Positions 1 through 64,000 of a stretch of 64,000 nucleotides of DNA are shown in pieces (the first letter of the stretch is position 1; each line of letters starts with the position of its first letter). Where the stretch lies: positions 62,001 through 126,000 of the forward strand of contig NZ_JAHESF010000001.1 of assembly GCF_018598225.1 (NCBI RefSeq), written 5' to 3'. A model generated the notes under the pieces. It worked only from the letters and a program-made list of their open reading frames with translations. It was not told the DNA's origin and ran no database searches. A program made the translations under genes and the position numbers. The DNA comes from Chryseosolibacter histidinae (GTDB taxonomy: Bacteria; Bacteroidota; Bacteroidia; Cytophagales; Cyclobacteriaceae).

Positions 1-1
1 G

Positions 2-832
2 CTGCTGCAGCAAGGCGTACAACCCGACCTGGAGGCACAAGGCATTTCAAAGGAGGTGTACGACTACATTCACCGCAGGTTGAACGGAACGGAGGTATAC
101 TTCATCAGCAACCAGGATCAGGCTGCTATGTCAGGTGATTTTTCTTTCCGCATCACCGGTAAGCAGCCTGAATTGTGGAACGCCGTTACCGGTGAAGTGA
201 AAGATGCAAAAGCGTTTCACCAGGAGGGAGGAAGGACCATCGTTCCGTTGCAGCTCGAACCGTACGGCTCTGTGTTCGTTGTTTTCCGGAAGACGATTAC
301 TATGAATAGCAAAGGACCGGAGAAGGACAATAACATAAATTACCAGATGATGAAGCAGATTTTCGGTCCGTGGAAGGTTACGTTTGATACCACCCAGGGA
401 GTTCCCGCTGCACTGGAGTTTCCGGCACTGGTAAGCTGGACCACGCGTACGGAAAAGGATCTGCGTTATTATTCGGGGAAAGCGGGCTACGCAACCACGT
501 TCGATTTTCCGGACCTCGCCAAAGGAGAACGTTACGTTATCACACTCGGCAATGTTCAGGATGTTGGCATCGCCCGCGTTACATTGAACGGCCAGGCGTT
601 GGGCATCACCTGGACACCACTGTTCAGGATCGAGGTCACCACTGCGCTCAGAGAAAAAGGTAACAAGCTTGTGGTTGAGGTAATCAACTCATGGCGTAAC
701 CGATTGGTAGGTGATCGCGAGCTCCCCGCAGAAAAACGTTTCACAAAGACGAACATCACCATCAAACCCGAATGGCAGCTTCTCGATGCCGGATTATTAG
801 GACCGGTGGAGGTTAGCAAGATCGTGCCTTGA
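2..832 (+). CDS. GH106-type alpha-L-rhamnosidase, C-terminal part (partial)
   Basis: The frame is open from the first bases of the window, so this is the 3' end (about 276 residues) of a larger gene. The first residues contain YIHRR and YFISNQ, which in GH106 family proteins follow the catalytic barrel. Residues about 110-270 form a galactose-binding-like beta-sandwich (VTLNGQALGITW, VEVINSWRNRLVGD) as at the C-terminus of GH106 and GH2-type enzymes. Known members cleave terminal L-rhamnose from plant or bacterial polysaccharides and are exported. The catalytic domain is outside the window, so activity is inferred from the tail only. It converges on the haloperoxidase-like gene. Confidence 0.75.
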   Translation: MLQQGVQPDLEAQGISKEVYDYIHRRLNGTEVYFISNQDQAAMSGDFSFRITGKQPELWNAVTGEVKDAKAFHQEGGRTIVPLQLEPYGSVFVVFRKTITMNSKGPEKDNNINYQMMKQIFGPWKVTFDTTQGVPAALEFPALVSWTTRTEKDLRYYSGKAGYATTFDFPDLAKGERYVITLGNVQDVGIARVTLNGQALGITWTPLFRIEVTTALREKGNKLVVEVINSWRNRLVGDRELPAEKRFTKTNITIKPEWQLLDAGLLGPVEVSKIVP

Positions 833-838
833 TCGGGA

Positions 839-903
839 GCGTGTCTTACGTGCCAGAAATTGCATCACTCTCGATCTGGATTACCTGCGGCACGTGAAAT
901 ACC
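839..903. repeat. REP-like 65-bp repeat, copy A
   Basis: A 65-bp segment directly after the rhamnosidase stop that recurs, imperfectly, at 25685-25747. Both copies run from GCGTG..TTACGTGCCA to GGCAC.TGAAAT. The arms ACGTGCC (848-854) and GGCACGT (889-895) are inverted, so the element can fold as a stem-loop. The function is unknown; a small dispersed palindromic repeat is the simplest reading. Confidence 0.5.
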
Positions 904-904
904 C

Positions 905-1007
905 GCACGGTCCACGGACCACGGTAGAGCGGTCAAAGCTAATCGTAGAATGGTCTTGTCATTTACACTGCACGGCTGTGGACGGTCGACTGTCGACTGT
1001 GGACCGG
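905..1007. repeat. Heptad hairpin element H1 (GTCCACG type)
   Basis: Left arm 905-927 and right arm 976-1007 consist of 7-bp words (CACGGTC, CACGGAC; CTGTGGA, CTGTCGA) in strict 7-bp register and are inverted relative to each other, around a 48-bp loop. It sits between two convergent genes and its right arm starts 12 bp from the TAG stop of the haloperoxidase-like gene. A bidirectional 3'-end hairpin is plausible, but there is no U-tract. Confidence 0.65.
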
Positions 1008-1018
1008 CGCCGCGCACA

Positions 1019-2359
1019 CTATTCGTGCCCGGTCTTCACGTCAAAGGCAGAGGAGATCACAAACTGCCCTACACGTTTTCCTTGTGCAGCGCCCTGCTCA
1101 CAGGCATCGCGAAAATGGATGCCTCCGTACAGGCGAGAGACGGCCGCCTCGTTTGCTGCCTGGTAGAAGGATTTGAATTTCCTTTCCGGGATGCCGAAGT
1201 AAACTTCAGAGGTGTCTGTGAAACCGAAATTATCGCCGAGCAGGTAAGTCAACACCACTGATACAGCGGACGATACAACGCTGTGACCACTGGTATACTC
1301 AGGGAAAGGAGGCGTTTGTAGCAAAGGGCGCCATGAAGAGTCTATCAGCTTGTTGATGGCCGTCTCCGGGCGGATCCGGTGGCTGTTGTACTTCTCCTGC
1401 CAGCAGCTGATGAAAGCATCGTGCAGCGTAAGGGCTACCAGCGTGTGCACCAGGATGGCCGAGTCAAGGGCGAGGTTCGCCTGCTTGCACGCGATACCGG
1501 TGATGCCCATCCAGTGGCCACCGGGTGAGATCTTTTTAAGACCAATGGCCATGTGGCCCGAATAGGTCACGGCAAATGGATTGCAGTCCCAGAAGCTGGC
1601 GATGGCCCTTTGTTCCGGGGTAATGTTCTTAACCGTTGTGTATACTTCCTTCATCTGCCGGTAAAATGCGCTCGTGGAATCTTTGCTATAGGGCATAGGA
1701 GCAAGGGGCGCGAACTGTGCTGCCGAGTCGAGGAAGAAAGCCCTTACCGTGCTCCACCGCGGCTCTACCGCACCCATATATTCGGGTGGTGTGGGGTACC
1801 AATGGCCTTCATCCTTCATGGGCCTGTACCGCGCGTAGGCGCTGAGCTTGTTGTAGTCGTCTGCGCGGGCATATTGCACTACCTGCCTGGCAATCTCCTG
1901 CGCATAGGCAATGTGTTGCGGCATGTTTTTGGCCGTGATCTTGCGCCCATCCCTGAAATGTTTTATTAACGCCTGCTGTTTTTCTTCCAGCATCGGTCCC
2001 GAAGGCATCAGCATGCGGCCCACTTCCAGCATGGCGTAATTGGCGCAGAAAGAAAGGTTGAGGTTGCTGCCGGCCGGAGGTGTGTTGATGGCCGGGTTCA
2101 CATTCAGCTTTGTGTTCAGATCGGCAAGCCTGCCTCCCGAAGAGAGTGACAGCGCCGTTTCATAAGCCCCCAACATCGCGTAAGCATAGAACCTGCTTGC
2201 GGCCGGAGGGTTTGCCACATCGTGCAGCATCACCTCTGACAAATGAAAAACGTTATCGGCCAGCAGCTGAAGCTCCTGCTTCCGGTCTTCTTTCTGTGAA
2301 TATCCCAGGACTGGTGCAAGCAGAATAAACGTGAAGACAATATTTTTGACCGATCTCAT
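1019..2359 (-). CDS. Vanadium-dependent haloperoxidase-like PAP2 superfamily protein
   Basis: 446 residues with a Sec signal peptide (about 1-21). The three vanadate/phosphate-binding motifs of the PAP2/haloperoxidase fold are present: K323 and R330-P331 in EKYNSHRIRP, the P-E-Y-T-S-G-H motif at 353-359, and SRLYGGIHFRD at 408-418 with the metal-proximal histidine. Family members are vanadium haloperoxidases or acid phosphatases; sequence alone does not separate these. The start codon overlaps the stop of the upstream VCBS gene by ATGA (2356-2359), so the two are translationally coupled. Periplasmic or surface location is inferred from the signal. The stop is TAG, 12 bp from heptad element H1. 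Confidence 0.85.
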   Translation of the reverse strand: MRSVKNIVFTFILLAPVLGYSQKEDRKQELQLLADNVFHLSEVMLHDVANPPAASRFYAYAMLGAYETALSLSSGGRLADLNTKLNVNPAINTPPAGSNLNLSFCANYAMLEVGRMLMPSGPMLEEKQQALIKHFRDGRKITAKNMPQHIAYAQEIARQVVQYARADDYNKLSAYARYRPMKDEGHWYPTPPEYMGAVEPRWSTVRAFFLDSAAQFAPLAPMPYSKDSTSAFYRQMKEVYTTVKNITPEQRAIASFWDCNPFAVTYSGHMAIGLKKISPGGHWMGITGIACKQANLALDSAILVHTLVALTLHDAFISCWQEKYNSHRIRPETAINKLIDSSWRPLLQTPPFPEYTSGHSVVSSAVSVVLTYLLGDNFGFTDTSEVYFGIPERKFKSFYQAANEAAVSRLYGGIHFRDACEQGAAQGKRVGQFVISSAFDVKTGHE

Positions 2360-5300
2360 TTTCCGTTCAGTTTATAAGTTTGAATACCTACGTTGTTGAT
2401 GCCCGTCAGCAGGTAGGCTTCCCCGTTGACACTGATCATTTCCATGGACTTCATATCGCCTGTGGTGCTTAAACCGGACCTCGGTTGTGGTACGTAGGTG
2501 AAATTCCCTTTTCCGTCGCCTTCCAGCAACTGGCCGAAGTTGGCGTCGATCACGCCCATCCTGATCCGTATCGAGCTCTGGTTTCCACCCAGCAGCAGGT
2601 CCATGTTGCCATCCTTGTTGTAGTCAACCAGGGTCATGGCATACAGCGGAGCGAACTGTGCCGGTGATGGGAGCGGACGTGGTACAAACTTACCCTGCTT
2701 GTTTTCAAGGTAAACACTTTCGAGCATGGTGGCTGTCAGCGTCTGCGCGGTTTTCAGATCGGCAGCAGAAAAGACGTTGTTGAGCTGGGCGTCGGCATAG
2801 GAAGCGTAGCTGGTGAACTTGCTTCTCATGCTGTAGATCTGGTCGAGCAGCTCATCGCGGCTGGCAAACGGGTACGACTTTCCCTGAATGTAATGACACA
2901 GCATCGGATCGATGGAACCATTGTTATCGAAATCTTTATACACGAGCGTGATGGGTTCTGTTGTGCTGGCGCGAAGCTGGGTATTCAATCCAAGGTTACC
3001 GGCTACCAGGTCCATATCACCATCGTGGTCGAAGTCATGGGCCATGAGCTTGGTCCACATTCCCGCGAGCGGCGCTTCGAAAAATTGATCGCTGGCCCGC
3101 TCGAGCTTTTTTCCTTTCTGGTTCAGGAACACCTCGATCGCCATAAATTCTCCGGCAACGACCAGGTCATCCCAGCCATCTGCGTTCAGGTCTGTCCACA
3201 GGGCGTCGGTCACCATTCCGGGACGCACCAGGTCACCAGCCATGGCAGCGGTGATGTTCTCAAAACGACCGCCGTTGTTTCGCAGCAGAAAACTTTCGGG
3301 TGTAACAGGATATTTGCCGGGGATCACACGCCCGCCCACGAACAGATCGAGATCGCCATCATGGTCAAAGTCACTTGCGCTCACGCACGACTTGCTGACG
3401 GGCATCGGTGGCAGCGCATCCGCCGTAAGGGTAAATTTTCCCGTACCATCGTTGAGGTAGAGCCTGTCCAGAAGCGCCTTGTCGTTTTCTTTGTAGTCAT
3501 TGTATCCACCGCTGGCCACGTACAGGTCGGAGTCGCGGTCTCCATCCGCATCAAAGAAAATTGCATCGGCGTCGGTATGCTGTTTATTAAAAGGGGGAGA
3601 TGCTGATTCGTCGAAGTGGCCGGTGTTGTTCTGGATAAAGACCTTCCCGGGGTTGTCCTGCGTTCCCCCAGCAAAAACATCCGTTCTTCCGTCGCCGTTG
3701 ACATCGCCGGTAGCCATCACGGGTCCGCAGGGTGTGAGCATCATCGTGAGCAGGGGTTGTCTTTTAAAATCGTTGAAACCTGCTTCCGCATGAGCGTAAT
3801 TCACCAGGGTTTCCGTTTTTGTGAATACCGTTTTCCTCGGCGCTGAATTTTCTGCTATCGCATTACTTTTTGTAGCAGTACCCTCGCTGACCTTCAGCAC
3901 CTGATCTGCTTTGATATCCTTCATCACTGTTTCTGTTCCCGAAGGCCAGGTGATGCGAAGCGAATCAACCTTGCCGGCTTCGCCCAGGCCCACGTGCAGG
4001 CGATCGCCCACCGACGACTGAAATCCACGCGCGGGAATGTGTTCGAGGTACTGAACTTTTCCTTTGCTGTAAAGCGTTACCCTGGCACCGATGGCCCGCG
4101 TATTCTTTCCCGAACCGGTCAGCATCAGCTGGAGATAATGCTGCGAAGGGTTGCGCTCACGACTCTGGTTCCTGAAGACATCAGCGTTTGTATTCTGATT
4201 GCTGACGACAAGGTCGAGATCTCCGTCGTTGTCCAGGTCGGCGTACGTTGCGCCGTTTGAAAAATTAGGCGTTGCAAATCCCCACTCCGTGCTTTTGTCG
4301 GTGAACGTCAGATCGCCATTGTTCCTGTACATGTAGTCATGCACGGGTGTGGACGTCATGGTGCTCACGAGGTGAAATGTATCGGCTTTCTCTCTCGCTT
4401 TGGCTTTCTGAAAGTAGTAATCGCCTTTGTATTTGAGGAAGTCGCGGTTGGTATAATCGCGATAGTAGCCGTTGGTGACGAACAGGTCTTTCCATCCGTC
4501 GTTGTCGTAGTCTGCAAACAAGGGTGCCCAGCTCCAGTCGGTTTTTGAGATACCGGCGTACTGGCCGATCTCGCTGTAGGTTCCGTCGCCATTGTTCAGG
4601 TGCAGCATGTTGCGCATGTTCTGAAAATAGAAACCGTTGAGCACCATCACGGCGTTGTACTCATAGTTGTCAGGACCGTACAAAAGCTTTTGCCGTTTGT
4701 TGTCTTCCGGCAGCATGTCTACGGTGAAGATGTCGGGCCATCCGTCGTTGTTGATGTCACTTACATCGCAGCCCATGGAAAAGTAGGAGATGTGCTGCAT
4801 GTATTCCGTCATGCGGTCGGTGAAGGTGCCGTCGCGGTTGTTGATGTACACGTAGTCAGGCTCCACGTAGTCATTGCATACATACATGTCGAGCCATCCG
4901 TCTTTGTTGATGTCGGCTACGGTGATGCCGAGCCCGAACCCGAGCGGGTTGCCTTTAATGCCCGCCGCGGCGCTGATGTCGGTGAAGTGGCCGTTGTCGT
5001 TCCTGAACAATTTGTGGCCGGCGTACGGGTGCCTGGTGTTCTTCACCTGGGCGAATTCAAATTCACGGATCACGGTCACGTTGTGGTTGAGCAGGTACAT
5101 ATCGAGATCGCCGTCGCGGTCGAAATCGAAGAACGACGCGTGTGTCGTGTGTCCGGGATCGTCCAATCCATAAGCTGCGCCTTGTTCTGTGAAGGTCAGA
5201 TCACCATTGTTGATGAAGAGCTTGTTCTTTCTTTTTTCTGGATCGCCCTTACCGGAATAGCATACATAGATGTCCAGAAATCCGTCAGCATTGACATCGG

Positions 5301-5643
5301 CCATGGTCACGCCGGTCTTCCATCCGGAAGCACAGCTGACACCTGCCGGGGTGGCGATCTCCCTGAACTTGAAATTGCCCAGGTTGAGATACAGCGCATT
5401 GGGTTTCATGTTGCCTGTGAAGTACAGGTCTTCGAGGCCATCGTTGTTGATGTCACCGGAGGCAACACCGCCGCCATTATAAAAATATTCATAGGTAAGC
5501 ACATTCGACGTGGGGCTTTCGTCGAGCTTGTTCTTAAAGGTCACACCTGTTTTCTGCGGCGCCAGCTTTTCAAAAAGGGGCTGGGCAATTACGCTGCAAA
5601 AGAAAAGCAGTGTGGCCAAACATGTGAGTAATGTTCTTTTCAT
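2356..5643 (-). CDS. VCBS/FG-GAP repeat protein with ASPIC/UnbV domain
   Basis: 1095 residues from the ATG at 5643, chosen because it starts a clean signal peptide (MKRTLLTCLATLLFFCSVIAQ); a longer frame to 5688 adds 15 unlikely residues. Many FG-GAP/VCBS calcium-binding blades (D-x-D-x-D-G repeats such as DINNDGLED, DFDRDGDLD) give two beta-propellers. An ASPIC/UnbV domain lies at about residues 500-585 (IGARVTLYSKG, LRITWPSG). The protein is secreted and probably binds a surface partner or carbohydrate; no enzymatic activity is known for the family. It precedes and overlaps the haloperoxidase-like gene and follows a SusCD pair, suggesting one functional cassette. Confidence 0.88.
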   Translation of the reverse strand: MKRTLLTCLATLLFFCSVIAQPLFEKLAPQKTGVTFKNKLDESPTSNVLTYEYFYNGGGVASGDINNDGLEDLYFTGNMKPNALYLNLGNFKFREIATPAGVSCASGWKTGVTMADVNADGFLDIYVCYSGKGDPEKRKNKLFINNGDLTFTEQGAAYGLDDPGHTTHASFFDFDRDGDLDMYLLNHNVTVIREFEFAQVKNTRHPYAGHKLFRNDNGHFTDISAAAGIKGNPLGFGLGITVADINKDGWLDMYVCNDYVEPDYVYINNRDGTFTDRMTEYMQHISYFSMGCDVSDINNDGWPDIFTVDMLPEDNKRQKLLYGPDNYEYNAVMVLNGFYFQNMRNMLHLNNGDGTYSEIGQYAGISKTDWSWAPLFADYDNDGWKDLFVTNGYYRDYTNRDFLKYKGDYYFQKAKAREKADTFHLVSTMTSTPVHDYMYRNNGDLTFTDKSTEWGFATPNFSNGATYADLDNDGDLDLVVSNQNTNADVFRNQSRERNPSQHYLQLMLTGSGKNTRAIGARVTLYSKGKVQYLEHIPARGFQSSVGDRLHVGLGEAGKVDSLRITWPSGTETVMKDIKADQVLKVSEGTATKSNAIAENSAPRKTVFTKTETLVNYAHAEAGFNDFKRQPLLTMMLTPCGPVMATGDVNGDGRTDVFAGGTQDNPGKVFIQNNTGHFDESASPPFNKQHTDADAIFFDADGDRDSDLYVASGGYNDYKENDKALLDRLYLNDGTGKFTLTADALPPMPVSKSCVSASDFDHDGDLDLFVGGRVIPGKYPVTPESFLLRNNGGRFENITAAMAGDLVRPGMVTDALWTDLNADGWDDLVVAGEFMAIEVFLNQKGKKLERASDQFFEAPLAGMWTKLMAHDFDHDGDMDLVAGNLGLNTQLRASTTEPITLVYKDFDNNGSIDPMLCHYIQGKSYPFASRDELLDQIYSMRSKFTSYASYADAQLNNVFSAADLKTAQTLTATMLESVYLENKQGKFVPRPLPSPAQFAPLYAMTLVDYNKDGNMDLLLGGNQSSIRIRMGVIDANFGQLLEGDGKGNFTYVPQPRSGLSTTGDMKSMEMISVNGEAYLLTGINNVGIQTYKLNGK

Positions 5644-5703
5644 GAAAAGAGATAATGGTGGAGTCTCGAGGGCTGTTACAAACTGCAAGATAAAAGATAA
5701 AAG

Positions 5704-5735
5704 AAAAAGCCCCTGAATATCTCAAGGGCTTTTTA
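5704..5735 (-). terminator. Intrinsic terminator of the SusC/SusD operon
   Basis: A 9-bp stem (AAAAAGCCC with GGGCTTTTT) closes a short loop, and on the minus strand it is followed by a T-rich run. It lies about 80 bp after the SusD stop and about 60 bp before the VCBS start, so the SusCD pair and the VCBS/haloperoxidase pair probably have separate transcripts. Confidence 0.8.
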
Positions 5736-5776
5736 TTTTTCACTGGCTCACATGACACGGAGCACACGGCTGCATT

Positions 5777-5811
5777 TCGCAACTCATAGCTCACGCCTCA
5801 CGGCTATGTCC
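5777..5811. repeat. Heptad array, TCACGGC type
   Basis: Five 7-bp words in register (TCGCAAC, TCATAGC, TCACGCC, TCACGGC, TATGTCC) lie directly 3' of the SusD stop codon on the minus strand. No clear inverted partner was found. It has the same position and period as the other heptad arrays but a different word. Confidence 0.5.
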
Positions 5812-5812
5812 A

Positions 5813-7423
5813 TCAGTTTCCGCCATCCCACCATACTTTTGTGGTAGGAAGATCGGGCATGGTAGCACCGGTAAGATAGTTAGGGTTGCCCGCTACTTCG
5901 TGGCTCGGCAATCTCAACTTAACCGGTATGGTTCCTCCGGTAACATTGCCCGGGTAATTGGTTGGGGTCAATGCCGGGAATCCCGTTCTTCTCCAATCTG
6001 ACCACGCATCCCACCAGTTCATGAACTTGCTCAGCCAAAGCTGCGTGCCGATGGCGTCAAGCTTAGCAGTGAGCGTACCGGCAACAGGATAGGGACGTGC
6101 GGCCAGGTAAGCGGTTACAGCAGCATCGCTTACCGCCAGCGTAGCATCGAAAGGTGTATACATCTGCATGGCAGCTTTTACGCCAGCTGCATAATGTGCT
6201 GCTGCCGTAGCTGCAGACACGCCGCCGATACCTCGTTCACCAGCTTCCGCCAGGAGGAATTCTACTTCGGCGTAGTTCATCAGCATATAGGGATCAGCGT
6301 CATCCAGCAGCTTGTCATTCATCTGAGAGAATGTTTCGGCCACTACAACACCGGTCTTGCCTTCCATGGCATCGATCATGGTTTGGTCCAGACCATTGGG
6401 CAAGCCGCGTTGCGCGAGGGGATCGGTATTGCCATTGAAGCCTTCACTGAAGATGAACAGCCTCGGATCGTCGTCAACGGTGCTGCCTGCGTTGGGTCCC
6501 TTGAGGGCATCGATCAGCGATTTGCTCAGCGTGGTGGGCTGTCCGCCGTCACCTGCAGAAAATGCTCTCGATATGCCGTTCTGGTTGGTCCACTCGTTCG
6601 GACCATCGTTCATCGGGATCCAGACGTTGTCGTCATTGGTGGTGAATACACCGCCGGCCACTGCTTTGGCAACGTACGTGTTGGCCATCGGCAGTGCCAC
6701 ATTGGAAACGCGCATCGCCAGCCGCAGCATCAGCGAGTAGCCGAACTTCTTCCACTTGGCGATATCGCCGTCATAGATAAGGTCTGCTTCTGCAAAAGCC
6801 ACATCATCGCGGTTGGTGCTCACCAGCGGTTGCATGGCCGCGGTGGCTTCGTCGAGCTCCTTCAGCAGGTCGGTGTAGATCTCCTGTTGCGTGTTGTAGG
6901 TAGGGAAGAACACCTTCTCTATTCCTTTCAGGGCTTCGTTGTACGGAATGTTACCGTAGTAGTCGGTAAGCCTGTGAAAGTTGAACACACGCAGAATGCG
7001 GGCAGCCTGCCGGATGTTATTGTTGCCTTCGTCATATCCGCCGGGACCAGTTTGTTTGATGATCTCCGCGAGGTTCTTCAGCTGATCGCCGTAGATGAAC
7101 TCCCAGGGAGCGGCATATGATTCCACATTGTCAAAATATTTATCACCGGGCGAAATGCCACCGGTAGCTGTTGACAATTGTTGTATCGCATAACCGGCGA
7201 AACCGATGTTGGTACGCCAGTCAATATACCGGTTGTCACCCGATGAACCTCCCGAAGCAGAACCCAGCTCTGCCGTGGTGAAGAGGATCGGCATCGGAAT
7301 GGTGTTCAATGCCTGCGGGTTTACGTTGAGATCATGCAGTGCATCCGTGTCACAGCCTGTCAGCGGAGAAGCTGCGATCAATGCTGCGAGGATAGTTTTA
7401 TTGATCAATTTCATCTTATGCAT
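5813..7423 (-). CDS. SusD/RagB-family glycan- or nutrient-binding lipoprotein
   Basis: 536 residues with a lipoprotein signal ending in the lipobox ASPLTGC. The body is of the SusD-like_2 type: DLNVNPQ near the N-terminus, a TPR-rich helical core (RILRVFNFHRLTDYYGNIPYNEA) and the C-terminal WWDAWSDWRRTGFP segment typical of outer-membrane SusD partners. It caps the SusC pore and binds the substrate before uptake. It starts 9 bp after the SusC stop in the same operon. An alternative start at 7414 (MKLINK) would leave a slightly shorter signal. The substrate is not deducible; there is no glycosidase in the same transcript, and some such pairs import non-glycan nutrients. Confidence 0.88.
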   Translation of the reverse strand: MHKMKLINKTILAALIAASPLTGCDTDALHDLNVNPQALNTIPMPILFTTAELGSASGGSSGDNRYIDWRTNIGFAGYAIQQLSTATGGISPGDKYFDNVESYAAPWEFIYGDQLKNLAEIIKQTGPGGYDEGNNNIRQAARILRVFNFHRLTDYYGNIPYNEALKGIEKVFFPTYNTQQEIYTDLLKELDEATAAMQPLVSTNRDDVAFAEADLIYDGDIAKWKKFGYSLMLRLAMRVSNVALPMANTYVAKAVAGGVFTTNDDNVWIPMNDGPNEWTNQNGISRAFSAGDGGQPTTLSKSLIDALKGPNAGSTVDDDPRLFIFSEGFNGNTDPLAQRGLPNGLDQTMIDAMEGKTGVVVAETFSQMNDKLLDDADPYMLMNYAEVEFLLAEAGERGIGGVSAATAAAHYAAGVKAAMQMYTPFDATLAVSDAAVTAYLAARPYPVAGTLTAKLDAIGTQLWLSKFMNWWDAWSDWRRTGFPALTPTNYPGNVTGGTIPVKLRLPSHEVAGNPNYLTGATMPDLPTTKVWWDGGN

Positions 7424-7432
7424 ATTTAGTAG

Positions 7433-10400
7433 TTAGAACCCAAGACCCAGGTTAAATCCATAGCTCCGCGTAGACGGGAAACCGAAGTATTCCAGGCCTT
7501 GCGCTCCGGCGTTGGCCGAGTAATTCGATTCAGGGTCAACATTGTCGATGTTCTTGTGCAGGATGGCAAGGTTCCGTCCCACGAAAGAGATCGTTATTTT
7601 CTGGAACGGTGTTTTGCTCAGCAACGTGCGCGGCAGGCTGTAGCCCAGGGTAAGCTGTCTCAGCTTGACGTAAGAAGCATCATAGAGGAACATGGTGGAA
7701 ATAGCGGTGCTCTCACCACCGACCGAATTCCAGTACAGACGGGCTTCGTCGGGTGTCAGATCCCTGTCGATCGGGGTCTCGTTGTTGTCGGTCACGCCCT
7801 TCACATGCAGCGGTGTTTCTCCCGGACGTCCGATGATGGATTGCTTGTGCAGACCCCACTGGGTGAGGCGGTCGTTGCTGCCGGAGAAAATGTCGCCGCC
7901 GAACTTGAAGTCGATCAGGAAGCTCAGGTTGATTCCCTTATACGTGAGCGAGTTTGTCAAACCACCTGTTAAGTCGGGAACCCCATTGCCGATCGGAACA
8001 TAATCAGCCGAAGCCAAAGGTCTTCCATCTGTCAGGTACATCGGCTGGCCGGCAGGAGATTTTTGCTGAACACGGCCGGTGATCATACCGAAAGGCTCGC
8101 CGACAATGTGTTTGATGAACACGTTCCTGGTCCGGGGCTCTTCAAGGATGAGCTCTTTCACACCGGGTAAAAGTGTGACTACTTTGTTCTTGTTCCTGGC
8201 CAGGTTCAGGGAGATATCCCAGGTCAGAGCCCCTCTTACAGGTGTGCCGGTGAGCAGCACTTCTATACCCTTGTTCTGAAGCTCGCCTACGTTCACGTCA
8301 GTGGTCCCGAATCCCGACGCTCTCGAAATGGTCGCGCGCAGGATGTCGTCCGAGGTCTTCTGAGAGTAGAACGTGAGGTCTATGCCGATCCTGTTGTCCA
8401 GGAACCGCGCATCGATCCCGAATTCGATCTCCGTTGACAGGGTGGGCTTAAGGTCAGGGTTAGGAATGTTGGCGTTGTTCTGCGATATCGCAGTGAATGA
8501 TCCCATGGTACGGGGTATGCCATCGAAACCTGCGTGTGGATTGCCATTCAGGGAGTAGGTCAGGTTGGTATTGTAAGGAAGGATGGTAGCGATACCCACT
8601 TGTGCCCACGATGCCCTCACTTTGCCGAAGCTCAGCCACGAAGGCATCGAGCTAAAGGCATCCGAGAAAACAAAGCTGGCGCCAACAGATGGATAGGTCA
8701 CGTTGTTGGTTGCCGGGTTCAGTACCGAGAACCAGTCTTCCCTTGCCGTAGCCGTTAAGAACAGGTAGCTGTTGTAGCTGATCTCTGCTGATGCGAACAG
8801 GGAGTTGATGCCCTGGCCTCTATAATCATAGGTGTAATTCCGCTGCTTGGCATTGTTGATGAAGGGCTGGAACGGAACGTTGAACCCGTTGCCGTTAACC
8901 TGGAGCCGTTCATTGCTGCGGGTCATTTTGTTTCCGCCGACAAAGGCATTGACACCGATCTTGTTGAAGGTCTTGTTGAAGCCCAGCGTCCATTCCTGGT
9001 TGATCTCGCGCACGCGGTCTTCACCTTCGTTCAAAGCGCCGCCGAGCTGATAGCCTACACCCTCAGGGGTCAGCTGTGTGCTTCTGCGTACGAACCAGTC
9101 CATACCGATGCGGCCCTGAGCGTAGAGCCAGCTTGTGAAGTCGTACCGGATCTGACCCGACGTGATGATGCGGTCTCTTTCGTCGTCATTGACATGCTGA
9201 TAGGCAGCCCACCAGGGATTTTGTCCCCAGTTGTTGGCGGCAGGCAGCAATTCCTGTCCTTCAAATTTGGGATCTTCTCCCTGACCGTAGACCTGCAGGA
9301 TGGCGGGATCAACACCGGCCGGAATGGCACCGGGTTTGTTCGGGTCGCCGATGAGGTCATCGACATTGATGTTTGCCGGCCGTCTCCAGATGGCCTGAAT
9401 GGCGTTGCCCGGAGAGTCGGATACTGTGGGACGGTTGTGTGTCTCCTCATTGGAGTAGATCACCTTGGCCACTACAGTCACTTTGTTTCCAAGCTTCGCG
9501 CTGGTGTTGAGACTCACGTTGAGCCTGTCGTAACCTGAGTTGGGAACCACTGCATCGCTCCGCAGATCAGAAACGCCGAAGCGGAAAGTTTGCTTGTCGC
9601 TACCACCGGTTACGGCCAGGCTATTGGTCCAGGCGGTACCCGTTTTGTAGAAGCGGTCCCAGTTGTCGCCGGCATTGACATAAGGTCGCATCACGCCGTC
9701 GATACCCATGTAGTTGAGGCTGGGATCGAATTTAGGTCCCCAGGCATTTTCACTCCAGTTGAACGCATCCTGAACGGTAGTAGGCCTTAAGGGCACACCA
9801 CCCTGGTAAGCGCCTGTGCCATATGAGGTCTGCAGGTCGCTGAGGTTGTTCACGGTTTCAGCAACGAAGTTGGAGTTCAGCTCGATGCCGAGTCCTTTTC
9901 TATTAGTACCTTTTTTTGTAGTGATGCTGATCACACCGTTTCCACCCCTGGAACCGTAGAGGGCGGCAGCGTTGGCGCCTTTCAGTACGGTGATGGATTC
10001 GATGTCATCGGGGTTGATGCTGGAGAGGCCGTCGCCCTGGTCCTGACCGCCCCATAGGCCAGCCTGACCGTTGTTATCGCCGAAGCTGGAGTTGTCCATG
10101 GGGATACCATCCACCACATACAACGGCTGGCTCTGGCCGCCCAGTGATTTGTTTCCGCGGATGATCACCCGCGAAGATCCGGCAGGTCCTGAAGCCATTT
10201 TGCTCACGTTAACGCCGGCCACCCTTCCTGAGAGTGATGCGCCGAGGTTGTTCTCGCGGGCTTGTGTAAAGTTGTCGCCATTTACCTGCGTGGCTGAATA
10301 CTGCAACGCCCTGGTACTTCTTTCGATACCGAGCGCGGTAACTACCACTTCGTTCAATTCGGTAACGTCTTCTGATAGGGTAACATCGATCGAGGTGCGT

Positions 10401-10666
10401 GTTCCTATTTCAACTTCTTGTGTGGAGAAGCCGATAAAGGAGAATACCAGCGTGGTGGCACCCTCGTTCAGGTTGATGTTGTAACGGCCTTCTGTGTCGG
10501 ATGTAGTACCTGTAGATGTGCCTTTGACGATCACATTGACACCCGGGAGTGGAGATCCTTGCGTGTCTTTGATTGTACCTGATAATGTTCGCTGCTGCGC
10601 AAAGGCTGTGGAGCTGCCAAGCGCCAGGAACAATACCAATAGTAAAATCGGGTATTGTTGTTTCAT
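7433..10666 (-). CDS. SusC/RagA-family TonB-dependent outer-membrane transporter
   Basis: 1077 residues from the ATG at 10666, which begins the signal peptide MKQQYPILLLVLFLALG; the longer frame to 10726 adds 20 residues ahead of it. Order of domains: carboxypeptidase-like regulatory beta-sandwich (about 27-110, GTIKDTQGSPLPGVNVIVKGT), plug with TonB-side motif (VVTALGIER) and the SusC signature (PLYVVDGIPMD, ALYGSRGGNGVISITTKKG), then the 22-strand barrel ending in FNLGLGF. It energises uptake across the outer membrane through TonB and works with the SusD 9 bp downstream. Confidence 0.92.
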   Translation of the reverse strand: MKQQYPILLLVLFLALGSSTAFAQQRTLSGTIKDTQGSPLPGVNVIVKGTSTGTTSDTEGRYNINLNEGATTLVFSFIGFSTQEVEIGTRTSIDVTLSEDVTELNEVVVTALGIERSTRALQYSATQVNGDNFTQARENNLGASLSGRVAGVNVSKMASGPAGSSRVIIRGNKSLGGQSQPLYVVDGIPMDNSSFGDNNGQAGLWGGQDQGDGLSSINPDDIESITVLKGANAAALYGSRGGNGVISITTKKGTNRKGLGIELNSNFVAETVNNLSDLQTSYGTGAYQGGVPLRPTTVQDAFNWSENAWGPKFDPSLNYMGIDGVMRPYVNAGDNWDRFYKTGTAWTNSLAVTGGSDKQTFRFGVSDLRSDAVVPNSGYDRLNVSLNTSAKLGNKVTVVAKVIYSNEETHNRPTVSDSPGNAIQAIWRRPANINVDDLIGDPNKPGAIPAGVDPAILQVYGQGEDPKFEGQELLPAANNWGQNPWWAAYQHVNDDERDRIITSGQIRYDFTSWLYAQGRIGMDWFVRRSTQLTPEGVGYQLGGALNEGEDRVREINQEWTLGFNKTFNKIGVNAFVGGNKMTRSNERLQVNGNGFNVPFQPFINNAKQRNYTYDYRGQGINSLFASAEISYNSYLFLTATAREDWFSVLNPATNNVTYPSVGASFVFSDAFSSMPSWLSFGKVRASWAQVGIATILPYNTNLTYSLNGNPHAGFDGIPRTMGSFTAISQNNANIPNPDLKPTLSTEIEFGIDARFLDNRIGIDLTFYSQKTSDDILRATISRASGFGTTDVNVGELQNKGIEVLLTGTPVRGALTWDISLNLARNKNKVVTLLPGVKELILEEPRTRNVFIKHIVGEPFGMITGRVQQKSPAGQPMYLTDGRPLASADYVPIGNGVPDLTGGLTNSLTYKGINLSFLIDFKFGGDIFSGSNDRLTQWGLHKQSIIGRPGETPLHVKGVTDNNETPIDRDLTPDEARLYWNSVGGESTAISTMFLYDASYVKLRQLTLGYSLPRTLLSKTPFQKITISFVGRNLAILHKNIDNVDPESNYSANAGAQGLEYFGFPSTRSYGFNLGLGF

Positions 10667-11090
10667 AAAAAAGAATGGGTTAGGGGTAAAATAACATAGG
10701 TTAATTCGCTGTGTGCGAAAATCCACAACCGGCAGCCTGGTGCCCGCGGGATCAGGTGGAGTCAGTAGTTTTCTTTATGCATATAAGGTTTTTTCAGTTT
10801 AGGGTTAACGCGTCATTAAAAGCGTATTATCGAATGTACCGAATTTACTGCGAGATTAGAAATGGATCGTGTGATTTTTTCTTCGAAATTGCTGTGTGTG
10901 TTCGATAACACACCTGTTATTAACCGTGAATTCCGTGCGCATTTTTGCACATCACGTGGCCTTCTGGGAGTGTAACATCAGGCATTCCGGAACAGGATCG
11001 GCGCATACATTTTTTAGAAGGCGGAATAACATTTCCGGCGGGTGTACAGGGCAGGTGCGCACCATGCGTATATCCCCACGTTGTGAGGTT
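10667..11090. promoter_or_regulatory. Upstream region of the first SusC, with a palindrome
   Basis: A non-coding 424-bp stretch between divergent genes. A perfect palindrome GTGTGTT-CGAT-AACACAC lies at 10896-10913, about 230 bp before the SusC start, and could be an operator. I could not place a convincing TAnnTTTG promoter here. The sequence is otherwise unremarkable. Confidence 0.35.
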
Positions 11091-11239
11091 GAGTCCACGG
11101 TCCACTGTGCGACAGTCCACGGCCGTACCGTGCTGTATTTACTTTTCACAGTCTTTAATAGAAATAAATAACTGTAAACTCTGTAGGATTAAAACCTAAC
11201 GGCGCTGACAGTGGACTGTGGACCGTCGACTGTGGACTC
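11091..11239. repeat. Heptad hairpin element H2 (GTCCACG type)
   Basis: Left arm 11091-11122 (GAGTCCACGGTCCAC) and right arm 11205-11239 (GTGGACTGTGGACC) are inverted copies built of 7-bp words, around an AT-rich loop of about 80 bp. Unlike most heptad elements this one lies between divergent starts rather than at a 3' end. Confidence 0.65.
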
Positions 11240-11245
11240 GTAACC

Positions 11246-11294
11246 AACTTTAACCCTCAAACTTTAAACTTCAAATTTTGAACTTTAAACTTCC
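11246..11294. repeat. Heptad array of seven AACTTTA-type units
   Basis: Exactly 49 bp made of seven 7-bp units (AACTTTA three times, with AACTTCA, AATTTTG, ACCCTCA and AACTTCC variants), 36 bp before the DUF2490 start codon. No inverted partner. It would be transcribed as leader RNA if the promoter lies upstream. Confidence 0.6.
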
Positions 11295-11329
11295 ACGCGT
11301 ATCTATGAGGTCCCGATAAACATTACGCG

Positions 11330-12103
11330 ATGAAATTCCACCTTATTAGAAAGACATTAAGATTGGCACTGGTAACATGCCTTTTGATTTCCACAGCGTC
11401 GCTTTACGCGCAGCAGGCCCGGTTGCACACCACCAACCACCACGCGTGGCTGATGTACTTTGGCAACCATAAATTCTCTGAACGCTTCGGGCTCCATGCA
11501 GAAGTGCAGTGGAGAAGACACGACCTGTTTGCCGAAAGCCAGCAGCTTCTGCTTCGCACCGGACTCGATTATTATTTAAAGAACGGCGCAAGACTCACCG
11601 TGGGTTACGCATTTGTAGAGACTTATCCCTATGGCGACTTTGCCGTGGCCAATGCCTTTCCCGAGCACCGCATCTGGCAACAGCTGGCTACTACTCAGAC
11701 GTTGGGGAAAGTAAGGCTGGCACATCGTTACAGGATCGAGCAGCGGATGATCGGCAATTCCGCTACCGGCGAGTTCGAGAATGGCAGGTTTGAGCACCGC
11801 TTCCGGTACATGGCCAAAGCCTCTGTGAACCTTACGGGAGGTGAGCACCCCGTATTTGCGGCGGTGTACGATGAGATCTTTATCAACGCGGGGAAAGATG
11901 TGGCATACAATATCTTCGATCAGAACCGCGCTTATGCGGCCCTCGGCTATACATTCTCACCCACCTGGAAATTGGAAGTAGGATATCTGTATCAGCTGGT
12001 GCAGCTCCGCAGCCTCGATACAACTGCCGGAACCCGGAACAGGATCGAAGATAATCACACGTTTCAGGTGGGAGTGTATTCTACTATTGGCTTTGTGAAA
12101 TAG
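11330..12103 (+). CDS. DUF2490 outer-membrane protein
   Basis: 257 residues. A signal peptide (about 1-27, ending LYAQQ) is followed by a small beta-barrel: alternating aromatic strands such as HHAWLMYFGNHKFSERFGLHAEVQWRR and FEHRFRYMAKASVNL, ending LEVGYLYQLV and a final strand FQVGVYSTIGFVK. This is the DUF2490 pattern; the function of the family is not established, and an outer-membrane location is inferred. It is a single gene whose TAG stop (12101-12103) runs straight into the AGTTGAC heptad array. Confidence 0.8.
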   Translation: MKFHLIRKTLRLALVTCLLISTASLYAQQARLHTTNHHAWLMYFGNHKFSERFGLHAEVQWRRHDLFAESQQLLLRTGLDYYLKNGARLTVGYAFVETYPYGDFAVANAFPEHRIWQQLATTQTLGKVRLAHRYRIEQRMIGNSATGEFENGRFEHRFRYMAKASVNLTGGEHPVFAAVYDEIFINAGKDVAYNIFDQNRAYAALGYTFSPTWKLEVGYLYQLVQLRSLDTTAGTRNRIEDNHTFQVGVYSTIGFVK

Positions 12104-12233
12104 TTGACAGTTGACAACAGGACAGTTGACAAAGAGTAGTGTGCGTTTTGCAGGATGTGCTCTGAGCCGGTAGCCTGACTCATGATGCAGACTCAAAATG
12201 TTGTCAATTGCTCTTTTGTCAATTGTCAACTTC
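12102..12233. repeat. Heptad hairpin element H3 (AGTTGAC type)
   Basis: It fills the whole gap between two convergent stop codons. Left arm 12102-12136 and right arm 12200-12233, read inward, show the same register: two heptads, one 8-bp unit, one heptad (AGTTGAC or AATTGAC words). The loop is about 63 bp. It could act as a bidirectional terminator or transcript-end stabiliser. Confidence 0.7.
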
Positions 12234-12932
12234 TCACTCCAGTTTCAAAACACCAAACGAAGACGCGATGTGAAAATCCGGTGTTTCCGATTGTGGCTTG
12301 ATCCAGCTGATCCACTTGAACGTTGCTTCTTCTCCTGCCAGAGCAACGCAGTCTGCTCTGTACAGTCCCGCCTGCAGTGTGTTGTTCTTTAATAACCCGA
12401 GCGATGTCAACGACTGTTTGCTGATGGCCAGCTCGATGCTATAACCCTGTCTGGTAAGATGTGTCTTCACGATCAGCCCTCCCGCCGGCCAGCTCCACTG
12501 GAAGTCGAACTTCCGGTAATGCTCTCCTATATAATCCAGGACTCTGCCTGAAGGATCTATCTCGAGGCAGTAATACGGCGTGAGCTGGTCGTCGATCTTG
12601 AAAAATATTTCGGCGCGGTCAGACGATATCACCTCTTTTTTTTCGTGCTTGTTTGTGTAGATGTTTACGTTGTTGTCCTGCACTTCAAATAAGCAATACA
12701 ACCAGTGCTCGTTGTGCAGCGCTTTGAAAGACGTGGGAGAGGGTTGTTGCCCGTCTTCCCATGGATAGCTGAAGTCAGACAGCACACTGGCGCCAGCCCA
12801 CTGCGGCGCATCACCTTTTCCAGTGATGGCAATATCTTTCGAAGTTCTTTTTACGTGGTAGGTCCTGGTATTTTCCTTTGGATAGAAGACTCCTGCTGTC
12901 ATGAATAAGATAAAAACTGAAAGATAATTCAT
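12234..12932 (-). CDS. CBM9-like carbohydrate-binding protein
   Basis: 232 residues with a short hydrophobic N-terminus (about 1-16) that may be a signal peptide. The fold is the family 9 carbohydrate-binding beta-sandwich often seen as a stand-alone protein in Bacteroidota: APQWAGA near residue 40, LYCLFEVQDNNV, SDRAEIFFKIDD, YYCLEIDPSGRVLDY and a C-terminal FKWISWIKP. It probably binds reducing ends or other glycans outside the cytoplasm. It stands alone and converges on the DUF2490 gene. The ligand is unknown. Confidence 0.75.
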   Translation of the reverse strand: MNYLSVFILFMTAGVFYPKENTRTYHVKRTSKDIAITGKGDAPQWAGASVLSDFSYPWEDGQQPSPTSFKALHNEHWLYCLFEVQDNNVNIYTNKHEKKEVISSDRAEIFFKIDDQLTPYYCLEIDPSGRVLDYIGEHYRKFDFQWSWPAGGLIVKTHLTRQGYSIELAISKQSLTSLGLLKNNTLQAGLYRADCVALAGEEATFKWISWIKPQSETPDFHIASSFGVLKLE

Positions 12933-12988
12933 AAGTACCGGTTATTTATGAACAGCTGCTTGGTTTTTCTCAAAATACAAAATGCGGT

Positions 12989-13098
12989 TCACGCAAAGAT
13001 CCGCAAAGAAGACGCAAAGTGCGCGAAGGAGCGTCTCGTTTCGCCGTCATCCTGAATGGAGGCTTGAGCGTAGGAAGGTGCGAATGAAGGATCCCCAT
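12989..13098. repeat. CGCAAAG array and a GGATCCC-type dispersed repeat
   Basis: At 12989-13030 the word CGCAAAG (with a CGCGAAG variant) recurs about every 10 bp, a pattern I associate with intergenic repeats of Bacteroidota. At 13045-13098 a segment from GTCATCCTGA to GAAGGATCCCCA resembles those at 47065-47165 and 48788-48840. No gene is seen in 12933-13129. Confidence 0.5.
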
Positions 13099-13129
13099 TT
13101 GATGGGCTTCAGAACACGTGAACCTGCAT

Positions 13130-14341
13130 TTATTTCTTGACCGCAGCACTTAGGACCTCCTTCAATCTTTTGGCAACGATACGCTCTTCTCCGGGGATCA
13201 TCATCCAGGTGGTCATGTCGACCGACTCAGCACCGCCCACTGTCTCGATGGAAGGATGACCGTTGCGCAGCTGGTTCCTCACCTCGTCAGGTGTAGCCTG
13301 GATCTTGCCGGCATCCCATCTGATCCGGATAGAAGGTACGTGGTTGGCGATCTCGGGAACATGCATTTCCGTTTTCACGCCAGGCACGGAAACGGCTGCA
13401 TCGTTGATCAATTTAACCTGCTTTTCCCACAAGGCCCAATCCTGCTGATGGTCTTTGGCAAGATAGATCTCCAGCGCCACCAGCATGCCCAGCACTTCTT
13501 CCTTGTTCACCTTCATTCCCCGGCCGATCGAATTGCCATTGGGTGGCGCATTTTTCCGGGCGGCGCTGATGAGATCCTTTTTACCCAGCAGCAGTCCCGC
13601 GCTCTGAGGTCCGCGAAGGCCCTTTCCACCGGAGAAGCAAACCAGGTCGAATCCCATCTTCGTGTACTTCCAGAGGTTCTCCACCGGAGGTACATCGGCA
13701 GCACAGTCGTTGAACGTAGGAACGCCGTATCGCCGGCCGATGGCAACAAACTCTTCGTCCCTGATTTTTCCTACGGGATTGTTGTTGTTATAGAACCACA
13801 TCATGGCGGTTTGTGCATTGATGGCAGCTTCCATCTCGCCCTTCGTTTCCACCTCGATCAGCTTGATGCCGCAGTTGCGGATGGCATGATCGTAGCCCAC
13901 GCGGTGTGACTTCTGGATGATGACCTCAGACTTCATTCCTGTAAGATCGTTGGGGATCCGCTCCACTTTCTGTGGGTCTCCACCGGTAAGCACTGCAGCG
14001 GTGCCGAGTGTGATGGCGGAAGCAGCGCCTGATGTGACCATGGCGGCCTCGCATTTCAACAGTTCGGCTATACGCTCGCCAACCCTGTCTTGCAGCTCTT
14101 CCAGCTTGACGAACTGCAGCGCTGCATAGTTGATGGCCTTGATCACTTCCGGGTGAGGCAGCGACGCCGTCAGGGCTGTGTAGGTGCCCGCAGCATTGAT
14201 AAATGTGCGGACACCCAGCTCCTTGAAGTAGTCGCGTTCAAAATCACGGGCCTGCTCCGGCATGGCAAGCGCGTGGCCTGCAATGCCTCCCGCCAGCGGC
14301 AGTGTGACCAGGCCTTTCAGCAAGTCTCTTCTTCTGGCCAT
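13130..14341 (-). CDS. Tat-exported SelA-like PLP-dependent enzyme
   Basis: 403 residues of the SelA/aminotransferase class V fold, as in D-glucosaminate-6-phosphate ammonia-lyase-type proteins. The PLP lysine is K240 in FSGGKGLRGPQS, with D212 in NDCAADVPP as the likely pyridine-binding aspartate. The N-terminus ARRRDLLKG followed by a hydrophobic stretch and AGHALA is a twin-arginine signal, so the folded, cofactor-loaded enzyme is predicted in the periplasm. It begins 7 bp after the RidA-like stop, the last gene of a four-gene operon. Relatives remove ammonia or rearrange amino compounds; the substrate here is unknown. This is not selenocysteine synthase in context. Confidence 0.82.
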   Translation of the reverse strand: MARRRDLLKGLVTLPLAGGIAGHALAMPEQARDFERDYFKELGVRTFINAAGTYTALTASLPHPEVIKAINYAALQFVKLEELQDRVGERIAELLKCEAAMVTSGAASAITLGTAAVLTGGDPQKVERIPNDLTGMKSEVIIQKSHRVGYDHAIRNCGIKLIEVETKGEMEAAINAQTAMMWFYNNNNPVGKIRDEEFVAIGRRYGVPTFNDCAADVPPVENLWKYTKMGFDLVCFSGGKGLRGPQSAGLLLGKKDLISAARKNAPPNGNSIGRGMKVNKEEVLGMLVALEIYLAKDHQQDWALWEKQVKLINDAAVSVPGVKTEMHVPEIANHVPSIRIRWDAGKIQATPDEVRNQLRNGHPSIETVGGAESVDMTTWMMIPGEERIVAKRLKEVLSAAVKK

Positions 14342-14348
14342 AGGTGAT

Positions 14349-14804
14349 CTATTTTAATACGGCGATGCAGTCGATCTCCACCAGCGAGTCACCCGGAATT
14401 CCGCCGGCAGCAGCGATGGTTGTGCGCACAGGAGGTTTCTTTCCGAACCTGCCGCGGAACACTTCGTTCATGGCCTTGTAGTCCTTCAGGTCGTTCAGGT
14501 ATACATTCGCCTTCACCACGTGCTCCATGGACGATCCAGCCTTCTCCAGTTCTTTCTGCAATTCATCCAGCACGTGTTTGGTGTGGGCCTTGATATCACC
14601 TTCAAAGTGTGCGCCCTTGCCCGCAATGAACACAAAACCATTGTGCACAATAGCGCTGGAGAAAAGCGGGATCTCCTGGTCCATCACAACCGTTCCCGTT
14701 ACTTCCTTTTCAGCGCTCGTTCCGGCTTTCGCAACCCCGGCCCCGAATAATCCGGCAAGCCCGAGACTGATCTTTTTGAATAGTGATCTTCTGTTTGTTT
14801 TCAT
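14349..14804 (-). CDS. Tat-exported RidA-family protein
   Basis: 151 residues from the ATG at 14804. A twin-arginine signal (NRRSLFKK plus AGLFGAGVAKA) precedes a RidA/YjgF/UK114 domain of normal length with the family features G-x-H-x-x-G near residue 75 and VRTTIAAAGGIPGDSLVEIDCIA at the end. A RidA arginine equivalent is present in VRTTIAA. RidA proteins hydrolyse reactive enamines/imines released by PLP enzymes, which fits the SelA-like gene 7 bp downstream. Export of such a protein is uncommon. The upstream neighbour is separated by heptad element H4. Confidence 0.85.
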   Translation of the reverse strand: MKTNRRSLFKKISLGLAGLFGAGVAKAGTSAEKEVTGTVVMDQEIPLFSSAIVHNGFVFIAGKGAHFEGDIKAHTKHVLDELQKELEKAGSSMEHVVKANVYLNDLKDYKAMNEVFRGRFGKKPPVRTTIAAAGGIPGDSLVEIDCIAVLK

Positions 14805-14840
14805 TGGTTGAGTATTTAGTTTAATAGATTCATGCTTGAA

Positions 14841-14970
14841 AAGTCCATGGTCCATAGTCGATAGTCCATGGTTAGAGCAGTGCCCGGTAGCCAGGCGGAG
14901 CTTCGTGCAGCGCCCCCGGAAACCCAAAGCCGTACCGGCTATGGACTATGGACCATGGTCTATGGACTCC
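14841..14970. repeat. Heptad hairpin element H4 (AGTCCAT type), overlapping a gene end
   Basis: Left arm 14841-14874 and right arm 14939-14970 are inverted arrays of AGTCCAT-type words. The right arm contains the TAG stop (14946-14948) and the last six codons (SIDHGP) of the PQQ-dehydrogenase gene, so the repeat writes that protein's C-terminus. It splits the operon between dehydrogenase and RidA-like genes. Confidence 0.7.
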
Positions 14971-16697
14971 CTCTCCAAACGTACTTCGTCAGCCGTAATC
15001 GCACCAGCCTTGTTTCCGAAGCTCGTACGAATATACGTCAACACATTCGCGATCTCGCTGTCGCTGAGAAAGCTGTGCTGTGGCATCGTGTTGTCGAAAG
15101 GTTCGCCGTTCACCTCGATGCGTCCGGTGAGGCCTTGCAGCACGATGTTGATCAACCGTTTTTTGTCACCGGTCACCCACTGGGTATGCGCAAGGGGAGG
15201 GAACCGCCCCGACGCGCCCAGGCCGTTGTTCTGGTGACAGCTTCCGCAGTAGACGTTATAGATCTTTTCTCCACCTGCTACTACACCTTTGTCGAGGTTG
15301 TCGTCTGAAATATGGGGCCTTCTAATATGAGCGGCTGATTTACGCTGTTCCATCTTTGCCAGTTGCGTCTGCCCAAAGTCATCTTTTTTGCCTGTATACA
15401 GGATCCGCCAGATCTTTCCTTTTTCGGTATCAGCAATGTATAGAGATCCATCCGGTCCCATGGCGATGCCCATTGGCCTGTAGACGGCATCGCTGACGTT
15501 CACTACGGGATCCGCGCCGGCAAAACCATCGGCAAAAACTTCCCACGGACCGGAGGGAACACCATTGGCAAACGGAACAAAGGCCACGAAGTATCCGGCC
15601 TGCGGGTAGGGCGCGCGGTTGGTAGAGCCGTGAAACGCGATGAAGGCACCGCCCTTATAACGGTCGGGGTACTGACTGCCGTGATAAAAGAGCAGGTCAT
15701 TTGGAGCCCAGTGCCCGGGAAACCCGATCAGGGGTTTTTCGAACCCTTCGCATCGTGTAGTAATGTTTCCATCGCCACCGTATTCGGGGGCCAGCACTTT
15801 TTTCTCCTGGATCTGGTCATAGTAGCAATAGGGCCATCCCGCATCAGTACCTTCCCTGATCCGCAGAAATTCTTCGGAAGGAAGCTCCGCGCTTTGCCAG
15901 GGCGAAAACCGGTTCGCCCAGAGCCGCAGCAGGTCGTCGCGGCCGTGCATCACAGCATACAGGTTTCCGTCATCCGTGTTCCAGTCCATGGCCACAATGC
16001 TGCGCAGGCCCGTGGCGAATTTAAAACCATCTTTCTGAGTCTGGCCCGTCTTGCCGGCATCGAAGCGCCAGATGCCGCCGTGGTCTTCCAGCATGGGGCA
16101 GGGATCTATTCCCGGGGAGTTAGGTGTTCTGTTCAGCTCCTGGCATGCATTGGAAGGCGCACCGAAGGGCACGTACATGTTGCCCTTGTCATCGAATGAA
16201 AGCGGTTTGGCAATGTGCTCATGGCGACCGTGCGCGTGATCGTCTGTGAGGATCACCTCAATGGGAGAGTCGGGGATCAGCTGGCCGGGGGTGAGCTTGT
16301 ACCGGTATACCACCAGTTGTGAGCTGAAGTAAAGGTAGCCATTGTAGATCCGCATCGCCGTGCCATACGTGCCGTCATCGGGATAATCGCCGAAAGGCTG
16401 AATGATGTCTGCTTTGCCATCGCCCGTGGTATCGCGTAAAGCAACGTTGCCGCCCTCTTTGGCGAAACGTGATTTTACATAGATGTCGCCGTTGTCACTG
16501 ACAGCAATATGCCTGGCCCGGCTTTTCAGGCTATCCACCACGACCAGCGCCACAAACTGATCGGGCAACAGCAATCCACCGTTGTCAGCATCTCCCGCCG
16601 GAAGATCGCTCTCAACCTTGCACCCGATGAGGGCATACAGGATGAGCACCGGCAACACATGCCTGCAGTGGGAAAAGTACAGCCATGACGTTGCCAT
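14946..16697 (-). CDS. PQQ-type sugar (sorbosone) dehydrogenase fused to cytochrome c
   Basis: 583 residues from the ATG at 16697, preferred because it opens a lipoprotein signal ending LIGC (Cys26). A GTG at 16793 that overlaps the upstream stop as GTGA would give 32 more residues before the signal. A six-bladed glucose/sorbosone dehydrogenase propeller (about 45-440: DQFVALVVV, NMYVPFGAPSNACQ, GTDAGWPYC, PMGIAMGPDGSLYIAD) is followed by a cytochrome c domain with CGSCH at 484-488 and a distal methionine in NTMPQHSFLSD. It likely oxidises a sugar or alcohol and passes electrons to its own heme. The protein lies in the periplasm, anchored to a membrane, and is the second gene of the operon. 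Confidence 0.84.
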   Translation of the reverse strand: MATSWLYFSHCRHVLPVLILYALIGCKVESDLPAGDADNGGLLLPDQFVALVVVDSLKSRARHIAVSDNGDIYVKSRFAKEGGNVALRDTTGDGKADIIQPFGDYPDDGTYGTAMRIYNGYLYFSSQLVVYRYKLTPGQLIPDSPIEVILTDDHAHGRHEHIAKPLSFDDKGNMYVPFGAPSNACQELNRTPNSPGIDPCPMLEDHGGIWRFDAGKTGQTQKDGFKFATGLRSIVAMDWNTDDGNLYAVMHGRDDLLRLWANRFSPWQSAELPSEEFLRIREGTDAGWPYCYYDQIQEKKVLAPEYGGDGNITTRCEGFEKPLIGFPGHWAPNDLLFYHGSQYPDRYKGGAFIAFHGSTNRAPYPQAGYFVAFVPFANGVPSGPWEVFADGFAGADPVVNVSDAVYRPMGIAMGPDGSLYIADTEKGKIWRILYTGKKDDFGQTQLAKMEQRKSAAHIRRPHISDDNLDKGVVAGGEKIYNVYCGSCHQNNGLGASGRFPPLAHTQWVTGDKKRLINIVLQGLTGRIEVNGEPFDNTMPQHSFLSDSEIANVLTYIRTSFGNKAGAITADEVRLERESIDHGP

Positions 16698-16789
16698 CAG
16701 CCTGCGAGGGGTTTCCGCTTCATGGCGTGTTAGCGCTTTATGGTCTGGCATGCTCATTATTGTAACGGGTGATCTACCCGGAAATACTT

Positions 16790-18010
16790 TCACTTAAGGC
16801 TCTTGCCCGACAACCCGTTCAGGTCCCACACCACCTCGCCGTTCAGCACCGTCATCTGGCAGGTGAGCTTTTGATCGCCACTGATCCTGAAGCCCTGCGA
16901 GTCAAGGTAACCGAAGTTGCCTTTGTCGAGGCTCAGCAAGGCAATGTCTGCGGGCGATCCTACACTGAGATTTCCCAGCTCCTTGTGATTGATGACCTGC
17001 GCGGGTGTCCACGTTGATGCCCTGACCACTTCATCCAGCGAAAGCCCGATGTTCAGCAGCTTCGACATCACGTTGAGCATGTCTTTCATACCTGCGTTCA
17101 TACTTCCTACGTGCAGGTCGGTGCTGATGGAGTTGGGTTTCAGTCCCTGTTTGATGGCCGGTATCGCCTGGTCGAACAGGAAGCTTGTAGCACCATGGCC
17201 AACATCGAGGATCACGCCACGTTTCTGCGCCTGGAAAGCGAAAGGCTGCACCTTCCCGTTCTCCACCAATGGCATTCTTCCTTTCACTTGTGCATAGCAA
17301 TGGGTGAGGATATCGCCGGGCCGGAGCTTGTGATTCAGCAGGGTGTCCATGGAAAGGGGAGGGTCACCTCCACCGAAGTCGATCATCACGGGGATGCCTG
17401 CAAGCTCGCCGGCCTTCACCGCGCGTTCCGTGGGCGCCCATTCATGACCTGAGTAGTGGGCAAGCTTGATGCCGATAATATATTGAGCGTTCTGTTTGGC
17501 AACCATCGCTGTGAGCTTGGCATCCATGTCTGCAAGATTCTGCTCATAGGCGCCGCCGCGCATGCCCGAGCCCACAATGTTCAGGAAAGCGAATACCCTT
17601 GTTTTGGAGTGATCGATCGTCTGGGTTTTGAACTGTGTAAAATTGCGCCACCCCGACCCTCCCGCATCGGCCACCGTGGTAACGCCTGCCCTGAACGTAA
17701 ATCCGTCAGGAGGCAGCGCTGTAAAGCTGTTGCTCAGGTATGCGTTCTCGGTACCGAAAAAGTAATGACCATGAATATCGATGATGCCCGGTGTGGCATA
17801 GAGACCCGTGGCATCGATCGTTCGTTTAGCCTCTTTGTTAATAGCAGGAGCAACTTCAGCGATCTTGCCTTCACGGATCGCAATATCCATCACGGCATTG
17901 ATATTATTCTTTGGATCGATCACACGGGCTCCCTTGATCAGCAAATCCATTGGCTGACTGTATGTGACCAGGATTGACTGGATGAACAGGATGAACAGGA
18001 TTTTAACCAT
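16790..18010 (-). CDS. Amidohydrolase of the cog3964 (dihydroorotase-like) group
   Basis: 406 residues. Metal ligands of the amidohydrolase barrel are visible: H80 and H82 in DIHGH, carboxylated K182 in IGIKLAHY, H237 in DILTHCY, HG at 272 and D298 in STDLH. Characterised cog3964 relatives hydrolyse N-acetyl-D-amino acids or acetylated hydroxy acids rather than dihydroorotate. Residues 1-20 form a Sec-like signal encoded by a nine-bp ATCCTGTTC-type repeat; MDLLIKGARV at residue 21 (position 17950) is the usual start of cytoplasmic relatives and is the alternative. First gene of the operon, overlapping the next frame if the GTG start is used. Confidence 0.84.
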   Translation of the reverse strand: MVKILFILFIQSILVTYSQPMDLLIKGARVIDPKNNINAVMDIAIREGKIAEVAPAINKEAKRTIDATGLYATPGIIDIHGHYFFGTENAYLSNSFTALPPDGFTFRAGVTTVADAGGSGWRNFTQFKTQTIDHSKTRVFAFLNIVGSGMRGGAYEQNLADMDAKLTAMVAKQNAQYIIGIKLAHYSGHEWAPTERAVKAGELAGIPVMIDFGGGDPPLSMDTLLNHKLRPGDILTHCYAQVKGRMPLVENGKVQPFAFQAQKRGVILDVGHGATSFLFDQAIPAIKQGLKPNSISTDLHVGSMNAGMKDMLNVMSKLLNIGLSLDEVVRASTWTPAQVINHKELGNLSVGSPADIALLSLDKGNFGYLDSQGFRISGDQKLTCQMTVLNGEVVWDLNGLSGKSLK

Positions 18011-18131
18011 GATTGACCAGGATTAATATGATTAGCAGGATTGACAGGATTTGAAGGGTGATACTTGGATCAGGTCATCGAAATCTTGCACTATCTTATA
18101 AGCCTGTAAATCCTTAAATCCTGTAAATCAT
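17955..18131. repeat. AATCCTG-type 9-bp repeat, two inverted arrays
   Basis: On the minus strand, words such as AATCCTGTC and AATCCTGGT recur at 9-bp steps from about 18055 into the amidohydrolase start at 18010 and on through its first 18 codons. A matching array in opposite orientation (CCTGTAAAT words) lies at 18106-18131, so the pair can form a hairpin. The same word occurs before the GH88 gene. Confidence 0.6.
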
Positions 18132-18196
18132 AGTGACGATACGATAAATTGCGGACAAGATCAAGGGGAAATATGTGTGTGTTAGCGCACACAGGA

Positions 18197-18396
18197 GGTT
18201 GCCAGTTACCGGTTGCCAGTTGCCAGTTACCGGCTCTCGCGTTGATTTACGTTGCTCCTCGTGCGGACCTCCCCTGCGCGGAAATTTTCTTCACGTTCAC
18301 ACTCCCCGCGCGGAACCCAAACCTCGCGCGGAAGTTTCTTCCGTGCGCTTTAAACCTTAGATCGTAGCCATCCCTCGCCGGGGAACTTAGTTCCCC
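18197..18396. repeat. GTTGCCA heptad array and hairpin-rich non-coding region
   Basis: Positions 18197-18233 hold five heptads (GGTTGCC, AGTTACC, AGTTGCC). Downstream, GCGCGGAA occurs three times (18276, 18308, 18326), the last within a hairpin (GGAAG-TTT-CTTCC), and 18380-18396 is a perfect GGGGAAC-TTA-GTTCCCC stem. No gene is supported in 18132-18480. Confidence 0.5.
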
Positions 18397-18481
18397 CAAC
18401 CAACACCCTGAACGGCAGCCAAAAAAAGGAGAACATTTTCATTCCTTACTGCAACTCTTATCGCATTTCACCGTTTCAAAA

Positions 18482-18499
18482 ATTAATCAAATGATTAAA
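18482..18499. promoter_or_regulatory. Palindromic operator before tetR
   Basis: TTAATCA-AA-TGATTAA at 18483-18498 is a perfect palindrome 57 bp before the TetR start. The same palindrome, extended by one base pair each side, recurs at 19351-19368 before the efflux operon. The two sites also share AAAA on the 3' side and a TTTAAAT word further on. A TetR dimer site with autoregulation is the natural reading. Confidence 0.7.
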
Positions 18500-18555
18500 A
18501 ATATTGTTTAAATCAGTTTATTGTAGTTAGTTTACTACTGGAATAAAAAACAAAC

Positions 18556-19191
18556 ATGGCAAAAGCTAAAAAGGGTAAGGAAGCGGCGCTGGATTTGACA
18601 ACCGAGGAAAAGATCAAAAACGCGGCCCTCAAGGTCTTTACGAAAAAAGGTTTTGCAGCGGCCCGTACCCGCGATATCAGTGAAGAAGCTGGTATCAACC
18701 TGGCATTGCTCAATTATTACTTCCGCAGCAAAGAGAAGTTGTTCGAGCTGGTGATGACGGAGACGCTCCGCGGCTTTATCAAAGGAATGCTGGAGATACT
18801 GAATGATACTGAGACCTCCATCGAAGAGAAAGTAGAGATCTTTGTTACCCGGTATAGCGAATTGCTCATGCAGCAGCCCGACCTTCCTTTGTTCATATTT
18901 CATGAGCTGAAAATGAATCCCGAGCAGCTGGCGTCCAAGTTGGGTGGCGAGGGGTTGTTCAAGTCTTATTTCATCAAGCAGGTGAAGGAGGCAATGGACA
19001 ATGGAAAGCTGCCACGCATGCATCCACTTCATTTTATCATGAATATGGTTGGCCTTACGGTGTTTCCGTTCATCGGCGCGCCATTGCTCCGGCACCTTTC
19101 AGGCGTGGATGCCAAAACATTCAACGGACTGGTAGAAGAACGCAAAACGTTGATCCCGAAATGGATCAAGATGATGATGAAAGGAAAATAG
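18556..19191 (+). CDS. TetR/AcrR-family transcriptional regulator
   Basis: 211 residues. A lysine-rich leader is followed by the TetR DNA-binding domain at about 13-60 (KIKNAALKVFTKKGFAAARTRDISEEAGINLALLNYYFRSKEKLFELVM). The helical C-terminal domain (about 70-205) would bind the inducer and form the dimer. It precedes, in the same orientation, a seven-gene efflux cluster of the YbhGFSR kind, whose E. coli regulator is also a TetR protein, and a palindrome is shared by both upstream regions. Repression of itself and of the efflux operon is inferred. Its TAG stop is the first codon of heptad element H5. Confidence 0.9.
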   Translation: MAKAKKGKEAALDLTTEEKIKNAALKVFTKKGFAAARTRDISEEAGINLALLNYYFRSKEKLFELVMTETLRGFIKGMLEILNDTETSIEEKVEIFVTRYSELLMQQPDLPLFIFHELKMNPEQLASKLGGEGLFKSYFIKQVKEAMDNGKLPRMHPLHFIMNMVGLTVFPFIGAPLLRHLSGVDAKTFNGLVEERKTLIPKWIKMMMKGK

Positions 19192-19322
19192 TCCACGGTC
19201 CATAGTCTATGGTCCATGGCCGGGTAGAGTAGGGATCGAAGCTTCGGCATCGGTCGAGCGGTTATTCGACCCGTATCATTTACTCGGTCCTGCTATGGAC
19301 TATGGACCATCGACTATGGACT
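19189..19322. repeat. Heptad hairpin element H5 (TAGTCCA type)
   Basis: Left arm 19189-19221 starts with the tetR stop codon itself (TAGTCCA, then CGGTCCA) and right arm 19291-19322 is its inverted partner (CTATGGA words). The 69-bp loop has its own short inverted parts (GATCGAAGCTTCGGCATC). It separates tetR from the efflux operon and may end the tetR transcript. Confidence 0.7.
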
Positions 19323-19346
19323 TTATTAAGTCTAATTTTTTTACAC

Positions 19347-19368
19347 TACATTTAATCAAATGATTAAA
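19347..19368 (+). promoter_or_regulatory. Efflux operon promoter element with TetR palindrome
   Basis: TACATTTA at 19347-19354 resembles the Bacteroidota -7 element (TAnnTTTG, last base differs) and overlaps the perfect palindrome TTTAATCA-AA-TGATTAAA at 19351-19368. A repressor bound there would block the promoter of the operon starting at 19403. Confidence 0.6.
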
Positions 19369-19402
19369 ACACAATTTTAAATAATACGATAATCTGTAAA
19401 CC

Positions 19403-20659
19403 ATGAAGCGTATAGTGTTTCTTTTCTTTCACGTGCTGATCGTCCCGTATGCCTTTGCGCAGGAGCGGCTTACGATCGGGGAATGTTACGAGCGTGCCGA
19501 AAGCAATTATCCCCTGATCAGGCAAAGGGAGCTGATAGCGAAAAGCAAGGCGTATTCCATCGAGAACGCATCCAAGGGTGCGCTGCCCCAGATCATGATC
19601 GGAGGGCAGGCAACCTATCAATCGGATGTAACACAGGTGCCCCTGTCGATGCCGGGTATGGAGATCGAAACGCTGAGCAAAGACCAGTACAAGTTGTTCG
19701 GCGAGATCTCACAGACCTTGTACAACGGTGGTGTTGTGAGGCAGCAAAAGCAGCTGGAAGAAGTCAACGGCAGGGTAGAGGAGCAGAAGCTCGAAGTGGA
19801 GCTGTATCAGCTGAAGAACCGCATCAATGAATTGTTCTTCGGCACCTTGCTGATCCGTGAGCAGATCATACAAAGCGAGCTGGTGAAACAGGATATCGCC
19901 TCAGGACTAAAGAAGATCGAGGCATCCATCGCCAACGGCACAGCGCTGAAGAGCGCCGGTGATGTGCTCAGGGCGGAGCTGCTGAAAACAGACCAGCGCA
20001 TCATCGAGCTGCAGGCTGCCGGCGAAGCGTACCGTGAGATGCTCGGCTTGTTCATCAATCAGCAGGTAAGCGAAGATGCGATCCTTGAAAAACCTCAGTC
20101 CGAAACACCTTCACAGGAGATCAACCGTCCCGAGCTGACCCTGTATACACTGCAACAGCAAAACATCGATGTGAGCCGGGCACTGTTGTCGGCCAGGAAG
20201 CGACCTAAAATAGAATTGTTCGTGCAGGGTGGATACGGAAGGCCCGCGCTCAACATGCTGAGGAACGACTTCGACACGTATTACATCGGCGGTGTCAGGT
20301 TCAGCTGGATGTTGTCGGGTTTCTACACTTTTGAAAAAGAGAAACAGATCCTCGACCTGCGCCGGCAATCGCTGGACGCACAAAAGGAAACGTTCCTGTT
20401 CAACACGCGGCTCACGCTCGGCCAGCAGGATACGGAGGTCACCAAGCTCCAGCGCCTCATCGCCGTAGACCGTGACATCATTACGCTCAGAACGCAGGTG
20501 AAGCAAACCGCTTCCGTACAGCTCGAGCAGGGCACGATCACTTCCACCGACTATGTCAGAGAAGTGAATGCAGAAGACCAGGCCCGGCAGAACCTGGTGC
20601 TTCACGAAACGCAGCTGCTCGTGGCCAGCGCCAAACATCAGTTCACTTCAGGCAATTAA
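19403..20659 (+). CDS. TolC-family outer-membrane efflux channel
   Basis: 418 residues with a signal peptide (1-19, ending AFAQ). It has the TolC/OEP repeat layout: LTIGECYERAESNYPLIRQRELIAKSKAYSIENASKGALPQI at the start of the mature protein, long coiled helices (LEEVNGRVEEQKLEVELYQLKNRINELFF) and a second half with SARKRPKIELFVQGGYGRP. The trimer provides the exit duct. First gene of the efflux operon; the HlyD-family adaptor follows 20 bp later. In E. coli the ybh operon lacks its own TolC, so this version is self-contained. Confidence 0.9.
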   Translation: MKRIVFLFFHVLIVPYAFAQERLTIGECYERAESNYPLIRQRELIAKSKAYSIENASKGALPQIMIGGQATYQSDVTQVPLSMPGMEIETLSKDQYKLFGEISQTLYNGGVVRQQKQLEEVNGRVEEQKLEVELYQLKNRINELFFGTLLIREQIIQSELVKQDIASGLKKIEASIANGTALKSAGDVLRAELLKTDQRIIELQAAGEAYREMLGLFINQQVSEDAILEKPQSETPSQEINRPELTLYTLQQQNIDVSRALLSARKRPKIELFVQGGYGRPALNMLRNDFDTYYIGGVRFSWMLSGFYTFEKEKQILDLRRQSLDAQKETFLFNTRLTLGQQDTEVTKLQRLIAVDRDIITLRTQVKQTASVQLEQGTITSTDYVREVNAEDQARQNLVLHETQLLVASAKHQFTSGN

Positions 20660-20679
20660 ATCTTATAATCATTCATACA

Positions 20680-21570
20680 ATGAAAAATATCGTCAGATCT
20701 CTAAGCATGGCCCTGGTGTTGCTGGCCTGCAGTGATAACGAAAACACTTATGACGCGTCGGGCACATTTGAAGCGGAGGAGGTGATCGTATCTTCCGAGG
20801 TTTCGGGCGCCATTCGTCAGCTCGATGCCGAGGAGGGCACGAATGTGCGGGCAGGAGATCAGCTGGGATGGATCGACAGCACACAGCTCTACCTGAAAAA
20901 GAAACAGCTGGAAGCGCAGATCAGGGCGGTGTTGTCCAAACGTCCCCACATCGCTACGCAGCTCGCCTCCTTACAAGAGCAGCTGAGGGCGGCGGAACGG
21001 GAGCAGCAGCGCGTACAGAACCTCTTCAAGGCGGAAGCCGCCACCCAAAAACAGCTTGACGATGTGAACGCGCAGGTGGACGTGATCCGCAGGCAGATCG
21101 ATGCCCAACGTTCTTCCCTCGACATCTCGTCGCAAGGACTGGTGAGCGAAACCGGGCCCCTGTATGTTCAGGTGGAGCAACTGGAGGATCAGCTGCAAAA
21201 ATCGAAGATCATCAATCCTCTCACGGGAACGGTACTGACACGGTACGCGGAAGCACACGAGGTGGTCTCTCCCGGCAAGCCGTTGTACAAAGTGGCCGAC
21301 ATCAGCTACCTCGACCTGCGTGCCTATGTTACGGGAAATCAGCTGGCCACGCTGAAGCTGAACCAGAAGGTTAAAGTGCTGGTGGACGATGGGCAAGGAG
21401 GATACAGGACCTATGAAGGTTCGATCACGTGGATCAGCAGCAAGGCGGAGTTCACCCCCAAGACCATCCAGACGAAAGAGGAGCGTGCCGACCTCGTGTA
21501 TGCTATCAAGGCGCGAGTGAAGAACGACGGCTACCTGAAGATCGGCATGTACGGTGAAGTAAAATTCTGA
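20680..21570 (+). CDS. HlyD-family periplasmic adaptor lipoprotein
   Basis: 296 residues with a lipoprotein signal (LVLLACSD). A biotinyl-lipoyl-like half motif (SGAIRQLDAEEGTNVRAGDQLGWID) is followed by a coiled-coil hairpin (about 70-165, rich in Q/E/R) and the second half-motif plus beta-barrel (INPLTGTVLTRYAEAHEVVSPGKPLYKVADI). It links the inner-membrane ABC transporter to the TolC duct, like YbhG. The stop TGA overlaps the ATG of the ABC gene by one base. Confidence 0.9.
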   Translation: MKNIVRSLSMALVLLACSDNENTYDASGTFEAEEVIVSSEVSGAIRQLDAEEGTNVRAGDQLGWIDSTQLYLKKKQLEAQIRAVLSKRPHIATQLASLQEQLRAAEREQQRVQNLFKAEAATQKQLDDVNAQVDVIRRQIDAQRSSLDISSQGLVSETGPLYVQVEQLEDQLQKSKIINPLTGTVLTRYAEAHEVVSPGKPLYKVADISYLDLRAYVTGNQLATLKLNQKVKVLVDDGQGGYRTYEGSITWISSKAEFTPKTIQTKEERADLVYAIKARVKNDGYLKIGMYGEVKF

Positions 21571-22487
21571 TGGCCATGGTATTGTTGCAAGACCTTTCCA
21601 AATCGTACGACAAGGGAAACGTGAAAGCGGTGGAAGCGGTGTCGCTGGAGGTGCCACAGGGTGAGCTGTTCGGGCTGATCGGACCTGATGGCGCGGGTAA
21701 GACCACCTTGTTCCGCATGCTCACCACGCTGCTGCTACCGGACGGAGGCCGCGCTACTGTTAACAACCTCGACATCGTAAAAGATTACAAGGCCATCAGG
21801 AGCCAGGTGGGATACATGCCGGGCAAGTTCTCGCTGTACCAGGACCTCACCGTGGAAGAGAACCTGAATTTCTTCGCCACGCTCTTCGGCACAACCATAG
21901 AAGAGAACTATCACCTGATCAAAGATATTTACCAGCAGATCGAGCCGTTCAAGAACAGGCGGGCAGGGAAGCTCTCCGGCGGCATGAAGCAGAAGCTTGC
22001 CTTGAGCTGTGCGCTGATCCACAAGCCGACGGTGCTTTTCCTGGACGAGCCTACAACGGGCGTGGACCCGGTTTCCCGGAAGGAATTTTGGGAAATGCTG
22101 AAGCGGTTGAAGGCGCAGGGGATCACCATCCTGGTATCGACGCCCTACATGGATGAAGCCACGTTGTGCGACAGGATCGCGTTGATGCAAGGCGGAAAGA
22201 TCCTGGCCATCGATACACCCGATGCCATTGTACAGCAATATCCCGAGAAGCTTTACGGTGTACGTGCGGCAGCGATGCAGAAGCTCCTGCTCGACCTGCG
22301 GGCTTACCCGAATACGCTGAGCTGTTTTACGTTCGGTGAATATTTTCACCTTTCGTTCAAAGACGATCATGCGGGCGCTGCAGAGGACCTTGAGCGTTAC
22401 CTGGAATCGAAAGGCCATGAACGCATCGGCATCGGCGAGGTGACACCTACCATCGAAGATTGTTTCATACGATTATTAAAGCAGTGA
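21570..22487 (+). CDS. ABC transporter ATP-binding protein (first)
   Basis: 305 residues. Walker A GPDGAGKTT (about 37-45), signature LSGGMKQ (about 137), Walker B TVLFLDEPTTGVDP and an H-loop region ending in STPYMDEA, where the usual switch histidine is a proline-tyrosine pair (TPY). It corresponds to the N-terminal half of E. coli YbhF, which is a fused double ATPase; here the halves are separate genes. It powers drug export with the two ABC-2 permeases downstream. Start overlaps the adaptor stop; an internal ATG at 21576 is an alternative. Confidence 0.9.
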   Translation: MAMVLLQDLSKSYDKGNVKAVEAVSLEVPQGELFGLIGPDGAGKTTLFRMLTTLLLPDGGRATVNNLDIVKDYKAIRSQVGYMPGKFSLYQDLTVEENLNFFATLFGTTIEENYHLIKDIYQQIEPFKNRRAGKLSGGMKQKLALSCALIHKPTVLFLDEPTTGVDPVSRKEFWEMLKRLKAQGITILVSTPYMDEATLCDRIALMQGGKILAIDTPDAIVQQYPEKLYGVRAAAMQKLLLDLRAYPNTLSCFTFGEYFHLSFKDDHAGAAEDLERYLESKGHERIGIGEVTPTIEDCFIRLLKQ

Positions 22488-22488
22488 T

Positions 22489-23229
22489 ATGGAGGCGGTC
22501 ATTAAAACAGATAAGCTCACCAAACGCTTCGGCGATTTTATTGCCACGAACAACATTACGTTCGAGGTGTATGCCGGAGAGATCTTCGGTTTTCTCGGGG
22601 CCAACGGGGCGGGTAAGACCACAGCCATGCGCATGCTTACCGGGTTGTCAACACCGTCGTCCGGAAGTGCGACCGTTGCAGGTTTCGATGTGTACCGGGA
22701 AACGGAACGCATCAAGAAGAACATCGGGTACATGAGTCAGAAGTTCTCCCTGTATGAAGACCTTACGGTAATGGAGAACATCCGGTTCTTCGGCGGCATC
22801 TATGGATTATCAGACAAGGCCATCAAAGAAAAGAGCGACATGCTGGTGGAGCAGCTGGGGCTCGCCTCCGAGAAGAAAAAGCTGGTGGGCGCTCTGCCCC
22901 TGGGCTGGAAACAGAAGTTGTCATTCTCCGTTGCCGTGCTGCACGACCCGAAGATCGTTTTCCTCGACGAGCCTACCGGTGGCGTTGATCCGCTCACCCG
23001 CAGGCAGTTCTGGGACCTGATCTATGCGGCTACATCGCGGGGTGTTACTGTGTTTGTAACAACGCACTACATGGACGAAGCCGAATATTGCAACCGGATC
23101 TCCATCATGGTGGATGGCAGCATCAAAGCGCTGGACACACCCTATAACCTGAAAAGGGAGTTTGGCGTGGGATCGATGGATGAAGTGTTTTACAAGCTTG
23201 CGAGAGAAGCAAGGCGTAGCGCTGATTAG
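22489..23229 (+). CDS. ABC transporter ATP-binding protein (second)
   Basis: 246 residues, starting 1 bp after the first ATPase. Walker A GANGAGKTT (about 36-44), Walker B KIVFLDEPTGGVDP and H-loop TTHYMDEAEYCN are intact, but the ABC signature reads LPLGWKQ instead of LSGGxxQ. That variant is the one usually found in the second half of YbhF-like proteins, so this is a natural division of labour rather than decay. A heterodimer with the first ATPase is likely. The stop TAG begins a heptad array that separates it from the permease genes. Confidence 0.9.
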   Translation: MEAVIKTDKLTKRFGDFIATNNITFEVYAGEIFGFLGANGAGKTTAMRMLTGLSTPSSGSATVAGFDVYRETERIKKNIGYMSQKFSLYEDLTVMENIRFFGGIYGLSDKAIKEKSDMLVEQLGLASEKKKLVGALPLGWKQKLSFSVAVLHDPKIVFLDEPTGGVDPLTRRQFWDLIYAATSRGVTVFVTTHYMDEAEYCNRISIMVDGSIKALDTPYNLKREFGVGSMDEVFYKLAREARRSAD

Positions 23230-23281
23230 TAGTAGGCGATAGGCAATTGGCAATAGGCAATCGTACCTCGTACCTGAAACC
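23227..23281. repeat. Heptad array H6 (TAGGCAA type) inside the efflux operon
   Basis: From the TAG stop of the second ATPase: TAG, TAG, then seven 7-bp units (TAGGCGA, TAGGCAA, TTGGCAA, TAGGCAA, TCGTACC twice, TGAAACC) without a break, ending 22 bp before the next start codon. No inverted partner was found. Confidence 0.65.
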
Positions 23282-23303
23282 AACTGTTAACAAAAAAATA
23301 AAA

Positions 23304-24410
23304 ATGAGACAGTTTCTCACATTCATAAAAAAAGAGTTCTCCCACGTTCTCCGCGACCGGAAGACGCTGCTGATCTTGTTTGGTCTGCCGGTGGTACAGA
23401 TCATTATCTTTGGGTTTGCGCTCTCTAACGAAGTTAAGAATGCGAAGATCGTGGTGGTGGATTATGCGAAAGACGATGTCTCGCGCCAGATCATGAACAA
23501 GATCGAAGCCAGCAGGTACTTCGAGCTTGAAAAGAGATCGCTCGCGCACCATGAGGTCGAAGCAGGTTTTAAAGAAGGGCAGATCAAGCTGGCGGTGGTA
23601 TTCCCCGCGAACTTTGGCGCGGACCTGCTGCACTTCAACCGGGCGCAGCTGCAGGTGATCGCCGACGCCTCCGACCCGAACCTCGCCAACACGCTGACGA
23701 ATTACCTTTCCACCATTGTGATGGATTACCAGCTTGCGCTGAATGAGAATCAGGCGGTGCCCCTGCAGATCGGTACAGAGGTGAGGATGCTGTATAACCC
23801 ACAGCTGAAGGGCGCTCATAATTTTGTGCCCGGTGTGATGGCGCTGGTGCTGATGCTCGTGTGTGTGATGATGACCTCCATCTCCATTGTGCGAGAAAAA
23901 GAATTGGGAACCATGGAGATCCTCCTGGTTTCTCCTTTCAAGCCCGTGCTGGTGATCTTGTCCAAGGCCGTTCCTTACCTGATCCTTTCGCTGGTGAATG
24001 TCGCGTCCATCCTGCTGCTGAGTGTTTTTGTGCTGGACCTTCCCGTAAAGGGCAGTGTGCTGCTGCTGTTTGCCGAGAGCACACTTTTTATCATCACATC
24101 ACTTTCGCTCGGGCTGCTCATCTCCGTACGGGCACAGACACAACAGACGGCCATGCTCATCTCTATGATGGGTATGCTGCTGCCGACGTTGCTGTTCAGC
24201 GGTTTTATGTTCCCCATCGAGAACATGCCCAAGGTGTTGCAGTATATTTCAAATGCAGTGCCGGCCAAGTGGTACTACATCATCGTGAAGTCTATTATGA
24301 TCAAGGGCTTGAGCCTTTCGGCGATCTGGAAAGAAACCCTGATCCTCTTCGGCATCACCATGTTCTTTTTAATGGTTAGTCTTAAGAACTTCAAAATCAG
24401 GCTCGCATGA
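23304..24410 (+). CDS. ABC-2 type permease (first, YbhS-like)
   Basis: 368 residues from the ATG at 23304 (MRQFLTFIKKEFSHVLRDRKT), preferred over an upstream frame that would run through the heptad array. One N-terminal transmembrane helix (LLILFGLPVVQIIIFGFALSNEV), a periplasmic domain (about 45-170), then five helices from FVPGVMALVLMLVCVMMTSISIVREKELGTMEILLVSPFKP. The RExxGTxE motif is typical of ABC-2 membrane proteins. It forms the pore with the next gene, with which it overlaps by ATGA. Confidence 0.9.
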   Translation: MRQFLTFIKKEFSHVLRDRKTLLILFGLPVVQIIIFGFALSNEVKNAKIVVVDYAKDDVSRQIMNKIEASRYFELEKRSLAHHEVEAGFKEGQIKLAVVFPANFGADLLHFNRAQLQVIADASDPNLANTLTNYLSTIVMDYQLALNENQAVPLQIGTEVRMLYNPQLKGAHNFVPGVMALVLMLVCVMMTSISIVREKELGTMEILLVSPFKPVLVILSKAVPYLILSLVNVASILLLSVFVLDLPVKGSVLLLFAESTLFIITSLSLGLLISVRAQTQQTAMLISMMGMLLPTLLFSGFMFPIENMPKVLQYISNAVPAKWYYIIVKSIMIKGLSLSAIWKETLILFGITMFFLMVSLKNFKIRLA

Positions 24411-25525
24411 GAACGATCAGATTTTTACTGGAAAAAGAATTCCGCCAGATCTTCCGTAACAAGACACTGGTGGCCATGATCATGGTGGTGCCGGTGGTGC
24501 AGCTGCTGATCCTTCCGCTGGCAGCCAATTACGAGGTGAAGAACATCAACATCTCCATCGTCAATCACGATAATTCCGATTATGCGCGCCACCTGATCAC
24601 CCGCATCACTGCCTCAGGCTACTTCAGGCTCACCAGTCTGAACACAACTTTTGACGAAGCGCTTGCGCACATTGAATCAGACGAAGCTGACCTGATCCTG
24701 AAGATCCCGCGCAACTTCGAGAAGAACCTGGTGCGTGAGAACAAACAAAAGCTCTTTGTTGCCGTCAATGCCATCAACGGTGTGAAAGCGAACCTCGGCG
24801 GCGCATACCTGGCTACGATCATCCGCGACTTTAACCAGGATCTTATGCTGGAGTGGTTTCAGCCTTCGCGCACCAGTCAGCAACCGGTGATCGCTGTAAC
24901 GCCCACCAACTGGTATAACCCGTACCTGAACTATCGCCTGTTCATGGTGCCTGGCATCCTGGCCATCCTCGTAACGATGATCGGTGGATACCTGTCGGCA
25001 TTGAACATCGTAAAAGAAAAGGAGGTAGGCACGATCGAGCAGATCAACGTAACGCCCATCCGCAAACACCATTTCATCGTCGGCAAGCTGATCCCGTTCT
25101 GGGTGCTGGGCATGGTGGTGTTCACGCTGGGGCTGCTGGTAGGCTGGCTCGCCTATGGCATCACACCGGAAGGAAACCTGGGATTGCTCTACGGATTTCT
25201 GGCGCTGTACCTGCTGGCGGTGCTGGGCCTTGGCCTGCTGATCTCCACATACACAGACACTCAGCAGCAGGCGATGTTCATCGCGTTCTTCTTCATGATG
25301 ATCTTCATCCTCATGAGTGGCCTCTTCACGTCCATCGACAGCATGCCATCCTGGGCCAAAGTGATCAGCCGTCTCAACCCCGTCAGCTATTTTATCGACG
25401 TAATGCGCATGGTTGTGTTGAAAGGTAGTGGATTGGCTGACATCATTCCACACATGGGTGCAGTATTCGTATTCGCTATTGTGTTTAATACGTGGGCGAT
25501 TGTGAACTATCGGAAAACATCGTAA
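24407..25525 (+). CDS. ABC-2 type permease (second, YbhR-like)
   Basis: 372 residues. Same plan as its partner: first helix at about 20-40, periplasmic domain, and a five-helix block from LFMVPGILAILVTMIGGYLSALNIVKEKEVGTIEQINVTPI (KExxGTxE motif). The C-terminus ends VFAIVFNTWAIVNYRKTS. It overlaps the first permease gene by four bases (24407-24410), which implies translational coupling and a 1:1 heterodimer. Last gene of the operon; no terminator hairpin with a T-run is seen in the following 30 bp. Confidence 0.9.
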   Translation: MRTIRFLLEKEFRQIFRNKTLVAMIMVVPVVQLLILPLAANYEVKNINISIVNHDNSDYARHLITRITASGYFRLTSLNTTFDEALAHIESDEADLILKIPRNFEKNLVRENKQKLFVAVNAINGVKANLGGAYLATIIRDFNQDLMLEWFQPSRTSQQPVIAVTPTNWYNPYLNYRLFMVPGILAILVTMIGGYLSALNIVKEKEVGTIEQINVTPIRKHHFIVGKLIPFWVLGMVVFTLGLLVGWLAYGITPEGNLGLLYGFLALYLLAVLGLGLLISTYTDTQQQAMFIAFFFMMIFILMSGLFTSIDSMPSWAKVISRLNPVSYFIDVMRMVVLKGSGLADIIPHMGAVFVFAIVFNTWAIVNYRKTS

Positions 25526-25539
25526 AGAGTCACCGTTGG

Positions 25540-25815
25540 ATCGAAAGCCCCAAGGGGGCGCAATATCAATAGCCCACGGTGAAGCCGTTGGTTATTGAAA
25601 GTAGCGAGAGAAATGGGCCACGTTCGATCGTTGATTCGTGAGGTATTCGATCATGGCACATAGCGGCAACACCATGATCAAAAAGCGTGCATTACGTGCC
25701 AAAGCTTGCATCGCCTGATCCAGATTTCCTGTGGCACTTGAAATCCCAAATGCACAATAGCCAGGGGTTTCAACCCCTGGCTATTGATATTAAGGCCCTT
25801 CAGGCCTTTAGTCGA
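25540..25815. repeat. Cluster of REP-like hairpins, including repeat copy B
   Basis: Several stem-loops follow each other between convergent genes: GCCCCAAGGGGGC near 25548, GCCCACGG..CCGTTGGT near 25572, a perfect 16-bp stem at 25755-25786 (CAATAGCCAGGGGTT with its complement) and AAGGCC..GGCCTT near 25792. Positions 25685-25747 are a second copy of the element at 839-903. No open frame or transposase gene is present. The layout resembles REP-type intergenic mosaics; I see no gene in 25526-25929. Confidence 0.55.
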
Positions 25816-25890
25816 TTTGTATTCTTAACGCCTATTAGTTCTCGGTTGCTATTGAAAGGAAGTACGATCCGCTGAAGTTCAAGCTGTACG

Positions 25891-25932
25891 TCCGTGACTG
25901 TCGACGGTGGACCGTGGACCATCTACCATCTA
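25891..25932. repeat. Heptad array H7 (TAGATGG/TCCACGG type)
   Basis: Read on the minus strand, six 7-bp units in register start with the TAG stop of the SNF2 gene (TAGATGG twice, then TCCACGG, TCCACCG, TCGACAG, TCACGGA). It is one-sided, with no inverted partner nearby. Confidence 0.65.
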
Positions 25933-28851
25933 CCCGAACAAAAACTCCACATCTTCCCTTGAAAGACTCTTCACAAACCCCGCATCTTCCTGGATCAGGT
26001 CGTCGGCGAGCATTTTCTTTCTTTCCTGGAGCTGGAGGATCTTTTCTTCTACGGTGTCTTTGCAGATCATCTTGTAGGCAAACACCTTGCGGGTCTGGCC
26101 AATGCGGTGGGCACGGTCGATGGCCTGTTGTTCCGCAGCAGGGTTCCACCACGGATCGACAAGGTAAACATAATCCGCCACCGTGAGGTTGAGCCCCACA
26201 CCACCTGCTTTCAGCGAGATGAGGAAAGCTTTTATACTTTCATCTTCCTGGAACCGGGTAACTTCTTCTTTCCGGTTGGGGAGTGATGTGCTTCCGTCGA
26301 GGTAGCAGTGACTGATGCCCGCTTCTTCGAACTCTGCTTTGATCAGCTGAAGCATTTCCGTGAACTGGGAGAATATGAGCAGCTTGTGGTTGCCCGCGTT
26401 CTCCTGCACTTCACGGACAAGCTCTTCGATCTTCACCGAGCTCTTCATTTCATTGGCAGTGTCTTTCAGCAGCGCCGGGTGGTCGCAGATCTGTCGCAAC
26501 CGAAGCAGACCTTCCAGTACGTATACGCCTGATTTGCCGATACCCTGTTCGTCGATCTTTTTGAGCAGTGAATTCCGGTAGCCATCGCGGTAGTGGTTGT
26601 ACAGCTTGCGTTGTTCCGCATCCATGGTACACCACAATACCGTCACGGTCTTGTCAGGCAGGTCTTTGGCCACCTGTTCTTTCGTTCGCCGGAGGGTGAA
26701 GGGATGGATGAGCTTTTTCAGATGCAGTGTTTTTTCCTTGCTGCCGAATTTATCGATGGGCTGAGCAAACTCGCGATTGAAGAACTCACGCGAGCCAAGC
26801 AGCCCGGGGTTCAGGAAGTTGAACTGCGCGAACAGGTCAGAAGTATTGTTCTGCACCGGCGTACCGCTGAGGATCACCCTATTCACGGCGCGCAGCTGCT
26901 GAACAGCTTTTGTTACGCGGGCGTCAGGGTTCTTGATGGCCTGGCTTTCGTCGAGAATAATGTATTGCCAGAGAAAATTATTAAGTTCTTCAAGATCGTT
27001 GCGCACCACGCCGTAAGTAGTGAGCACCACATCATAATCGTTAAAGTGGGCTTCACTGAACTGGCGCTGTAATCCGTAATGGATGTAGAATTTCAGCGTA
27101 GGACAGAACTTCTGGATCTCGTTCTCCCAGTTGAAGATCAGCGACGTAGGGCACACCACCAGCTGTGTGCTTCCCGGGTACTTCTCTTTCAGGTATTGAA
27201 GGAAGGAGATCGTTTGAAGTGTTTTGCCAAGGCCCATGTCATCGGCAAGGCACCCGCCCCAGCCGAGCTCGTCGAGTGCCTGCAGCCAATGGAATCCCGA
27301 TTGCTGGTAAGGCCTGAGCGATGCCTTGATCTCGGAAGAGAGCGGCACTTTTTCGATCGAGTCGAACTGCAGCAGCTTGTGCTTGCGCGCTTCAATGTCC
27401 TGCTGTACGGTGTTGCCGTCGATCTTATCGAGGATGTCTTCCAGCAGTGTATAGTGCAGCTTGCTTACCCGCAGCGTTCCGTTCTCTTCCGTACCGGTTC
27501 TCAGCAACAGGCTGTACTGGCTGATCCATTCTTCGGGGATGTGCCCGAGTGTGCCATCTTCCAGCATGATGGTGTCCTGCTTGTTCAGGATGGCGTGGCG
27601 TATTTCCTTCAGAGAGACGGTGTGCTCTCCCCATTGGATGGTCACCTTCAGATCGAACCAGTCAACGTTGTTGCTGGCCGTGATCGTAAAGCGGGGGACG
27701 TGCGTGGTGTAGCGGAATTTTTTCAGCTCGTGCAATCCATGTACGGCATATCCCTGGTCAGCCACTTTACGCATCATGGTGATGAACCAGCCCTTCTTCA
27801 TCACGTCGGCAAACGGAAGGTAATAATACTGGTTGTTGCGTTGTGTGTTGAACGACGAATGCAGGGTGCGCAGGTATTCGTACAGTTTCTGCTCGTGATC
27901 CTTGTTACGCCGGATGATGCTCACCTTATCTTTTGTCTCCATCACGTGGTTGCGCTCTTCACTGTAATCGAGCACAACATCATCGCTATAGGCAAACTGC
28001 GGGCGTAACATCAGGTTGCTTTCGTTGAGCTCAGTAAGGAACACCCTCGGCTGTGCTTCGGGGCTTACCAGCTCGATGTTGAGCTTGTCGCTGATGGAGA
28101 TCTCGTATTTGTCGAGCCACGGCGTCACGTATTTGTTGATCACCTCTTTCTTCACTGTGAGCGGGAAGGTGAGGGGGCCGTTCTTGAAGAGGTCGATCAG
28201 TGTCAGCGCTTCCTTATCGGGTGGCAGGTATAAGGTGCCGTCTTTTTCAAACATGAATCCGCCCCAGAGGTTCAGGTCTGATTCCTGCCCGTCGAGCTTC
28301 AGGATCATTTTGATGCTGATGAGCTGCCCGCTGCGTTCAACTTTGAAGCTGAAGTTGGCGGGTTGCTGTCCCAGCTTCACGGTTTGTTGCTGGTAGTTGT
28401 TGAAGCGGCCTGCCTTGAGCACAAACAGGTCGGGCCACTGGCTCAGCGCTGGCCATAACTTGTGCAGCAGCTCGATGTAGTGCCGGCGCAGGTTCACCAG
28501 CTCTCTTGCGGATACGTGCGCCCAGGTGCCTGAATGATTCCGGATGAAGCGGTTGCCGGTGCGGGTCATCCATTGCAGCAGCTGGTTGTCAGAGAACTCC
28601 ATGAGATCGTCATAGAGTTGATTGTCCAGCGAGTGGAGCAGCGCGAGGCCTTTTTCCACCTGCAGCGAGATGCGCTTGTATTCCGTTTTGCCGTTCACGG
28701 GGTAGATGAGCACGGGCTCGAGGTCAAACCGTGTCGACTTGCCTGAAACGAAGTTGAATAAAAATCCTATTCTGTAATTGAGGTCGAATCCGGCGGGTAA
28801 AGCCGGCCGCTCAGCTTTTTTGGGCTCTGGTTTTGGTTCGTCGAATAACAT
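25930..28851 (-). CDS. SNF2-family DEAD/DEAH-box helicase
   Basis: 973 residues. A long N-terminal region without recognisable zinc fingers (1-490) precedes a SNF2 ATPase core: motif I ADDMGLGKT at about 534-542, DESQAIKN (motif II) near 632, SGTPVQNN (motif III) and the C-terminal helicase half with LKAGGVGLNLT, DPWWNPAAEQQAIDRAHRIGQ (motifs V and VI) at about 885-920. It matches bacterial Swi2/Snf2 proteins that use ATP to translocate on DNA or displace bound proteins; the partner is unknown. It is a single gene, divergent from the lipoprotein gene, and ends in heptad array H7. Confidence 0.9.
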   Translation of the reverse strand: MLFDEPKPEPKKAERPALPAGFDLNYRIGFLFNFVSGKSTRFDLEPVLIYPVNGKTEYKRISLQVEKGLALLHSLDNQLYDDLMEFSDNQLLQWMTRTGNRFIRNHSGTWAHVSARELVNLRRHYIELLHKLWPALSQWPDLFVLKAGRFNNYQQQTVKLGQQPANFSFKVERSGQLISIKMILKLDGQESDLNLWGGFMFEKDGTLYLPPDKEALTLIDLFKNGPLTFPLTVKKEVINKYVTPWLDKYEISISDKLNIELVSPEAQPRVFLTELNESNLMLRPQFAYSDDVVLDYSEERNHVMETKDKVSIIRRNKDHEQKLYEYLRTLHSSFNTQRNNQYYYLPFADVMKKGWFITMMRKVADQGYAVHGLHELKKFRYTTHVPRFTITASNNVDWFDLKVTIQWGEHTVSLKEIRHAILNKQDTIMLEDGTLGHIPEEWISQYSLLLRTGTEENGTLRVSKLHYTLLEDILDKIDGNTVQQDIEARKHKLLQFDSIEKVPLSSEIKASLRPYQQSGFHWLQALDELGWGGCLADDMGLGKTLQTISFLQYLKEKYPGSTQLVVCPTSLIFNWENEIQKFCPTLKFYIHYGLQRQFSEAHFNDYDVVLTTYGVVRNDLEELNNFLWQYIILDESQAIKNPDARVTKAVQQLRAVNRVILSGTPVQNNTSDLFAQFNFLNPGLLGSREFFNREFAQPIDKFGSKEKTLHLKKLIHPFTLRRTKEQVAKDLPDKTVTVLWCTMDAEQRKLYNHYRDGYRNSLLKKIDEQGIGKSGVYVLEGLLRLRQICDHPALLKDTANEMKSSVKIEELVREVQENAGNHKLLIFSQFTEMLQLIKAEFEEAGISHCYLDGSTSLPNRKEEVTRFQEDESIKAFLISLKAGGVGLNLTVADYVYLVDPWWNPAAEQQAIDRAHRIGQTRKVFAYKMICKDTVEEKILQLQERKKMLADDLIQEDAGFVKSLSREDVEFLFG

Positions 28852-29052
28852 TAGATGAATGTTCGTAGTGGTATGACGATCAGTTAATTGCGGGCGCAGA
28901 CTTCAATAAAGGCCTGACGCATAATGTGTTCATAGAACGATATGATCGTTGTTAAGGAGTGAGTTTTACCATTCATTCGCCGCAAATATAACTGTGCACG
29001 GCTTGCTGCCGCGGACTGCAAATAAATAAAAAAATGCTGATCTTGAATTGCC

Positions 29053-29085
29053 AGGGATGACATCCTTTTAAAGGATATCATCCCT
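29053..29085. promoter_or_regulatory. 33-bp near-perfect palindrome between divergent genes
   Basis: AGGGATGA pairs with TCATCCCT, then after one mismatch ATCCTTT pairs with AAAGGAT, leaving a loop of about one base. It lies 50 bp before the lipoprotein start and 200 bp from the SNF2 start, so it may be an operator; read as RNA it is a strong hairpin followed by AATTTTAA. The rest of 28852-29134 shows no gene. Confidence 0.45.
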
Positions 29086-29134
29086 AATTTTAACTCCAGC
29101 ACCAGTAGCATAACTGCTTTGGTATAAAAGACTT

Positions 29135-29929
29135 ATGACGAAATTAGTGCGTTTTTCTTTGCTCCTGGCATGCCTTGGTTCGTGCGATGCGCCGCCCGAA
29201 AAATCGACAGAAACCTTCCCGCTTCAGGCTGACTTTACCGAACAAGGATGGATCGTATATGAGGGCCGCATTCCCCTGGATGAAAAGCGGAACCTGTACA
29301 TGGAAATTTTTATGCGGCCTGGAAACGAAGCCGGCGAGGGCGACTACCGCTTAACGGAGACCATCGAGGAGGAAACCTCGGTTTACAAGCTGCCGCCTTT
29401 CGCTGGACAATATTCTACCTTCCATGGCGCCCGTCCGGAAGACCTGATCGTACGCTTTCACAATTCGGCACAGCTGGAAGAAGTGAAACGGGTTTACTAC
29501 GATCCGCTGGTGAAAAAGATCAAGGAGCGAAGCCTGCGCAAAACCGACCTCACGTTTCAACGCCAGGGCGATGATGCGCTGATCATGCTCTACCAGAATT
29601 CGGAGCCTGTGAGCCTGGAGGCCCGGTATGTTTTGGCGAAGCGCACATCGCGGCTTTTTACGGTGGAAGGTTATTTTGAACATGCCGGCGACAGCTCACT
29701 GTTCCTTGAAATGAATACCGAAGAACGCTGGCCTGTCTCTAAGCTCGGAGCTTACGATCTGGCCATCCGTCAGTATCACCTGCTGGCCAGGGAAAAATCG
29801 GAAGGCATCTATTTGAAAGGTATCGCTTATTCTATACATCAGGCAGACCGGGAAGGAAAGCCGGTGGATGCGCTGGTATTGAAGAAGGTTATCCAGATGA
29901 CATCGGCGCCGTTAGAGGAAGTTAATTGA
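29135..29929 (+). CDS. Hypothetical lipoprotein
   Basis: 264 residues with a lipoprotein signal (LLLACLGSC, Cys about 18). The mature part is beta-rich and hydrophilic (GWIVYEGRIPLDEKRNLYMEIFMRP, GDYRLTETIEE, ALIMLYQNSEPVSLEARYVLAKR) and ends with a C-terminal domain containing ERWPVSKLGAYDLAIRQYHLLA. The alternation of short strands recalls NlpE-type lipoprotein barrels, but the CxxC motif of NlpE is absent, so I do not assign that name. No operon partner. Its stop is followed by an 8-bp hairpin (GCAGGATG/CATCCTGC, 29965-29989) and the 21-bp array. Confidence 0.7.
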   Translation: MTKLVRFSLLLACLGSCDAPPEKSTETFPLQADFTEQGWIVYEGRIPLDEKRNLYMEIFMRPGNEAGEGDYRLTETIEEETSVYKLPPFAGQYSTFHGARPEDLIVRFHNSAQLEEVKRVYYDPLVKKIKERSLRKTDLTFQRQGDDALIMLYQNSEPVSLEARYVLAKRTSRLFTVEGYFEHAGDSSLFLEMNTEERWPVSKLGAYDLAIRQYHLLAREKSEGIYLKGIAYSIHQADREGKPVDALVLKKVIQMTSAPLEEVN

Positions 29930-29984
29930 ATAGGACAACGACAATTTGCGACGGAGCAGATCATGCAGGATGAACAAACGGCAT

Positions 29985-30341
29985 CCTGCGCAATGAGACA
30001 TCTACTATAGGGGATGGAACAGCGCTTATACGCAATGAGGTATTTGCTGTAAGCGAAGCCGTAAAAACAATAGACTACACGATAAAGAAAAAAAGATCTG
30101 TAGCATTTCCTTAAGGAAATGGAGTAAAGTCAATAGAAAATGGCTTTTCTTCTTAAGAACATGATATTTTTCGTTAAGGGAATGTGGTATTTCCTTAAGA
30201 AAAAAACGTATTGCTTACGGGGAATGAAACAAAGTCAATAGGATCTGTGGCATTTCCTTAAGAAAAAAAGATAAATCCAATAGGAAATGAAGTAAAGTCT
30301 TAAGGAAACTTCCCGCCTTCTTAAGGAGATGCCTCGCCAAT
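29985..30341. repeat. Degenerate tandem array of seventeen 21-bp units
   Basis: The word TTAAG occurs at 30111, 30153, 30174, 30195, 30258, 30300 and 30321; all spacings are multiples of 21 (42, 21, 21, 63, 42, 21). Intervening 21-bp steps start with related words (AATAGGAAATG, TACGGGGAATG, TATAGGGGATG). Half-units end in AAAGTC or ATTTCC, and where ATTTCC meets TTAAGGAAAT the junction is a perfect 16-bp palindrome (30105-30120). 21 divides by three, but stops occur in all useful frames, so it is not coding. It lies between two convergent genes. Confidence 0.7.
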
Positions 30342-30347
30342 TTAAAA

Positions 30348-30377
30348 CCCTTTGAGGGGTTTTAAACCCTCAAAGGG
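30348..30377 (-). terminator. Hairpin at the end of the alginate-lyase-family gene
   Basis: A perfect 11-bp stem (CCCTTTGAGGG with CCCTCAAAGGG, 8-base loop) 32 bp after the stop of the minus-strand gene. On that strand it is followed by TTTTAAATT, a weak T-run, so it probably ends the PUL transcript. Confidence 0.6.
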
Positions 30378-30408
30378 ATGTTACTGACCGCCCTAACAAT
30401 GGAAATGC

Positions 30409-31584
30409 TCAGTTGAACCAAATGACCGGATTTCGGATCGGGAGATTACGAACGACCTCAACCACCTCGGGTTTATGATCCAGATTCTTCCAGGTCGAAT
30501 ACCAGTCATCTTTGCCGAAAGCCTGCGCACCGAATAATAAAAATGGTTGTGCTACAGGCCAGTTCTCCCAATACATCACATCTTTCCCATAAGGCCATGA
30601 TGATTTATCACGAATAAAGGGATATAAAAAGTCCAGGCCCTTGCGGATCGATCTTCCATCGGCTGTTTGAAAATTCCACAAATCGTTTTTGGCGTCTGAT
30701 AAAATGTGGCACACCATGGCCATCGCATCCAGGTTGAAGATAGAATAGCCATAGGGCTTAGTTCTGTTGATCTCGAGTGGAAAGCTCCCGTCTTCTTTCA
30801 TCTGATTGGGAAGCAATACGGTCTTATAACGATCGCGGCAAAAGGTGAGCAATTCCTGGTTGCCTGTTAGTGTTGCATAGCTCGCTACCTGCATAACCCA
30901 GCACGTGCTGTGATTATTCTTCGTGTTCATTTCATCTTTGCCATACTGATGAGATGTCAGCCAGGTAAGATAATCTGTAAACCATTTTTTAGTTCCTTCA
31001 ATGACAGCAGCATCTGTGCTTTTTGCATGTTCCAGTTTCTTAACACCCTGTGCCACTTCCATGAGGTGAATGGTATCAATAATTCCATAACCCCTGCCGG
31101 TAACCCGTCCCTTGATCGCCTGCGCAAACTCCATGCTTGGATTCATACGGGTGTCTGCGTTGATAAACCACGCTTTCAAATGAAGCATCGCATGCTTTAC
31201 ATACTTCTCTTTCCCCGTAAGAATGTATGCCGATGCAAGCGATCCGATAATCCTGCTAAAACGGATCATGGCAAACCTATGATCAGTAAAGATGCCCGGG
31301 TTCGTCACACCATCGCGGTTCACATAAGGGCCGTCAGGATTCAGCGAATCGGGCCAGAAATAATCGGCTTCAGAAAAGAAATCATGTTTCGTACCCGCAC
31401 TTCTCGGTGAAGTACTTGCCGTAACCGTAACCGGTTTCTGTTTCAAGGCCCAATCTGCTTCACTCAGAACTTGCTTGCGCAAAACTTCAGCAACCTTGCT
31501 TCGATAGTCCTGTGCTACCAGTTCCTGAGCGTTGATAATTACGGCAATAACGATGAGCAGGTATTTAATTCGCATAGTGGTCAC
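30409..31584 (-). CDS. Alginate-lyase-family polysaccharide lyase
   Basis: 391 residues (or 388 from the ATG at 31575) with a signal peptide ending LVAQ. It matches the PF05426 alginate lyase superfamily, an (alpha/alpha) toroid: FWPDSLNPDGPYVNRDG near residue 75, the substrate loop KNNHSTCWVMQVASYA (about 224-240) with the N-N-H catalytic triplet, and GSFPLEINRTKPYGYSIFNLDAM. Many relatives outside PL5 act on other uronic-acid glycans or are uncharacterised. It is last in the PUL, with an 84-bp repeat-filled gap to the GH88 gene, so the substrate is inferred from the cluster rather than the sequence. Confidence 0.8.
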   Translation of the reverse strand: MTTMRIKYLLIVIAVIINAQELVAQDYRSKVAEVLRKQVLSEADWALKQKPVTVTASTSPRSAGTKHDFFSEADYFWPDSLNPDGPYVNRDGVTNPGIFTDHRFAMIRFSRIIGSLASAYILTGKEKYVKHAMLHLKAWFINADTRMNPSMEFAQAIKGRVTGRGYGIIDTIHLMEVAQGVKKLEHAKSTDAAVIEGTKKWFTDYLTWLTSHQYGKDEMNTKNNHSTCWVMQVASYATLTGNQELLTFCRDRYKTVLLPNQMKEDGSFPLEINRTKPYGYSIFNLDAMAMVCHILSDAKNDLWNFQTADGRSIRKGLDFLYPFIRDKSSWPYGKDVMYWENWPVAQPFLLFGAQAFGKDDWYSTWKNLDHKPEVVEVVRNLPIRNPVIWFN

Positions 31585-31610
31585 GATTAATGGAGTGTCG
31601 GCTTCGAAAG

Positions 31611-31687
31611 TTTCCCGCAGATTACGCTGATTTTCGCAGAGTCATCTATGGAAAAAATCTGCGTTCATCTGCGAAATCTGCGGGAAT
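31611..31687. repeat. Inverted CGCAGATT-type repeat
   Basis: Left arm TTCCCGCAGATTACGC (from 31612) and right arm GAAATCTGCGGGAA (to 31685) are inverted, and each arm repeats the word ATCTGCG or its complement at 9-10 bp steps. The loop is about 24 bp. It lies between the GH88 terminator and the last PUL gene. Confidence 0.6.
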
Positions 31688-31698
31688 TGCATTTGATG

Positions 31699-31732
31699 AA
31701 AAAAGGCGACCAGCTCACCAAACCAGTCGCCT
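31699..31732 (-). terminator. Intrinsic terminator after the GH88 gene
   Basis: GGCGAC and GTCGCC form the stem with extra CTGG/CCAG-like pairing, and the minus strand continues with TTTTTT (31704-31699). It stands 24 bp after the GH88 stop. The last PUL gene may therefore depend on read-through or its own promoter. Confidence 0.75.
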
Positions 31733-31755
31733 AACCTTAATTAAAACTCTACCCC

Positions 31756-32928
31756 TCATTTCTTCTTCTTCATGCGGTCATACCGGAGCAACGCTTCGAT
31801 ATAATAGTAATCCGCATAAATGATTGGCACATCTATTTCAGATTTGGCAGGTTTATGCCCTACACTGTGTTTCAGAATAAAATTATTATTGCTTCCCACC
31901 TCAGCCAGGTACGCCGGACTACTTAAGCTTGTCAGCATCTCTTCCGCAGCTTTCACATACTTGCTTCCATTCTTTACATATCCACTCAGTTCCAGCAGAC
32001 CCGAAGCAGCGATGGCGGCCGCGGATGCATCACGTTCTTCATTCGGAATATTAGGAGCATTGAAATCCCAGTAGGGAACTTTGTCTTTCGGAAGATTGGG
32101 ATGATTCCAAAAGAACTCGGCGATCTTTACGGCCTGGTCGAGGTATCGTTTGTCTTTTGTTTCACGGTACATCACCGTATATCCATAAAGGCCCCAAGCT
32201 TGTCCGCGCGCCCAGGCCGATTCGTCAGCATAACCCTGGGCCGTTACTTTCTCGATCACTTTTCCCGTCGTTGTGTCGTAGTCGACAACGTGATAGCTGC
32301 TGTTGTCGGCACGGAAATGATTTTTCATGGTAGTGTTGGCGTGCGTTACCGCGATCTTATAGAAGCTGGAGTCACCCGTTACCTTCGTTGCCCAGAATAA
32401 AAATTCAAGGTTCATCATGTTGTCAATGATCACGGGGAATTTCCACTTGCCATGATTCCACGATCTTATGACACCCGCTTTTTTGTTGAAGCGCGTGCTC
32501 AGAGACTTTGCACCCTGGATCAAAATTTCTTTATAGGCAGGATCGTTCGTTAATCGGAAACCATTCCCAAACGAGCAATAGAGCATGAAACCCAGGTCAT
32601 GGGTGCGTGTGTTGTATTTTTCCTTTTCAAGGCCATTCGTCCAGCGCCTGGCTTCCTGTTCCCATTTTTTATCTTTTGTAAGATCGTACATGTACCAAAG
32701 GTTTCCGGCATAGAAGGCGCTCGTCCAGTCATTGGAAGCCACGGTCTTCAGTTTTCCATCCGGTGCCGTAGTGCGCGGAAACCGTAAAGTATCCGTAAGG
32801 GAAGACGTGCTATTGCGCAAATGGCTTTCGATCACCTTGAAGTTTTTTGCAATGTCCAGTTTAGCCTTGGCGGCGAAAGCAAGAAGCGCGATGGAGCAAA
32901 CTGCGATTATAAGTAATTTACGATTCAT
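31756..32928 (-). CDS. GH88 unsaturated glucuronyl/galacturonyl hydrolase
   Basis: 390 residues with a signal peptide (about 1-22). GH88 (alpha/alpha)6 barrel with the two essential aspartates in THDLGFMLY (about residue 109) and IIDNMMNLEFLFWA (about 168), plus the sugar-contacting WARGQAWGLYGYT segment. The enzyme removes the 4,5-unsaturated uronic acid that lyases leave at the non-reducing end, which matches the two lyase-type genes beside it. Exported, so it probably works in the periplasm. The start codon lies inside a nine-bp AATCCTG-type repeat that occupies the gap from the heparinase gene. Confidence 0.9.
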   Translation of the reverse strand: MNRKLLIIAVCSIALLAFAAKAKLDIAKNFKVIESHLRNSTSSLTDTLRFPRTTAPDGKLKTVASNDWTSAFYAGNLWYMYDLTKDKKWEQEARRWTNGLEKEKYNTRTHDLGFMLYCSFGNGFRLTNDPAYKEILIQGAKSLSTRFNKKAGVIRSWNHGKWKFPVIIDNMMNLEFLFWATKVTGDSSFYKIAVTHANTTMKNHFRADNSSYHVVDYDTTTGKVIEKVTAQGYADESAWARGQAWGLYGYTVMYRETKDKRYLDQAVKIAEFFWNHPNLPKDKVPYWDFNAPNIPNEERDASAAAIAASGLLELSGYVKNGSKYVKAAEEMLTSLSSPAYLAEVGSNNNFILKHSVGHKPAKSEIDVPIIYADYYYIEALLRYDRMKKKK

Positions 32929-32972
32929 GATTAAACCAGGATTAACAGGATTATAGGATTAACAGGATTAAT
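32926..32972. repeat. AATCCTG-type 9-bp repeat at the GH88 start
   Basis: On the minus strand, AATCCTGTT, AATCCTATA and AATCCTGGT words run directly into the GH88 ATG (32926-32928). The junction (AATCCTGGTTTAATCATG) is nearly the same as at the amidohydrolase start (18010). The remaining bases to 33009 show nothing else. Confidence 0.6.
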
Positions 32973-33009
32973 TACAAAGGGCCGCAATAGATCGAACAAC
33001 TGATTAAAT

Positions 33010-34881
33010 TCATTTCCATCGGTCTAAAGACCTGATCTTTGTTTTTATTTTTTTAACCTCAGGTATCAGCCTCACGGTAAATGTCTCGGCGTGATTGGCA
33101 GGCACAGTAACCTCAAAACCTACGAACGTTGTTCCCGGGTTGGGCGCATCGTATGTTGTTGTGGGTTGTGAGCTCCAGGTTTTCAGTTCAACTTTTGCCC
33201 GGCTGTCGACATGCAGGGTGAGCTGCTTTCCGTCTTTCTTCAAAAAGACAGTGTTCTTATTTACGATCTCAACATCCGCGGCGGTGAGCATCGTCCAGCG
33301 TATTGTAGTGGGCTTGTCCAGCGTTGTCAGCTCGTCACGTATCACAACATAGCCATCGTCTACAATACCAACGCCCCTGGTTATACGCTTTAACTGATCT
33401 TCATAGACTGTAGACAGATCGGAGATCGCGTATCTGAATCGGGGATTATCGGAATAACGGTCGATCTTTGCATACCCCTTCACGAGCTGCAGTTTGCCAT
33501 CCACCGTTAATGTATTGTGTGCAAAATTATTCATCCGGAAAATGGACCAACGCTGAGCATCCTGTGTACGGCCGAAGACCTGGATACCTTTTGATTCGAG
33601 CGATTCATACTCCTGCGAACCAAGATCAGAGGCCCATCGCACGCCGCCCCATTCCATAATAAAGGAACCGATGTCCATGTGCGCGTGATTCACGGAAGGT
33701 GATCCTGCCTTGAATCCAAGATAGATGGCATTGGGATCGGTCCACGATGTACGCATCAGTGCAACAGGACTTGGTCCCTGGCCCACCCAAACGTTTGACG
33801 CCGGGGCGTTTATTTTGTTCAATGGAATATCTTTTCCCCAGATGATGGCACCGGGAAGCAGTCTTTCCCAGGCAAGTGACCGGTAGTCTGATCTGTCAAG
33901 GAATTTCTTCTCGACCCACAAAAGTGAAGGATCCTGATTTCGTTGTGCGAACCAGAACATGGCGGGGCTCAGGTTGGTGCCCGTGCCACAATCGCCCCAG
34001 TTATAACTGGCACCGGTAGGACCCGTCATGTTTTCCAGGAAGGAACCTGTTTTCAAAAAACCAGGACTTTGCAACAATCCAAAATCGGAACCGAATGCTT
34101 TTTCGATGGCACTCAGGAACATGACGTTGAACGAGGTGCCATAATTCCAATAGCTGTAACCTTCCGGGTAGGCGCCGTCCGGTTTGTAATCGCCCATGGG
34201 CAATGAAATGGTGTTCAGTGCACGCTCGATGATCAGTTTCGAAGTGTCGGGATGATCTTCCGCCACGGCCAACGCTCCGTAGGTCATACCTGCGTTGCAC
34301 ACCTGGTTCCAGTTGTGGGTTGCTGTCAGAAACCAATTGTATCTCGAATCGAAGGACGGCTCCAATCCTTTTTGGAGGATCGCTTCACGAATAATCTTTT
34401 TTGCCCCGGGAGAAAGCTTGTCGAACAACCAATCGTACCCGATGGACATGCCCATGGTCATTTCAGCAACATCAAGGAAGTGAGACGGATTCCAGTCACT
34501 GAACTGGCTTACAGCAAGCATTTCTTTTTCGGCCCGAAGCAAATATTTTTCTGCGCCCGTCATCCGGTAAGCATAAGAGAGGTAAAACAGTCTTCTAACA
34601 CATTCTCTGCCCTTGCTGAGCAACCGCCTTCCGATGAGCTTACGCTCCAGCGTGGGTAATCCGATGATGGTGTCACTTGCACGAAGGATCGCTTCATGCA
34701 TTTTTCGCCAGACCGGATTATCAGCAACGGATCTTTCAATGGCCTGTTCTTCTCCTTTCACCAAAAGGATGCGCGGATGTGCCGGCCATTTTTCCAGCGG
34801 GGGTACCGTTATTGGCTGCGCGTTGCCGGTGACCGAGATCACGCCCGCAAAAAACAACAAGAGAACTAGAGCCTTTCTCAT
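33010..34881 (-). CDS. Heparinase II/III-family polysaccharide lyase
   Basis: 623 residues from the ATG at 34881, which starts a clean signal peptide (MRKALVLLLFFAGVISVTGNAQ); the frame extends to 34929. An N-terminal (alpha/alpha) toroid (about 35-340, with HNWNQVCNAGMTYGALA and EGYSYWNYGTSFNVMF, including the catalytic tyrosine region) is followed by the heparinase II/III beta-sandwich with the signature VNHAHMDIGSFIMEWGGVRWASDLGS. The family cleaves uronic-acid-containing glycosaminoglycans, alginate or bacterial exopolysaccharides by beta-elimination. In this PUL it should generate unsaturated oligosaccharides for GH88. Confidence 0.88.
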   Translation of the reverse strand: MRKALVLLLFFAGVISVTGNAQPITVPPLEKWPAHPRILLVKGEEQAIERSVADNPVWRKMHEAILRASDTIIGLPTLERKLIGRRLLSKGRECVRRLFYLSYAYRMTGAEKYLLRAEKEMLAVSQFSDWNPSHFLDVAEMTMGMSIGYDWLFDKLSPGAKKIIREAILQKGLEPSFDSRYNWFLTATHNWNQVCNAGMTYGALAVAEDHPDTSKLIIERALNTISLPMGDYKPDGAYPEGYSYWNYGTSFNVMFLSAIEKAFGSDFGLLQSPGFLKTGSFLENMTGPTGASYNWGDCGTGTNLSPAMFWFAQRNQDPSLLWVEKKFLDRSDYRSLAWERLLPGAIIWGKDIPLNKINAPASNVWVGQGPSPVALMRTSWTDPNAIYLGFKAGSPSVNHAHMDIGSFIMEWGGVRWASDLGSQEYESLESKGIQVFGRTQDAQRWSIFRMNNFAHNTLTVDGKLQLVKGYAKIDRYSDNPRFRYAISDLSTVYEDQLKRITRGVGIVDDGYVVIRDELTTLDKPTTIRWTMLTAADVEIVNKNTVFLKKDGKQLTLHVDSRAKVELKTWSSQPTTTYDAPNPGTTFVGFEVTVPANHAETFTVRLIPEVKKIKTKIRSLDRWK

Positions 34882-34975
34882 GAAAAAAGGGATTAGGGAT
34901 CGAATACATTTTACCATAGTCTTCAGCACTTTTCGTCAATAATAATAAACTGTCAATCCCTAATCCTTACCACTC

Positions 34976-36004
34976 TTAAAACATCTTCAGCCTTTTAATG
35001 CTGATCCGCATATTTTTTGAGCCATCGTTCACAGCGTTGATATAGACATAAGCCCTGTACTGGCGATCTGCCGTCTCAACCCACACACCGGCCTCACCCT
35101 TCAGGTTGATGGCAAAATTGGTGGCGGTAGAAGTATCGAGCTTCTCAAAATCGAGGTCGTCGATAAAGATACCGTATTGTAACCTTGCCAGCTGCTGATC
35201 ACGGAGGTTAAGCGTCTTGATGATCTTCGTATCCTTGTTTACACCTGCAGGAAGCGTCACACCCGGAAGGTAGACCGGATCAGCCGCAGGCGCTACCAAC
35301 GCGTGTTTAAAGGTCAGGGCAGGGGCAGGAGCGGGTTGCTGAACCAACGCACGATACAGGTACACGAGATCAATTTTGTCGGGAATCGCGGCTGCCTGTG
35401 CGGCTGTGTAGGTGGCCATATCAGCAATGGAAATGTACATTTCCGTATTGTCTGTCACGGTACTGTCGAGCACCATGTCCATAGCCGAAATGGTGTAGGG
35501 GCCCATCTTCATTGACACGGTTCTTCCATTGCTGTCAGTGGCTGAAAATGTAAAGGTCACTTTCTGGCCTTTTGCCTCTTGCGGAATTTTATAAAAATAA
35601 CGCAGCGTTACAGCGAAGGTATCGCGTGTCAGGGTGACCTTGGTCAGGTTACCTTCTGTTGAAGACGGATCTGCAACCTGAACGGCCTTGTCATTTCCAC
35701 CACCATCGGTTGAGTAGGCGCGGTGTTCAAGGAACGTGCCGTTTGTGATCACAGGTTCAACCACGCCGGGGATAGAAGCCTCCACCTGGGCGGATACGAT
35801 CTTTCCCATGTCTTTCGGAAGTGCCATGGCATAGGCGAACTCCAGCCGGTTGTTTACAAGGTTCGGCCCCAACGATCGTTTGATGCAGTCGTTTTGAAAT
35901 TCACGCTTTGCCTGAGGAACCTCATAGGCATCATCCTCGCAGGCAACTGCAAAGATCAAGAGCAGGAGAAATCCTGGTAACTGATATATATGTTTTAATT
36001 TCAT
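34976..36004 (-). CDS. DUF4466-type surface lipoprotein of the PUL
   Basis: 342 residues, lipoprotein signal ending FAVAC (Cys about 22). The segment NDCIKRSLGPNLVNNRLEFAYAMALP and the following VSAQVEASIPG are characteristic of DUF4466-type proteins encoded in Bacteroidota PULs. The family is thought to be exported and glycan-associated; no activity is known. Located 19 bp after the preceding lipoprotein gene and 94 bp before the heparinase gene, it is likely a surface glycan-binding component. The start TTAATCATG resembles the repeat-linked starts noted elsewhere, but only over nine bases. Confidence 0.75.
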   Translation of the reverse strand: MKLKHIYQLPGFLLLLIFAVACEDDAYEVPQAKREFQNDCIKRSLGPNLVNNRLEFAYAMALPKDMGKIVSAQVEASIPGVVEPVITNGTFLEHRAYSTDGGGNDKAVQVADPSSTEGNLTKVTLTRDTFAVTLRYFYKIPQEAKGQKVTFTFSATDSNGRTVSMKMGPYTISAMDMVLDSTVTDNTEMYISIADMATYTAAQAAAIPDKIDLVYLYRALVQQPAPAPALTFKHALVAPAADPVYLPGVTLPAGVNKDTKIIKTLNLRDQQLARLQYGIFIDDLDFEKLDTSTATNFAINLKGEAGVWVETADRQYRAYVYINAVNDGSKNMRISIKRLKMF

Positions 36005-36023
36005 GATTAAGTCCGGTTAGTGA

Positions 36024-36491
36024 TTATTGTTGAACAGTCACGTAGATGGTATACTCCTTGCGCACCCTTCGATTGCCCGATATAACGGCATACGTTTTAG
36101 GATTTGACAGATCAGAGAAGTCAACCTTGCCCGTGATCTTGGGATCGAGTTTTGCGTCGGTCACCAGCGTAAACTGGGGATACAGGTTTTTCAGGTCTGT
36201 GCCCAAAGCAACCTCTACATTAATGGTCAGCGCGGTAGTGTCAATAACTACATTCCTTGTCGAAGGGATTGCGGGTGTTGTTGACGTTGCCGGAATGGCC
36301 GTGGTTGAGGTCACCACACTTACAAAGTCAGTTCCCAGCAGCTCAAAATTGCTGACGTAGCACGAGCCTCTGCCCGTGATCAGCAATCCATCTTCGTCGA
36401 TGGGATAATCATGCGAGCAGCGAACCATGCTCACCAGGGTAAGCAGGCCCAGGAGGGAAGCGACAATTTTATTATTGATATATTTTTTCAT
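36024..36491 (-). CDS. DUF5018-like surface lipoprotein
   Basis: 155 residues from the ATG at 36491, selected because it opens a lipoprotein signal (MKKYINNKIVASLLGLLTLVSMVRC); upstream ATGs at 36503 and 36515 are in frame. The mature part has one bacterial Ig-like module of DUF5018 type (INVEVALGTDLKNLYPQFTLV, KTYAVISGNRRVRKEYTIYVTVQ). Such modules occur in surface glycan-binding proteins placed after SusD. The protein is short for that role and may be a spacer or a helper. It starts 25 bp after the SusD stop. Confidence 0.65.
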   Translation of the reverse strand: MKKYINNKIVASLLGLLTLVSMVRCSHDYPIDEDGLLITGRGSCYVSNFELLGTDFVSVVTSTTAIPATSTTPAIPSTRNVVIDTTALTINVEVALGTDLKNLYPQFTLVTDAKLDPKITGKVDFSDLSNPKTYAVISGNRRVRKEYTIYVTVQQ

Positions 36492-36516
36492 AGCGCTATT
36501 CATTTGAAAGATCATC

Positions 36517-38406
36517 TTATAACCAGGGGGTATTTTGTGTCAGGTTCGGATTTTTGTCACGCTCGCCCGGAGGAATTCTGAAGATGTAACACTGCTGATA
36601 GGTAAGGGGCGTTGCATTTCTGAAGTACACCATGGAGTTGGCATTTTTGGTGTCCCTGGTGTCTGTTCCTACGTTCGTACCGGTAGGATCCCATGCGCGC
36701 TCGATGGCTCTCCACCTGCGCAGGTCAAATGAACGTTGACCTTCAGCCACCAGCTCTACGATGCGCTCCTGCTCGATGGCAGCAAAGAAAGAAGCATAAT
36801 CCGCAGTCTTGGCGCCAGCCAGGGGAGGAAGGTTTCCGCGGAAACGAACTTTGTTGACGAGGGCAATAGCGTCACCCTGCGGACCGCTCACTTCATTGGT
36901 TGCTTCTGCATACATGAGGTATACATCGGCGAGACGAATTACTGGCCAGCTGAAATCACCATCGGATCTGTCTTGTCCGGCATAGTTGCGGATGAACTTA
37001 CGGAAAAGGTACCCGGTCTGGTTGTTATCCGCATTCACGGTAACATAGTTGGCGGTGGCCGAGTTGATCTTGATCGTCTGCCCGTTGTTTCCATAAATGA
37101 AAGGTGACATGCCGGTGGATTTAAGACTGGCAGATCCCAGGATCATTTCGAAGTTCCACATCATGGTAGCTTTCATCCGGTAATCGCGGTTAGCGTAGCT
37201 CTGCGGATTCAGCGCATGATTGGGCGTTGACGGAGGAAGGATGGTGTTATTGGCATCCGATCCGGGTGCTGGGTTACCTTTGATCAGGGGTGTAGCGAAA
37301 TCACCCGTAGTGACTGACTGATACCTGTCTGCAAGCGCAAAGCGTGGCTTGGTGCCTCCCTGTGCGAACTGGTTTGTACGCGTACCGAAGTCGCGCATCA
37401 ATTCTTCGCCCTGACCGGTTCCTGTAGTTCCGTGATTGAAGGACATGATAAACTCTGTGTTGCTCACGTCATTGCTCGCGGCAGGTTGGAACAGGTAGAA
37501 GTAGTTGGGCAGAATATCAGCTTTACCCAGCGCATCAATTTGTCCGGGGTCGCCACCACGATACAAGGTTAATCCGAAGTCATTGATAACTTTCCTGAAA
37601 TCGTCCGCCGCCGCGGTATAGGCTGCTGTTGCCTCGCTTGAAGAAGGTGTAAAGGTGCTGAGCTCGGGCCAGCCGAATTTATTCCAGCTGCCCCAGAACA
37701 ATTGTACTTTACCTCTTAAGGCAAGCGCAGCGGGTTTTGAGCCACGGCCCGCAGCTGGTTTCTTCTCAGGCAGCTTATCGTATGCATACGTCAGATCCTC
37801 CAGTATTTTACCTTTTATGGTAGCGATGGGCGTGCGGGACATGAGCGCAAAAACTGCGTTGTTCTCACCGATCCCGGTAGGTACGTTCTCAAAATAAGGA
37901 ACATCGCCCCACATGGAAATAAGACGGAAGTACACCAGGGCACGCAACAGGCGCGCTTCTCCTATGATCGATTCGAGATTTGCCACCGAGCTTGCGGGTA
38001 CGGTCGGCAGCATCTTTTCAACATTCACAACAACATAGTTGGTGCGGATCACGGCGCCGTACAGATACCTGAAATAGGTGTCAAAGTTGGAGCCATAGCC
38101 AGATGGGTTATAGCTGCCACCGTTGTATGGGTTGGTACTCGCGGTAGCATTAAAATTGTGATAGACGAATTCACCCTGACCATCGAAATAATAATCTCTG
38201 TCAAAGCATTGACGAACGGCTGAATAGGCACCCATCAGTGCAGTAGTAGCATCGCCTTCTGAACGCCAGAACTGATCTGCGCTCAAAGCGTTTGCTGACG
38301 GCTGATCTAGCAGATCGCTACAGGCGGTAGGCAACAATGTCAGCGCCATGAACGCCAGCGCGGCCATTATCTGTGAAATCTTGGTAGTATTATTTTTAGT
38401 AATCAT
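36517..38406 (-). CDS. SusD/RagB-family glycan-binding lipoprotein of the PUL
   Basis: 629 residues with a lipoprotein signal ending LPTAC. Typical RagB/SusD layout: SDLLDQPSANALSADQFW at the start, TPR helices (IGEARLLRALVYFRLISMWGDVPYFE near 150) and the C-terminal half with WPVIRLADVYLMYAEATNEV, VNKVRFR, ERIVELVAEGQRSFDLRRWRAI. It lies 12 bp after SusC and caps the barrel. With the lyases downstream it should recognise a uronic-acid-containing glycan. Confidence 0.92.
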   Translation of the reverse strand: MITKNNTTKISQIMAALAFMALTLLPTACSDLLDQPSANALSADQFWRSEGDATTALMGAYSAVRQCFDRDYYFDGQGEFVYHNFNATASTNPYNGGSYNPSGYGSNFDTYFRYLYGAVIRTNYVVVNVEKMLPTVPASSVANLESIIGEARLLRALVYFRLISMWGDVPYFENVPTGIGENNAVFALMSRTPIATIKGKILEDLTYAYDKLPEKKPAAGRGSKPAALALRGKVQLFWGSWNKFGWPELSTFTPSSSEATAAYTAAADDFRKVINDFGLTLYRGGDPGQIDALGKADILPNYFYLFQPAASNDVSNTEFIMSFNHGTTGTGQGEELMRDFGTRTNQFAQGGTKPRFALADRYQSVTTGDFATPLIKGNPAPGSDANNTILPPSTPNHALNPQSYANRDYRMKATMMWNFEMILGSASLKSTGMSPFIYGNNGQTIKINSATANYVTVNADNNQTGYLFRKFIRNYAGQDRSDGDFSWPVIRLADVYLMYAEATNEVSGPQGDAIALVNKVRFRGNLPPLAGAKTADYASFFAAIEQERIVELVAEGQRSFDLRRWRAIERAWDPTGTNVGTDTRDTKNANSMVYFRNATPLTYQQCYIFRIPPGERDKNPNLTQNTPWL

Positions 38407-38418
38407 AAATAGCCGAGT

Positions 38419-41400
38419 TTAAATACCGAGGTTGATACCGATGTTGTACGATTTGACGAGGGGATAAGCATCACGACCGGCGCTGGTTTTTTCAGGATCG
38501 AGTCCGCGATACTTGGTGATCGTGAACAAGTTCTCTGCTGAAGCGTAAATGCGGAGTGAACTTGCCTTGATCCGCTCGAGAATGCTGGCCGGTATTTTAT
38601 ATCCGATCTGGATATTCTTAAAGCGCAGGTAGTTCATATTGTCCAGCCAGAACGTTGTCTGTTGGGTATTGTTACTGCCACCCAGGCGCGGCCAGGCACC
38701 ATCACGATTTTCAACTGTCCATGGATTGCTCCAGTGCTCCGGTGTGAAAGCATAACGTTTATTGTTCGGGTTAACGGTGTTGTAGATCGTCAGCCAGAAA
38801 TCTTTCCGTCCGCGGGCACCTTGTAACAATACGTTCACATCAAATCCTTTCCACGAAACACTGGCGTTGATACCGTAATTGGTTGTAGGCCTGTCGCGGG
38901 CAATGCGGGGATAAGCTTTTCTGTCGTTGTCGTCAATGCGGCCATCTCCGTTCAGGTCTTTGCGCAGGATGTCGCCAGGAGAGGCCCCTTGCGGTGTGGC
39001 GTTATAAACATCCTGCCAGGTCTGTGCAACGCCAGCGTCCACGTAAGAGTATACATAGTTGTAAGGCATATTCAGGAACACAGTGTTTCCGTTGTTGGTC
39101 GCACCACGCCCCAGGTATCCGCTCCACTGCTCAATGTAGTTCGCATTGTACGACCCGTTAGCGGTGATGGAATAAGAGATATTGTCACCGAAATTATCTC
39201 TCCAACCGAGGGTCAATTCAACACCACGGTTGCGCAGATCTCCGATATTTTGCTTGGGTGCCTCGTACGCGCCGCTCAGGAGCATAGACAACGATGTATT
39301 CAAAAGCATTCCGGTTGTGAGACGATCGTAATAATCGAATTCGGCTGTCAACCGGTTGTCAATAAAACCTAATTCAAGACCAATGTCCATTACCCGTGTA
39401 GCCTCCCACGTAAGATCCAGGTTGAGCAGTTTTGCGTCAACAAGACCTTTTGCGATCGCTGCCGGGTCACTCATATAATGTCCGGCTGACAGGGTCTGCT
39501 GCTGTTGCGTGCGGCCCACACCACTGATGTTACCCAACGAGCCGTAAGACGCTCTCAGCTTTCCATTTGAAAGCCAGGGGAGACCTGACATGAAGCTCTC
39601 TTCGTTGAAACGCCATCCCGCAGAGATCGCAGGGAAGAATCCATATTGGTTGCCGGGACGGAACTTGGACGACCCGTCATAGCGGGCGCTTATTTCCAAA
39701 AGGTATTTGTCAAAGGCAGAATAGTTGATACGGCCAATGAACGAGCGAAGGCCTTCTGTGCTGGAGTTACCACCTACAGTCATGGTGCCCAGTGCGGCAT
39801 CGAGCTCGTGAAGAGAAGGATGAAGCCTGTCGAGCCTTGAGCTGAATTGTGAGCGATCATACCAGTATTCCTCACTGTAAACAAACATGGCGCCGAGCTT
39901 ATGACTCACGCCCAGATCAGTGGTATAGTTGAGGCGACCGTTCAGCTGGGTTTTAAAACCGGTGTTGGTAGTGTTGGAAATGCCGGCATTGTCACCAACA
40001 TAGATCCTTGTACCAAAAGCCTGCGTCTGAAAATTGTAAGCCTTGTTCGGAATGTCCGCGCTGTAGCTGAACTGGTTATAATAGTTCATGTTGTAATCAA
40101 CGCGGGCGGTGAGTCCTTTCACGGGAGTCCAGTCAATATAAATGTTGGGGTTTACCTCCTGGCGCTTCCGGTGATTCTGACGGTTTACGTATTGCGTGTA
40201 CGGGTTGTATGCCGAAGCATCTTCACCATATGCCATGGCTCCTCCAAAGTATCCTGTAACGGGATCATAGGGCGTAATACCAGCGATGGCATATTGCAGA
40301 TCCTCTCCGGCGGTGTTATCACTCGTTGATTCAGAGAAACCCTCCGGAAGTGCGAAAACGTTATCAGACCAGTTACCACTCAGCTTGATCCCGGTGTTCA
40401 TATTGCTATGCAGCTTGTAATCATAGCTGAAGCGCATATTGTAGCGGTTGTAATCGTTGTAGATCTGCAGACCTTTCTCATTCATGATACCACCTGAAAT
40501 GTAGAAGCTCGATCTGTCGTTTCCGCCTGTTGCCGAAATGGTGTGGTTGGCGACACTTCCATTGCGCAGGATCACATCCCACCAGTCCGTATTGGGGTAC
40601 GCAAGGGGATCTACCATACCTTTAGCCATCCATTCGTCGATCGTACCATTCTTGAAGATGAATGCTGATGGTGCCGTATTGGTTGACGCAGCGAGGTTCT
40701 GAAGGGTCATCGCTCTCGGATAATCCGCCAGGAATTCGTAAGAGCTGGTGGGTTGAGAAATAGCATAAGAGCCGTTGTAGTTGATGACGGTCTTCTTCAG
40801 CCCTTTACCGGACTTGGTCGTAATGAGGATCACGCCATTGGCGCCGCGCGATCCATAGACCGAAGCGGATGCGGCATCTTTCAACACAGAGATGCTTTCA
40901 ATGTCGTTGAAGTTTATCAGGTTGATATCGATATCGGGTACGTTATCCACAACAACCAGCGGCCCGCTGTTATTCACGGAACCTAAACCCCGTATCAACA
41001 GGGTAGCACTGTTGTTACCAGCCATACCGCGTGCCTGAGTAGCTGTGAGGCCGGGAACGAGCCCTGCCAATCCTGATGAAACGTTCGACAGCGAGCGGCT
41101 GGAGATCTTCTCGTCGAACTTGACGGCACCAACCGATCCCGTCATGTTTACTTTCTCCTGCGTACCATAACCGACTACCACCACTTCGCCGAGTGTTGTA
41201 ATGTCTGCAGACATCACCACATCAAGCGTGGTTTGCTGACCAACAGTCACATCCTGGCTCAGGTAGCCGATAAATGAAAAAGACAGTACAGATTCAGGTC
41301 CCGGCACTTCAAGCGAATACTTTCCATCCGCGTCAGTTACAGTACCGGTAGTTGTTCCTTTGATCACGATGTTAACACCGGGAAGTCCGCCACCATTGTC

Positions 41401-41520
41401 ATCTCTCACCACGCCGCTGACAACAAGGCTTTGTGCGTGAAGATGATGGGTGCATAACAGGCATAGCAAAGCAAGCACGTAGCGCGCCCGCTTCAAACTG
41501 CTAAGTAGAGTTTGCGTCAT
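38419..41520 (-). CDS. SusC/RagA-family TonB-dependent transporter of the PUL
   Basis: 1033 residues with a signal peptide (about 1-29, ending LHAQ). Domains: carboxypeptidase-like regulatory domain (VSGVVRDDNGGGLPGVNIVIKGT), plug with VVVGYGTQEKVNMTGSV and the SusC signature (PLVVVDNVPDID, SVYGSRGANGVILITTKSG), and the barrel ending SYNIGINLGI. It imports oligosaccharides captured by the SusD 12 bp downstream. First gene of the PUL, with a recognisable promoter at 41782-41810 and a leader of about 255 nt. Confidence 0.93.
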   Translation of the reverse strand: MTQTLLSSLKRARYVLALLCLLCTHHLHAQSLVVSGVVRDDNGGGLPGVNIVIKGTTTGTVTDADGKYSLEVPGPESVLSFSFIGYLSQDVTVGQQTTLDVVMSADITTLGEVVVVGYGTQEKVNMTGSVGAVKFDEKISSRSLSNVSSGLAGLVPGLTATQARGMAGNNSATLLIRGLGSVNNSGPLVVVDNVPDIDINLINFNDIESISVLKDAASASVYGSRGANGVILITTKSGKGLKKTVINYNGSYAISQPTSSYEFLADYPRAMTLQNLAASTNTAPSAFIFKNGTIDEWMAKGMVDPLAYPNTDWWDVILRNGSVANHTISATGGNDRSSFYISGGIMNEKGLQIYNDYNRYNMRFSYDYKLHSNMNTGIKLSGNWSDNVFALPEGFSESTSDNTAGEDLQYAIAGITPYDPVTGYFGGAMAYGEDASAYNPYTQYVNRQNHRKRQEVNPNIYIDWTPVKGLTARVDYNMNYYNQFSYSADIPNKAYNFQTQAFGTRIYVGDNAGISNTTNTGFKTQLNGRLNYTTDLGVSHKLGAMFVYSEEYWYDRSQFSSRLDRLHPSLHELDAALGTMTVGGNSSTEGLRSFIGRINYSAFDKYLLEISARYDGSSKFRPGNQYGFFPAISAGWRFNEESFMSGLPWLSNGKLRASYGSLGNISGVGRTQQQQTLSAGHYMSDPAAIAKGLVDAKLLNLDLTWEATRVMDIGLELGFIDNRLTAEFDYYDRLTTGMLLNTSLSMLLSGAYEAPKQNIGDLRNRGVELTLGWRDNFGDNISYSITANGSYNANYIEQWSGYLGRGATNNGNTVFLNMPYNYVYSYVDAGVAQTWQDVYNATPQGASPGDILRKDLNGDGRIDDNDRKAYPRIARDRPTTNYGINASVSWKGFDVNVLLQGARGRKDFWLTIYNTVNPNNKRYAFTPEHWSNPWTVENRDGAWPRLGGSNNTQQTTFWLDNMNYLRFKNIQIGYKIPASILERIKASSLRIYASAENLFTITKYRGLDPEKTSAGRDAYPLVKSYNIGINLGI

Positions 41521-41781
41521 AGATATTGGGTTTGGGTAAATTAAATTTTACGGTTACAGGCGCCGACAATGGATCCGGCATCAATGGCAAAGGCGCTGCC
41601 GGCATCTGTGGTACTGCCGGTGCCCTGAATGAGAGCGTTCACATCCGGGATGGACTCCCTGGAGGTCAGGAGGAAGCACGATCGCTTCCAGATCTGTAAA
41701 GATTCCTTCATACAATCAGTTTTTAGTTGGGTAAATTGATCTTTGGAATCGTTTGGGCTCACGATCGAAAACGATTCCGTC

Positions 41782-41870
41782 CAAATGTATAGGAAGGGCT
41801 TTCCGACCAATAAAAAACCATTACGGCATCGTTACTACACGGTTAAAAATCACTACGTCTGCACTACGTC
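41782..41870 (-). promoter_or_regulatory. PUL promoter with triple half-site element upstream
   Basis: On the minus strand TTG (41810-41808) and TACATTTG (41789-41782), 18 bp apart, match the Bacteroidota -33/-7 consensus exactly. At 41870-41830, 19 bp further upstream, is a 41-bp element with three GACGTAGTG-like half-sites (steps of 11 and about 21 bp). A related 41-bp element is at 45064-45104. The element is well placed for an activator of the PUL. The 255-nt leader holds no well-supported gene. Confidence 0.65.
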
Positions 41871-41913
41871 AGTTGGTGGGGGATTCTGATAATCAGTGAG
41901 TTGCGTTTGAAAA

Positions 41914-42075
41914 AAGGAGTAAGAAGTAAGGAGCAAGTAGTAAGAATTTGGAAGCCTTAAAAACAAGTGTGAGCATTGGGATCGAGCCCGAAAATGGAGT
42001 GTAACCATTGGGCGAAGCGGGGGCCAGGCGAGGCGTCAGCCCTCCTTACTCCTTGATTCTTACTCCTTACTCCTT
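41914..42075. repeat. Heptad hairpin element H8 (AAGGAGT type)
   Basis: Left arm 41914-41948 (AAGGAGT, AAGAAGT, AAGGAGC and AAGTAGT words) and right arm 42041-42075 (inverted, five exact heptads) enclose a 92-bp loop. The right arm holds the TAA stop (42067-42069) and the last codons (EKE) of the regulator gene. Confidence 0.7.
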
Positions 42076-45057
42076 TTCCTCCTGACTCCCCATCAATTCC
42101 TGAGAGCCATAAAGCTTCTCCAAAAACTCAGCCATATCCTCTTCATGACTGATTCCCAGGCGTTTGCGCAGCCTGTAGCGGGCGGTTTCGATACCGCGTA
42201 CGGAGAGGTTGAGAATGGAGGCTATCTCTTTGTTGGTAAGGTTCATTTTTACAAAGGCGCACAGCTGAAGCTCCTTTTGGGTGAGATCGGGGAAGCTGGA
42301 CCTTAATTGAGAGAAGAATTCGCTGTGCACCCTCTCAAAGTTGGCTTCGAATACTTTCAGGTGCTCTTCGCTTTGCAAATTCTGGTTGATCTTGCGCTGC
42401 AGCTCACGCACAGCCTGTCGCGCGCGGTCGTTGCTCACCGCGTCTTTCAGGTTTTTCAGGTCTTCAGACATTTCGTTGAGCAGCTCGCGTTTCCGCACCA
42501 GCAGCATGGTGTAGTTGGCCAGCTCCTTGCTTTTGAAGATCACGTCCTCTTCCAGGATCTCTTTGTGTTTGATGATCTCTTCTTTTTCACGTTCAAGCTT
42601 GATGCGCTCGATCTCCAGCTGAAGCACCTTCCGCTTTTTCTCTTCTTCGGCGATGGTCTTCTGCTTCACGTGCTCGATGCGTTGCTGGATCTGCCGCGCT
42701 GCGAAAATGATCAGCAGAAGCGAGCCCAACGCATAGCACAGGTAGGCCAGGTTGGTCTTGTACCAGATAGGGGTGAGCTGAAAGTGATATGCCGCCTCGT
42801 CTGCGCTTTCGCCCAGCAGGCTTCGCGCCTTCACACGAAAAACATACCGGCCGGGCCGCAGCCCTGTATATTCCTGGAACGGCACATCCTGCCAGGCAGA
42901 CCATTCTTCATTGATGCCTTCCAGCAGGTAGCTGTACTGAATGTTCATTTTGTCGTCGAAGCCAGGCGCTGAAAAACCGAACCGTACGCTGGTGGTCTGG
43001 TAGGCCAGGTGCTGCGGCGAGCGCTCGGAGGTTTGTATCGCCAGTGGCATCTCGTCAGATGCTTTTTTATAGCTCACACTGGTGATCACAGTTTGTGTTT
43101 CATTGCCGGAGGGGTTGTAGGCAAGGTCGAATGAAAAGAGGCCTTCGCGCGTGCCGATCAGCACATTGTTGTCGTTGACCGGAAGCAGGCACTCCATGCT
43201 TTCATTGAGCATACCTTTCAGCTGAAGGAACAGGCCCTTTGTCAATACAGGGTTCTCGCTTTTGGTCGTAAAGTATCCTACTTCATCGTTTTGTATGAAC
43301 CAGGTCTTGTCCCTGAACTCCAGCAGTTTTCTGATGTTCATCTGGGTGCCCAGTGTGCGGTTGAGAAAAGCATGAGGCTCAAACCTGTCGGCAGAGGCGT
43401 TGTAGGTAAAAATGCCCTGGTTGGTGGTGAAGACGATTTCGCCATTCCACCTGAAAACGTTGATATTGAAAGGCGAGGGGAGTCCGTTCTTGTCCCGGAA
43501 GTGTTCGAGGCCCAGCACCCGCTTGAATGCGTTGTCGATCTTGATCCTGAACACGCCCTTGTAGCCGTGGCAAACCCAGAACACGCCGGGCTCGTTGCCC
43601 TGAAGAATGTCGCGGCTCGATTCATTGAACCCTTCGATCTGGTTTAATATTTTGAAGCCGCCAGCCTGGTCGTATTGCATGACGTACAATCCTTCATATG
43701 TACACACCATGTAGTATCCGGGTTTCCCCTGGATGGCGATCGTTTTCCAGACACCCTTCACGCCGGGAATTTTCTGGTAGCCACCAGATTCCGGGAACAC
43801 CACGAGGCCGTCGTTATTGCCGCAGAGAATGTGGCCTTCAAACTGCTGGAGCGACCACGCGGGTACTTCCAGTCCCGGCACACTTTTAAAATTGGTTTTG
43901 AAAAACTTGTTGTTGCCGGCGTCCAGCGGTGAAACGATCACACCTTGACTCGTGGCCAGGTAGAGCTTGCCCTGTCCGACGCGGGCGTCGAAAATAGAAG
44001 CGTTGTCGTACAGCCTGGAGACAGGAGAGGAGATGTCGATGCAGTCGATGCCGTTGTTGAGCAATACCCAGATGTTGCCTTCGTGACTTTCGAACAGGTT
44101 GTGTACCGTGTTGTCGAGCTTGTCAAAGACCTCGTTCGCGGCAGCTTTTACGCCGAGGCCGTTGAGAGCGATCACCTTCGATTTCAGGGTGCCGAAGTAA
44201 TAGCTGCCGTTAGATGATTTAATGGCGCTGGTGATGCGGTTGTTGGAATTGACCTCGAGCAGGCGTTGCAGAAAAGAGGCTCCCCCCCTGGCAAGGTCTA
44301 CTTCAAAAAGACCGCCCTGCTTGGTGATGACCAGTATCTGATGACCGTTATCGCCCGGCAGCAATGAAAAGAATTCTTCACCGGCAAGGTGCTCTGGGCC
44401 CAGCACCGGCGTGAATTCGAGCGATCGAAGATCGGCACGTTTCACCTGGTCGCCATCTTTGATGAAAAACTCGCCATGCAGCACGCCGGAGAACCGGAAA
44501 GCTGACAATGCCGGAAACGTAGTGGCCTTGTTGTTGGCGATGGCGATCAGAAACCTGTAGCTGCGAAACACGATGTGACCCTGCACCTCATGAATGGCCC
44601 AAATGTTTTCGATGTTCCGGTCTTCAGCACGCAGCAGGTGCATCCATGATTCATAATGATATTTGCCGAAGACATCTTTTTTGATGGTGCCGAACTCGTT
44701 AAACCCGCCCACATACACAACACCGTCTTTGCTCACGGCAAGTGCCCGGACGGACGACTGATTGGGAAGTTTTACGTTTTGCCAGATCTCGCCATCATAG
44801 ATGAGCGCTCCGTTGTTACTGCCAAAGTACAGGATGCCGTCATTGTCCTGGCACATGGTCCAGATTTGCGGATCCGAATTGAAATCCTTCCTTGTATAGT
44901 GGATCACACGTGGGGTCCCTTTGATGGAAAGATGGTCCCTGGCGGGAGCCTGTGCATGGGCTGCGGGGCCTCCCGATAACACACACAGGGTACACATTAT
45001 CCAGCTGAGCAGATGCGCCAGATTTTTTTTAAATGCCTGATTCACAACAACTACCAT
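42067..45057 (-). CDS. One-piece sensor-regulator: Reg_prop/Y_Y_Y sensor with LuxR-type HTH
   Basis: 996 residues from the ATG at 45057 (MVVVVNQAF), which leads into a signal/anchor ending GGPAAHAQ; the frame extends to 45126. A periplasmic seven-bladed double propeller of Reg_prop-type repeats (about 60-680), a Y_Y_Y domain (about 690-755), one transmembrane helix (LAYLCYALGSLLLIIFAA, about 762-783), a long cytoplasmic coiled coil and a C-terminal LuxR-family HTH (LTQKELQLCAFVKMNLTNKEIASILNLSVRGIETARYRLRKRL). There is no histidine kinase or receiver domain. Likely senses a glycan fragment and controls the adjacent PUL and glucanase genes. Confidence 0.88.
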   Translation of the reverse strand: MVVVVNQAFKKNLAHLLSWIMCTLCVLSGGPAAHAQAPARDHLSIKGTPRVIHYTRKDFNSDPQIWTMCQDNDGILYFGSNNGALIYDGEIWQNVKLPNQSSVRALAVSKDGVVYVGGFNEFGTIKKDVFGKYHYESWMHLLRAEDRNIENIWAIHEVQGHIVFRSYRFLIAIANNKATTFPALSAFRFSGVLHGEFFIKDGDQVKRADLRSLEFTPVLGPEHLAGEEFFSLLPGDNGHQILVITKQGGLFEVDLARGGASFLQRLLEVNSNNRITSAIKSSNGSYYFGTLKSKVIALNGLGVKAAANEVFDKLDNTVHNLFESHEGNIWVLLNNGIDCIDISSPVSRLYDNASIFDARVGQGKLYLATSQGVIVSPLDAGNNKFFKTNFKSVPGLEVPAWSLQQFEGHILCGNNDGLVVFPESGGYQKIPGVKGVWKTIAIQGKPGYYMVCTYEGLYVMQYDQAGGFKILNQIEGFNESSRDILQGNEPGVFWVCHGYKGVFRIKIDNAFKRVLGLEHFRDKNGLPSPFNINVFRWNGEIVFTTNQGIFTYNASADRFEPHAFLNRTLGTQMNIRKLLEFRDKTWFIQNDEVGYFTTKSENPVLTKGLFLQLKGMLNESMECLLPVNDNNVLIGTREGLFSFDLAYNPSGNETQTVITSVSYKKASDEMPLAIQTSERSPQHLAYQTTSVRFGFSAPGFDDKMNIQYSYLLEGINEEWSAWQDVPFQEYTGLRPGRYVFRVKARSLLGESADEAAYHFQLTPIWYKTNLAYLCYALGSLLLIIFAARQIQQRIEHVKQKTIAEEEKKRKVLQLEIERIKLEREKEEIIKHKEILEEDVIFKSKELANYTMLLVRKRELLNEMSEDLKNLKDAVSNDRARQAVRELQRKINQNLQSEEHLKVFEANFERVHSEFFSQLRSSFPDLTQKELQLCAFVKMNLTNKEIASILNLSVRGIETARYRLRKRLGISHEEDMAEFLEKLYGSQELMGSQEEKE

Positions 45058-45063
45058 GCGCTT

Positions 45064-45104
45064 GAAGTACCCGTGAAGTAGTGATTTCCACCTGCGAAGT
45101 AGCG
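45064..45104 (+). promoter_or_regulatory. Triple half-site element between regulator and GH5
   Basis: A 41-bp element with GAAGTA half-sites at 45064, 45075 and 45096. Its last 30 bp match 22 positions, without gaps, of the element upstream of the PUL promoter. A weak -7 element (TATACTTG, 45146-45153) lies at comparable distance toward GH5, so the orientation relative to the transcribed gene is the same at both sites. Confidence 0.55.
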
Positions 45105-45218
45105 TAGATGTACTTTCAGACCTCAATTTACATTATTCTAAAAAATATACTTGGATCACCGAAAACGGTTGCTGTTTCCGGTGAGTTAACAACAACACAA
45201 CCCGTCACAATTCAAAAA

Positions 45219-47039
45219 ATGAAGAAAATAAATTTACGAAAACATTTCAATACCTCTTTTGGACGAAAGACCGTGACCGTGATCATGGCTATGCTGGTAT
45301 GGCTGGGCGCTGGTGACCGGTGCTTCGGGCAATATCTCCATACGCAGGGAAAACAGATCGTTGATGGCCAGGGGCGTGAGGTGATCCTTCGCGGGATGGG
45401 GCTTGGCGGCTGGATGCTCCAGGAAGGTTATATGCTCGAGACGAGCAGCTTCGCCAACTCACAGTACCAGATCAGGGCAAAGATCGAAGACCTGATCGGC
45501 GAGTCGAACACGAACGCCTTCTACGACGCATGGCTCGCCAACCACTGCACGAAACGAGATATCGATTCACTGGCAGCCTGGGGTTTCAACTCGGTGCGCC
45601 TGCCCATGCATTACAACCTGTTCACCCTTCCGGTGGAAAAAGAACCCGTGGCCGGCCAGAACACGTGGCTCGACAAAGGATTCACCATGGTTGACAACCT
45701 GCTGAAGTGGTGCGCGGCCAACAAGATATATCTCATTCTCGACCTGCATGCCGCGCCGGGAGGCCAGGGCAATGATGCCGCGATCTCCGACTACGATAAA
45801 ACCAAACCTTCCCTCTGGCAAAATGAAGAGAACCAGCAGAAGACCGTTGCCCTCTGGCGAAAGCTTGCCGAGCGTTATGCCAATGAACCGTGGATGGGCG
45901 GGTACGACCTCATCAACGAGACCAACTGGAATTTCACTCCCGATGGCCACAAGAACGGGTGCGGCGAAACGAACAACGCCCCGCTGCGCAAGCTGTTCAC
46001 AGACATTACAACGGCCATCCGGCAGGTAGACAAGCATCACATCATCTACATTGAAGGCAACTGCTGGGCTAACAATCACACCGGTCTGTGGCCCGCCTCG
46101 GATAATAACCTCGTGCTGAGCTTTCACAAGTACTGGAACAACAACGACCAGGCTTCGCTGCAGGGAATGCTGAGCCTGCGCGATCAGTACAATGTACCAT
46201 TGTGGCTGGGCGAGTCCGGCGAGAACTCCAACGTCTGGTTCAGGAATGCCATTGGTCTTATGGAAGAAAATAAGATCGGGTGGGCGTGGTGGCCGATGAA
46301 AAAAATAGCATCGGTAGTGAACCCGCTCACCGTAGTAAAGAACGATGGCTACGCACAACTGCTGAACTACTGGAAGAATGGCGGCACGAGGCCAACGGCT
46401 GAATTTGCCCAAAAGGCCCTGATGCAGCTCGCGGAGAACCTGAAGATCGAGAACAACATTTATCGCAAAGATGTGATCGACGCCATGTTCAGGCAGGTGC
46501 GCGATGCAAGCACAACCCTTCCGTTTAAAAAACATGTGGTGCCAGGCATTGTGCAGGCGGCGGATTACGATCTCGGCAGGGTGAACAAAGCCTACTTCGA
46601 CACCGATACAGCCAACTACCGGGTCACAACAGGGAACTTCGCCGCATGGAACAACGGATGGAATTACCGGAACGATGGTGTAGACATCCAGGCTTCTTCA
46701 GACACAGACACCAATGGCAACGGTTACAATATTGGCTGGACCGCCGACGGGGAGTGGCTTCAATATACCGTGAACGTGGAATCCAGCGCAACGTACGAGA
46801 TCACGGTACGCTACGCAGCCGTTGCCGACGGTGCAAAAATAAAACTTGTCGTTGATGGTGCAGATGCGTCAGCCGTGACAGCGCTGCCCGCCTCCGGAGG
46901 CAATCAGACCTGGACAAGCAAGACCATACCCGACGTTGCACTGCGCAAAGGTGTCAGGAAGATCAGGCTTGTCTTCGAAAAAGGCGGCGCCAATATCGGT
47001 TATCTGAAGTTTGCGTTGAGTAAGAGGCGCACACCCTGA
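45219..47039 (+). CDS. GH5-family glycosidase with C-terminal CBM6
   Basis: 606 residues from the ATG at 45219 (MKKINLRKHF), which starts a long signal peptide ending CFGQ; the frame is open from 45108. The GH5 (beta/alpha)8 barrel has VDGQGREVILRGMGLGGWM, the acid/base glutamate in LINETNWNF (about 233) and the nucleophile in WLGESGENS (about 331). Residues about 440-606 are a CBM6 beta-sandwich (VQAADYD, GYNIGWTADGEWLQYTV, KIRLVFEKGGANIGYL). With the GH30 gene that follows, a beta-glucan (1,3/1,6-type) is a reasonable but unproven substrate. It is divergent from the regulator gene. Confidence 0.87.
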   Translation: MKKINLRKHFNTSFGRKTVTVIMAMLVWLGAGDRCFGQYLHTQGKQIVDGQGREVILRGMGLGGWMLQEGYMLETSSFANSQYQIRAKIEDLIGESNTNAFYDAWLANHCTKRDIDSLAAWGFNSVRLPMHYNLFTLPVEKEPVAGQNTWLDKGFTMVDNLLKWCAANKIYLILDLHAAPGGQGNDAAISDYDKTKPSLWQNEENQQKTVALWRKLAERYANEPWMGGYDLINETNWNFTPDGHKNGCGETNNAPLRKLFTDITTAIRQVDKHHIIYIEGNCWANNHTGLWPASDNNLVLSFHKYWNNNDQASLQGMLSLRDQYNVPLWLGESGENSNVWFRNAIGLMEENKIGWAWWPMKKIASVVNPLTVVKNDGYAQLLNYWKNGGTRPTAEFAQKALMQLAENLKIENNIYRKDVIDAMFRQVRDASTTLPFKKHVVPGIVQAADYDLGRVNKAYFDTDTANYRVTTGNFAAWNNGWNYRNDGVDIQASSDTDTNGNGYNIGWTADGEWLQYTVNVESSATYEITVRYAAVADGAKIKLVVDGADASAVTALPASGGNQTWTSKTIPDVALRKGVRKIRLVFEKGGANIGYLKFALSKRRTP

Positions 47040-47061
47040 AAGCGTTCCGTCGAGGGTGGCC

Positions 47062-47247
47062 GGCATGCGGGGAGCGAAGAATCCCCTTATAACGAAGTGC
47101 ACACGGTAAGGGCGGTGCCCGAATGAAGCACGCGGTAACGTATGGGGATCCTTCGCTCGCGCCACCCATCGCCTCAATCGCCACGCTGAACGACGGTCGT
47201 CAGGGAGAACTGCCGTGGACCGTGGACAGTCGACTGTGGACCATTAA
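47062..47247. repeat. Inverted GGATCCTTCGCTC repeat and heptad array H9
   Basis: GAGCGAAGAATCCCC (from 47077) and GGGGATCCTTCGCTC (to 47160) are inverted around about 60 bp, with GGGTGGC/GCCACCC outside them. Next to it, 47213-47247 holds five heptads (CCGTGGA twice, CAGTCGA, CTGTGGA, CCATTAA), ending 37 bp before the GH30 start. No gene lies in 47040-47284. Confidence 0.55.
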
Positions 47248-47284
47248 CTAAGACCCATTGAACATTTAATACATTTCAAACCCT

Positions 47285-48730
47285 ATGAATAAAACGTTTT
47301 TGATTTTTCTTTTTCTGATGACGATGTATAGCGCCCACGCACAACAACAGCGGCACATTGTTGACGGGAAGAAGGTGGTGGTTTATACAACGGCGCAGAA
47401 TACAACGCATCGTCTTTCGAAAACAGAGACCCTGGCCTTTGCAAATTTCGGTCAGCCGAAAGAGACACAGCCTTGTGTTTTTGTCGATCCTTCGCACACC
47501 TTTCAAACCATGCTGGGCATCGGCGGCGCGCTGACCGATGCTTCAGCCGAAACGTTTGCCAGGCTGCCGAAAGAAAAACAAGCAGAGGTGCTCAAAGCAT
47601 ATTACGATGCGAAGGATGGTATCGGTTACACCCTTGGAAGAACGAATATCAACAGCTGCGACTTTTCGAGCGGCAGCTATACCTATGTAAAAGACAACGA
47701 TGCTTCATTGAAGAGCTTCACCATCGAGCACGACAGGCAGTTCAAAGTGCCGTTGATCAGGCAGGCCATCGCGGCAGCGGGAGGTAAGCTGACGATGTAC
47801 GTGAGCCCGTGGAGTCCACCCGCGTGGATGAAAGACAACAACAGCATGCTGAAGGGTGGAAAGCTGCTGCCCGCATTTCGCCAGGCATGGGTGGATTATT
47901 ATGTGAAGTTCATCAGGGCGTATGAGCAGGAAGGTATTCCCGTCTGGGGCCTGACGGTGCAGAACGAGCCCATGGCCACGCAACGTTGGGAGTCATGCAT
48001 TTACACCGGAGAAGAAGAACGCGATTTTATCAAGGAATATCTGGGGCCTACGCTGCAGAAGGAGGGAATGAGCGCGAAGAAACTGATTGCGTGGGATCAC
48101 AATCGCGACCTCCTTTACCAGCGTGCCAGCGCCGTGCTCAACGATCCCGCGGCAGCGAAATACGTGTGGGGCATTGGCTTTCACTGGTACGAGACCTGGA
48201 CCGGCAGCGCCATGCAGTTCGAGAACCTGAAACGTGTAGCGGAGACGTTCCCCGACAAGAACCTTATCTTCACGGAAGGCTGCGTGGAGAAATTCAACTT
48301 CTCACGCCTCAACGACTGGGCGCTGGGCGAACGTTACGGCATGTCTATGATCGGTGATTTTAACAACGGCACCGTTGGCTGGACCGATTGGAACATCCTG
48401 CTGGACGAGACCGGTGGCCCCAACCATGTGGGCAACTTCTGTTACGCACCCATCATCGGCGATACCAAAACAGGGCAGATACATTATACCAACAGCTATT
48501 ATTATATCGGTCACTTCTCCCGCTTCATCCGCCCGGGCGCGAAACGCATCGTCAGCTCGTCTAACCGGGACAAGCTGCAAACCACATCTTTCATCAACGA
48601 AGACGGAAAGATCGCCGTGGTAGTGATGAACACCAGTGACGAGAGTATTCCATATACATTGTGGATCGATGGAAAAGGCGCGCAGACCACCAGCCTGCCG
48701 CATTCTATTGTGACGATGGTGGTGGAGTAG
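47285..48730 (+). CDS. GH30-family glucosylceramidase-like beta-glucanase
   Basis: 481 residues, signal peptide 1-19 (MYSAHAQQ end). GH30 barrel plus the side beta-domain: MLGIGGALTDASAETFARLP, LGRTNINSCDFSSGSYTY, acid/base glutamate in VQNEPMATQRWESC (about 226) and nucleophile in IFTEGCVEKF (about 331). C-terminal strand pair VVVMNTSDESIPYTLWIDG. Bacterial GH30_1/GH30_3 members cut beta-1,6- or beta-1,3-glucans and glucosides. It probably shares regulation with GH5, although 245 bp of repeats separate them. The TAG stop is followed after one base by AATAGTCCA heptads. Confidence 0.9.
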   Translation: MNKTFLIFLFLMTMYSAHAQQQRHIVDGKKVVVYTTAQNTTHRLSKTETLAFANFGQPKETQPCVFVDPSHTFQTMLGIGGALTDASAETFARLPKEKQAEVLKAYYDAKDGIGYTLGRTNINSCDFSSGSYTYVKDNDASLKSFTIEHDRQFKVPLIRQAIAAAGGKLTMYVSPWSPPAWMKDNNSMLKGGKLLPAFRQAWVDYYVKFIRAYEQEGIPVWGLTVQNEPMATQRWESCIYTGEEERDFIKEYLGPTLQKEGMSAKKLIAWDHNRDLLYQRASAVLNDPAAAKYVWGIGFHWYETWTGSAMQFENLKRVAETFPDKNLIFTEGCVEKFNFSRLNDWALGERYGMSMIGDFNNGTVGWTDWNILLDETGGPNHVGNFCYAPIIGDTKTGQIHYTNSYYYIGHFSRFIRPGAKRIVSSSNRDKLQTTSFINEDGKIAVVVMNTSDESIPYTLWIDGKGAQTTSLPHSIVTMVVE

Positions 48731-49007
48731 AATAGTCCACAGTCCACGGTCGACGGTCCACAGACGGAAACCGCCTCTTGAAACCGGTATCCTGAGCGAT
48801 GAATGAGGGCGGAACGTGCAAGCGAAGGATCCCGTAATGGCAGCGTGCTTACAATGTGAACAGGTTCATGAAGTAAATACGCAGTAAACATCAGGAGCCC
48901 TCGCTCACCCGCAGCCCCTCGCTCTAATCACTGCTCTGGACAGTCTTCGAAGGATGGATGCTGTGGACTGTGGACCGTCGACAGTGGACTATTGACTGGA
49001 CTATTGA
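48731..49007. repeat. Heptad hairpin element H10 (TAGTCCA type) with inserted dispersed repeat
   Basis: Left arm 48731-48767 (AATAGTCCACAGTCC) and right arm 48960-49007 (CTGTGGACTGTGGAC) are inverted, about 190 bp apart, between two convergent genes that both end in TAG. The loop contains the dispersed segment 48788-48840 (ATCCTGAGCG to GAAGGATCCC), so one repeat may have inserted into another. No gene is present. Confidence 0.65.
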
Positions 49008-50125
49008 CCGGCGCTCACAGCCATCCCATCCCTGATCTCTTCACTGGCGACTTTGACCACCTGGTCTCCGGGCTGAAGCTTGCCATAAATTTCTGTTTTC
49101 CCATCAACCGTGCGGCCTGTTTGCACCGTGATCCATATCGCTTTGTTGTCCCTCACACTGATCACGAACACTTTCTCGGGTGAATTGACGATCGCTGTTT
49201 TGGGTACGATGAGCGTGCTGTCGCGGTTCAGCAGCGGAATGGTAACCTGGGCCACCATACCCGGAAGCAGGTTCCGGTTGTTATTGATCACGTCCATCTC
49301 CACACGCTGGGAGCGGAGCCGGGTATCCAATGCGCCGGCCATACGTTTCACTTTCGCTTCGAAGCTTTCGTTGGGCAGAGCTTTGATCTGAAAGTTTACC
49401 TTGTCGTCTTCCCGCAGGTAGGCCGTATAGGCTTCAGGCACCGACACCACGAGGCGCAGGCGGTTTTGCTCCTGTAAAGTGAACAGCGGATTTTCAGAGC
49501 CTTTTCCGGAAGGGCCTACATAAGCACCAGGGTTCACGTTGCGGGCGCTGATCACACCGCTGAAAGGAGCTTTGATCGTGAGGTAGTTCAACGTGTTGCT
49601 TACTTCTTTATACGCTGCCTTGGTTGCCTCCAGCTGCGAGAAGTCGGAGTTCATCCTGGCCAGTGCCTGTTCGAGCTCGTTGGGAGAGATCGTGCCGGGC
49701 GTCTTACTGGTTTCCAGCAGGCGTTCGTAGCTGGCCTTGCTGGCGGTGTAAACAGCCTCCTGTGATTTCCAGCGCGACTCGGCGCCGGCAAGTCTTGACG
49801 AGAGCTCAGGTGCTTCGAGCGTAGCCAGCACCTGGCCCTCGCGCACTTCGGATCCCACATCAACATAGATCTTTTTCACGAAGCTTGTCTCCCGGGCATA
49901 CAGGTCTACCTGTTGAAAAGAGATCAGCTCGCCCGGCATGGCCAGCGACGAGGTGAGCATACCTTTTTCCACAGCAGCCACTTCAACAGCGCGTGGAAGC
50001 GCAGCATCGCTTTTCTTATCGTTGTTATTTCCTTCTGAAGTCATGCAGCTGCTCAGCCATCCTGCCAGTAACAGCAGCGTTGTGGAGAACAGTATGGACT
50101 GAATATGATCTCTGGTCTGGTTCAT
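49001..50125 (-). CDS. RND efflux periplasmic adaptor lipoprotein
   Basis: 374 residues with a lipoprotein signal (LLAGWLSSC). Standard adaptor order: lipoyl half (KKIYVDVGSEVREGQVLATLEAPELSSRLAG), helical hairpin (about 105-190), second lipoyl half (IKAPFSGVISARNVNPGAYV), beta-barrel and membrane-proximal domain (VFVISVRDNKAIWITVQTG). It bridges the permease and the TolC duct. Start and permease stop overlap as TAATG. The TAG stop lies in heptad element H10. Substrates of the pump are unknown; absence of metal-binding motifs argues against a CusB role. Confidence 0.9.
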   Translation of the reverse strand: MNQTRDHIQSILFSTTLLLLAGWLSSCMTSEGNNNDKKSDAALPRAVEVAAVEKGMLTSSLAMPGELISFQQVDLYARETSFVKKIYVDVGSEVREGQVLATLEAPELSSRLAGAESRWKSQEAVYTASKASYERLLETSKTPGTISPNELEQALARMNSDFSQLEATKAAYKEVSNTLNYLTIKAPFSGVISARNVNPGAYVGPSGKGSENPLFTLQEQNRLRLVVSVPEAYTAYLREDDKVNFQIKALPNESFEAKVKRMAGALDTRLRSQRVEMDVINNNRNLLPGMVAQVTIPLLNRDSTLIVPKTAIVNSPEKVFVISVRDNKAIWITVQTGRTVDGKTEIYGKLQPGDQVVKVASEEIRDGMAVSAGQ

Positions 50126-53100
50126 TATTTTGACGGTATGTAGTATTTACTTTCTTGGTCTTCAGGATCGAGCGACACGGAGGTTGTCGTTGTATGCTTC
50201 TGCACCCACGTGAAGATGAGGGGCAGGATGAACAGCGCTGCAAAGGTGGATGCGAACAAACCTCCGATTACAGCCCGTGCAAGTGGTGCCACCTGGTCGC
50301 CCCCCTCGCCATGGCCGATCGCCATCGGGATCATTCCCGCGATCATGGCAATGCTGGTCATCAGGATGGGACGCAGGCGTAACGAGGCAGCCTCCTTCGC
50401 CGATTCCCAGGCATTCCCCGTTCCCTTGCGAAGCTGTTCAGCGTTGGTGATCAGCAGCACCGCATTGGCGATGGAAACGCCCACCGACATGATAATGCCC
50501 ATGTACGATTGCAGGTTCAGTGTCGATCCCGTAATGATCAGCATCACCAGCGCACCCAGGAGCACCGCGGGAACAGTAGCCAGCACAACGAACGACACTT
50601 TGAACGACTGGAAATTGGCCGCCAGCATCAGGAAGATCACCACAATGGCTACCAGCAGCCCTGATTGCAGGCTGTCGAGTGTCTCCGTAAGCACCTGGCT
50701 CAGGCCGATCGTCTCGATGCTGAGCCCGCGTGGCAGTTCTCCCAGCGATGCGATGGCAGCCTGCACATCGGTAGTCGCCGAGCCCAGGTCTTTGTTGTTC
50801 AGGTTGGCCGTTACAGATAACATCGGCATGGCACCTAAGTTATCATTTTCGCCATAGGTCGTTCCTTCTTCAATCGTGGCCACATCGTTCAGCACGGGGC
50901 GCGAAGTATTTCGGAGCACCGGGATCTGGCCGATGTCCTCTACGCTGGTCATCTTGTTCTCCGGTACCTGCACCTGCACACTGTAGCTGAGCCCGGCCTT
51001 TTCATCGAGCCACACATTCTTTTCAGTGTAACGTGAAGACGAGGTGGACGTAACCAGCGATCGTGTAATGTCGGTCATATCCACACCCAGCTGGGCGGCG
51101 CGGATCCTGTCGATGTTGATGTTCAGCGCAGGGTAGTGAAGCGATTGTGCGATCTGGATATCACGGAGGTAATCGATCTCCCTGAGCTTGTCCATCACCT
51201 TGTGTGCATATTCTTCATTCAGGAGCTTGTTGCGGCCCGCGATCCGGACCTCCACCGGTGTTGGAGAGCCCTGGCTCAGGATCTTGTCCGTCAGCTCGAT
51301 GGGCTCGAACGATACCTTGACGTCCGGAAGGTTTTCTTTCATTTTACGCCTGAACGTCTCCTTGAGGTCTTCCATGTTGCCATGATATTCGTCACTGAGG
51401 CTCACCTGCAGCACGGCTTCATGCGGACCATTGGTGAAAAGATAGATCGGGCTGATGGAGAACAACGCCGGGTGCTGACCAATGTACGCCGAGCTGATGG
51501 CAATGTTCTCACGGCCCACCATCTGCTCAAGAATGCCGATGGATTGTATCAGCTTCTGTTCCGTGCGCTCTATCCTTGTTCCGTCAGGCGCGCGCATGCG
51601 TACCTGGAACTGGCCTGAGTTCACTTTTGGCAACACGTCCTTGCCAATGCTCATCATCAGCAATACCACTAGGCCGATCGTCACAATGGCGTATGTGAGC
51701 ACAACAGGCTTGTGATAAGGCATGGCGCGTTGCAGGTATTTTGTAAAGTTGCCCCTGAATCTCTCAAAACGGCTGAGCTTGCCATTGTTGTTGAGATCGG
51801 CTCTGTGGGCCAGCGCCTTCTTTTGCTCCCAGCTATCACCATGTTGTTGCGCTGCATCATTGGCGTGACTGCCTTTGGTATGACCCTTCATCAGCCAGTT
51901 GGCCATCACGGGCACAAAGGTCTGCGAGAGCAAATAGGAAGTGATCATCGAGAAGCCGATGGCCAGGGCGAGCGGTAAGAACAACGATCCCGGTATTCCC
52001 TGCATGGAAAACGCGGGCGCGAAAACCGCCAGGATACAGAACAGGATCAGCAGTTTGGGGAACGCGATCTCTTTACAGGCGTCCCAGATGGCCAGCGCTT
52101 TTGGCTTGCCCATATCCAGGTGCTGGTGAATGTTCTCGATGGTTACCGTGGACTCGTCCACCAATATCCCGATGGCCAGCGACAGCCCGCTCAGCGTCAT
52201 GATATTGATGGTCTGCCCGAAAAGTTGCAGGAACAGTACGCCTGCGATAATACTGGTAGGAATGGTGAGGATTACAATGAGCGCGCCCCGCACATCGCCG
52301 AGAAAGATCAGCACCATGATGCCCGTGAGCACTGCGCCAATGATACCTTCGGTCATGAGGCTTTTCACCGCATTGATCACATAGGTCGACTGGTCGAACT
52401 CGTACGACAACGTAACATCTTCCGGCAGCTGGCTTTGAAAACGTGGCAGGTTCTTTTTCAGTGCCTGAACAACCTCCCAGGTAGACGCATCCGCGGATTT
52501 GGCAATGTTGAGGTATACAGATCGTTTGCCATTCACCTGCGCATAGCCCATGGTGATATCGGCGCCGTCTTCCACCGTTGCCACATCGCCGAGGTACAGG
52601 TTCTGCACGCCGCCCTTGAAGAGTGGTATCTTTTCAAAATCCTTGAGTGACCGGATCGTGTTGTTGGCAGGGGTCAGGTAGTTGTAATCTCCGATGCGCA
52701 CGTTGCCGGAGGGCGCAGACTGGTTGTTCAGCCGCAGCGCTTCCACCAGCTGATCGGGTGTGAGGTTATGCGTTGCCATGAGGTCGGGGTCAGCCTTGAT
52801 CACGATGGTGCGGATGTTACCACCGAAGGGAGGCGGAGCCACGAGTCCCGGAATGGAGGTGAACGAAGAACGCACGTAGACGTTGGCGAGGTCCATCAGC
52901 TCGTTGTTAGACCGCGTGGGACTGCTCAATACCAGTTGGCCCACGGGTAGGGTAGAGGCATCGAAGCGGATGATGAACGGTGGTTGTGAGCCTGGTGGAA
53001 AGATCGCCTGGATCCTGTTGGCAAAAGCGCTGAGCTCCGCTGCTGCCTGCGCCATATTAGTGTGCGGGTAGAACGTGATCTTCATCAGCGTGAGTCCCTG

Positions 53101-53355
53101 GATGTTCCGGGTCTCGATGCTCTTGACACCGTTGACGAACAGCAGGATATTGACGTACTGCTTACCGAAGTAAGCCTCCATCTGCGAAGGTGTAAATCCT
53201 CCGTAAGGGTGTGAGAGATAGATCACCGGCAGGTTCATGGCCGGGAAGATGTCTATCTTGATGTTTCGTACCGCGTTGATGCCGAAGAAAAGAAGGCCGG
53301 CAACGAGCACGAGAATGGATATGGGCCTGCGAAGGGCTGAGCGTATTAAATTCAT
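50125..53355 (-). CDS. RND efflux permease (AcrB/HAE1-like)
   Basis: 1076 residues, twelve transmembrane helices in the RND plan (first helix PISILVLVAGLLFFGINAV; central block LSLAIGILVDESTVTIENIHQHL with acidic residues of helix 4). Large periplasmic loops follow helices 1 and 7. The cytoplasmic linker between helices 6 and 7 is longer than usual and contains DLNNNGKLSRFE at 520-531, which satisfies the canonical EF-hand calcium loop. Helix 4 carries DES rather than the AcrB DD pair. It uses proton motive force to expel small molecules, with the adaptor and TolC encoded beside it. Confidence 0.92.
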   Translation of the reverse strand: MNLIRSALRRPISILVLVAGLLFFGINAVRNIKIDIFPAMNLPVIYLSHPYGGFTPSQMEAYFGKQYVNILLFVNGVKSIETRNIQGLTLMKITFYPHTNMAQAAAELSAFANRIQAIFPPGSQPPFIIRFDASTLPVGQLVLSSPTRSNNELMDLANVYVRSSFTSIPGLVAPPPFGGNIRTIVIKADPDLMATHNLTPDQLVEALRLNNQSAPSGNVRIGDYNYLTPANNTIRSLKDFEKIPLFKGGVQNLYLGDVATVEDGADITMGYAQVNGKRSVYLNIAKSADASTWEVVQALKKNLPRFQSQLPEDVTLSYEFDQSTYVINAVKSLMTEGIIGAVLTGIMVLIFLGDVRGALIVILTIPTSIIAGVLFLQLFGQTINIMTLSGLSLAIGILVDESTVTIENIHQHLDMGKPKALAIWDACKEIAFPKLLILFCILAVFAPAFSMQGIPGSLFLPLALAIGFSMITSYLLSQTFVPVMANWLMKGHTKGSHANDAAQQHGDSWEQKKALAHRADLNNNGKLSRFERFRGNFTKYLQRAMPYHKPVVLTYAIVTIGLVVLLMMSIGKDVLPKVNSGQFQVRMRAPDGTRIERTEQKLIQSIGILEQMVGRENIAISSAYIGQHPALFSISPIYLFTNGPHEAVLQVSLSDEYHGNMEDLKETFRRKMKENLPDVKVSFEPIELTDKILSQGSPTPVEVRIAGRNKLLNEEYAHKVMDKLREIDYLRDIQIAQSLHYPALNINIDRIRAAQLGVDMTDITRSLVTSTSSSRYTEKNVWLDEKAGLSYSVQVQVPENKMTSVEDIGQIPVLRNTSRPVLNDVATIEEGTTYGENDNLGAMPMLSVTANLNNKDLGSATTDVQAAIASLGELPRGLSIETIGLSQVLTETLDSLQSGLLVAIVVIFLMLAANFQSFKVSFVVLATVPAVLLGALVMLIITGSTLNLQSYMGIIMSVGVSIANAVLLITNAEQLRKGTGNAWESAKEAASLRLRPILMTSIAMIAGMIPMAIGHGEGGDQVAPLARAVIGGLFASTFAALFILPLIFTWVQKHTTTTSVSLDPEDQESKYYIPSK

Positions 53356-53360
53356 TTTTT

Positions 53361-54788
53361 TTACTGGGCCTGGTTAATGAACAGATCGAAATCTCCTGAC
53401 GCCGCGGCTTTGAGCAACAGCGCCTGCCAAACATTGACACTGGCAACACTCCTGTCGGTCTCTGCGCGGTTCAATGCGTACATGGCCTGCTGCAGGTCTA
53501 CGATGGTGGTGAGCCCGTTCTTATACAACACACTTTTTTGAAGATAGGCGTCCGATGCCGCTTTATACTGCACGGGCGCTTCCTGCGCGCTGAGCAGAGC
53601 GTTCCCGATCCGCCGGTCGGCAAGAATGAGCTGGTTTCGCAGCTTCGCGTCGAGCTGGTCATACTCATCGCGATAGCCGTCAGCGATGAACCGCTGCGCA
53701 TGCACCTGCTGCCTGTTCTTCAGCAGGCTCATCACGTTCCAGGTAAGACTTACACCCGTCACATAGTTGTAGCGTGAAGGATTGATGCCATCGCCGTAAC
53801 GGGTGGAGTAGCTGCCGGGATCTTCCGGCGAATAGGCATTGGTAAAACCCGATGCCCTCGCCTGGTACACACCGAAGAGGGTCACGCCTGGCATCACACT
53901 TTTTTTGATCACGTCTGCGAGCCGGGTGGCCTGATCCAAACGTGCCTGGTAATATCGGAGCTGTGGGTTCTGGCTGATGTCACGTTCTGTGTTCAGCAGC
54001 GCCGGCATCCTTGTGAAGAATGAGGTATCCGGAATGATGTCTTCACCTGTGGAAATATTGAGCAGCTCCGTGAGCTGTTGCTGCACGGTTTGAGAGGTGT
54101 TCACGGATTCGATCAGCGAAAGCCGGGCACGTGACACCTCGGCATTGGCCAGCGAAGAGTCCACACCGGGATTCAGTCCCGACAGCGTTCTTGCCCTCAC
54201 CGTGTTTTGGATGGCTTGCGCCCGTGCCAGGTTGGATTCTCCATTTCTCACCAGCTGCCGCGCGATCAGCAGGTTGAGATACGCGCCTGCGATCTTAACA
54301 CTGTGTACGAATTTCTCCTGCTCGAGGTCGGCGGAGTCGCGTGTTGCCTGTGCTTCGCTGAGTTGGATCCTGGAGCGTACGCGTCCGAAAGTGAAAGCTT
54401 CCCAGTTGGCGTTGATGAGGTAGAGCGCGCCGAAAGCAGCGTTCCAGCTTTGCCTGCTGGCGGCGGGACCGGCAGAAGCAACACCCAGCGCACCCACTGC
54501 TGCGAGTGGACCAAACTGACCGTTGATGGTGCCGTAGTCCTGCTGAACCGCAGCGATCACATTGGGGAGGTACTCGTTCCTGGCCTGGCGTGTCAGCGCT
54601 TCCGCTGCATTCACATAATTACGTTTGGCCCGGAGCCCCGGATAGTTCTTGACGCCTGTGCTGATGGCATCCGTCAAAGACATAGAAGTGGATTCCTGTG
54701 CGTGCGAAGTGCCGGTGAAGATCAGTATTACACCGGCAACGACTGCCCATGCAATGAGCGTTGGCCACGCTGTTTTTTTTCGAGACAT
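53361..54788 (-). CDS. TolC-family outer-membrane channel of the RND system
   Basis: 475 residues from the ATG at 54788 (MSRKKTAWPTLIAW), which starts a signal peptide ending SHAQ; the frame is open to 54929 but that extension is basic and unlike a signal. Two OEP repeats: MSLTDAISTGVKNYPGLRAKRNYVNAAEALTRQARNEYLPNV, and a second half with KSVMPGVTLFGVYQARASGF and the helix LDAKLRNQLILADRRIGNALLSAQEA. First gene of the RND operon, 5 bp before the permease start. Transcription probably depends on the AraC-type gene upstream. Confidence 0.9.
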   Translation of the reverse strand: MSRKKTAWPTLIAWAVVAGVILIFTGTSHAQESTSMSLTDAISTGVKNYPGLRAKRNYVNAAEALTRQARNEYLPNVIAAVQQDYGTINGQFGPLAAVGALGVASAGPAASRQSWNAAFGALYLINANWEAFTFGRVRSRIQLSEAQATRDSADLEQEKFVHSVKIAGAYLNLLIARQLVRNGESNLARAQAIQNTVRARTLSGLNPGVDSSLANAEVSRARLSLIESVNTSQTVQQQLTELLNISTGEDIIPDTSFFTRMPALLNTERDISQNPQLRYYQARLDQATRLADVIKKSVMPGVTLFGVYQARASGFTNAYSPEDPGSYSTRYGDGINPSRYNYVTGVSLTWNVMSLLKNRQQVHAQRFIADGYRDEYDQLDAKLRNQLILADRRIGNALLSAQEAPVQYKAASDAYLQKSVLYKNGLTTIVDLQQAMYALNRAETDRSVASVNVWQALLLKAAASGDFDLFINQAQ

Positions 54789-55037
54789 GAAATTGGTGGA
54801 TTGACTTGACGCGCGAAAAACAATAGAGGTGAAGATCACCGCGAAAGTTTGCAATCGTTTTTTTGTCGGGCCGGGGATCGCATCAGAAATTACTGATGTG
54901 GGTCGCCGGTCATTGGGTTGGTGGTTCATAATATACCAGACAGCACTACCCCGGAAGAATCGCTTTTAGTTTCCGGGATTTTCATGCTACAAAATTATCT
55001 TCACGCGTTCACTTCCGGATTAAGAATTTCAAACAAT

Positions 55038-55060
55038 AAATTATAAAATTCACACAATCG
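55038..55060 (-). promoter_or_regulatory. Shared TGAATTTTATAATTT word before the RND operon
   Basis: At the 3' end of the araC-type gene, 250 bp before the TolC start, the minus strand reads GATTGTGTGAATTTTATAAT. A close copy (GATTGCTTGAATTTTATAAT) lies at 55944-55968, just before the araC-type start codon. It is a candidate site for that regulator; chance similarity of AT-rich sequence is possible. The remaining gap (54789-55037) shows only a small CCGGAA/TTCCGG stem. Confidence 0.4.
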
Positions 55061-55937
55061 CTTTCCGTATCGAATTCGGGGTAAGGTCGGTCTGTTTTTT
55101 AAAGAAGTTATTGAAGTAGGGAGGGTTTTCGAATCCTAACGAATAAGCGATCTCAGCCACGCTCCAGTCGGTGTGCAGCAGAAGGGCCCTGGCTTCTTTG
55201 ACCACACGTTCACTGATGTGTTCGGTGATGGTTTTGCCCGTGATCTCTTTTACAGCGCGGTTCAGGTGATTGGGGTGGATCGACAGCTGTTCCGCGTAAT
55301 CGTTTGCTGTTCTCAGTTTCAATGAATGCGCCAGGGAATCAACCGGGAACTGTCTTTCGAGAAGTTCGATGAAAAGGGTGGTGATGCGTGCCGAAGCGCT
55401 GGTATGATTCGCGGGCTCTCCCGGCTGAAGCTTCAGCGCCTCGTGTACGATCAGGTTCACGTAATTCCGCAGCAGATCGCACTTGTGTACATAGGAGGAA
55501 TCACGTTCCTCGAGCATTTTTTTAAAGATGCCGCTGATGCCGGCTTCCTGTTTTTTATTGACAAAGAAAACGGGATTGACACCCGTCTGTGTGAGCGGTG
55601 ATTCACGGATGGTGGCGTTCTTCCGTACATCGATAAAATCTTCCGTAAAAAGGCAGAAATAACCCGATTGCACTTCAGAGGTCGCTTCCCATGAATAGGG
55701 TACCTTGGGATTGAAGAAAACAAGCGCGTTCCGGTCTATGACAATGGTCTTGTCGGCAAAATGCAGGTTGCCCCGGCCGATGATCAGCGATATTTTATAA
55801 TAGTCCCGCCTGTTGTACGGAGCCTGTTTCTGGCAGAATTCCCGGTAGTTGACATTGAAATTCCCGAGCGCCTTTGCCGGACCGGAAAAGGTGGGATATC
55901 TGCTGTAAAAGTCCGCGATCGTCTCGGTTTTCTGCAT
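55050..55937 (-). CDS. AraC-family transcriptional regulator
   Basis: 295 residues from the ATG at 55937 (MQKTETIADFYSRYP); the frame runs up to 55964. An N-terminal cupin-like sensor domain (about 30-150: RNALVFFNPKVPYSWEATSEVQSGYFCLFTEDFI) is followed by the double-HTH AraC domain (about 195-295: DYAEQLSIHPNHLNRAVKEITGKTITEHISERVVKEARALLLHTDWSVAEIAYSLGFENPPYFNNFFKKQTDLTPNSIRK). It is transcribed in the same direction as, and just upstream of, the RND operon, which it likely controls. Confidence 0.9.
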   Translation of the reverse strand: MQKTETIADFYSRYPTFSGPAKALGNFNVNYREFCQKQAPYNRRDYYKISLIIGRGNLHFADKTIVIDRNALVFFNPKVPYSWEATSEVQSGYFCLFTEDFIDVRKNATIRESPLTQTGVNPVFFVNKKQEAGISGIFKKMLEERDSSYVHKCDLLRNYVNLIVHEALKLQPGEPANHTSASARITTLFIELLERQFPVDSLAHSLKLRTANDYAEQLSIHPNHLNRAVKEITGKTITEHISERVVKEARALLLHTDWSVAEIAYSLGFENPPYFNNFFKKQTDLTPNSIRKAIV

Positions 55938-55943
55938 GCTGGC

Positions 55944-55968
55944 AAAATTATAAAATTCAAGCAATCCG
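55944..55968 (-). promoter_or_regulatory. Shared TGAATTTTATAATTT word before araC
   Basis: Copy of the word found upstream of the RND operon, seven bases ahead of the araC-type start codon. A regulator bound here would block its own translation start region or promoter clearance. Nothing else is supported in 55969-56195. Confidence 0.4.
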
Positions 55969-56195
55969 TCAAACGACTTACATGAACGGAAGGCCTTTGT
56001 TACCGGATAACATTTTTACCATGCCCAACTGCCATTGCGGGCAGATGGATATCCCGTGCTGAAACGATTGTTCGGTCGGGAACGAACCTTTAAACGGCGG
56101 TTCCCCTTCGAATACACGAAGCAGGAATATGATTTTTTTTCTTATTTTGAATGGCGGGGCAGGCATGTGAAAAAGTTTACCTGTACTTTAAACGT

Positions 56196-58367
56196 ATGAC
56201 CAGACAATTTGATTCGAAACTTTTTGTTCTCATTACTTTAATAGTTGTATCAGCTTCATGCGGCAAGAAGAACACCGATGATTACGCCCGCTGGGATCTT
56301 GTCGGCGGCAACCGCGATGGAAACAAATACTCTTCCCTGGAGCAGATCGACACAACGAACGTTCAACAGCTCCGGGTGGCGTGGGAGTATCACACCGGTG
56401 ATGTTGACACCGCGGCGCACTCGCAGATCCAATGCAACCCCATTATTGTCAATGGCATTCTTTACGGTACTTCACCCAAGTTGAAGCTGTTCGCGCTCGA
56501 TGCGGCCACGGGTGTGGAGAAGTGGTCTTTTTTACCATTCGATAGCATCAAGGGAAACAAGGCTGCACATTTTAACCTGAACAATAACCGCGGCGTGGCC
56601 TACTGGAGTGACTCCAAAAACGATCACCGGATCTTTTACACCGCCGGCCCATACATTCATGCCGTGAATGCTGAAACAGGAAAGCTGATCGAGACCTTCG
56701 GGTCCGGCGGCAAAGTAGACCTTCACACCGGCCTGGGCGACGCGTTCGCTAACCTGTTCGTTACCCATACCTCCGCGCCCTCCATATACAAAGACCTGCT
56801 CATCACCGGAACAAGAGTGTCTGAGGGCATGGATGCAGCGCCGGGTCACATCCGAGCCTTCGATGTGCGCACCGGCGAGCTGAAATGGATCTTCCACACC
56901 ATACCACAGGCAGGAGAACCGGGCCATGAGACGTGGGAGAACCCCGATGCGTGGAAGCTGACCGGCGGCGCCAACAACTGGATGGGAATGACGATAGACC
57001 ATGAGCGGGGCATCGCCTTCGTGCCCACAGGCTCTGCTTCCATGGACTTCTACGGTGGAAAAAGACGCGGCGCCAACCTCTATGCAGACTGCCTGCTGGC
57101 CCTCGATGCCAACACCGGCAAACGCATCTGGCATTTTCAATACATTCATCACAACACGTGGGATTGGGACCCTTCTTCCTATCCTGTGCTCGTTACCCTG
57201 AACCACGACGGAAAGAAAGTAGACGCCGTAGCGCAGACCACCAAGACCGGATTTGTTTTTGTATTTGAAAGAGAAACGGGAAAGCCGGTGTTTCCCATTG
57301 TTGAAACGCCTGTCGATACCGTTACGCGCCTTGTCAATGAGAAGCTTTGGCCCACACAACCCATTCCGCAGAGGCCCGCGCCTTTTGTCCGTCAGTCGTT
57401 CACAGAGAAAGATGTAAACCCCTATCTGCCGGAAGCTTCCCGCAAGGAAGTGATAGAACAGTTGAAAGGTTTTAATACAGGCCGGATGTTTACACCTCAG
57501 TCAAAAGAAGGCACCATCATCTTTCCAGGTTTTGATGGCGGCGCCGAGTGGGGTGGTCCTGCCGTTGACCCGGCCACAGGTATGCTGTATGTGAACGCCA
57601 ATGAAATGCCCTGGATCCTGAAGATGCTGGACGTGAACGAATCGGCGCAGATCGAGAACTATGGACAGGCCGGGCTTCGACTTTACAGGCAGCATTGTAT
57701 GTCGTGTCACGGCGCCAACAGGATGGGAGGAGGCACTTATCCGTCGTTGCTGGAGGTGAGCAAAAAATATACACCCGAAAGTTTTGTTGAGTTTGTCAAC
57801 GCCGGCAGAAGAATGATGCCCGGGTTCCAGCACCTGGACACCGAAGAAAAAAATGCCATCACAGCTTTCCTGCTCGAACGGAAAAAAGATATGGATCGCA
57901 AATACGAGCGCAAGCCATCAGCGGAAGAGGTCTTCAGAAAGTTGCCTTACAATATTTCAGGGTACAATAAATTCCTGGCCAAAGATGGCCTTCCGGCCAT
58001 CGCACCGCCGTGGGGAACATTGACCGCCATCGATCTGAATACCGGTGAGCACGTCTGGAAAAAAGTGCTGGGTGAAGATGAGCGCATGAAAGGGTTGGGA
58101 GCAAGCGTCACGGGAACAGAGAACTACGGAGGGCCGGTTGTAACGAAAGGTGGCGTGTTGTTCATCGCGGCCACCAAAGACTCGAAATTCAGAGCCTTCA
58201 ACAAACGCACGGGTGACGTGTTGTGGGAAACCACGCTGCCGGCTCCCGGTTTTGCAACACCAGCCACCTATGAGATCAACGGAAAACAGTTCGTTGTCAT
58301 CGCCTGTGGTGGAGGGAAGCTCGGAACCAGGTCGGGCGACTCGTATGTAGCCTTCGCGTTGGAATGA
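56196..58367 (+). CDS. PQQ-dependent dehydrogenase with internal cytochrome c domain
   Basis: 723 residues from the ATG at 56196 (MTRQFDSKLF), opening a lipoprotein signal ending VVSASC. An eight-bladed quinoprotein propeller (LRVAWEYHTGDVD, AASRKIW-like blades such as LDANTGKRIWHF, WDWDPSSYPVLV) is interrupted at about 490-590 by a cytochrome c domain with CMSCH at 501-505 and a methionine ligand candidate in RMMPGF. The propeller resumes with PPWGTLTAIDLNTGEHVWKKVLG. Such proteins oxidise sugars or alcohols outside the cytoplasm and deliver electrons via the heme. Single gene, divergent from araC. Its TGA is followed by a GTTGCCA heptad element. Confidence 0.88.
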   Translation: MTRQFDSKLFVLITLIVVSASCGKKNTDDYARWDLVGGNRDGNKYSSLEQIDTTNVQQLRVAWEYHTGDVDTAAHSQIQCNPIIVNGILYGTSPKLKLFALDAATGVEKWSFLPFDSIKGNKAAHFNLNNNRGVAYWSDSKNDHRIFYTAGPYIHAVNAETGKLIETFGSGGKVDLHTGLGDAFANLFVTHTSAPSIYKDLLITGTRVSEGMDAAPGHIRAFDVRTGELKWIFHTIPQAGEPGHETWENPDAWKLTGGANNWMGMTIDHERGIAFVPTGSASMDFYGGKRRGANLYADCLLALDANTGKRIWHFQYIHHNTWDWDPSSYPVLVTLNHDGKKVDAVAQTTKTGFVFVFERETGKPVFPIVETPVDTVTRLVNEKLWPTQPIPQRPAPFVRQSFTEKDVNPYLPEASRKEVIEQLKGFNTGRMFTPQSKEGTIIFPGFDGGAEWGGPAVDPATGMLYVNANEMPWILKMLDVNESAQIENYGQAGLRLYRQHCMSCHGANRMGGGTYPSLLEVSKKYTPESFVEFVNAGRRMMPGFQHLDTEEKNAITAFLLERKKDMDRKYERKPSAEEVFRKLPYNISGYNKFLAKDGLPAIAPPWGTLTAIDLNTGEHVWKKVLGEDERMKGLGASVTGTENYGGPVVTKGGVLFIAATKDSKFRAFNKRTGDVLWETTLPAPGFATPATYEINGKQFVVIACGGGKLGTRSGDSYVAFALE

Positions 58368-58517
58368 GCGGTTGCCAGTTGCCAGTTACCGGATAGCCAG
58401 TTTCGAGTACGGAGGACCATCACGCCTGTGTTTCAAATCCAGGTGATGCGAAGCACAGTTTAAAATGTTTAAAACACGCAGGAACCGGCAACTGGTAACC
58501 GGCAACTGGCAACTAGT
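58368..58517. repeat. Compound heptad element H11 (GTTGCCA type, conserved core)
   Basis: Left heptads (GGTTGCC, AGTTGCC, AGTTACC) begin 3 bp after the stop; right heptads (GGCAACT, GGTAACC) end at 58514. The core (GAGTACGGAGGACCATCACG and CAGTTTAAAATGTT..ACACGCAGG) is shared with H12 and in part H13, and contains its own inner stem. One of three copies at the 3' ends of three nearby genes. Confidence 0.75.
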
Positions 58518-58594
58518 ACCTAGTGACAACACCTTGTGTGATCCCCACAGTAGTGAATTGATCAGATCATTACCCAGACCCGGGCATTTTTACG

Positions 58595-58608
58595 AGCTAT
58601 ACATAGCT
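58595..58608. promoter_or_regulatory. Palindrome AGCTAT-AC-ATAGCT
   Basis: A perfect 14-bp palindrome flanked by TTTTTA and AAAAA, 66 bp before the start of the PA14/T9SS gene. It may be an operator or part of the promoter; weak evidence. Confidence 0.3.
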
Positions 58609-58673
58609 AAAAAGGAGTACTGCAACTCAAGGCATAAAATTAGTCGGTCATCGGTTTTAAAACAGACCCGTCT

Positions 58674-61226
58674 ATGAAAAAGACTCTACGCACGGTTGTG
58701 CTTATAGGGCTGACGTTGGCTGCAAGTGCCAGTGTATGCTTTTCTGAAGATCGCGCTCAAGGCAGTACCCCTGCCGGTTCAGGTTCGCCTGATTTCACAG
58801 CTCCCACTTTCACGTATGAGGTTCAGGAGCCCAGTGTTCTGCTGAAGTTCACAGACAACAGCAATGAAGACGACTACTATCGCATCTACCGGGTCGATGA
58901 AAATGGTGCAACAACCCTCATCGATAATATTCCCGGAAACCAACCCGGGGTAGAGCAGTTGTTCGACGATTCGGGCGCCCAGGGCGGAACCTATTACACT
59001 TATTACGCAGACGCTGTGCTGCAGAATGGCAACACGCTTTCCCGGGTAGCAGAAGTATATTTTCTGCAACCGCTCGAAGCCCCGATCATCCATATGGGCT
59101 ACCCCAACCTGGAAACCTGTGGCTCCGAGGTGCTTCTTGAATATGAGCATATCTATGATTCGCCCCACATCTACACTGAGATCTTCAGGTCATCATCGCC
59201 CACCAGTGGATTCGTCAAGGTGGCTACAACTACGTCCACATTGTACCTGGATGACGTGGCTCCTCGCAAAACATACTATTACAAAGTACGTGACGGCAGG
59301 GATGGTCACGTCTCTGGTTTTTCTGAGGTGAAAACAGTTACCGTGGAATCAGACTACTATGATCCGGAGCTCTCTGTGCGGATTGTCGACAGTGGCATTG
59401 AGATCACTTTGCGTGATAGATCTTACGTAGACGAGCATTACAGTCTCTATCAGGAAAGCACCGACGGCATCATTGTATTGAAGGAGATCGTACTTGCCGA
59501 TTCAGGCAGCACCTACACCATGGTGGATACTACCGTGCAGCCCAACACCGATTACACCTACGTGATCAATGCAAAAGTAAAAACGTACTGCGGCAAATAT
59601 TCATGGCCCTGGTATGAGGATGTAGCGTCGGCAACGATCAACGCAGGGCCTGGCCGTTCATGCGCTGGTGCAGGCAGCATCACCCGGGACCTGTGGACGA
59701 ACGTGCCCGGACTCAACCTCACGGATATCCCTTCAGGTCCTCCCACATCGACGGCTGAAATAACTACGTTTGAAACACCAAACTACGCCGGCAACAACTA
59801 TGCAGCGCGTATTTATGGCTATGTGTGTGTACCCCAGACCGGTTACTACACCTTCTGGATTGCCAGTGACGACCAAAGCGCACTGTACCTAAGTACCGAT
59901 GAACAGCCTGAGAACAAGTACAAGATAGCCTACGTGAATAAGGCCGTGAAATTCCGCGAGTACACCAAATATGCCTATCAGCAATCGGCGCCAACCCACC
60001 TGATCCAGGGAAGGAAATATTATATCGAGGCGCTGCACAAGGAAGGAAACGGTGCCGATCATATTTCTGTGGGATGGCAGATGCCGGATGGCACCTTGCA
60101 GCGGCCTATCCAGGGGCAGCACCTCATTCCTTATGAATATGAACCTAACATACCGCCAACAGTGACCATCATCGATCCGCCAGATAATTTTGAAGAGAAC
60201 TTTGCAAACGGCGTGTATATCCATGCTACGGCCTCAGATGCAGATGGCACCATTGCAAAGGTGGAGTTCATCATCAATGGAGCTAAAATGGCGGAGGATA
60301 TGAGCGCGCCATACGAATACCACTGGACTTACTTCCCCGAAGGCACCCACGAGATCATTGTAAAGGCGTACGACAACGGGAATGCTGTCGCCAGCGATAC
60401 CGTCACGTACATTGTAAATTATCCTGACTGCCCTAACGCCGGGCTGGTCAACTGGGAGATCTGGGATAACATTGGCGGCACGGACATTTCTTCCATTCCG
60501 GTAAATACCGAACCGTCTTTGGTGAATACACAGCTCGATTTCGAGACGGATCAATACCAGGGTAACAATTATGGCAGCCGCATCCGGGCCTACCTGTGCG
60601 TGCCGTCTACCGGTTATTACACGTTCTGGGTTGCGGCGGATGATAAAGCGCAGCTCTGGCTCAGCACCGATGATGATCCGGCCAACAAAAGACTGATCGC
60701 CTCGGTGAACAGTGCCACGCGTTACCGCCAGTATGACCGTTATGCATCGCAGAAGTCGTCGAGCATTTATCTCGAGAAGGGAATAAACTACTATATCGAG
60801 GCACTGCATAAAGAAGCCAATGGCAACGATCACTTGTCTGTGGGATGGCAATTGCCCGATGGTACCCTGGAACGCCCGATCAGGGGGATCAGGATGATCG
60901 AGTTCGCTCCGCAATATACTTTCGCCGCCGCCAGCACACCTGCAGAAAGGGTGCAGATCGATGATGCCGAAGTGGAGCGTATTTCCGTTTATCCCAATCC
61001 GGCCCCTGGCAGGCGCGTTTCCCTCACAGGACTCGGCGCTGATGAAGGCCCCGTTCGCATCCAGGTGATCTCTGCCGCCGGCGCTGTTATTGTTGACCAG
61101 ATATTTACATGCAGTGGTGACTGCGCGCAGATCGATCTCGATCTTGGCAAAAGTCCTTCAGGCCTCTATGCTGTTCAGATCATGCGTGGCAGAAAAAGAA
61201 ATGTGCTTAAATTAGTGCTGGAGTAA
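58674..61226 (+). CDS. Surface protein with two PA14 domains and T9SS sorting domain
   Basis: 850 residues. Signal peptide (1-24), two or three FN3/Ig-like modules (about 43-320), PA14 module 1 (about 325-489: GYYTFWIASDDQSALYLSTDE, YYIEALHKEGNGADHISVGWQMPDG), an Ig-like module (about 495-580: DADGTIAKVEFIINGAKMAEDMSAPYEYHW), PA14 module 2 (about 585-744, very similar to the first) and a type A T9SS C-terminal domain (about 770-850: ISVYPNPAPG ... GLYAVQIMRG). PA14 domains usually bind glycans. It is secreted and anchored by the type IX system; it has no enzymatic domain and may be an adhesin. Confidence 0.88.
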   Translation: MKKTLRTVVLIGLTLAASASVCFSEDRAQGSTPAGSGSPDFTAPTFTYEVQEPSVLLKFTDNSNEDDYYRIYRVDENGATTLIDNIPGNQPGVEQLFDDSGAQGGTYYTYYADAVLQNGNTLSRVAEVYFLQPLEAPIIHMGYPNLETCGSEVLLEYEHIYDSPHIYTEIFRSSSPTSGFVKVATTTSTLYLDDVAPRKTYYYKVRDGRDGHVSGFSEVKTVTVESDYYDPELSVRIVDSGIEITLRDRSYVDEHYSLYQESTDGIIVLKEIVLADSGSTYTMVDTTVQPNTDYTYVINAKVKTYCGKYSWPWYEDVASATINAGPGRSCAGAGSITRDLWTNVPGLNLTDIPSGPPTSTAEITTFETPNYAGNNYAARIYGYVCVPQTGYYTFWIASDDQSALYLSTDEQPENKYKIAYVNKAVKFREYTKYAYQQSAPTHLIQGRKYYIEALHKEGNGADHISVGWQMPDGTLQRPIQGQHLIPYEYEPNIPPTVTIIDPPDNFEENFANGVYIHATASDADGTIAKVEFIINGAKMAEDMSAPYEYHWTYFPEGTHEIIVKAYDNGNAVASDTVTYIVNYPDCPNAGLVNWEIWDNIGGTDISSIPVNTEPSLVNTQLDFETDQYQGNNYGSRIRAYLCVPSTGYYTFWVAADDKAQLWLSTDDDPANKRLIASVNSATRYRQYDRYASQKSSSIYLEKGINYYIEALHKEANGNDHLSVGWQLPDGTLERPIRGIRMIEFAPQYTFAAASTPAERVQIDDAEVERISVYPNPAPGRRVSLTGLGADEGPVRIQVISAAGAVIVDQIFTCSGDCAQIDLDLGKSPSGLYAVQIMRGRKRNVLKLVLE

Positions 61227-61359
61227 GTTACCGGTTGCCAGTTGCCAGATAGCCAGTTTCGAGTACGGAGGACCATCACGCCTGCGTTTCAATCCAAGAA
61301 CAGTTTAAAATGTTGAAACACGCAGGAACCGGCAACTGGTAACCGGCAACTGGCAACTA
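61227..61359. repeat. Compound heptad element H12 (GTTGCCA type, conserved core)
   Basis: Begins with the base after the TAA stop (GTTACCG, then GTTGCCA twice) and ends 12 bp before the next start codon (GGCAACT, GGTAACC, GGCAACT twice). The inner stem CCTGCGTTTCAA with TTGAAACACGCAGG is strongest in this copy. It occupies the whole intergenic space. Confidence 0.75.
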
Positions 61360-61370
61360 AACTTTATACC

Positions 61371-62357
61371 ATGACCAACACTTCCACAGCCTTCCTCATC
61401 GCGTTTCTCACACTCACACTTCCGCTCTTCGTCGCCGCACAGAAGAAAGAGCCCGTAGCGGTGATCTTTGATACGGACATGGGACCGGACTATGATGACG
61501 TTGGCGCCATTACATTGCTGCATGCTTTCGCCGATAAGGGTGAGGCGAAGATCCTCGCTACCATGGCCAGCACAAAGTATGAAGGTGTGGCCGCAGTGCT
61601 GAGTGTGCTGAATACGTATTTCCGCAGACCTGATCTCCCGATCGGGGTTGCCGGTGGCAGGGCCCTCGAGCTGAAGGACTTTCAGCACTGGACCGATACA
61701 CTGATTGCAAAATATCCTCATCAGATAAAGTACAATCGTGAAGTTCCGGACGCTGTAAGCCTCTATCGTAAGGTGTTGTCGCAGCAGCCCGATAACAGCG
61801 TCACCATTATTACTGTAGGATTTTTAACCAACATCTCGGAGCTCCTTCGATCAAAAGCAGATCGATACTCACCCCTCAGTGGCCAGGAGCTTGTTCAGCG
61901 AAAAGTAAAAAAACTGGTGACTATGGCCGGAGGATTTCCTTCTTTCAGAGAATTCAACATTAAGGAAGATGCAGCCGCGGCGAAGTATACCTTTGAGCAA
62001 TTTCCCGGAACTGTAGTGTTCAGCGGTTTTGAGATCGGCGCCAGGATCAAGTCCGGGCTTCCGCTGATCAACAACAAGTCTATTCAGAAGAGCCCTGTGA
62101 AAGATGTTTTCAGGATCGGCATCGCCAGCGCGGCAGAAGACAAGGAGGGAAGAAAGAGCTGGGATCAGACAGCCGTGTTGGTCGCCATCCGTGGTCACAA
62201 ACCCTGGTACACACTGAAGGAAGGGAAGATCATTGTTGATGACAAAGGCAACAACCAATGGAACGACCAGGCAAAAGGTCAATTTTACCTGGCAGAAGAA
62301 GCGCCGCCCTCAGAAGTTACAGCGCTTATCAATGAGTTGATGATGCACCAACCTTGA
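61371..62357 (+). CDS. Inosine-uridine-type nucleoside hydrolase, exported
   Basis: 328 residues with a signal peptide (about 1-23, ending FVAAQ). The calcium-binding aspartate cluster DTDMGPDYDDVGA is at about 34-46, as in IU nucleoside hydrolases, and the VTMAGGFPSF segment and NITIITVGFLTNISELL follow the family. The C-terminal part (KSWDQTAVLVAIRG) contains the aspartate that completes the metal site. Periplasmic members release bases or hydrolyse related ribosides from outside nucleosides. The gene is separated from neighbours only by heptad elements H12 and H13. Confidence 0.88.
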   Translation: MTNTSTAFLIAFLTLTLPLFVAAQKKEPVAVIFDTDMGPDYDDVGAITLLHAFADKGEAKILATMASTKYEGVAAVLSVLNTYFRRPDLPIGVAGGRALELKDFQHWTDTLIAKYPHQIKYNREVPDAVSLYRKVLSQQPDNSVTIITVGFLTNISELLRSKADRYSPLSGQELVQRKVKKLVTMAGGFPSFREFNIKEDAAAAKYTFEQFPGTVVFSGFEIGARIKSGLPLINNKSIQKSPVKDVFRIGIASAAEDKEGRKSWDQTAVLVAIRGHKPWYTLKEGKIIVDDKGNNQWNDQAKGQFYLAEEAPPSEVTALINELMMHQP

Positions 62358-62503
62358 ATGGTTGCCAGTTGCCGGTTACCGGATGGCCGGTTTCGGGTGG
62401 TCTGACCATCACGCTTGTGTTTCAAAGGCTAACGATACGAAGCACAATTTAAATGGTTAACACTGCACGAACCGGCAACTGGCGACCGGCAACCGGCAAC
62501 TAA
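62358..62503. repeat. Compound heptad element H13 (GTTGCCA type, diverged core)
   Basis: Third copy: GGTTGCC, AGTTGCC and GGTTACC to the left, GGCAACT, GGCGACC and GGCAACC to the right. The core keeps GACCATCACGC, TGTGTTTCAAA and ACGAAGCACA but has diverged elsewhere. It lies between convergent genes; the following AAGTCGT-TC-ACGACTT (62502-62519) is a small palindrome overlapping the DUF2798 stop. Confidence 0.75.
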
Positions 62504-62508
62504 GTCGT

Positions 62509-62733
62509 TCACGACTTAATCAACCTCGACACAACACCCTGCACCTTCGGTCCCAGGAACAGGATGGCGGGGATCACCACCACATAAGCTGTACCCCATG
62601 ACCTCAACCAGATTCCCAGAAACTTTTCTGAGAATCCGATATTGATGCTGATCAGTGTGAACGAGATAATACCGGTGGTGATAATGCCCATCATCAGGGC
62701 GAAAGCGATCCGTTGTTTAACTTCAGTTTTCAT
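62509..62733 (-). CDS. DUF2798-family small membrane protein
   Basis: 74 residues from the ATG at 62733 (MKTEVKQRIAFALMMG); a longer frame to 62784 would overlap the thiolase end. Two transmembrane helices (IAFALMMGIITTGIISFTLISIN and WLRSWGTAYVVVIPAILFLGP), the size and layout of DUF2798 proteins, whose function is unknown. It starts 5 bp after the thiolase stop, so it is probably the last gene of that operon. Confidence 0.78.
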   Translation of the reverse strand: MKTEVKQRIAFALMMGIITTGIISFTLISINIGFSEKFLGIWLRSWGTAYVVVIPAILFLGPKVQGVVSRLIKS

Positions 62734-62738
62734 AATCT

Positions 62739-64000
62739 TTATTTTTCCATGATCATTGTAATGCCTTGTCCGCCGGCTGCACACACCGAGATGAAGCCAC
62801 GTCCTGAGCCTTTTGTGTTCAGGAGCTTGGCCATCGTAGCAATGATGCGTCCGCCGGTGGCAGCGAAGGGGTGTGCGGCGGCAAGGCTGCTGCCTTTTAC
62901 ATTCAATTTGCTGCGGTCAATGCTTCCCAGGGCCTGGTCAAATCCGAACGGCTTCATCAGCTCGGCACTCTCCCAGATCTTGAGCGTGGCAAGTACCTGC
63001 GCCGCGAAAGCTTCGTGGATCTCATAGAAGTCGAAATCCTGGAAGCGCAGCTCTGCTCTCCTGAGCATTCGTGTTGCTGCATACACAGGTGACAGCAGCA
63101 GGTTTTGTCTTTGTGTTACATATTCAATGGCGGCAACTTCCGCGTGGGTGATGTAAGCCAGCACCGGCAGCCCATGGTCCCGCGCCCATGCTTCGCTCGC
63201 CAGCAGCACACACGAAGCGCCGTCGGTGAAAGGAGTGGAGTTGCCTGCGGTAAGCGTACCGTTCACTTTGTCGAAGGCGGGTTTCAGCTTGGCCAGCTTC
63301 TCCATGCTTGTATCTTTCCGCACGTTGTTGTCGCGGTCCAGCCCGAGGTAAGGCGTGAGCATGTCTTTGAAGAACCCTTCTTCATAGGCCTTCACCATTT
63401 TCTGATGACTTTCCAGCGCAAACAGGTCCTGCGCCTCGCGGGTGATACCGTAATATTTTGCTGTGATCTCGGTGTGGCCGCCCATTGATAATCCGGAGCG
63501 CGGCTCGTCGATGCCCGGTGCTACCGGCGCAAGGTCCTTGAGCCTGATCTTCATAAATTTCCCGAGCCTTCCTCCGAAGCTCTTCTCTCGCCGTGCTTCC
63601 AGCAGGATCTTCCGAAGGCGTTCACCCAGCACCACGGGCACGTTGCTGGTGGAATCAACACCACCGGCAATGCCCACTTCGATCTGCCCGAGCGCGATCT
63701 TGTTCCCGATGTAGACCGCCGACTCTATCCCGGTATCGCACGCCTGCTGAATGTCACACGCAGGGGTGGAATGATCGAGCGTTGTACCCAGCACACACTC
63801 GCGCATCAGGTTGAATTCGCGTGTGTGCTTGATCACTGCGCCACCTGCCACTTCGCCCAGCCGCAATCCCTGCAGACGGTAACGGTCTATCAGTCCATTA
63901 AGCGCCGCCACCATCATGTCCTGGTTGCTGGCATTGGCGTAAGCGGTATTGTGACGTGCGAAAGGGATCCGGTTGTATCCGACGACTGCTACTTTGCGGG
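62739..64000 (-). CDS. Acetyl-CoA acyltransferase (thiolase), partial at the window edge
   Basis: About 420 residues are present and the frame remains open to the end of the window, where it begins RKVAVVGYNRIPFARHNTAYA, so only a few N-terminal residues are missing. Catalytic residues are visible: nucleophile cysteine in QQACDTGIESAVYIG, histidine in IHEAFAAQ and in AAHPFAATGGR, and the second cysteine in SVCAAGGQG. Closest to FadI-type 3-ketoacyl-CoA thiolases of beta-oxidation, which cleave 3-ketoacyl-CoA to acetyl-CoA. A 3-hydroxyacyl-CoA dehydrogenase partner may lie outside the window. Confidence 0.88.
   Translation of the reverse strand, partial: RKVAVVGYNRIPFARHNTAYANASNQDMMVAALNGLIDRYRLQGLRLGEVAGGAVIKHTREFNLMRECVLGTTLDHSTPACDIQQACDTGIESAVYIGNKIALGQIEVGIAGGVDSTSNVPVVLGERLRKILLEARREKSFGGRLGKFMKIRLKDLAPVAPGIDEPRSGLSMGGHTEITAKYYGITREAQDLFALESHQKMVKAYEEGFFKDMLTPYLGLDRDNNVRKDTSMEKLAKLKPAFDKVNGTLTAGNSTPFTDGASCVLLASEAWARDHGLPVLAYITHAEVAAIEYVTQRQNLLLSPVYAATRMLRRAELRFQDFDFYEIHEAFAAQVLATLKIWESAELMKPFGFDQALGSIDRSKLNVKGSSLAAAHPFAATGGRIIATMAKLLNTKGSGRGFISVCAAGGQGITMIMEK

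Follow-up and report, generated by a model that had tools for sequence, protein, structure and literature searches.

The nearest published system that we found is BrickBuilt (Klein et al. 2015), a dispersed intergenic minisatellite or MITE of Porphyromonas gingivalis, which the accessible sections of the paper describe as a 23-nt unit with a leader, a tail and terminal inverted repeats (PMC4596501). The TAACTGA heptamer arrays (MacGregor 2015) are mostly intergenic and patchy over distant phyla, with no dispersal route evident in the portion of the report available (PMC4679880). REP and REPIN sequences are, according to the excerpted description, palindromes of 20-40 bp tagged GTAG or CGTC (PMC3733652). 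In plasmid partition centromeres (ParR-parC, omega-parS and TubR), the consulted extract has iterated sites on which dimers load next to one another to form a helical nucleoprotein complex (PMC5016525). The titles and abstract openings searched, which cover few subscription journals, name no 21-bp palindromic array of the AAGRAAATG-NNN-CATYTYCTT kind. To our knowledge, short-period intergenic arrays have no accepted function.

The array described here lies in a stretch of 64,000 nucleotides of Chryseosolibacter histidinae (the window), and three sister arrays lie elsewhere in the genome. As in the available account of BrickBuilt (PMC4596501), spacer-free tandem units are dispersed over several intergenic loci, and the units are imperfect, with conserved and variable positions, can form long stems and match no Rfam family. 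Against the 23 nt of BrickBuilt, the arrays have a period of 21 bp in 55 of 59 intervals, with the other four at 20 or 22. They also lack a leader, a tail and inverted ends, and blastn at E 1e-3 finds no shared pair among their eight flanks (350 bp each, some shorter at the fetched ends). Iterated sites in helical phase are a feature in common with partition centromere arrays as extracted (PMC5016525), but here four scattered arrays occupy three contigs, with no partition family among the neighbours scanned. Like the TAACTGA arrays in the part of that report available, arrays of this type are intergenic and patchy across phyla without an evident dispersal route, whereas that system consists of 7-bp direct repeats (PMC4679880) and the 21-bp arrays lack a 7-bp sub-period. 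The resemblance to REP/REPIN elements with RAYT transposases lies in intergenic palindromic repeats and in a Y1 transposase gene near one sister array; unlike them, the consensus carries no GTAG or CGTC tag, the arrays are long and gap-free, and a scan of six neighbours of the remaining three arrays showed no Y1 transposase.

The window array is a non-coding stretch of 357 bp between two ordinary genes (Table 1). Its column score at period 21 is 0.453, compared with 0.274 ± 0.008 in 2000 dinucleotide shuffles (z 22.7), and the best score reached by 500 shuffles over all periods from 10 to 40 is 0.319. The 15 top-scoring 210-bp stretches for this score in the 64 kb all start inside the array. 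The first-pass annotation had reported seven copies of TTAAG separated by multiples of 21 bp, and this is correct: they start at 30111, 30153, 30174, 30195, 30258, 30300 and 30321, with no others in the array. The 16-bp palindrome that it placed at a unit junction is indeed perfect and is unique in the window. At a score of 30, Tandem Repeats Finder returns no row for this interval, an outcome that the first-pass annotation had named as refuting the array, although the period is present at z about 23; the program probably misses it because the units are just 47% alike. The 21-bp array is thus confirmed, its period standing out statistically where a tandem-repeat finder reports nothing. Units to the left of about 30090 are more degenerate, and one further weak unit can be made out by eye at 29964-29984. 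Judging by its start, the upstream protein is probably a lipoprotein. A promoter scan at the window array gave no promoter-like site.

Table 1. Positions of the array, its parts and its neighbours (window numbering except where a locus is named).
Feature	Position	Strand	Basis or remark
21-bp array, 17 units	29985..30341	.	Period score and TTAAG positions
Perfect 16-bp palindrome ATTTCCTTAAGGAAAT	30105..30120	.	Unit junction
Example unit re-phased to the dyad, AAGGAAATG-GAG-TAAAGTCAA	30113..30133	.	Left half-site, three central bases, degenerate right half-site
Upstream gene, 264-aa protein	29135..29929	+	Weak match to NlpE C-terminal OB domain, just below cut-off
Convergent gene, alginate lyase family (PF05426)	30409..31584	-	Pfam
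Terminator-like hairpin between array and alginate lyase gene	30348..30377	-	1 found versus 0.6 ± 0.8 in shuffles
CCCTTTGAGGG word in flanks of two arrays	30348-30377 (window) and about 1385-1405 (L011)		Local alignment

Searching the genome for further copies turned up three more arrays. The four places are the window, contig C34 near 212 kb, C45 near 127 kb and C31 near 97 kb; the contigs that carry them number three and measure 137-481 kb. The simple pattern CTTAAG-N15-CTTAAG has seven forward matches in the genome, distributed over these four places, and one in the reversed control. The palindromic pattern AAGRA-N11-TYCTTAAGRA has 10 matches (0 in controls), and a sequence profile, partly trained on the same four arrays, has 31 on both strands at E 0.01 or less; all matches of both kinds fall within the four arrays. 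Just four arrays were found in 8.04 Mb, and since exact patterns overlook degenerate arrays, such counts of arrays, and those of array-bearing genomes below, are lower bounds.

All four arrays sit between long open reading frames (ORFs). The flanking genes are convergent at the window array, divergent at C34/212 kb and co-directional at C45 and C31; thus, the argument that convergent neighbours speak against a promoter does not generalize. Among 11 nearby proteins scanned with Pfam (three without any family) there is no common partner. Concerning the iteron or centromere-like role first suggested, none of them belongs to a family known from partition or replication, and four arrays scattered in this way hardly resemble a single centromere. 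Local alignment of the 150-bp flanks finds one hairpin word, CCCTTTGAGGG, common to the window and C34/212-kb arrays, with a score of 33 compared with a maximum of 23 in 60 shuffled pairs. At the C45 array, an upstream sigma-70-like ORF terminates inside the first TTAAG unit, and a Y1 transposase (RAYT-like) gene (L009, 3823-4470) lies about 1.1 kb away.

We pooled 55 units of the four arrays. The C34/212-kb array does not contribute its unit of odd length, nor do C45 and C31 contribute weaker units at their edges. The consensus, TTAAGRAAATG-NNN-CATYTYC, becomes AAGRAAATG-NNN-CATYTYCTT when re-phased, a full-length palindrome of two 9-bp half-sites with three free bases at the dyad. Palindromy had been noted earlier for the TTAAG junctions; it is present there, but is not confined to them and spans the whole 21-bp unit. 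Across the 55 units, the central positions 12-14 hold 0.02-0.17 bit and the other positions 0.40-1.21 bits. The two most frequent bases are complementary in all nine mirrored half-site pairs, compared with 0-4 of 10 pairs at 20 other centers, and the best mirror center is identical in all four arrays. The minor bases of mirrored columns agree as well, transversions included (A to T, A to C), and both strands of these arrays are matched by a profile that was built from a single orientation. In columns 1-11 and 19-21, likeness is much the same between arrays (0.49-0.62) and within them (0.50-0.74); in columns 12-18 the ranges are 0.29-0.43 and 0.34-0.62 (random, 0.26). The edges of the arrays are degenerate.

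The halves of a unit do not covary in this genome when all nine pairs are taken together (0.505 versus 0.507 expected), and covariation across junctions is weak (0.547 versus 0.515, z 1.7). Exceptions are the inner TTAA pair (0.65 versus 0.47, p 0.003; within arrays, p 0.02) and one junction pair (p 0.04). This combination, a preference that is symmetric but little compensation between paired positions, would be expected of a symmetric protein that reads half-sites independently, and is less like a selected RNA stem.

Spacing was read from a circular profile alignment. It is exactly 21 bp in all 44 intervals of three arrays (C31, 15; C45, 14; window, 15), whose units are 67%, 46% and 47% alike, respectively. 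The exceptions all belong to the C34/212-kb array, where two compensated 22/20 pairs restore the phase. A 21-bp period combined with a palindromic unit gives one dyad per 10.5 bp, so that, assuming 10.5 bp per turn, half-sites point toward the same side of the helix each turn in alternating orientation. Helical phasing of palindromic sites thus turns out stronger than first claimed, as the spacing is kept in strongly diverged units. DNA diverging freely by ordinary mutation over time should gather insertions and deletions, and we infer from their scarcity a constraint on spacing. A link between the 21-bp array and the 7-bp repeats of the window had also been proposed and is not borne out: at lags 7, 14, 28, 35, 49 and 56 the mean departs from background by no more than 1.4 s.d. 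in any of the four arrays (window, z +1.0; the others, -1.4, +0.3 and -1.4). A 7-bp origin was rejected on this ground. Column scores of the window array are also raised at periods 14, 28 and 35 (0.34-0.35), presumably because these share multiples with 21.

Arrays of this kind occur in distant bacteria. When a collection of 84,980 species was scanned for two typical units side by side, 68 stretches emerged, and in 15 of them the 21-bp column score reaches at least 0.44. The remaining 53 were left out, although L040, L058 and L077, from one Bacteroidales assembly, show a few typical units by eye. Four of the 15 stand outside the family statistics: L104, which by eye resembles coding sequence, and L100, L105 and L106, whose units differ in sequence; L105 entered a single comparison table. 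Profile matches in nine genomes number 61 in the termite-gut Treponema sp. Im510_bin16 (G391), 35 in Tannerella forsythia OH1426 (G389), 29 in Bacteroidetes bacterium RH-23may17-974 (G387), 15 in a Kapabacterium (G388), three in G407, a relative of the Treponema, two in G390, and one, one and none in three others; G391, G389 and G388 supplied training rows for the profile and the rest of the nine did not. At least two loci, with a consensus particular to the genome, are present in each of five genomes, namely our own (G000), G391, G389, G388 and G387; in the Bacteroidota other than our own the half-sites are different ones. The Treponema has twelve 21-bp array loci (L285-L296), many with other shared repeats in their flanks. 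The seven Tannerella arrays (L303-L309) possibly represent a BrickBuilt-like element; some show short common edges by eye, CTCTATCATAAGGA on one side and TCCTTCAAGTAAAAAACGATCGCTGTCCGAT on the other, and blastn of their flanks gives just one short pair. In array-bearing genomes other than our own, 20 flanking proteins, 14 with a Pfam family, show no recurrent family.

Spacing is 21 bp in 145 of 145 intervals in the Treponema, 25 of 25 in the Kapabacterium, 7 of 7 in G407 and 7 of 8 in G390. It is looser in Tannerella (76 of 82, the other six at 20 bp) and in G387 (68 of 75). The mirror center coincides with that of C. histidinae in the Treponema (0.66, next best 0.19), the Kapabacterium (0.43, next 0.13) and G407 (0.58, next 0.37), is ambiguous in G387 (0.51 and 0.50) and differs in Tannerella and G390 (center 10). 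At the C. histidinae center, complementary top-two pairs number eight in the Treponema (at most four at other centers), seven in G407 (five), six in the Kapabacterium (five), five in G390 (five) and three each in G387 and Tannerella (four in both cases). Symmetry is therefore clear in C. histidinae and the Treponema and weaker in the Kapabacterium and G407; the kinship of the Tannerella-type arrays lies in layout and not in exact symmetry. In several Treponema arrays both half-sites are altered jointly, as where AAGACAATG accompanies AAGACAACA. Within Treponema arrays the halves covary (z 4.9) with no excess of G-T pairs, and there is covariation in G387 as well (z 4.4). Half-sites that change together without such an excess suggest that the Treponema symmetry is kept at the DNA level.

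The palindromic pattern has at least one match in 87 of 295 family genomes, and for this one exact pattern no clustered matches were seen, judging the list by eye, in the 294 genomes besides our own. In an even draw of 295 class genomes, a stricter pattern matched four, our own four times and three others once each, and its reversed control matched seven by our own count; from the matched letters, two of the three single matches are loci L041 and L105. With the profile, under stricter filters, weak matches (E 0.001-0.01) appear in 13 of 58 other relatives, one or two in each, and neither genome of the same genus has any. Homologs of the upstream 264-aa protein (44-48% identity) occur in both same-genus genomes, with other neighbors there. 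In two other genomes of the same order, 21-bp arrays that are almost perfect combine CTTAAG junctions with middles of unrelated sequence (L034, about 1438-1648; L038, about 1501-1732), and short heptad-like ORFs span each array. In viral sequences, the simple pattern gave 47 stretches with one match each and a best 21-bp column score of 0.407, and the palindromic pattern gave none; blastn of one Treponema array against plasmids and of one Tannerella array against phages returned nothing. A phage or plasmid origin was rejected on these grounds.

What the arrays do can be considered at the level of protein, RNA or DNA. Decay of a gene encoding heptad repeats (LKEMxHL, 21 bp being seven codons) would fit the frame CTT AAG GAA ATG NNN CAT CTT, which places the variable bases on one codon and is open in some arrays. 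Stops also fall below column shuffles in two of six window frames (2 versus 8.0 and 4 versus 7.8) and two of six C31 frames (0 versus 3.0 and 0 versus 2.5), a deficit that may be due to linked unit types. However, the window array has stops in all six frames (12, 5, 7, 4, 2 and 8), and third codon positions show no clear relaxation (conservation 0.75, versus 0.81 at first and 0.83 at second positions). Coding heptads were rejected on these two grounds; one sister array additionally shifts phase, all four lie outside long ORFs, and a decayed gene is hardly credible. It is unlikely, though less so, that the arrays work in the form of RNA or single-stranded DNA, with the units folding into successive 21-nt hairpins or a single long stem to end or stabilize transcripts. 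Folding is much stronger than in dinucleotide shuffles for all 12 array-strands (window z -5.4 and -3.7) and stronger than in column-shuffled arrays for all 12 (window plus strand z -3.7); a second set beats column shuffles in 15 of 16 cases (z -2 or lower in 7 of 16) and unit-order shuffles in 14 of 16. Most of this strength comes from the palindromic consensus, beyond which a modest, consistent gain remains, clearest in our genome for the window plus strand but small in most of its array-strands. The covariation of mirrored columns in Treponema and G387, and of the inner TTAA pair in C. histidinae, would suit a stem, whereas its absence over the nine C. histidinae pairs, with weak junctions, would not. 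Furthermore, G-T pairs are not above A-C pairs, hence there is no sign of one transcribed strand, and one array lies between divergent genes. With Rfam 15 at the gathering score, 15 loci yield a single match, a tRNA that lies outside the L081 array, and the window has three sub-threshold matches (E 0.79-0.95). Intrinsic curvature from phased A- and T-runs, with the bend used rather than the base sequence, is very improbable. In a dinucleotide wedge model, the four arrays reach a maximum curvature at the 98th to 100th percentile of window values and a mean at the 85th to 94th, but any 21-bp repeat sums its bends in phase, and a bend alone needs neither a fixed half-site nor complementary minor bases in mirrored columns.

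The best reading, which we hold tentatively and at somewhat below an even chance, is that the arrays are dispersed intergenic sets of phased dimer operators for a candidate homodimeric protein stacking on one face of the DNA. The array would act at the DNA level, with one dimer per unit reading its half-sites independently and neighboring dimers stacking along one helix face into a filament or cluster; chromosome organization, local silencing or upkeep of the element itself are candidate purposes. In favor of operators are the low information at the three central bases, the nine of nine mirrored pairs, the spacing and a dyad position common to Treponema, G407 and the Kapabacterium. Against them, no binding protein was found and no neighbor gene is shared among the proteins scanned, the distribution is very patchy, with so few arrays in the genome, spacing is laxer in Tannerella and G387, and the edges are degenerate. 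Nearly as likely, and close behind mainly because of the patchy distribution, is a minisatellite of the BrickBuilt kind without host function, which would grow by slippage or unequal exchange, helped by hairpins, spread, and decay from its edges. Degenerate edges, neighbors of many kinds and the repeated occurrence of loci sharing a consensus of their own in each of five genomes all agree with it, and Porphyromonas gingivalis supplies a precedent in the accessible text (PMC4596501). Hairpin-driven expansion could be another source of a palindromic unit, and the covariation in Treponema, G387 and the inner TTAA pair could be produced by template switching or a stem as well as by a protein. Plain decay, however, would not be expected to hold the spacing despite strong sequence divergence, nor to yield peak variability at the dyad center with mirrored minor bases.

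A wider form of the operator reading is unlikely: each array-bearing genome in Bacteroidota, Kapabacteria and Spirochaetes would have its own half-site and its own candidate DNA-coating protein, changing together, and a small number of intergenic arrays would nucleate protein filaments that serve chromosome layout, segregation or silencing. Two-turn spacing and mirrored half-sites in diverged units predict a specific dimeric binding protein; if no such protein exists, the arrays reveal to what extent a minisatellite without function can preserve its phase and symmetry.

The genome is rich in intergenic arrays of short period. A 0.8-Mb sample, picked because it holds three of the arrays, contains 38 periodic stretches, most outside long open frames, and 27 of the 38 have a 7-bp period. 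Its 21- and 42-bp stretches comprise three arrays of the palindrome kind and two inside long open frames. In the window, 7-bp degenerate arrays of several unit families lie at 11207-11292, 14842-14968, 19188-19322, 48734-48998, 58483-58514 and 61327-61358, among others, and are akin in kind to the heptamer arrays as described in the available part of PMC4679880. Arrays with a 9-bp period, of the CAGGATTAA / CCTGTAAAT type, form another repeat family at 17965-18051, 18103-18129 and 32929-32971.
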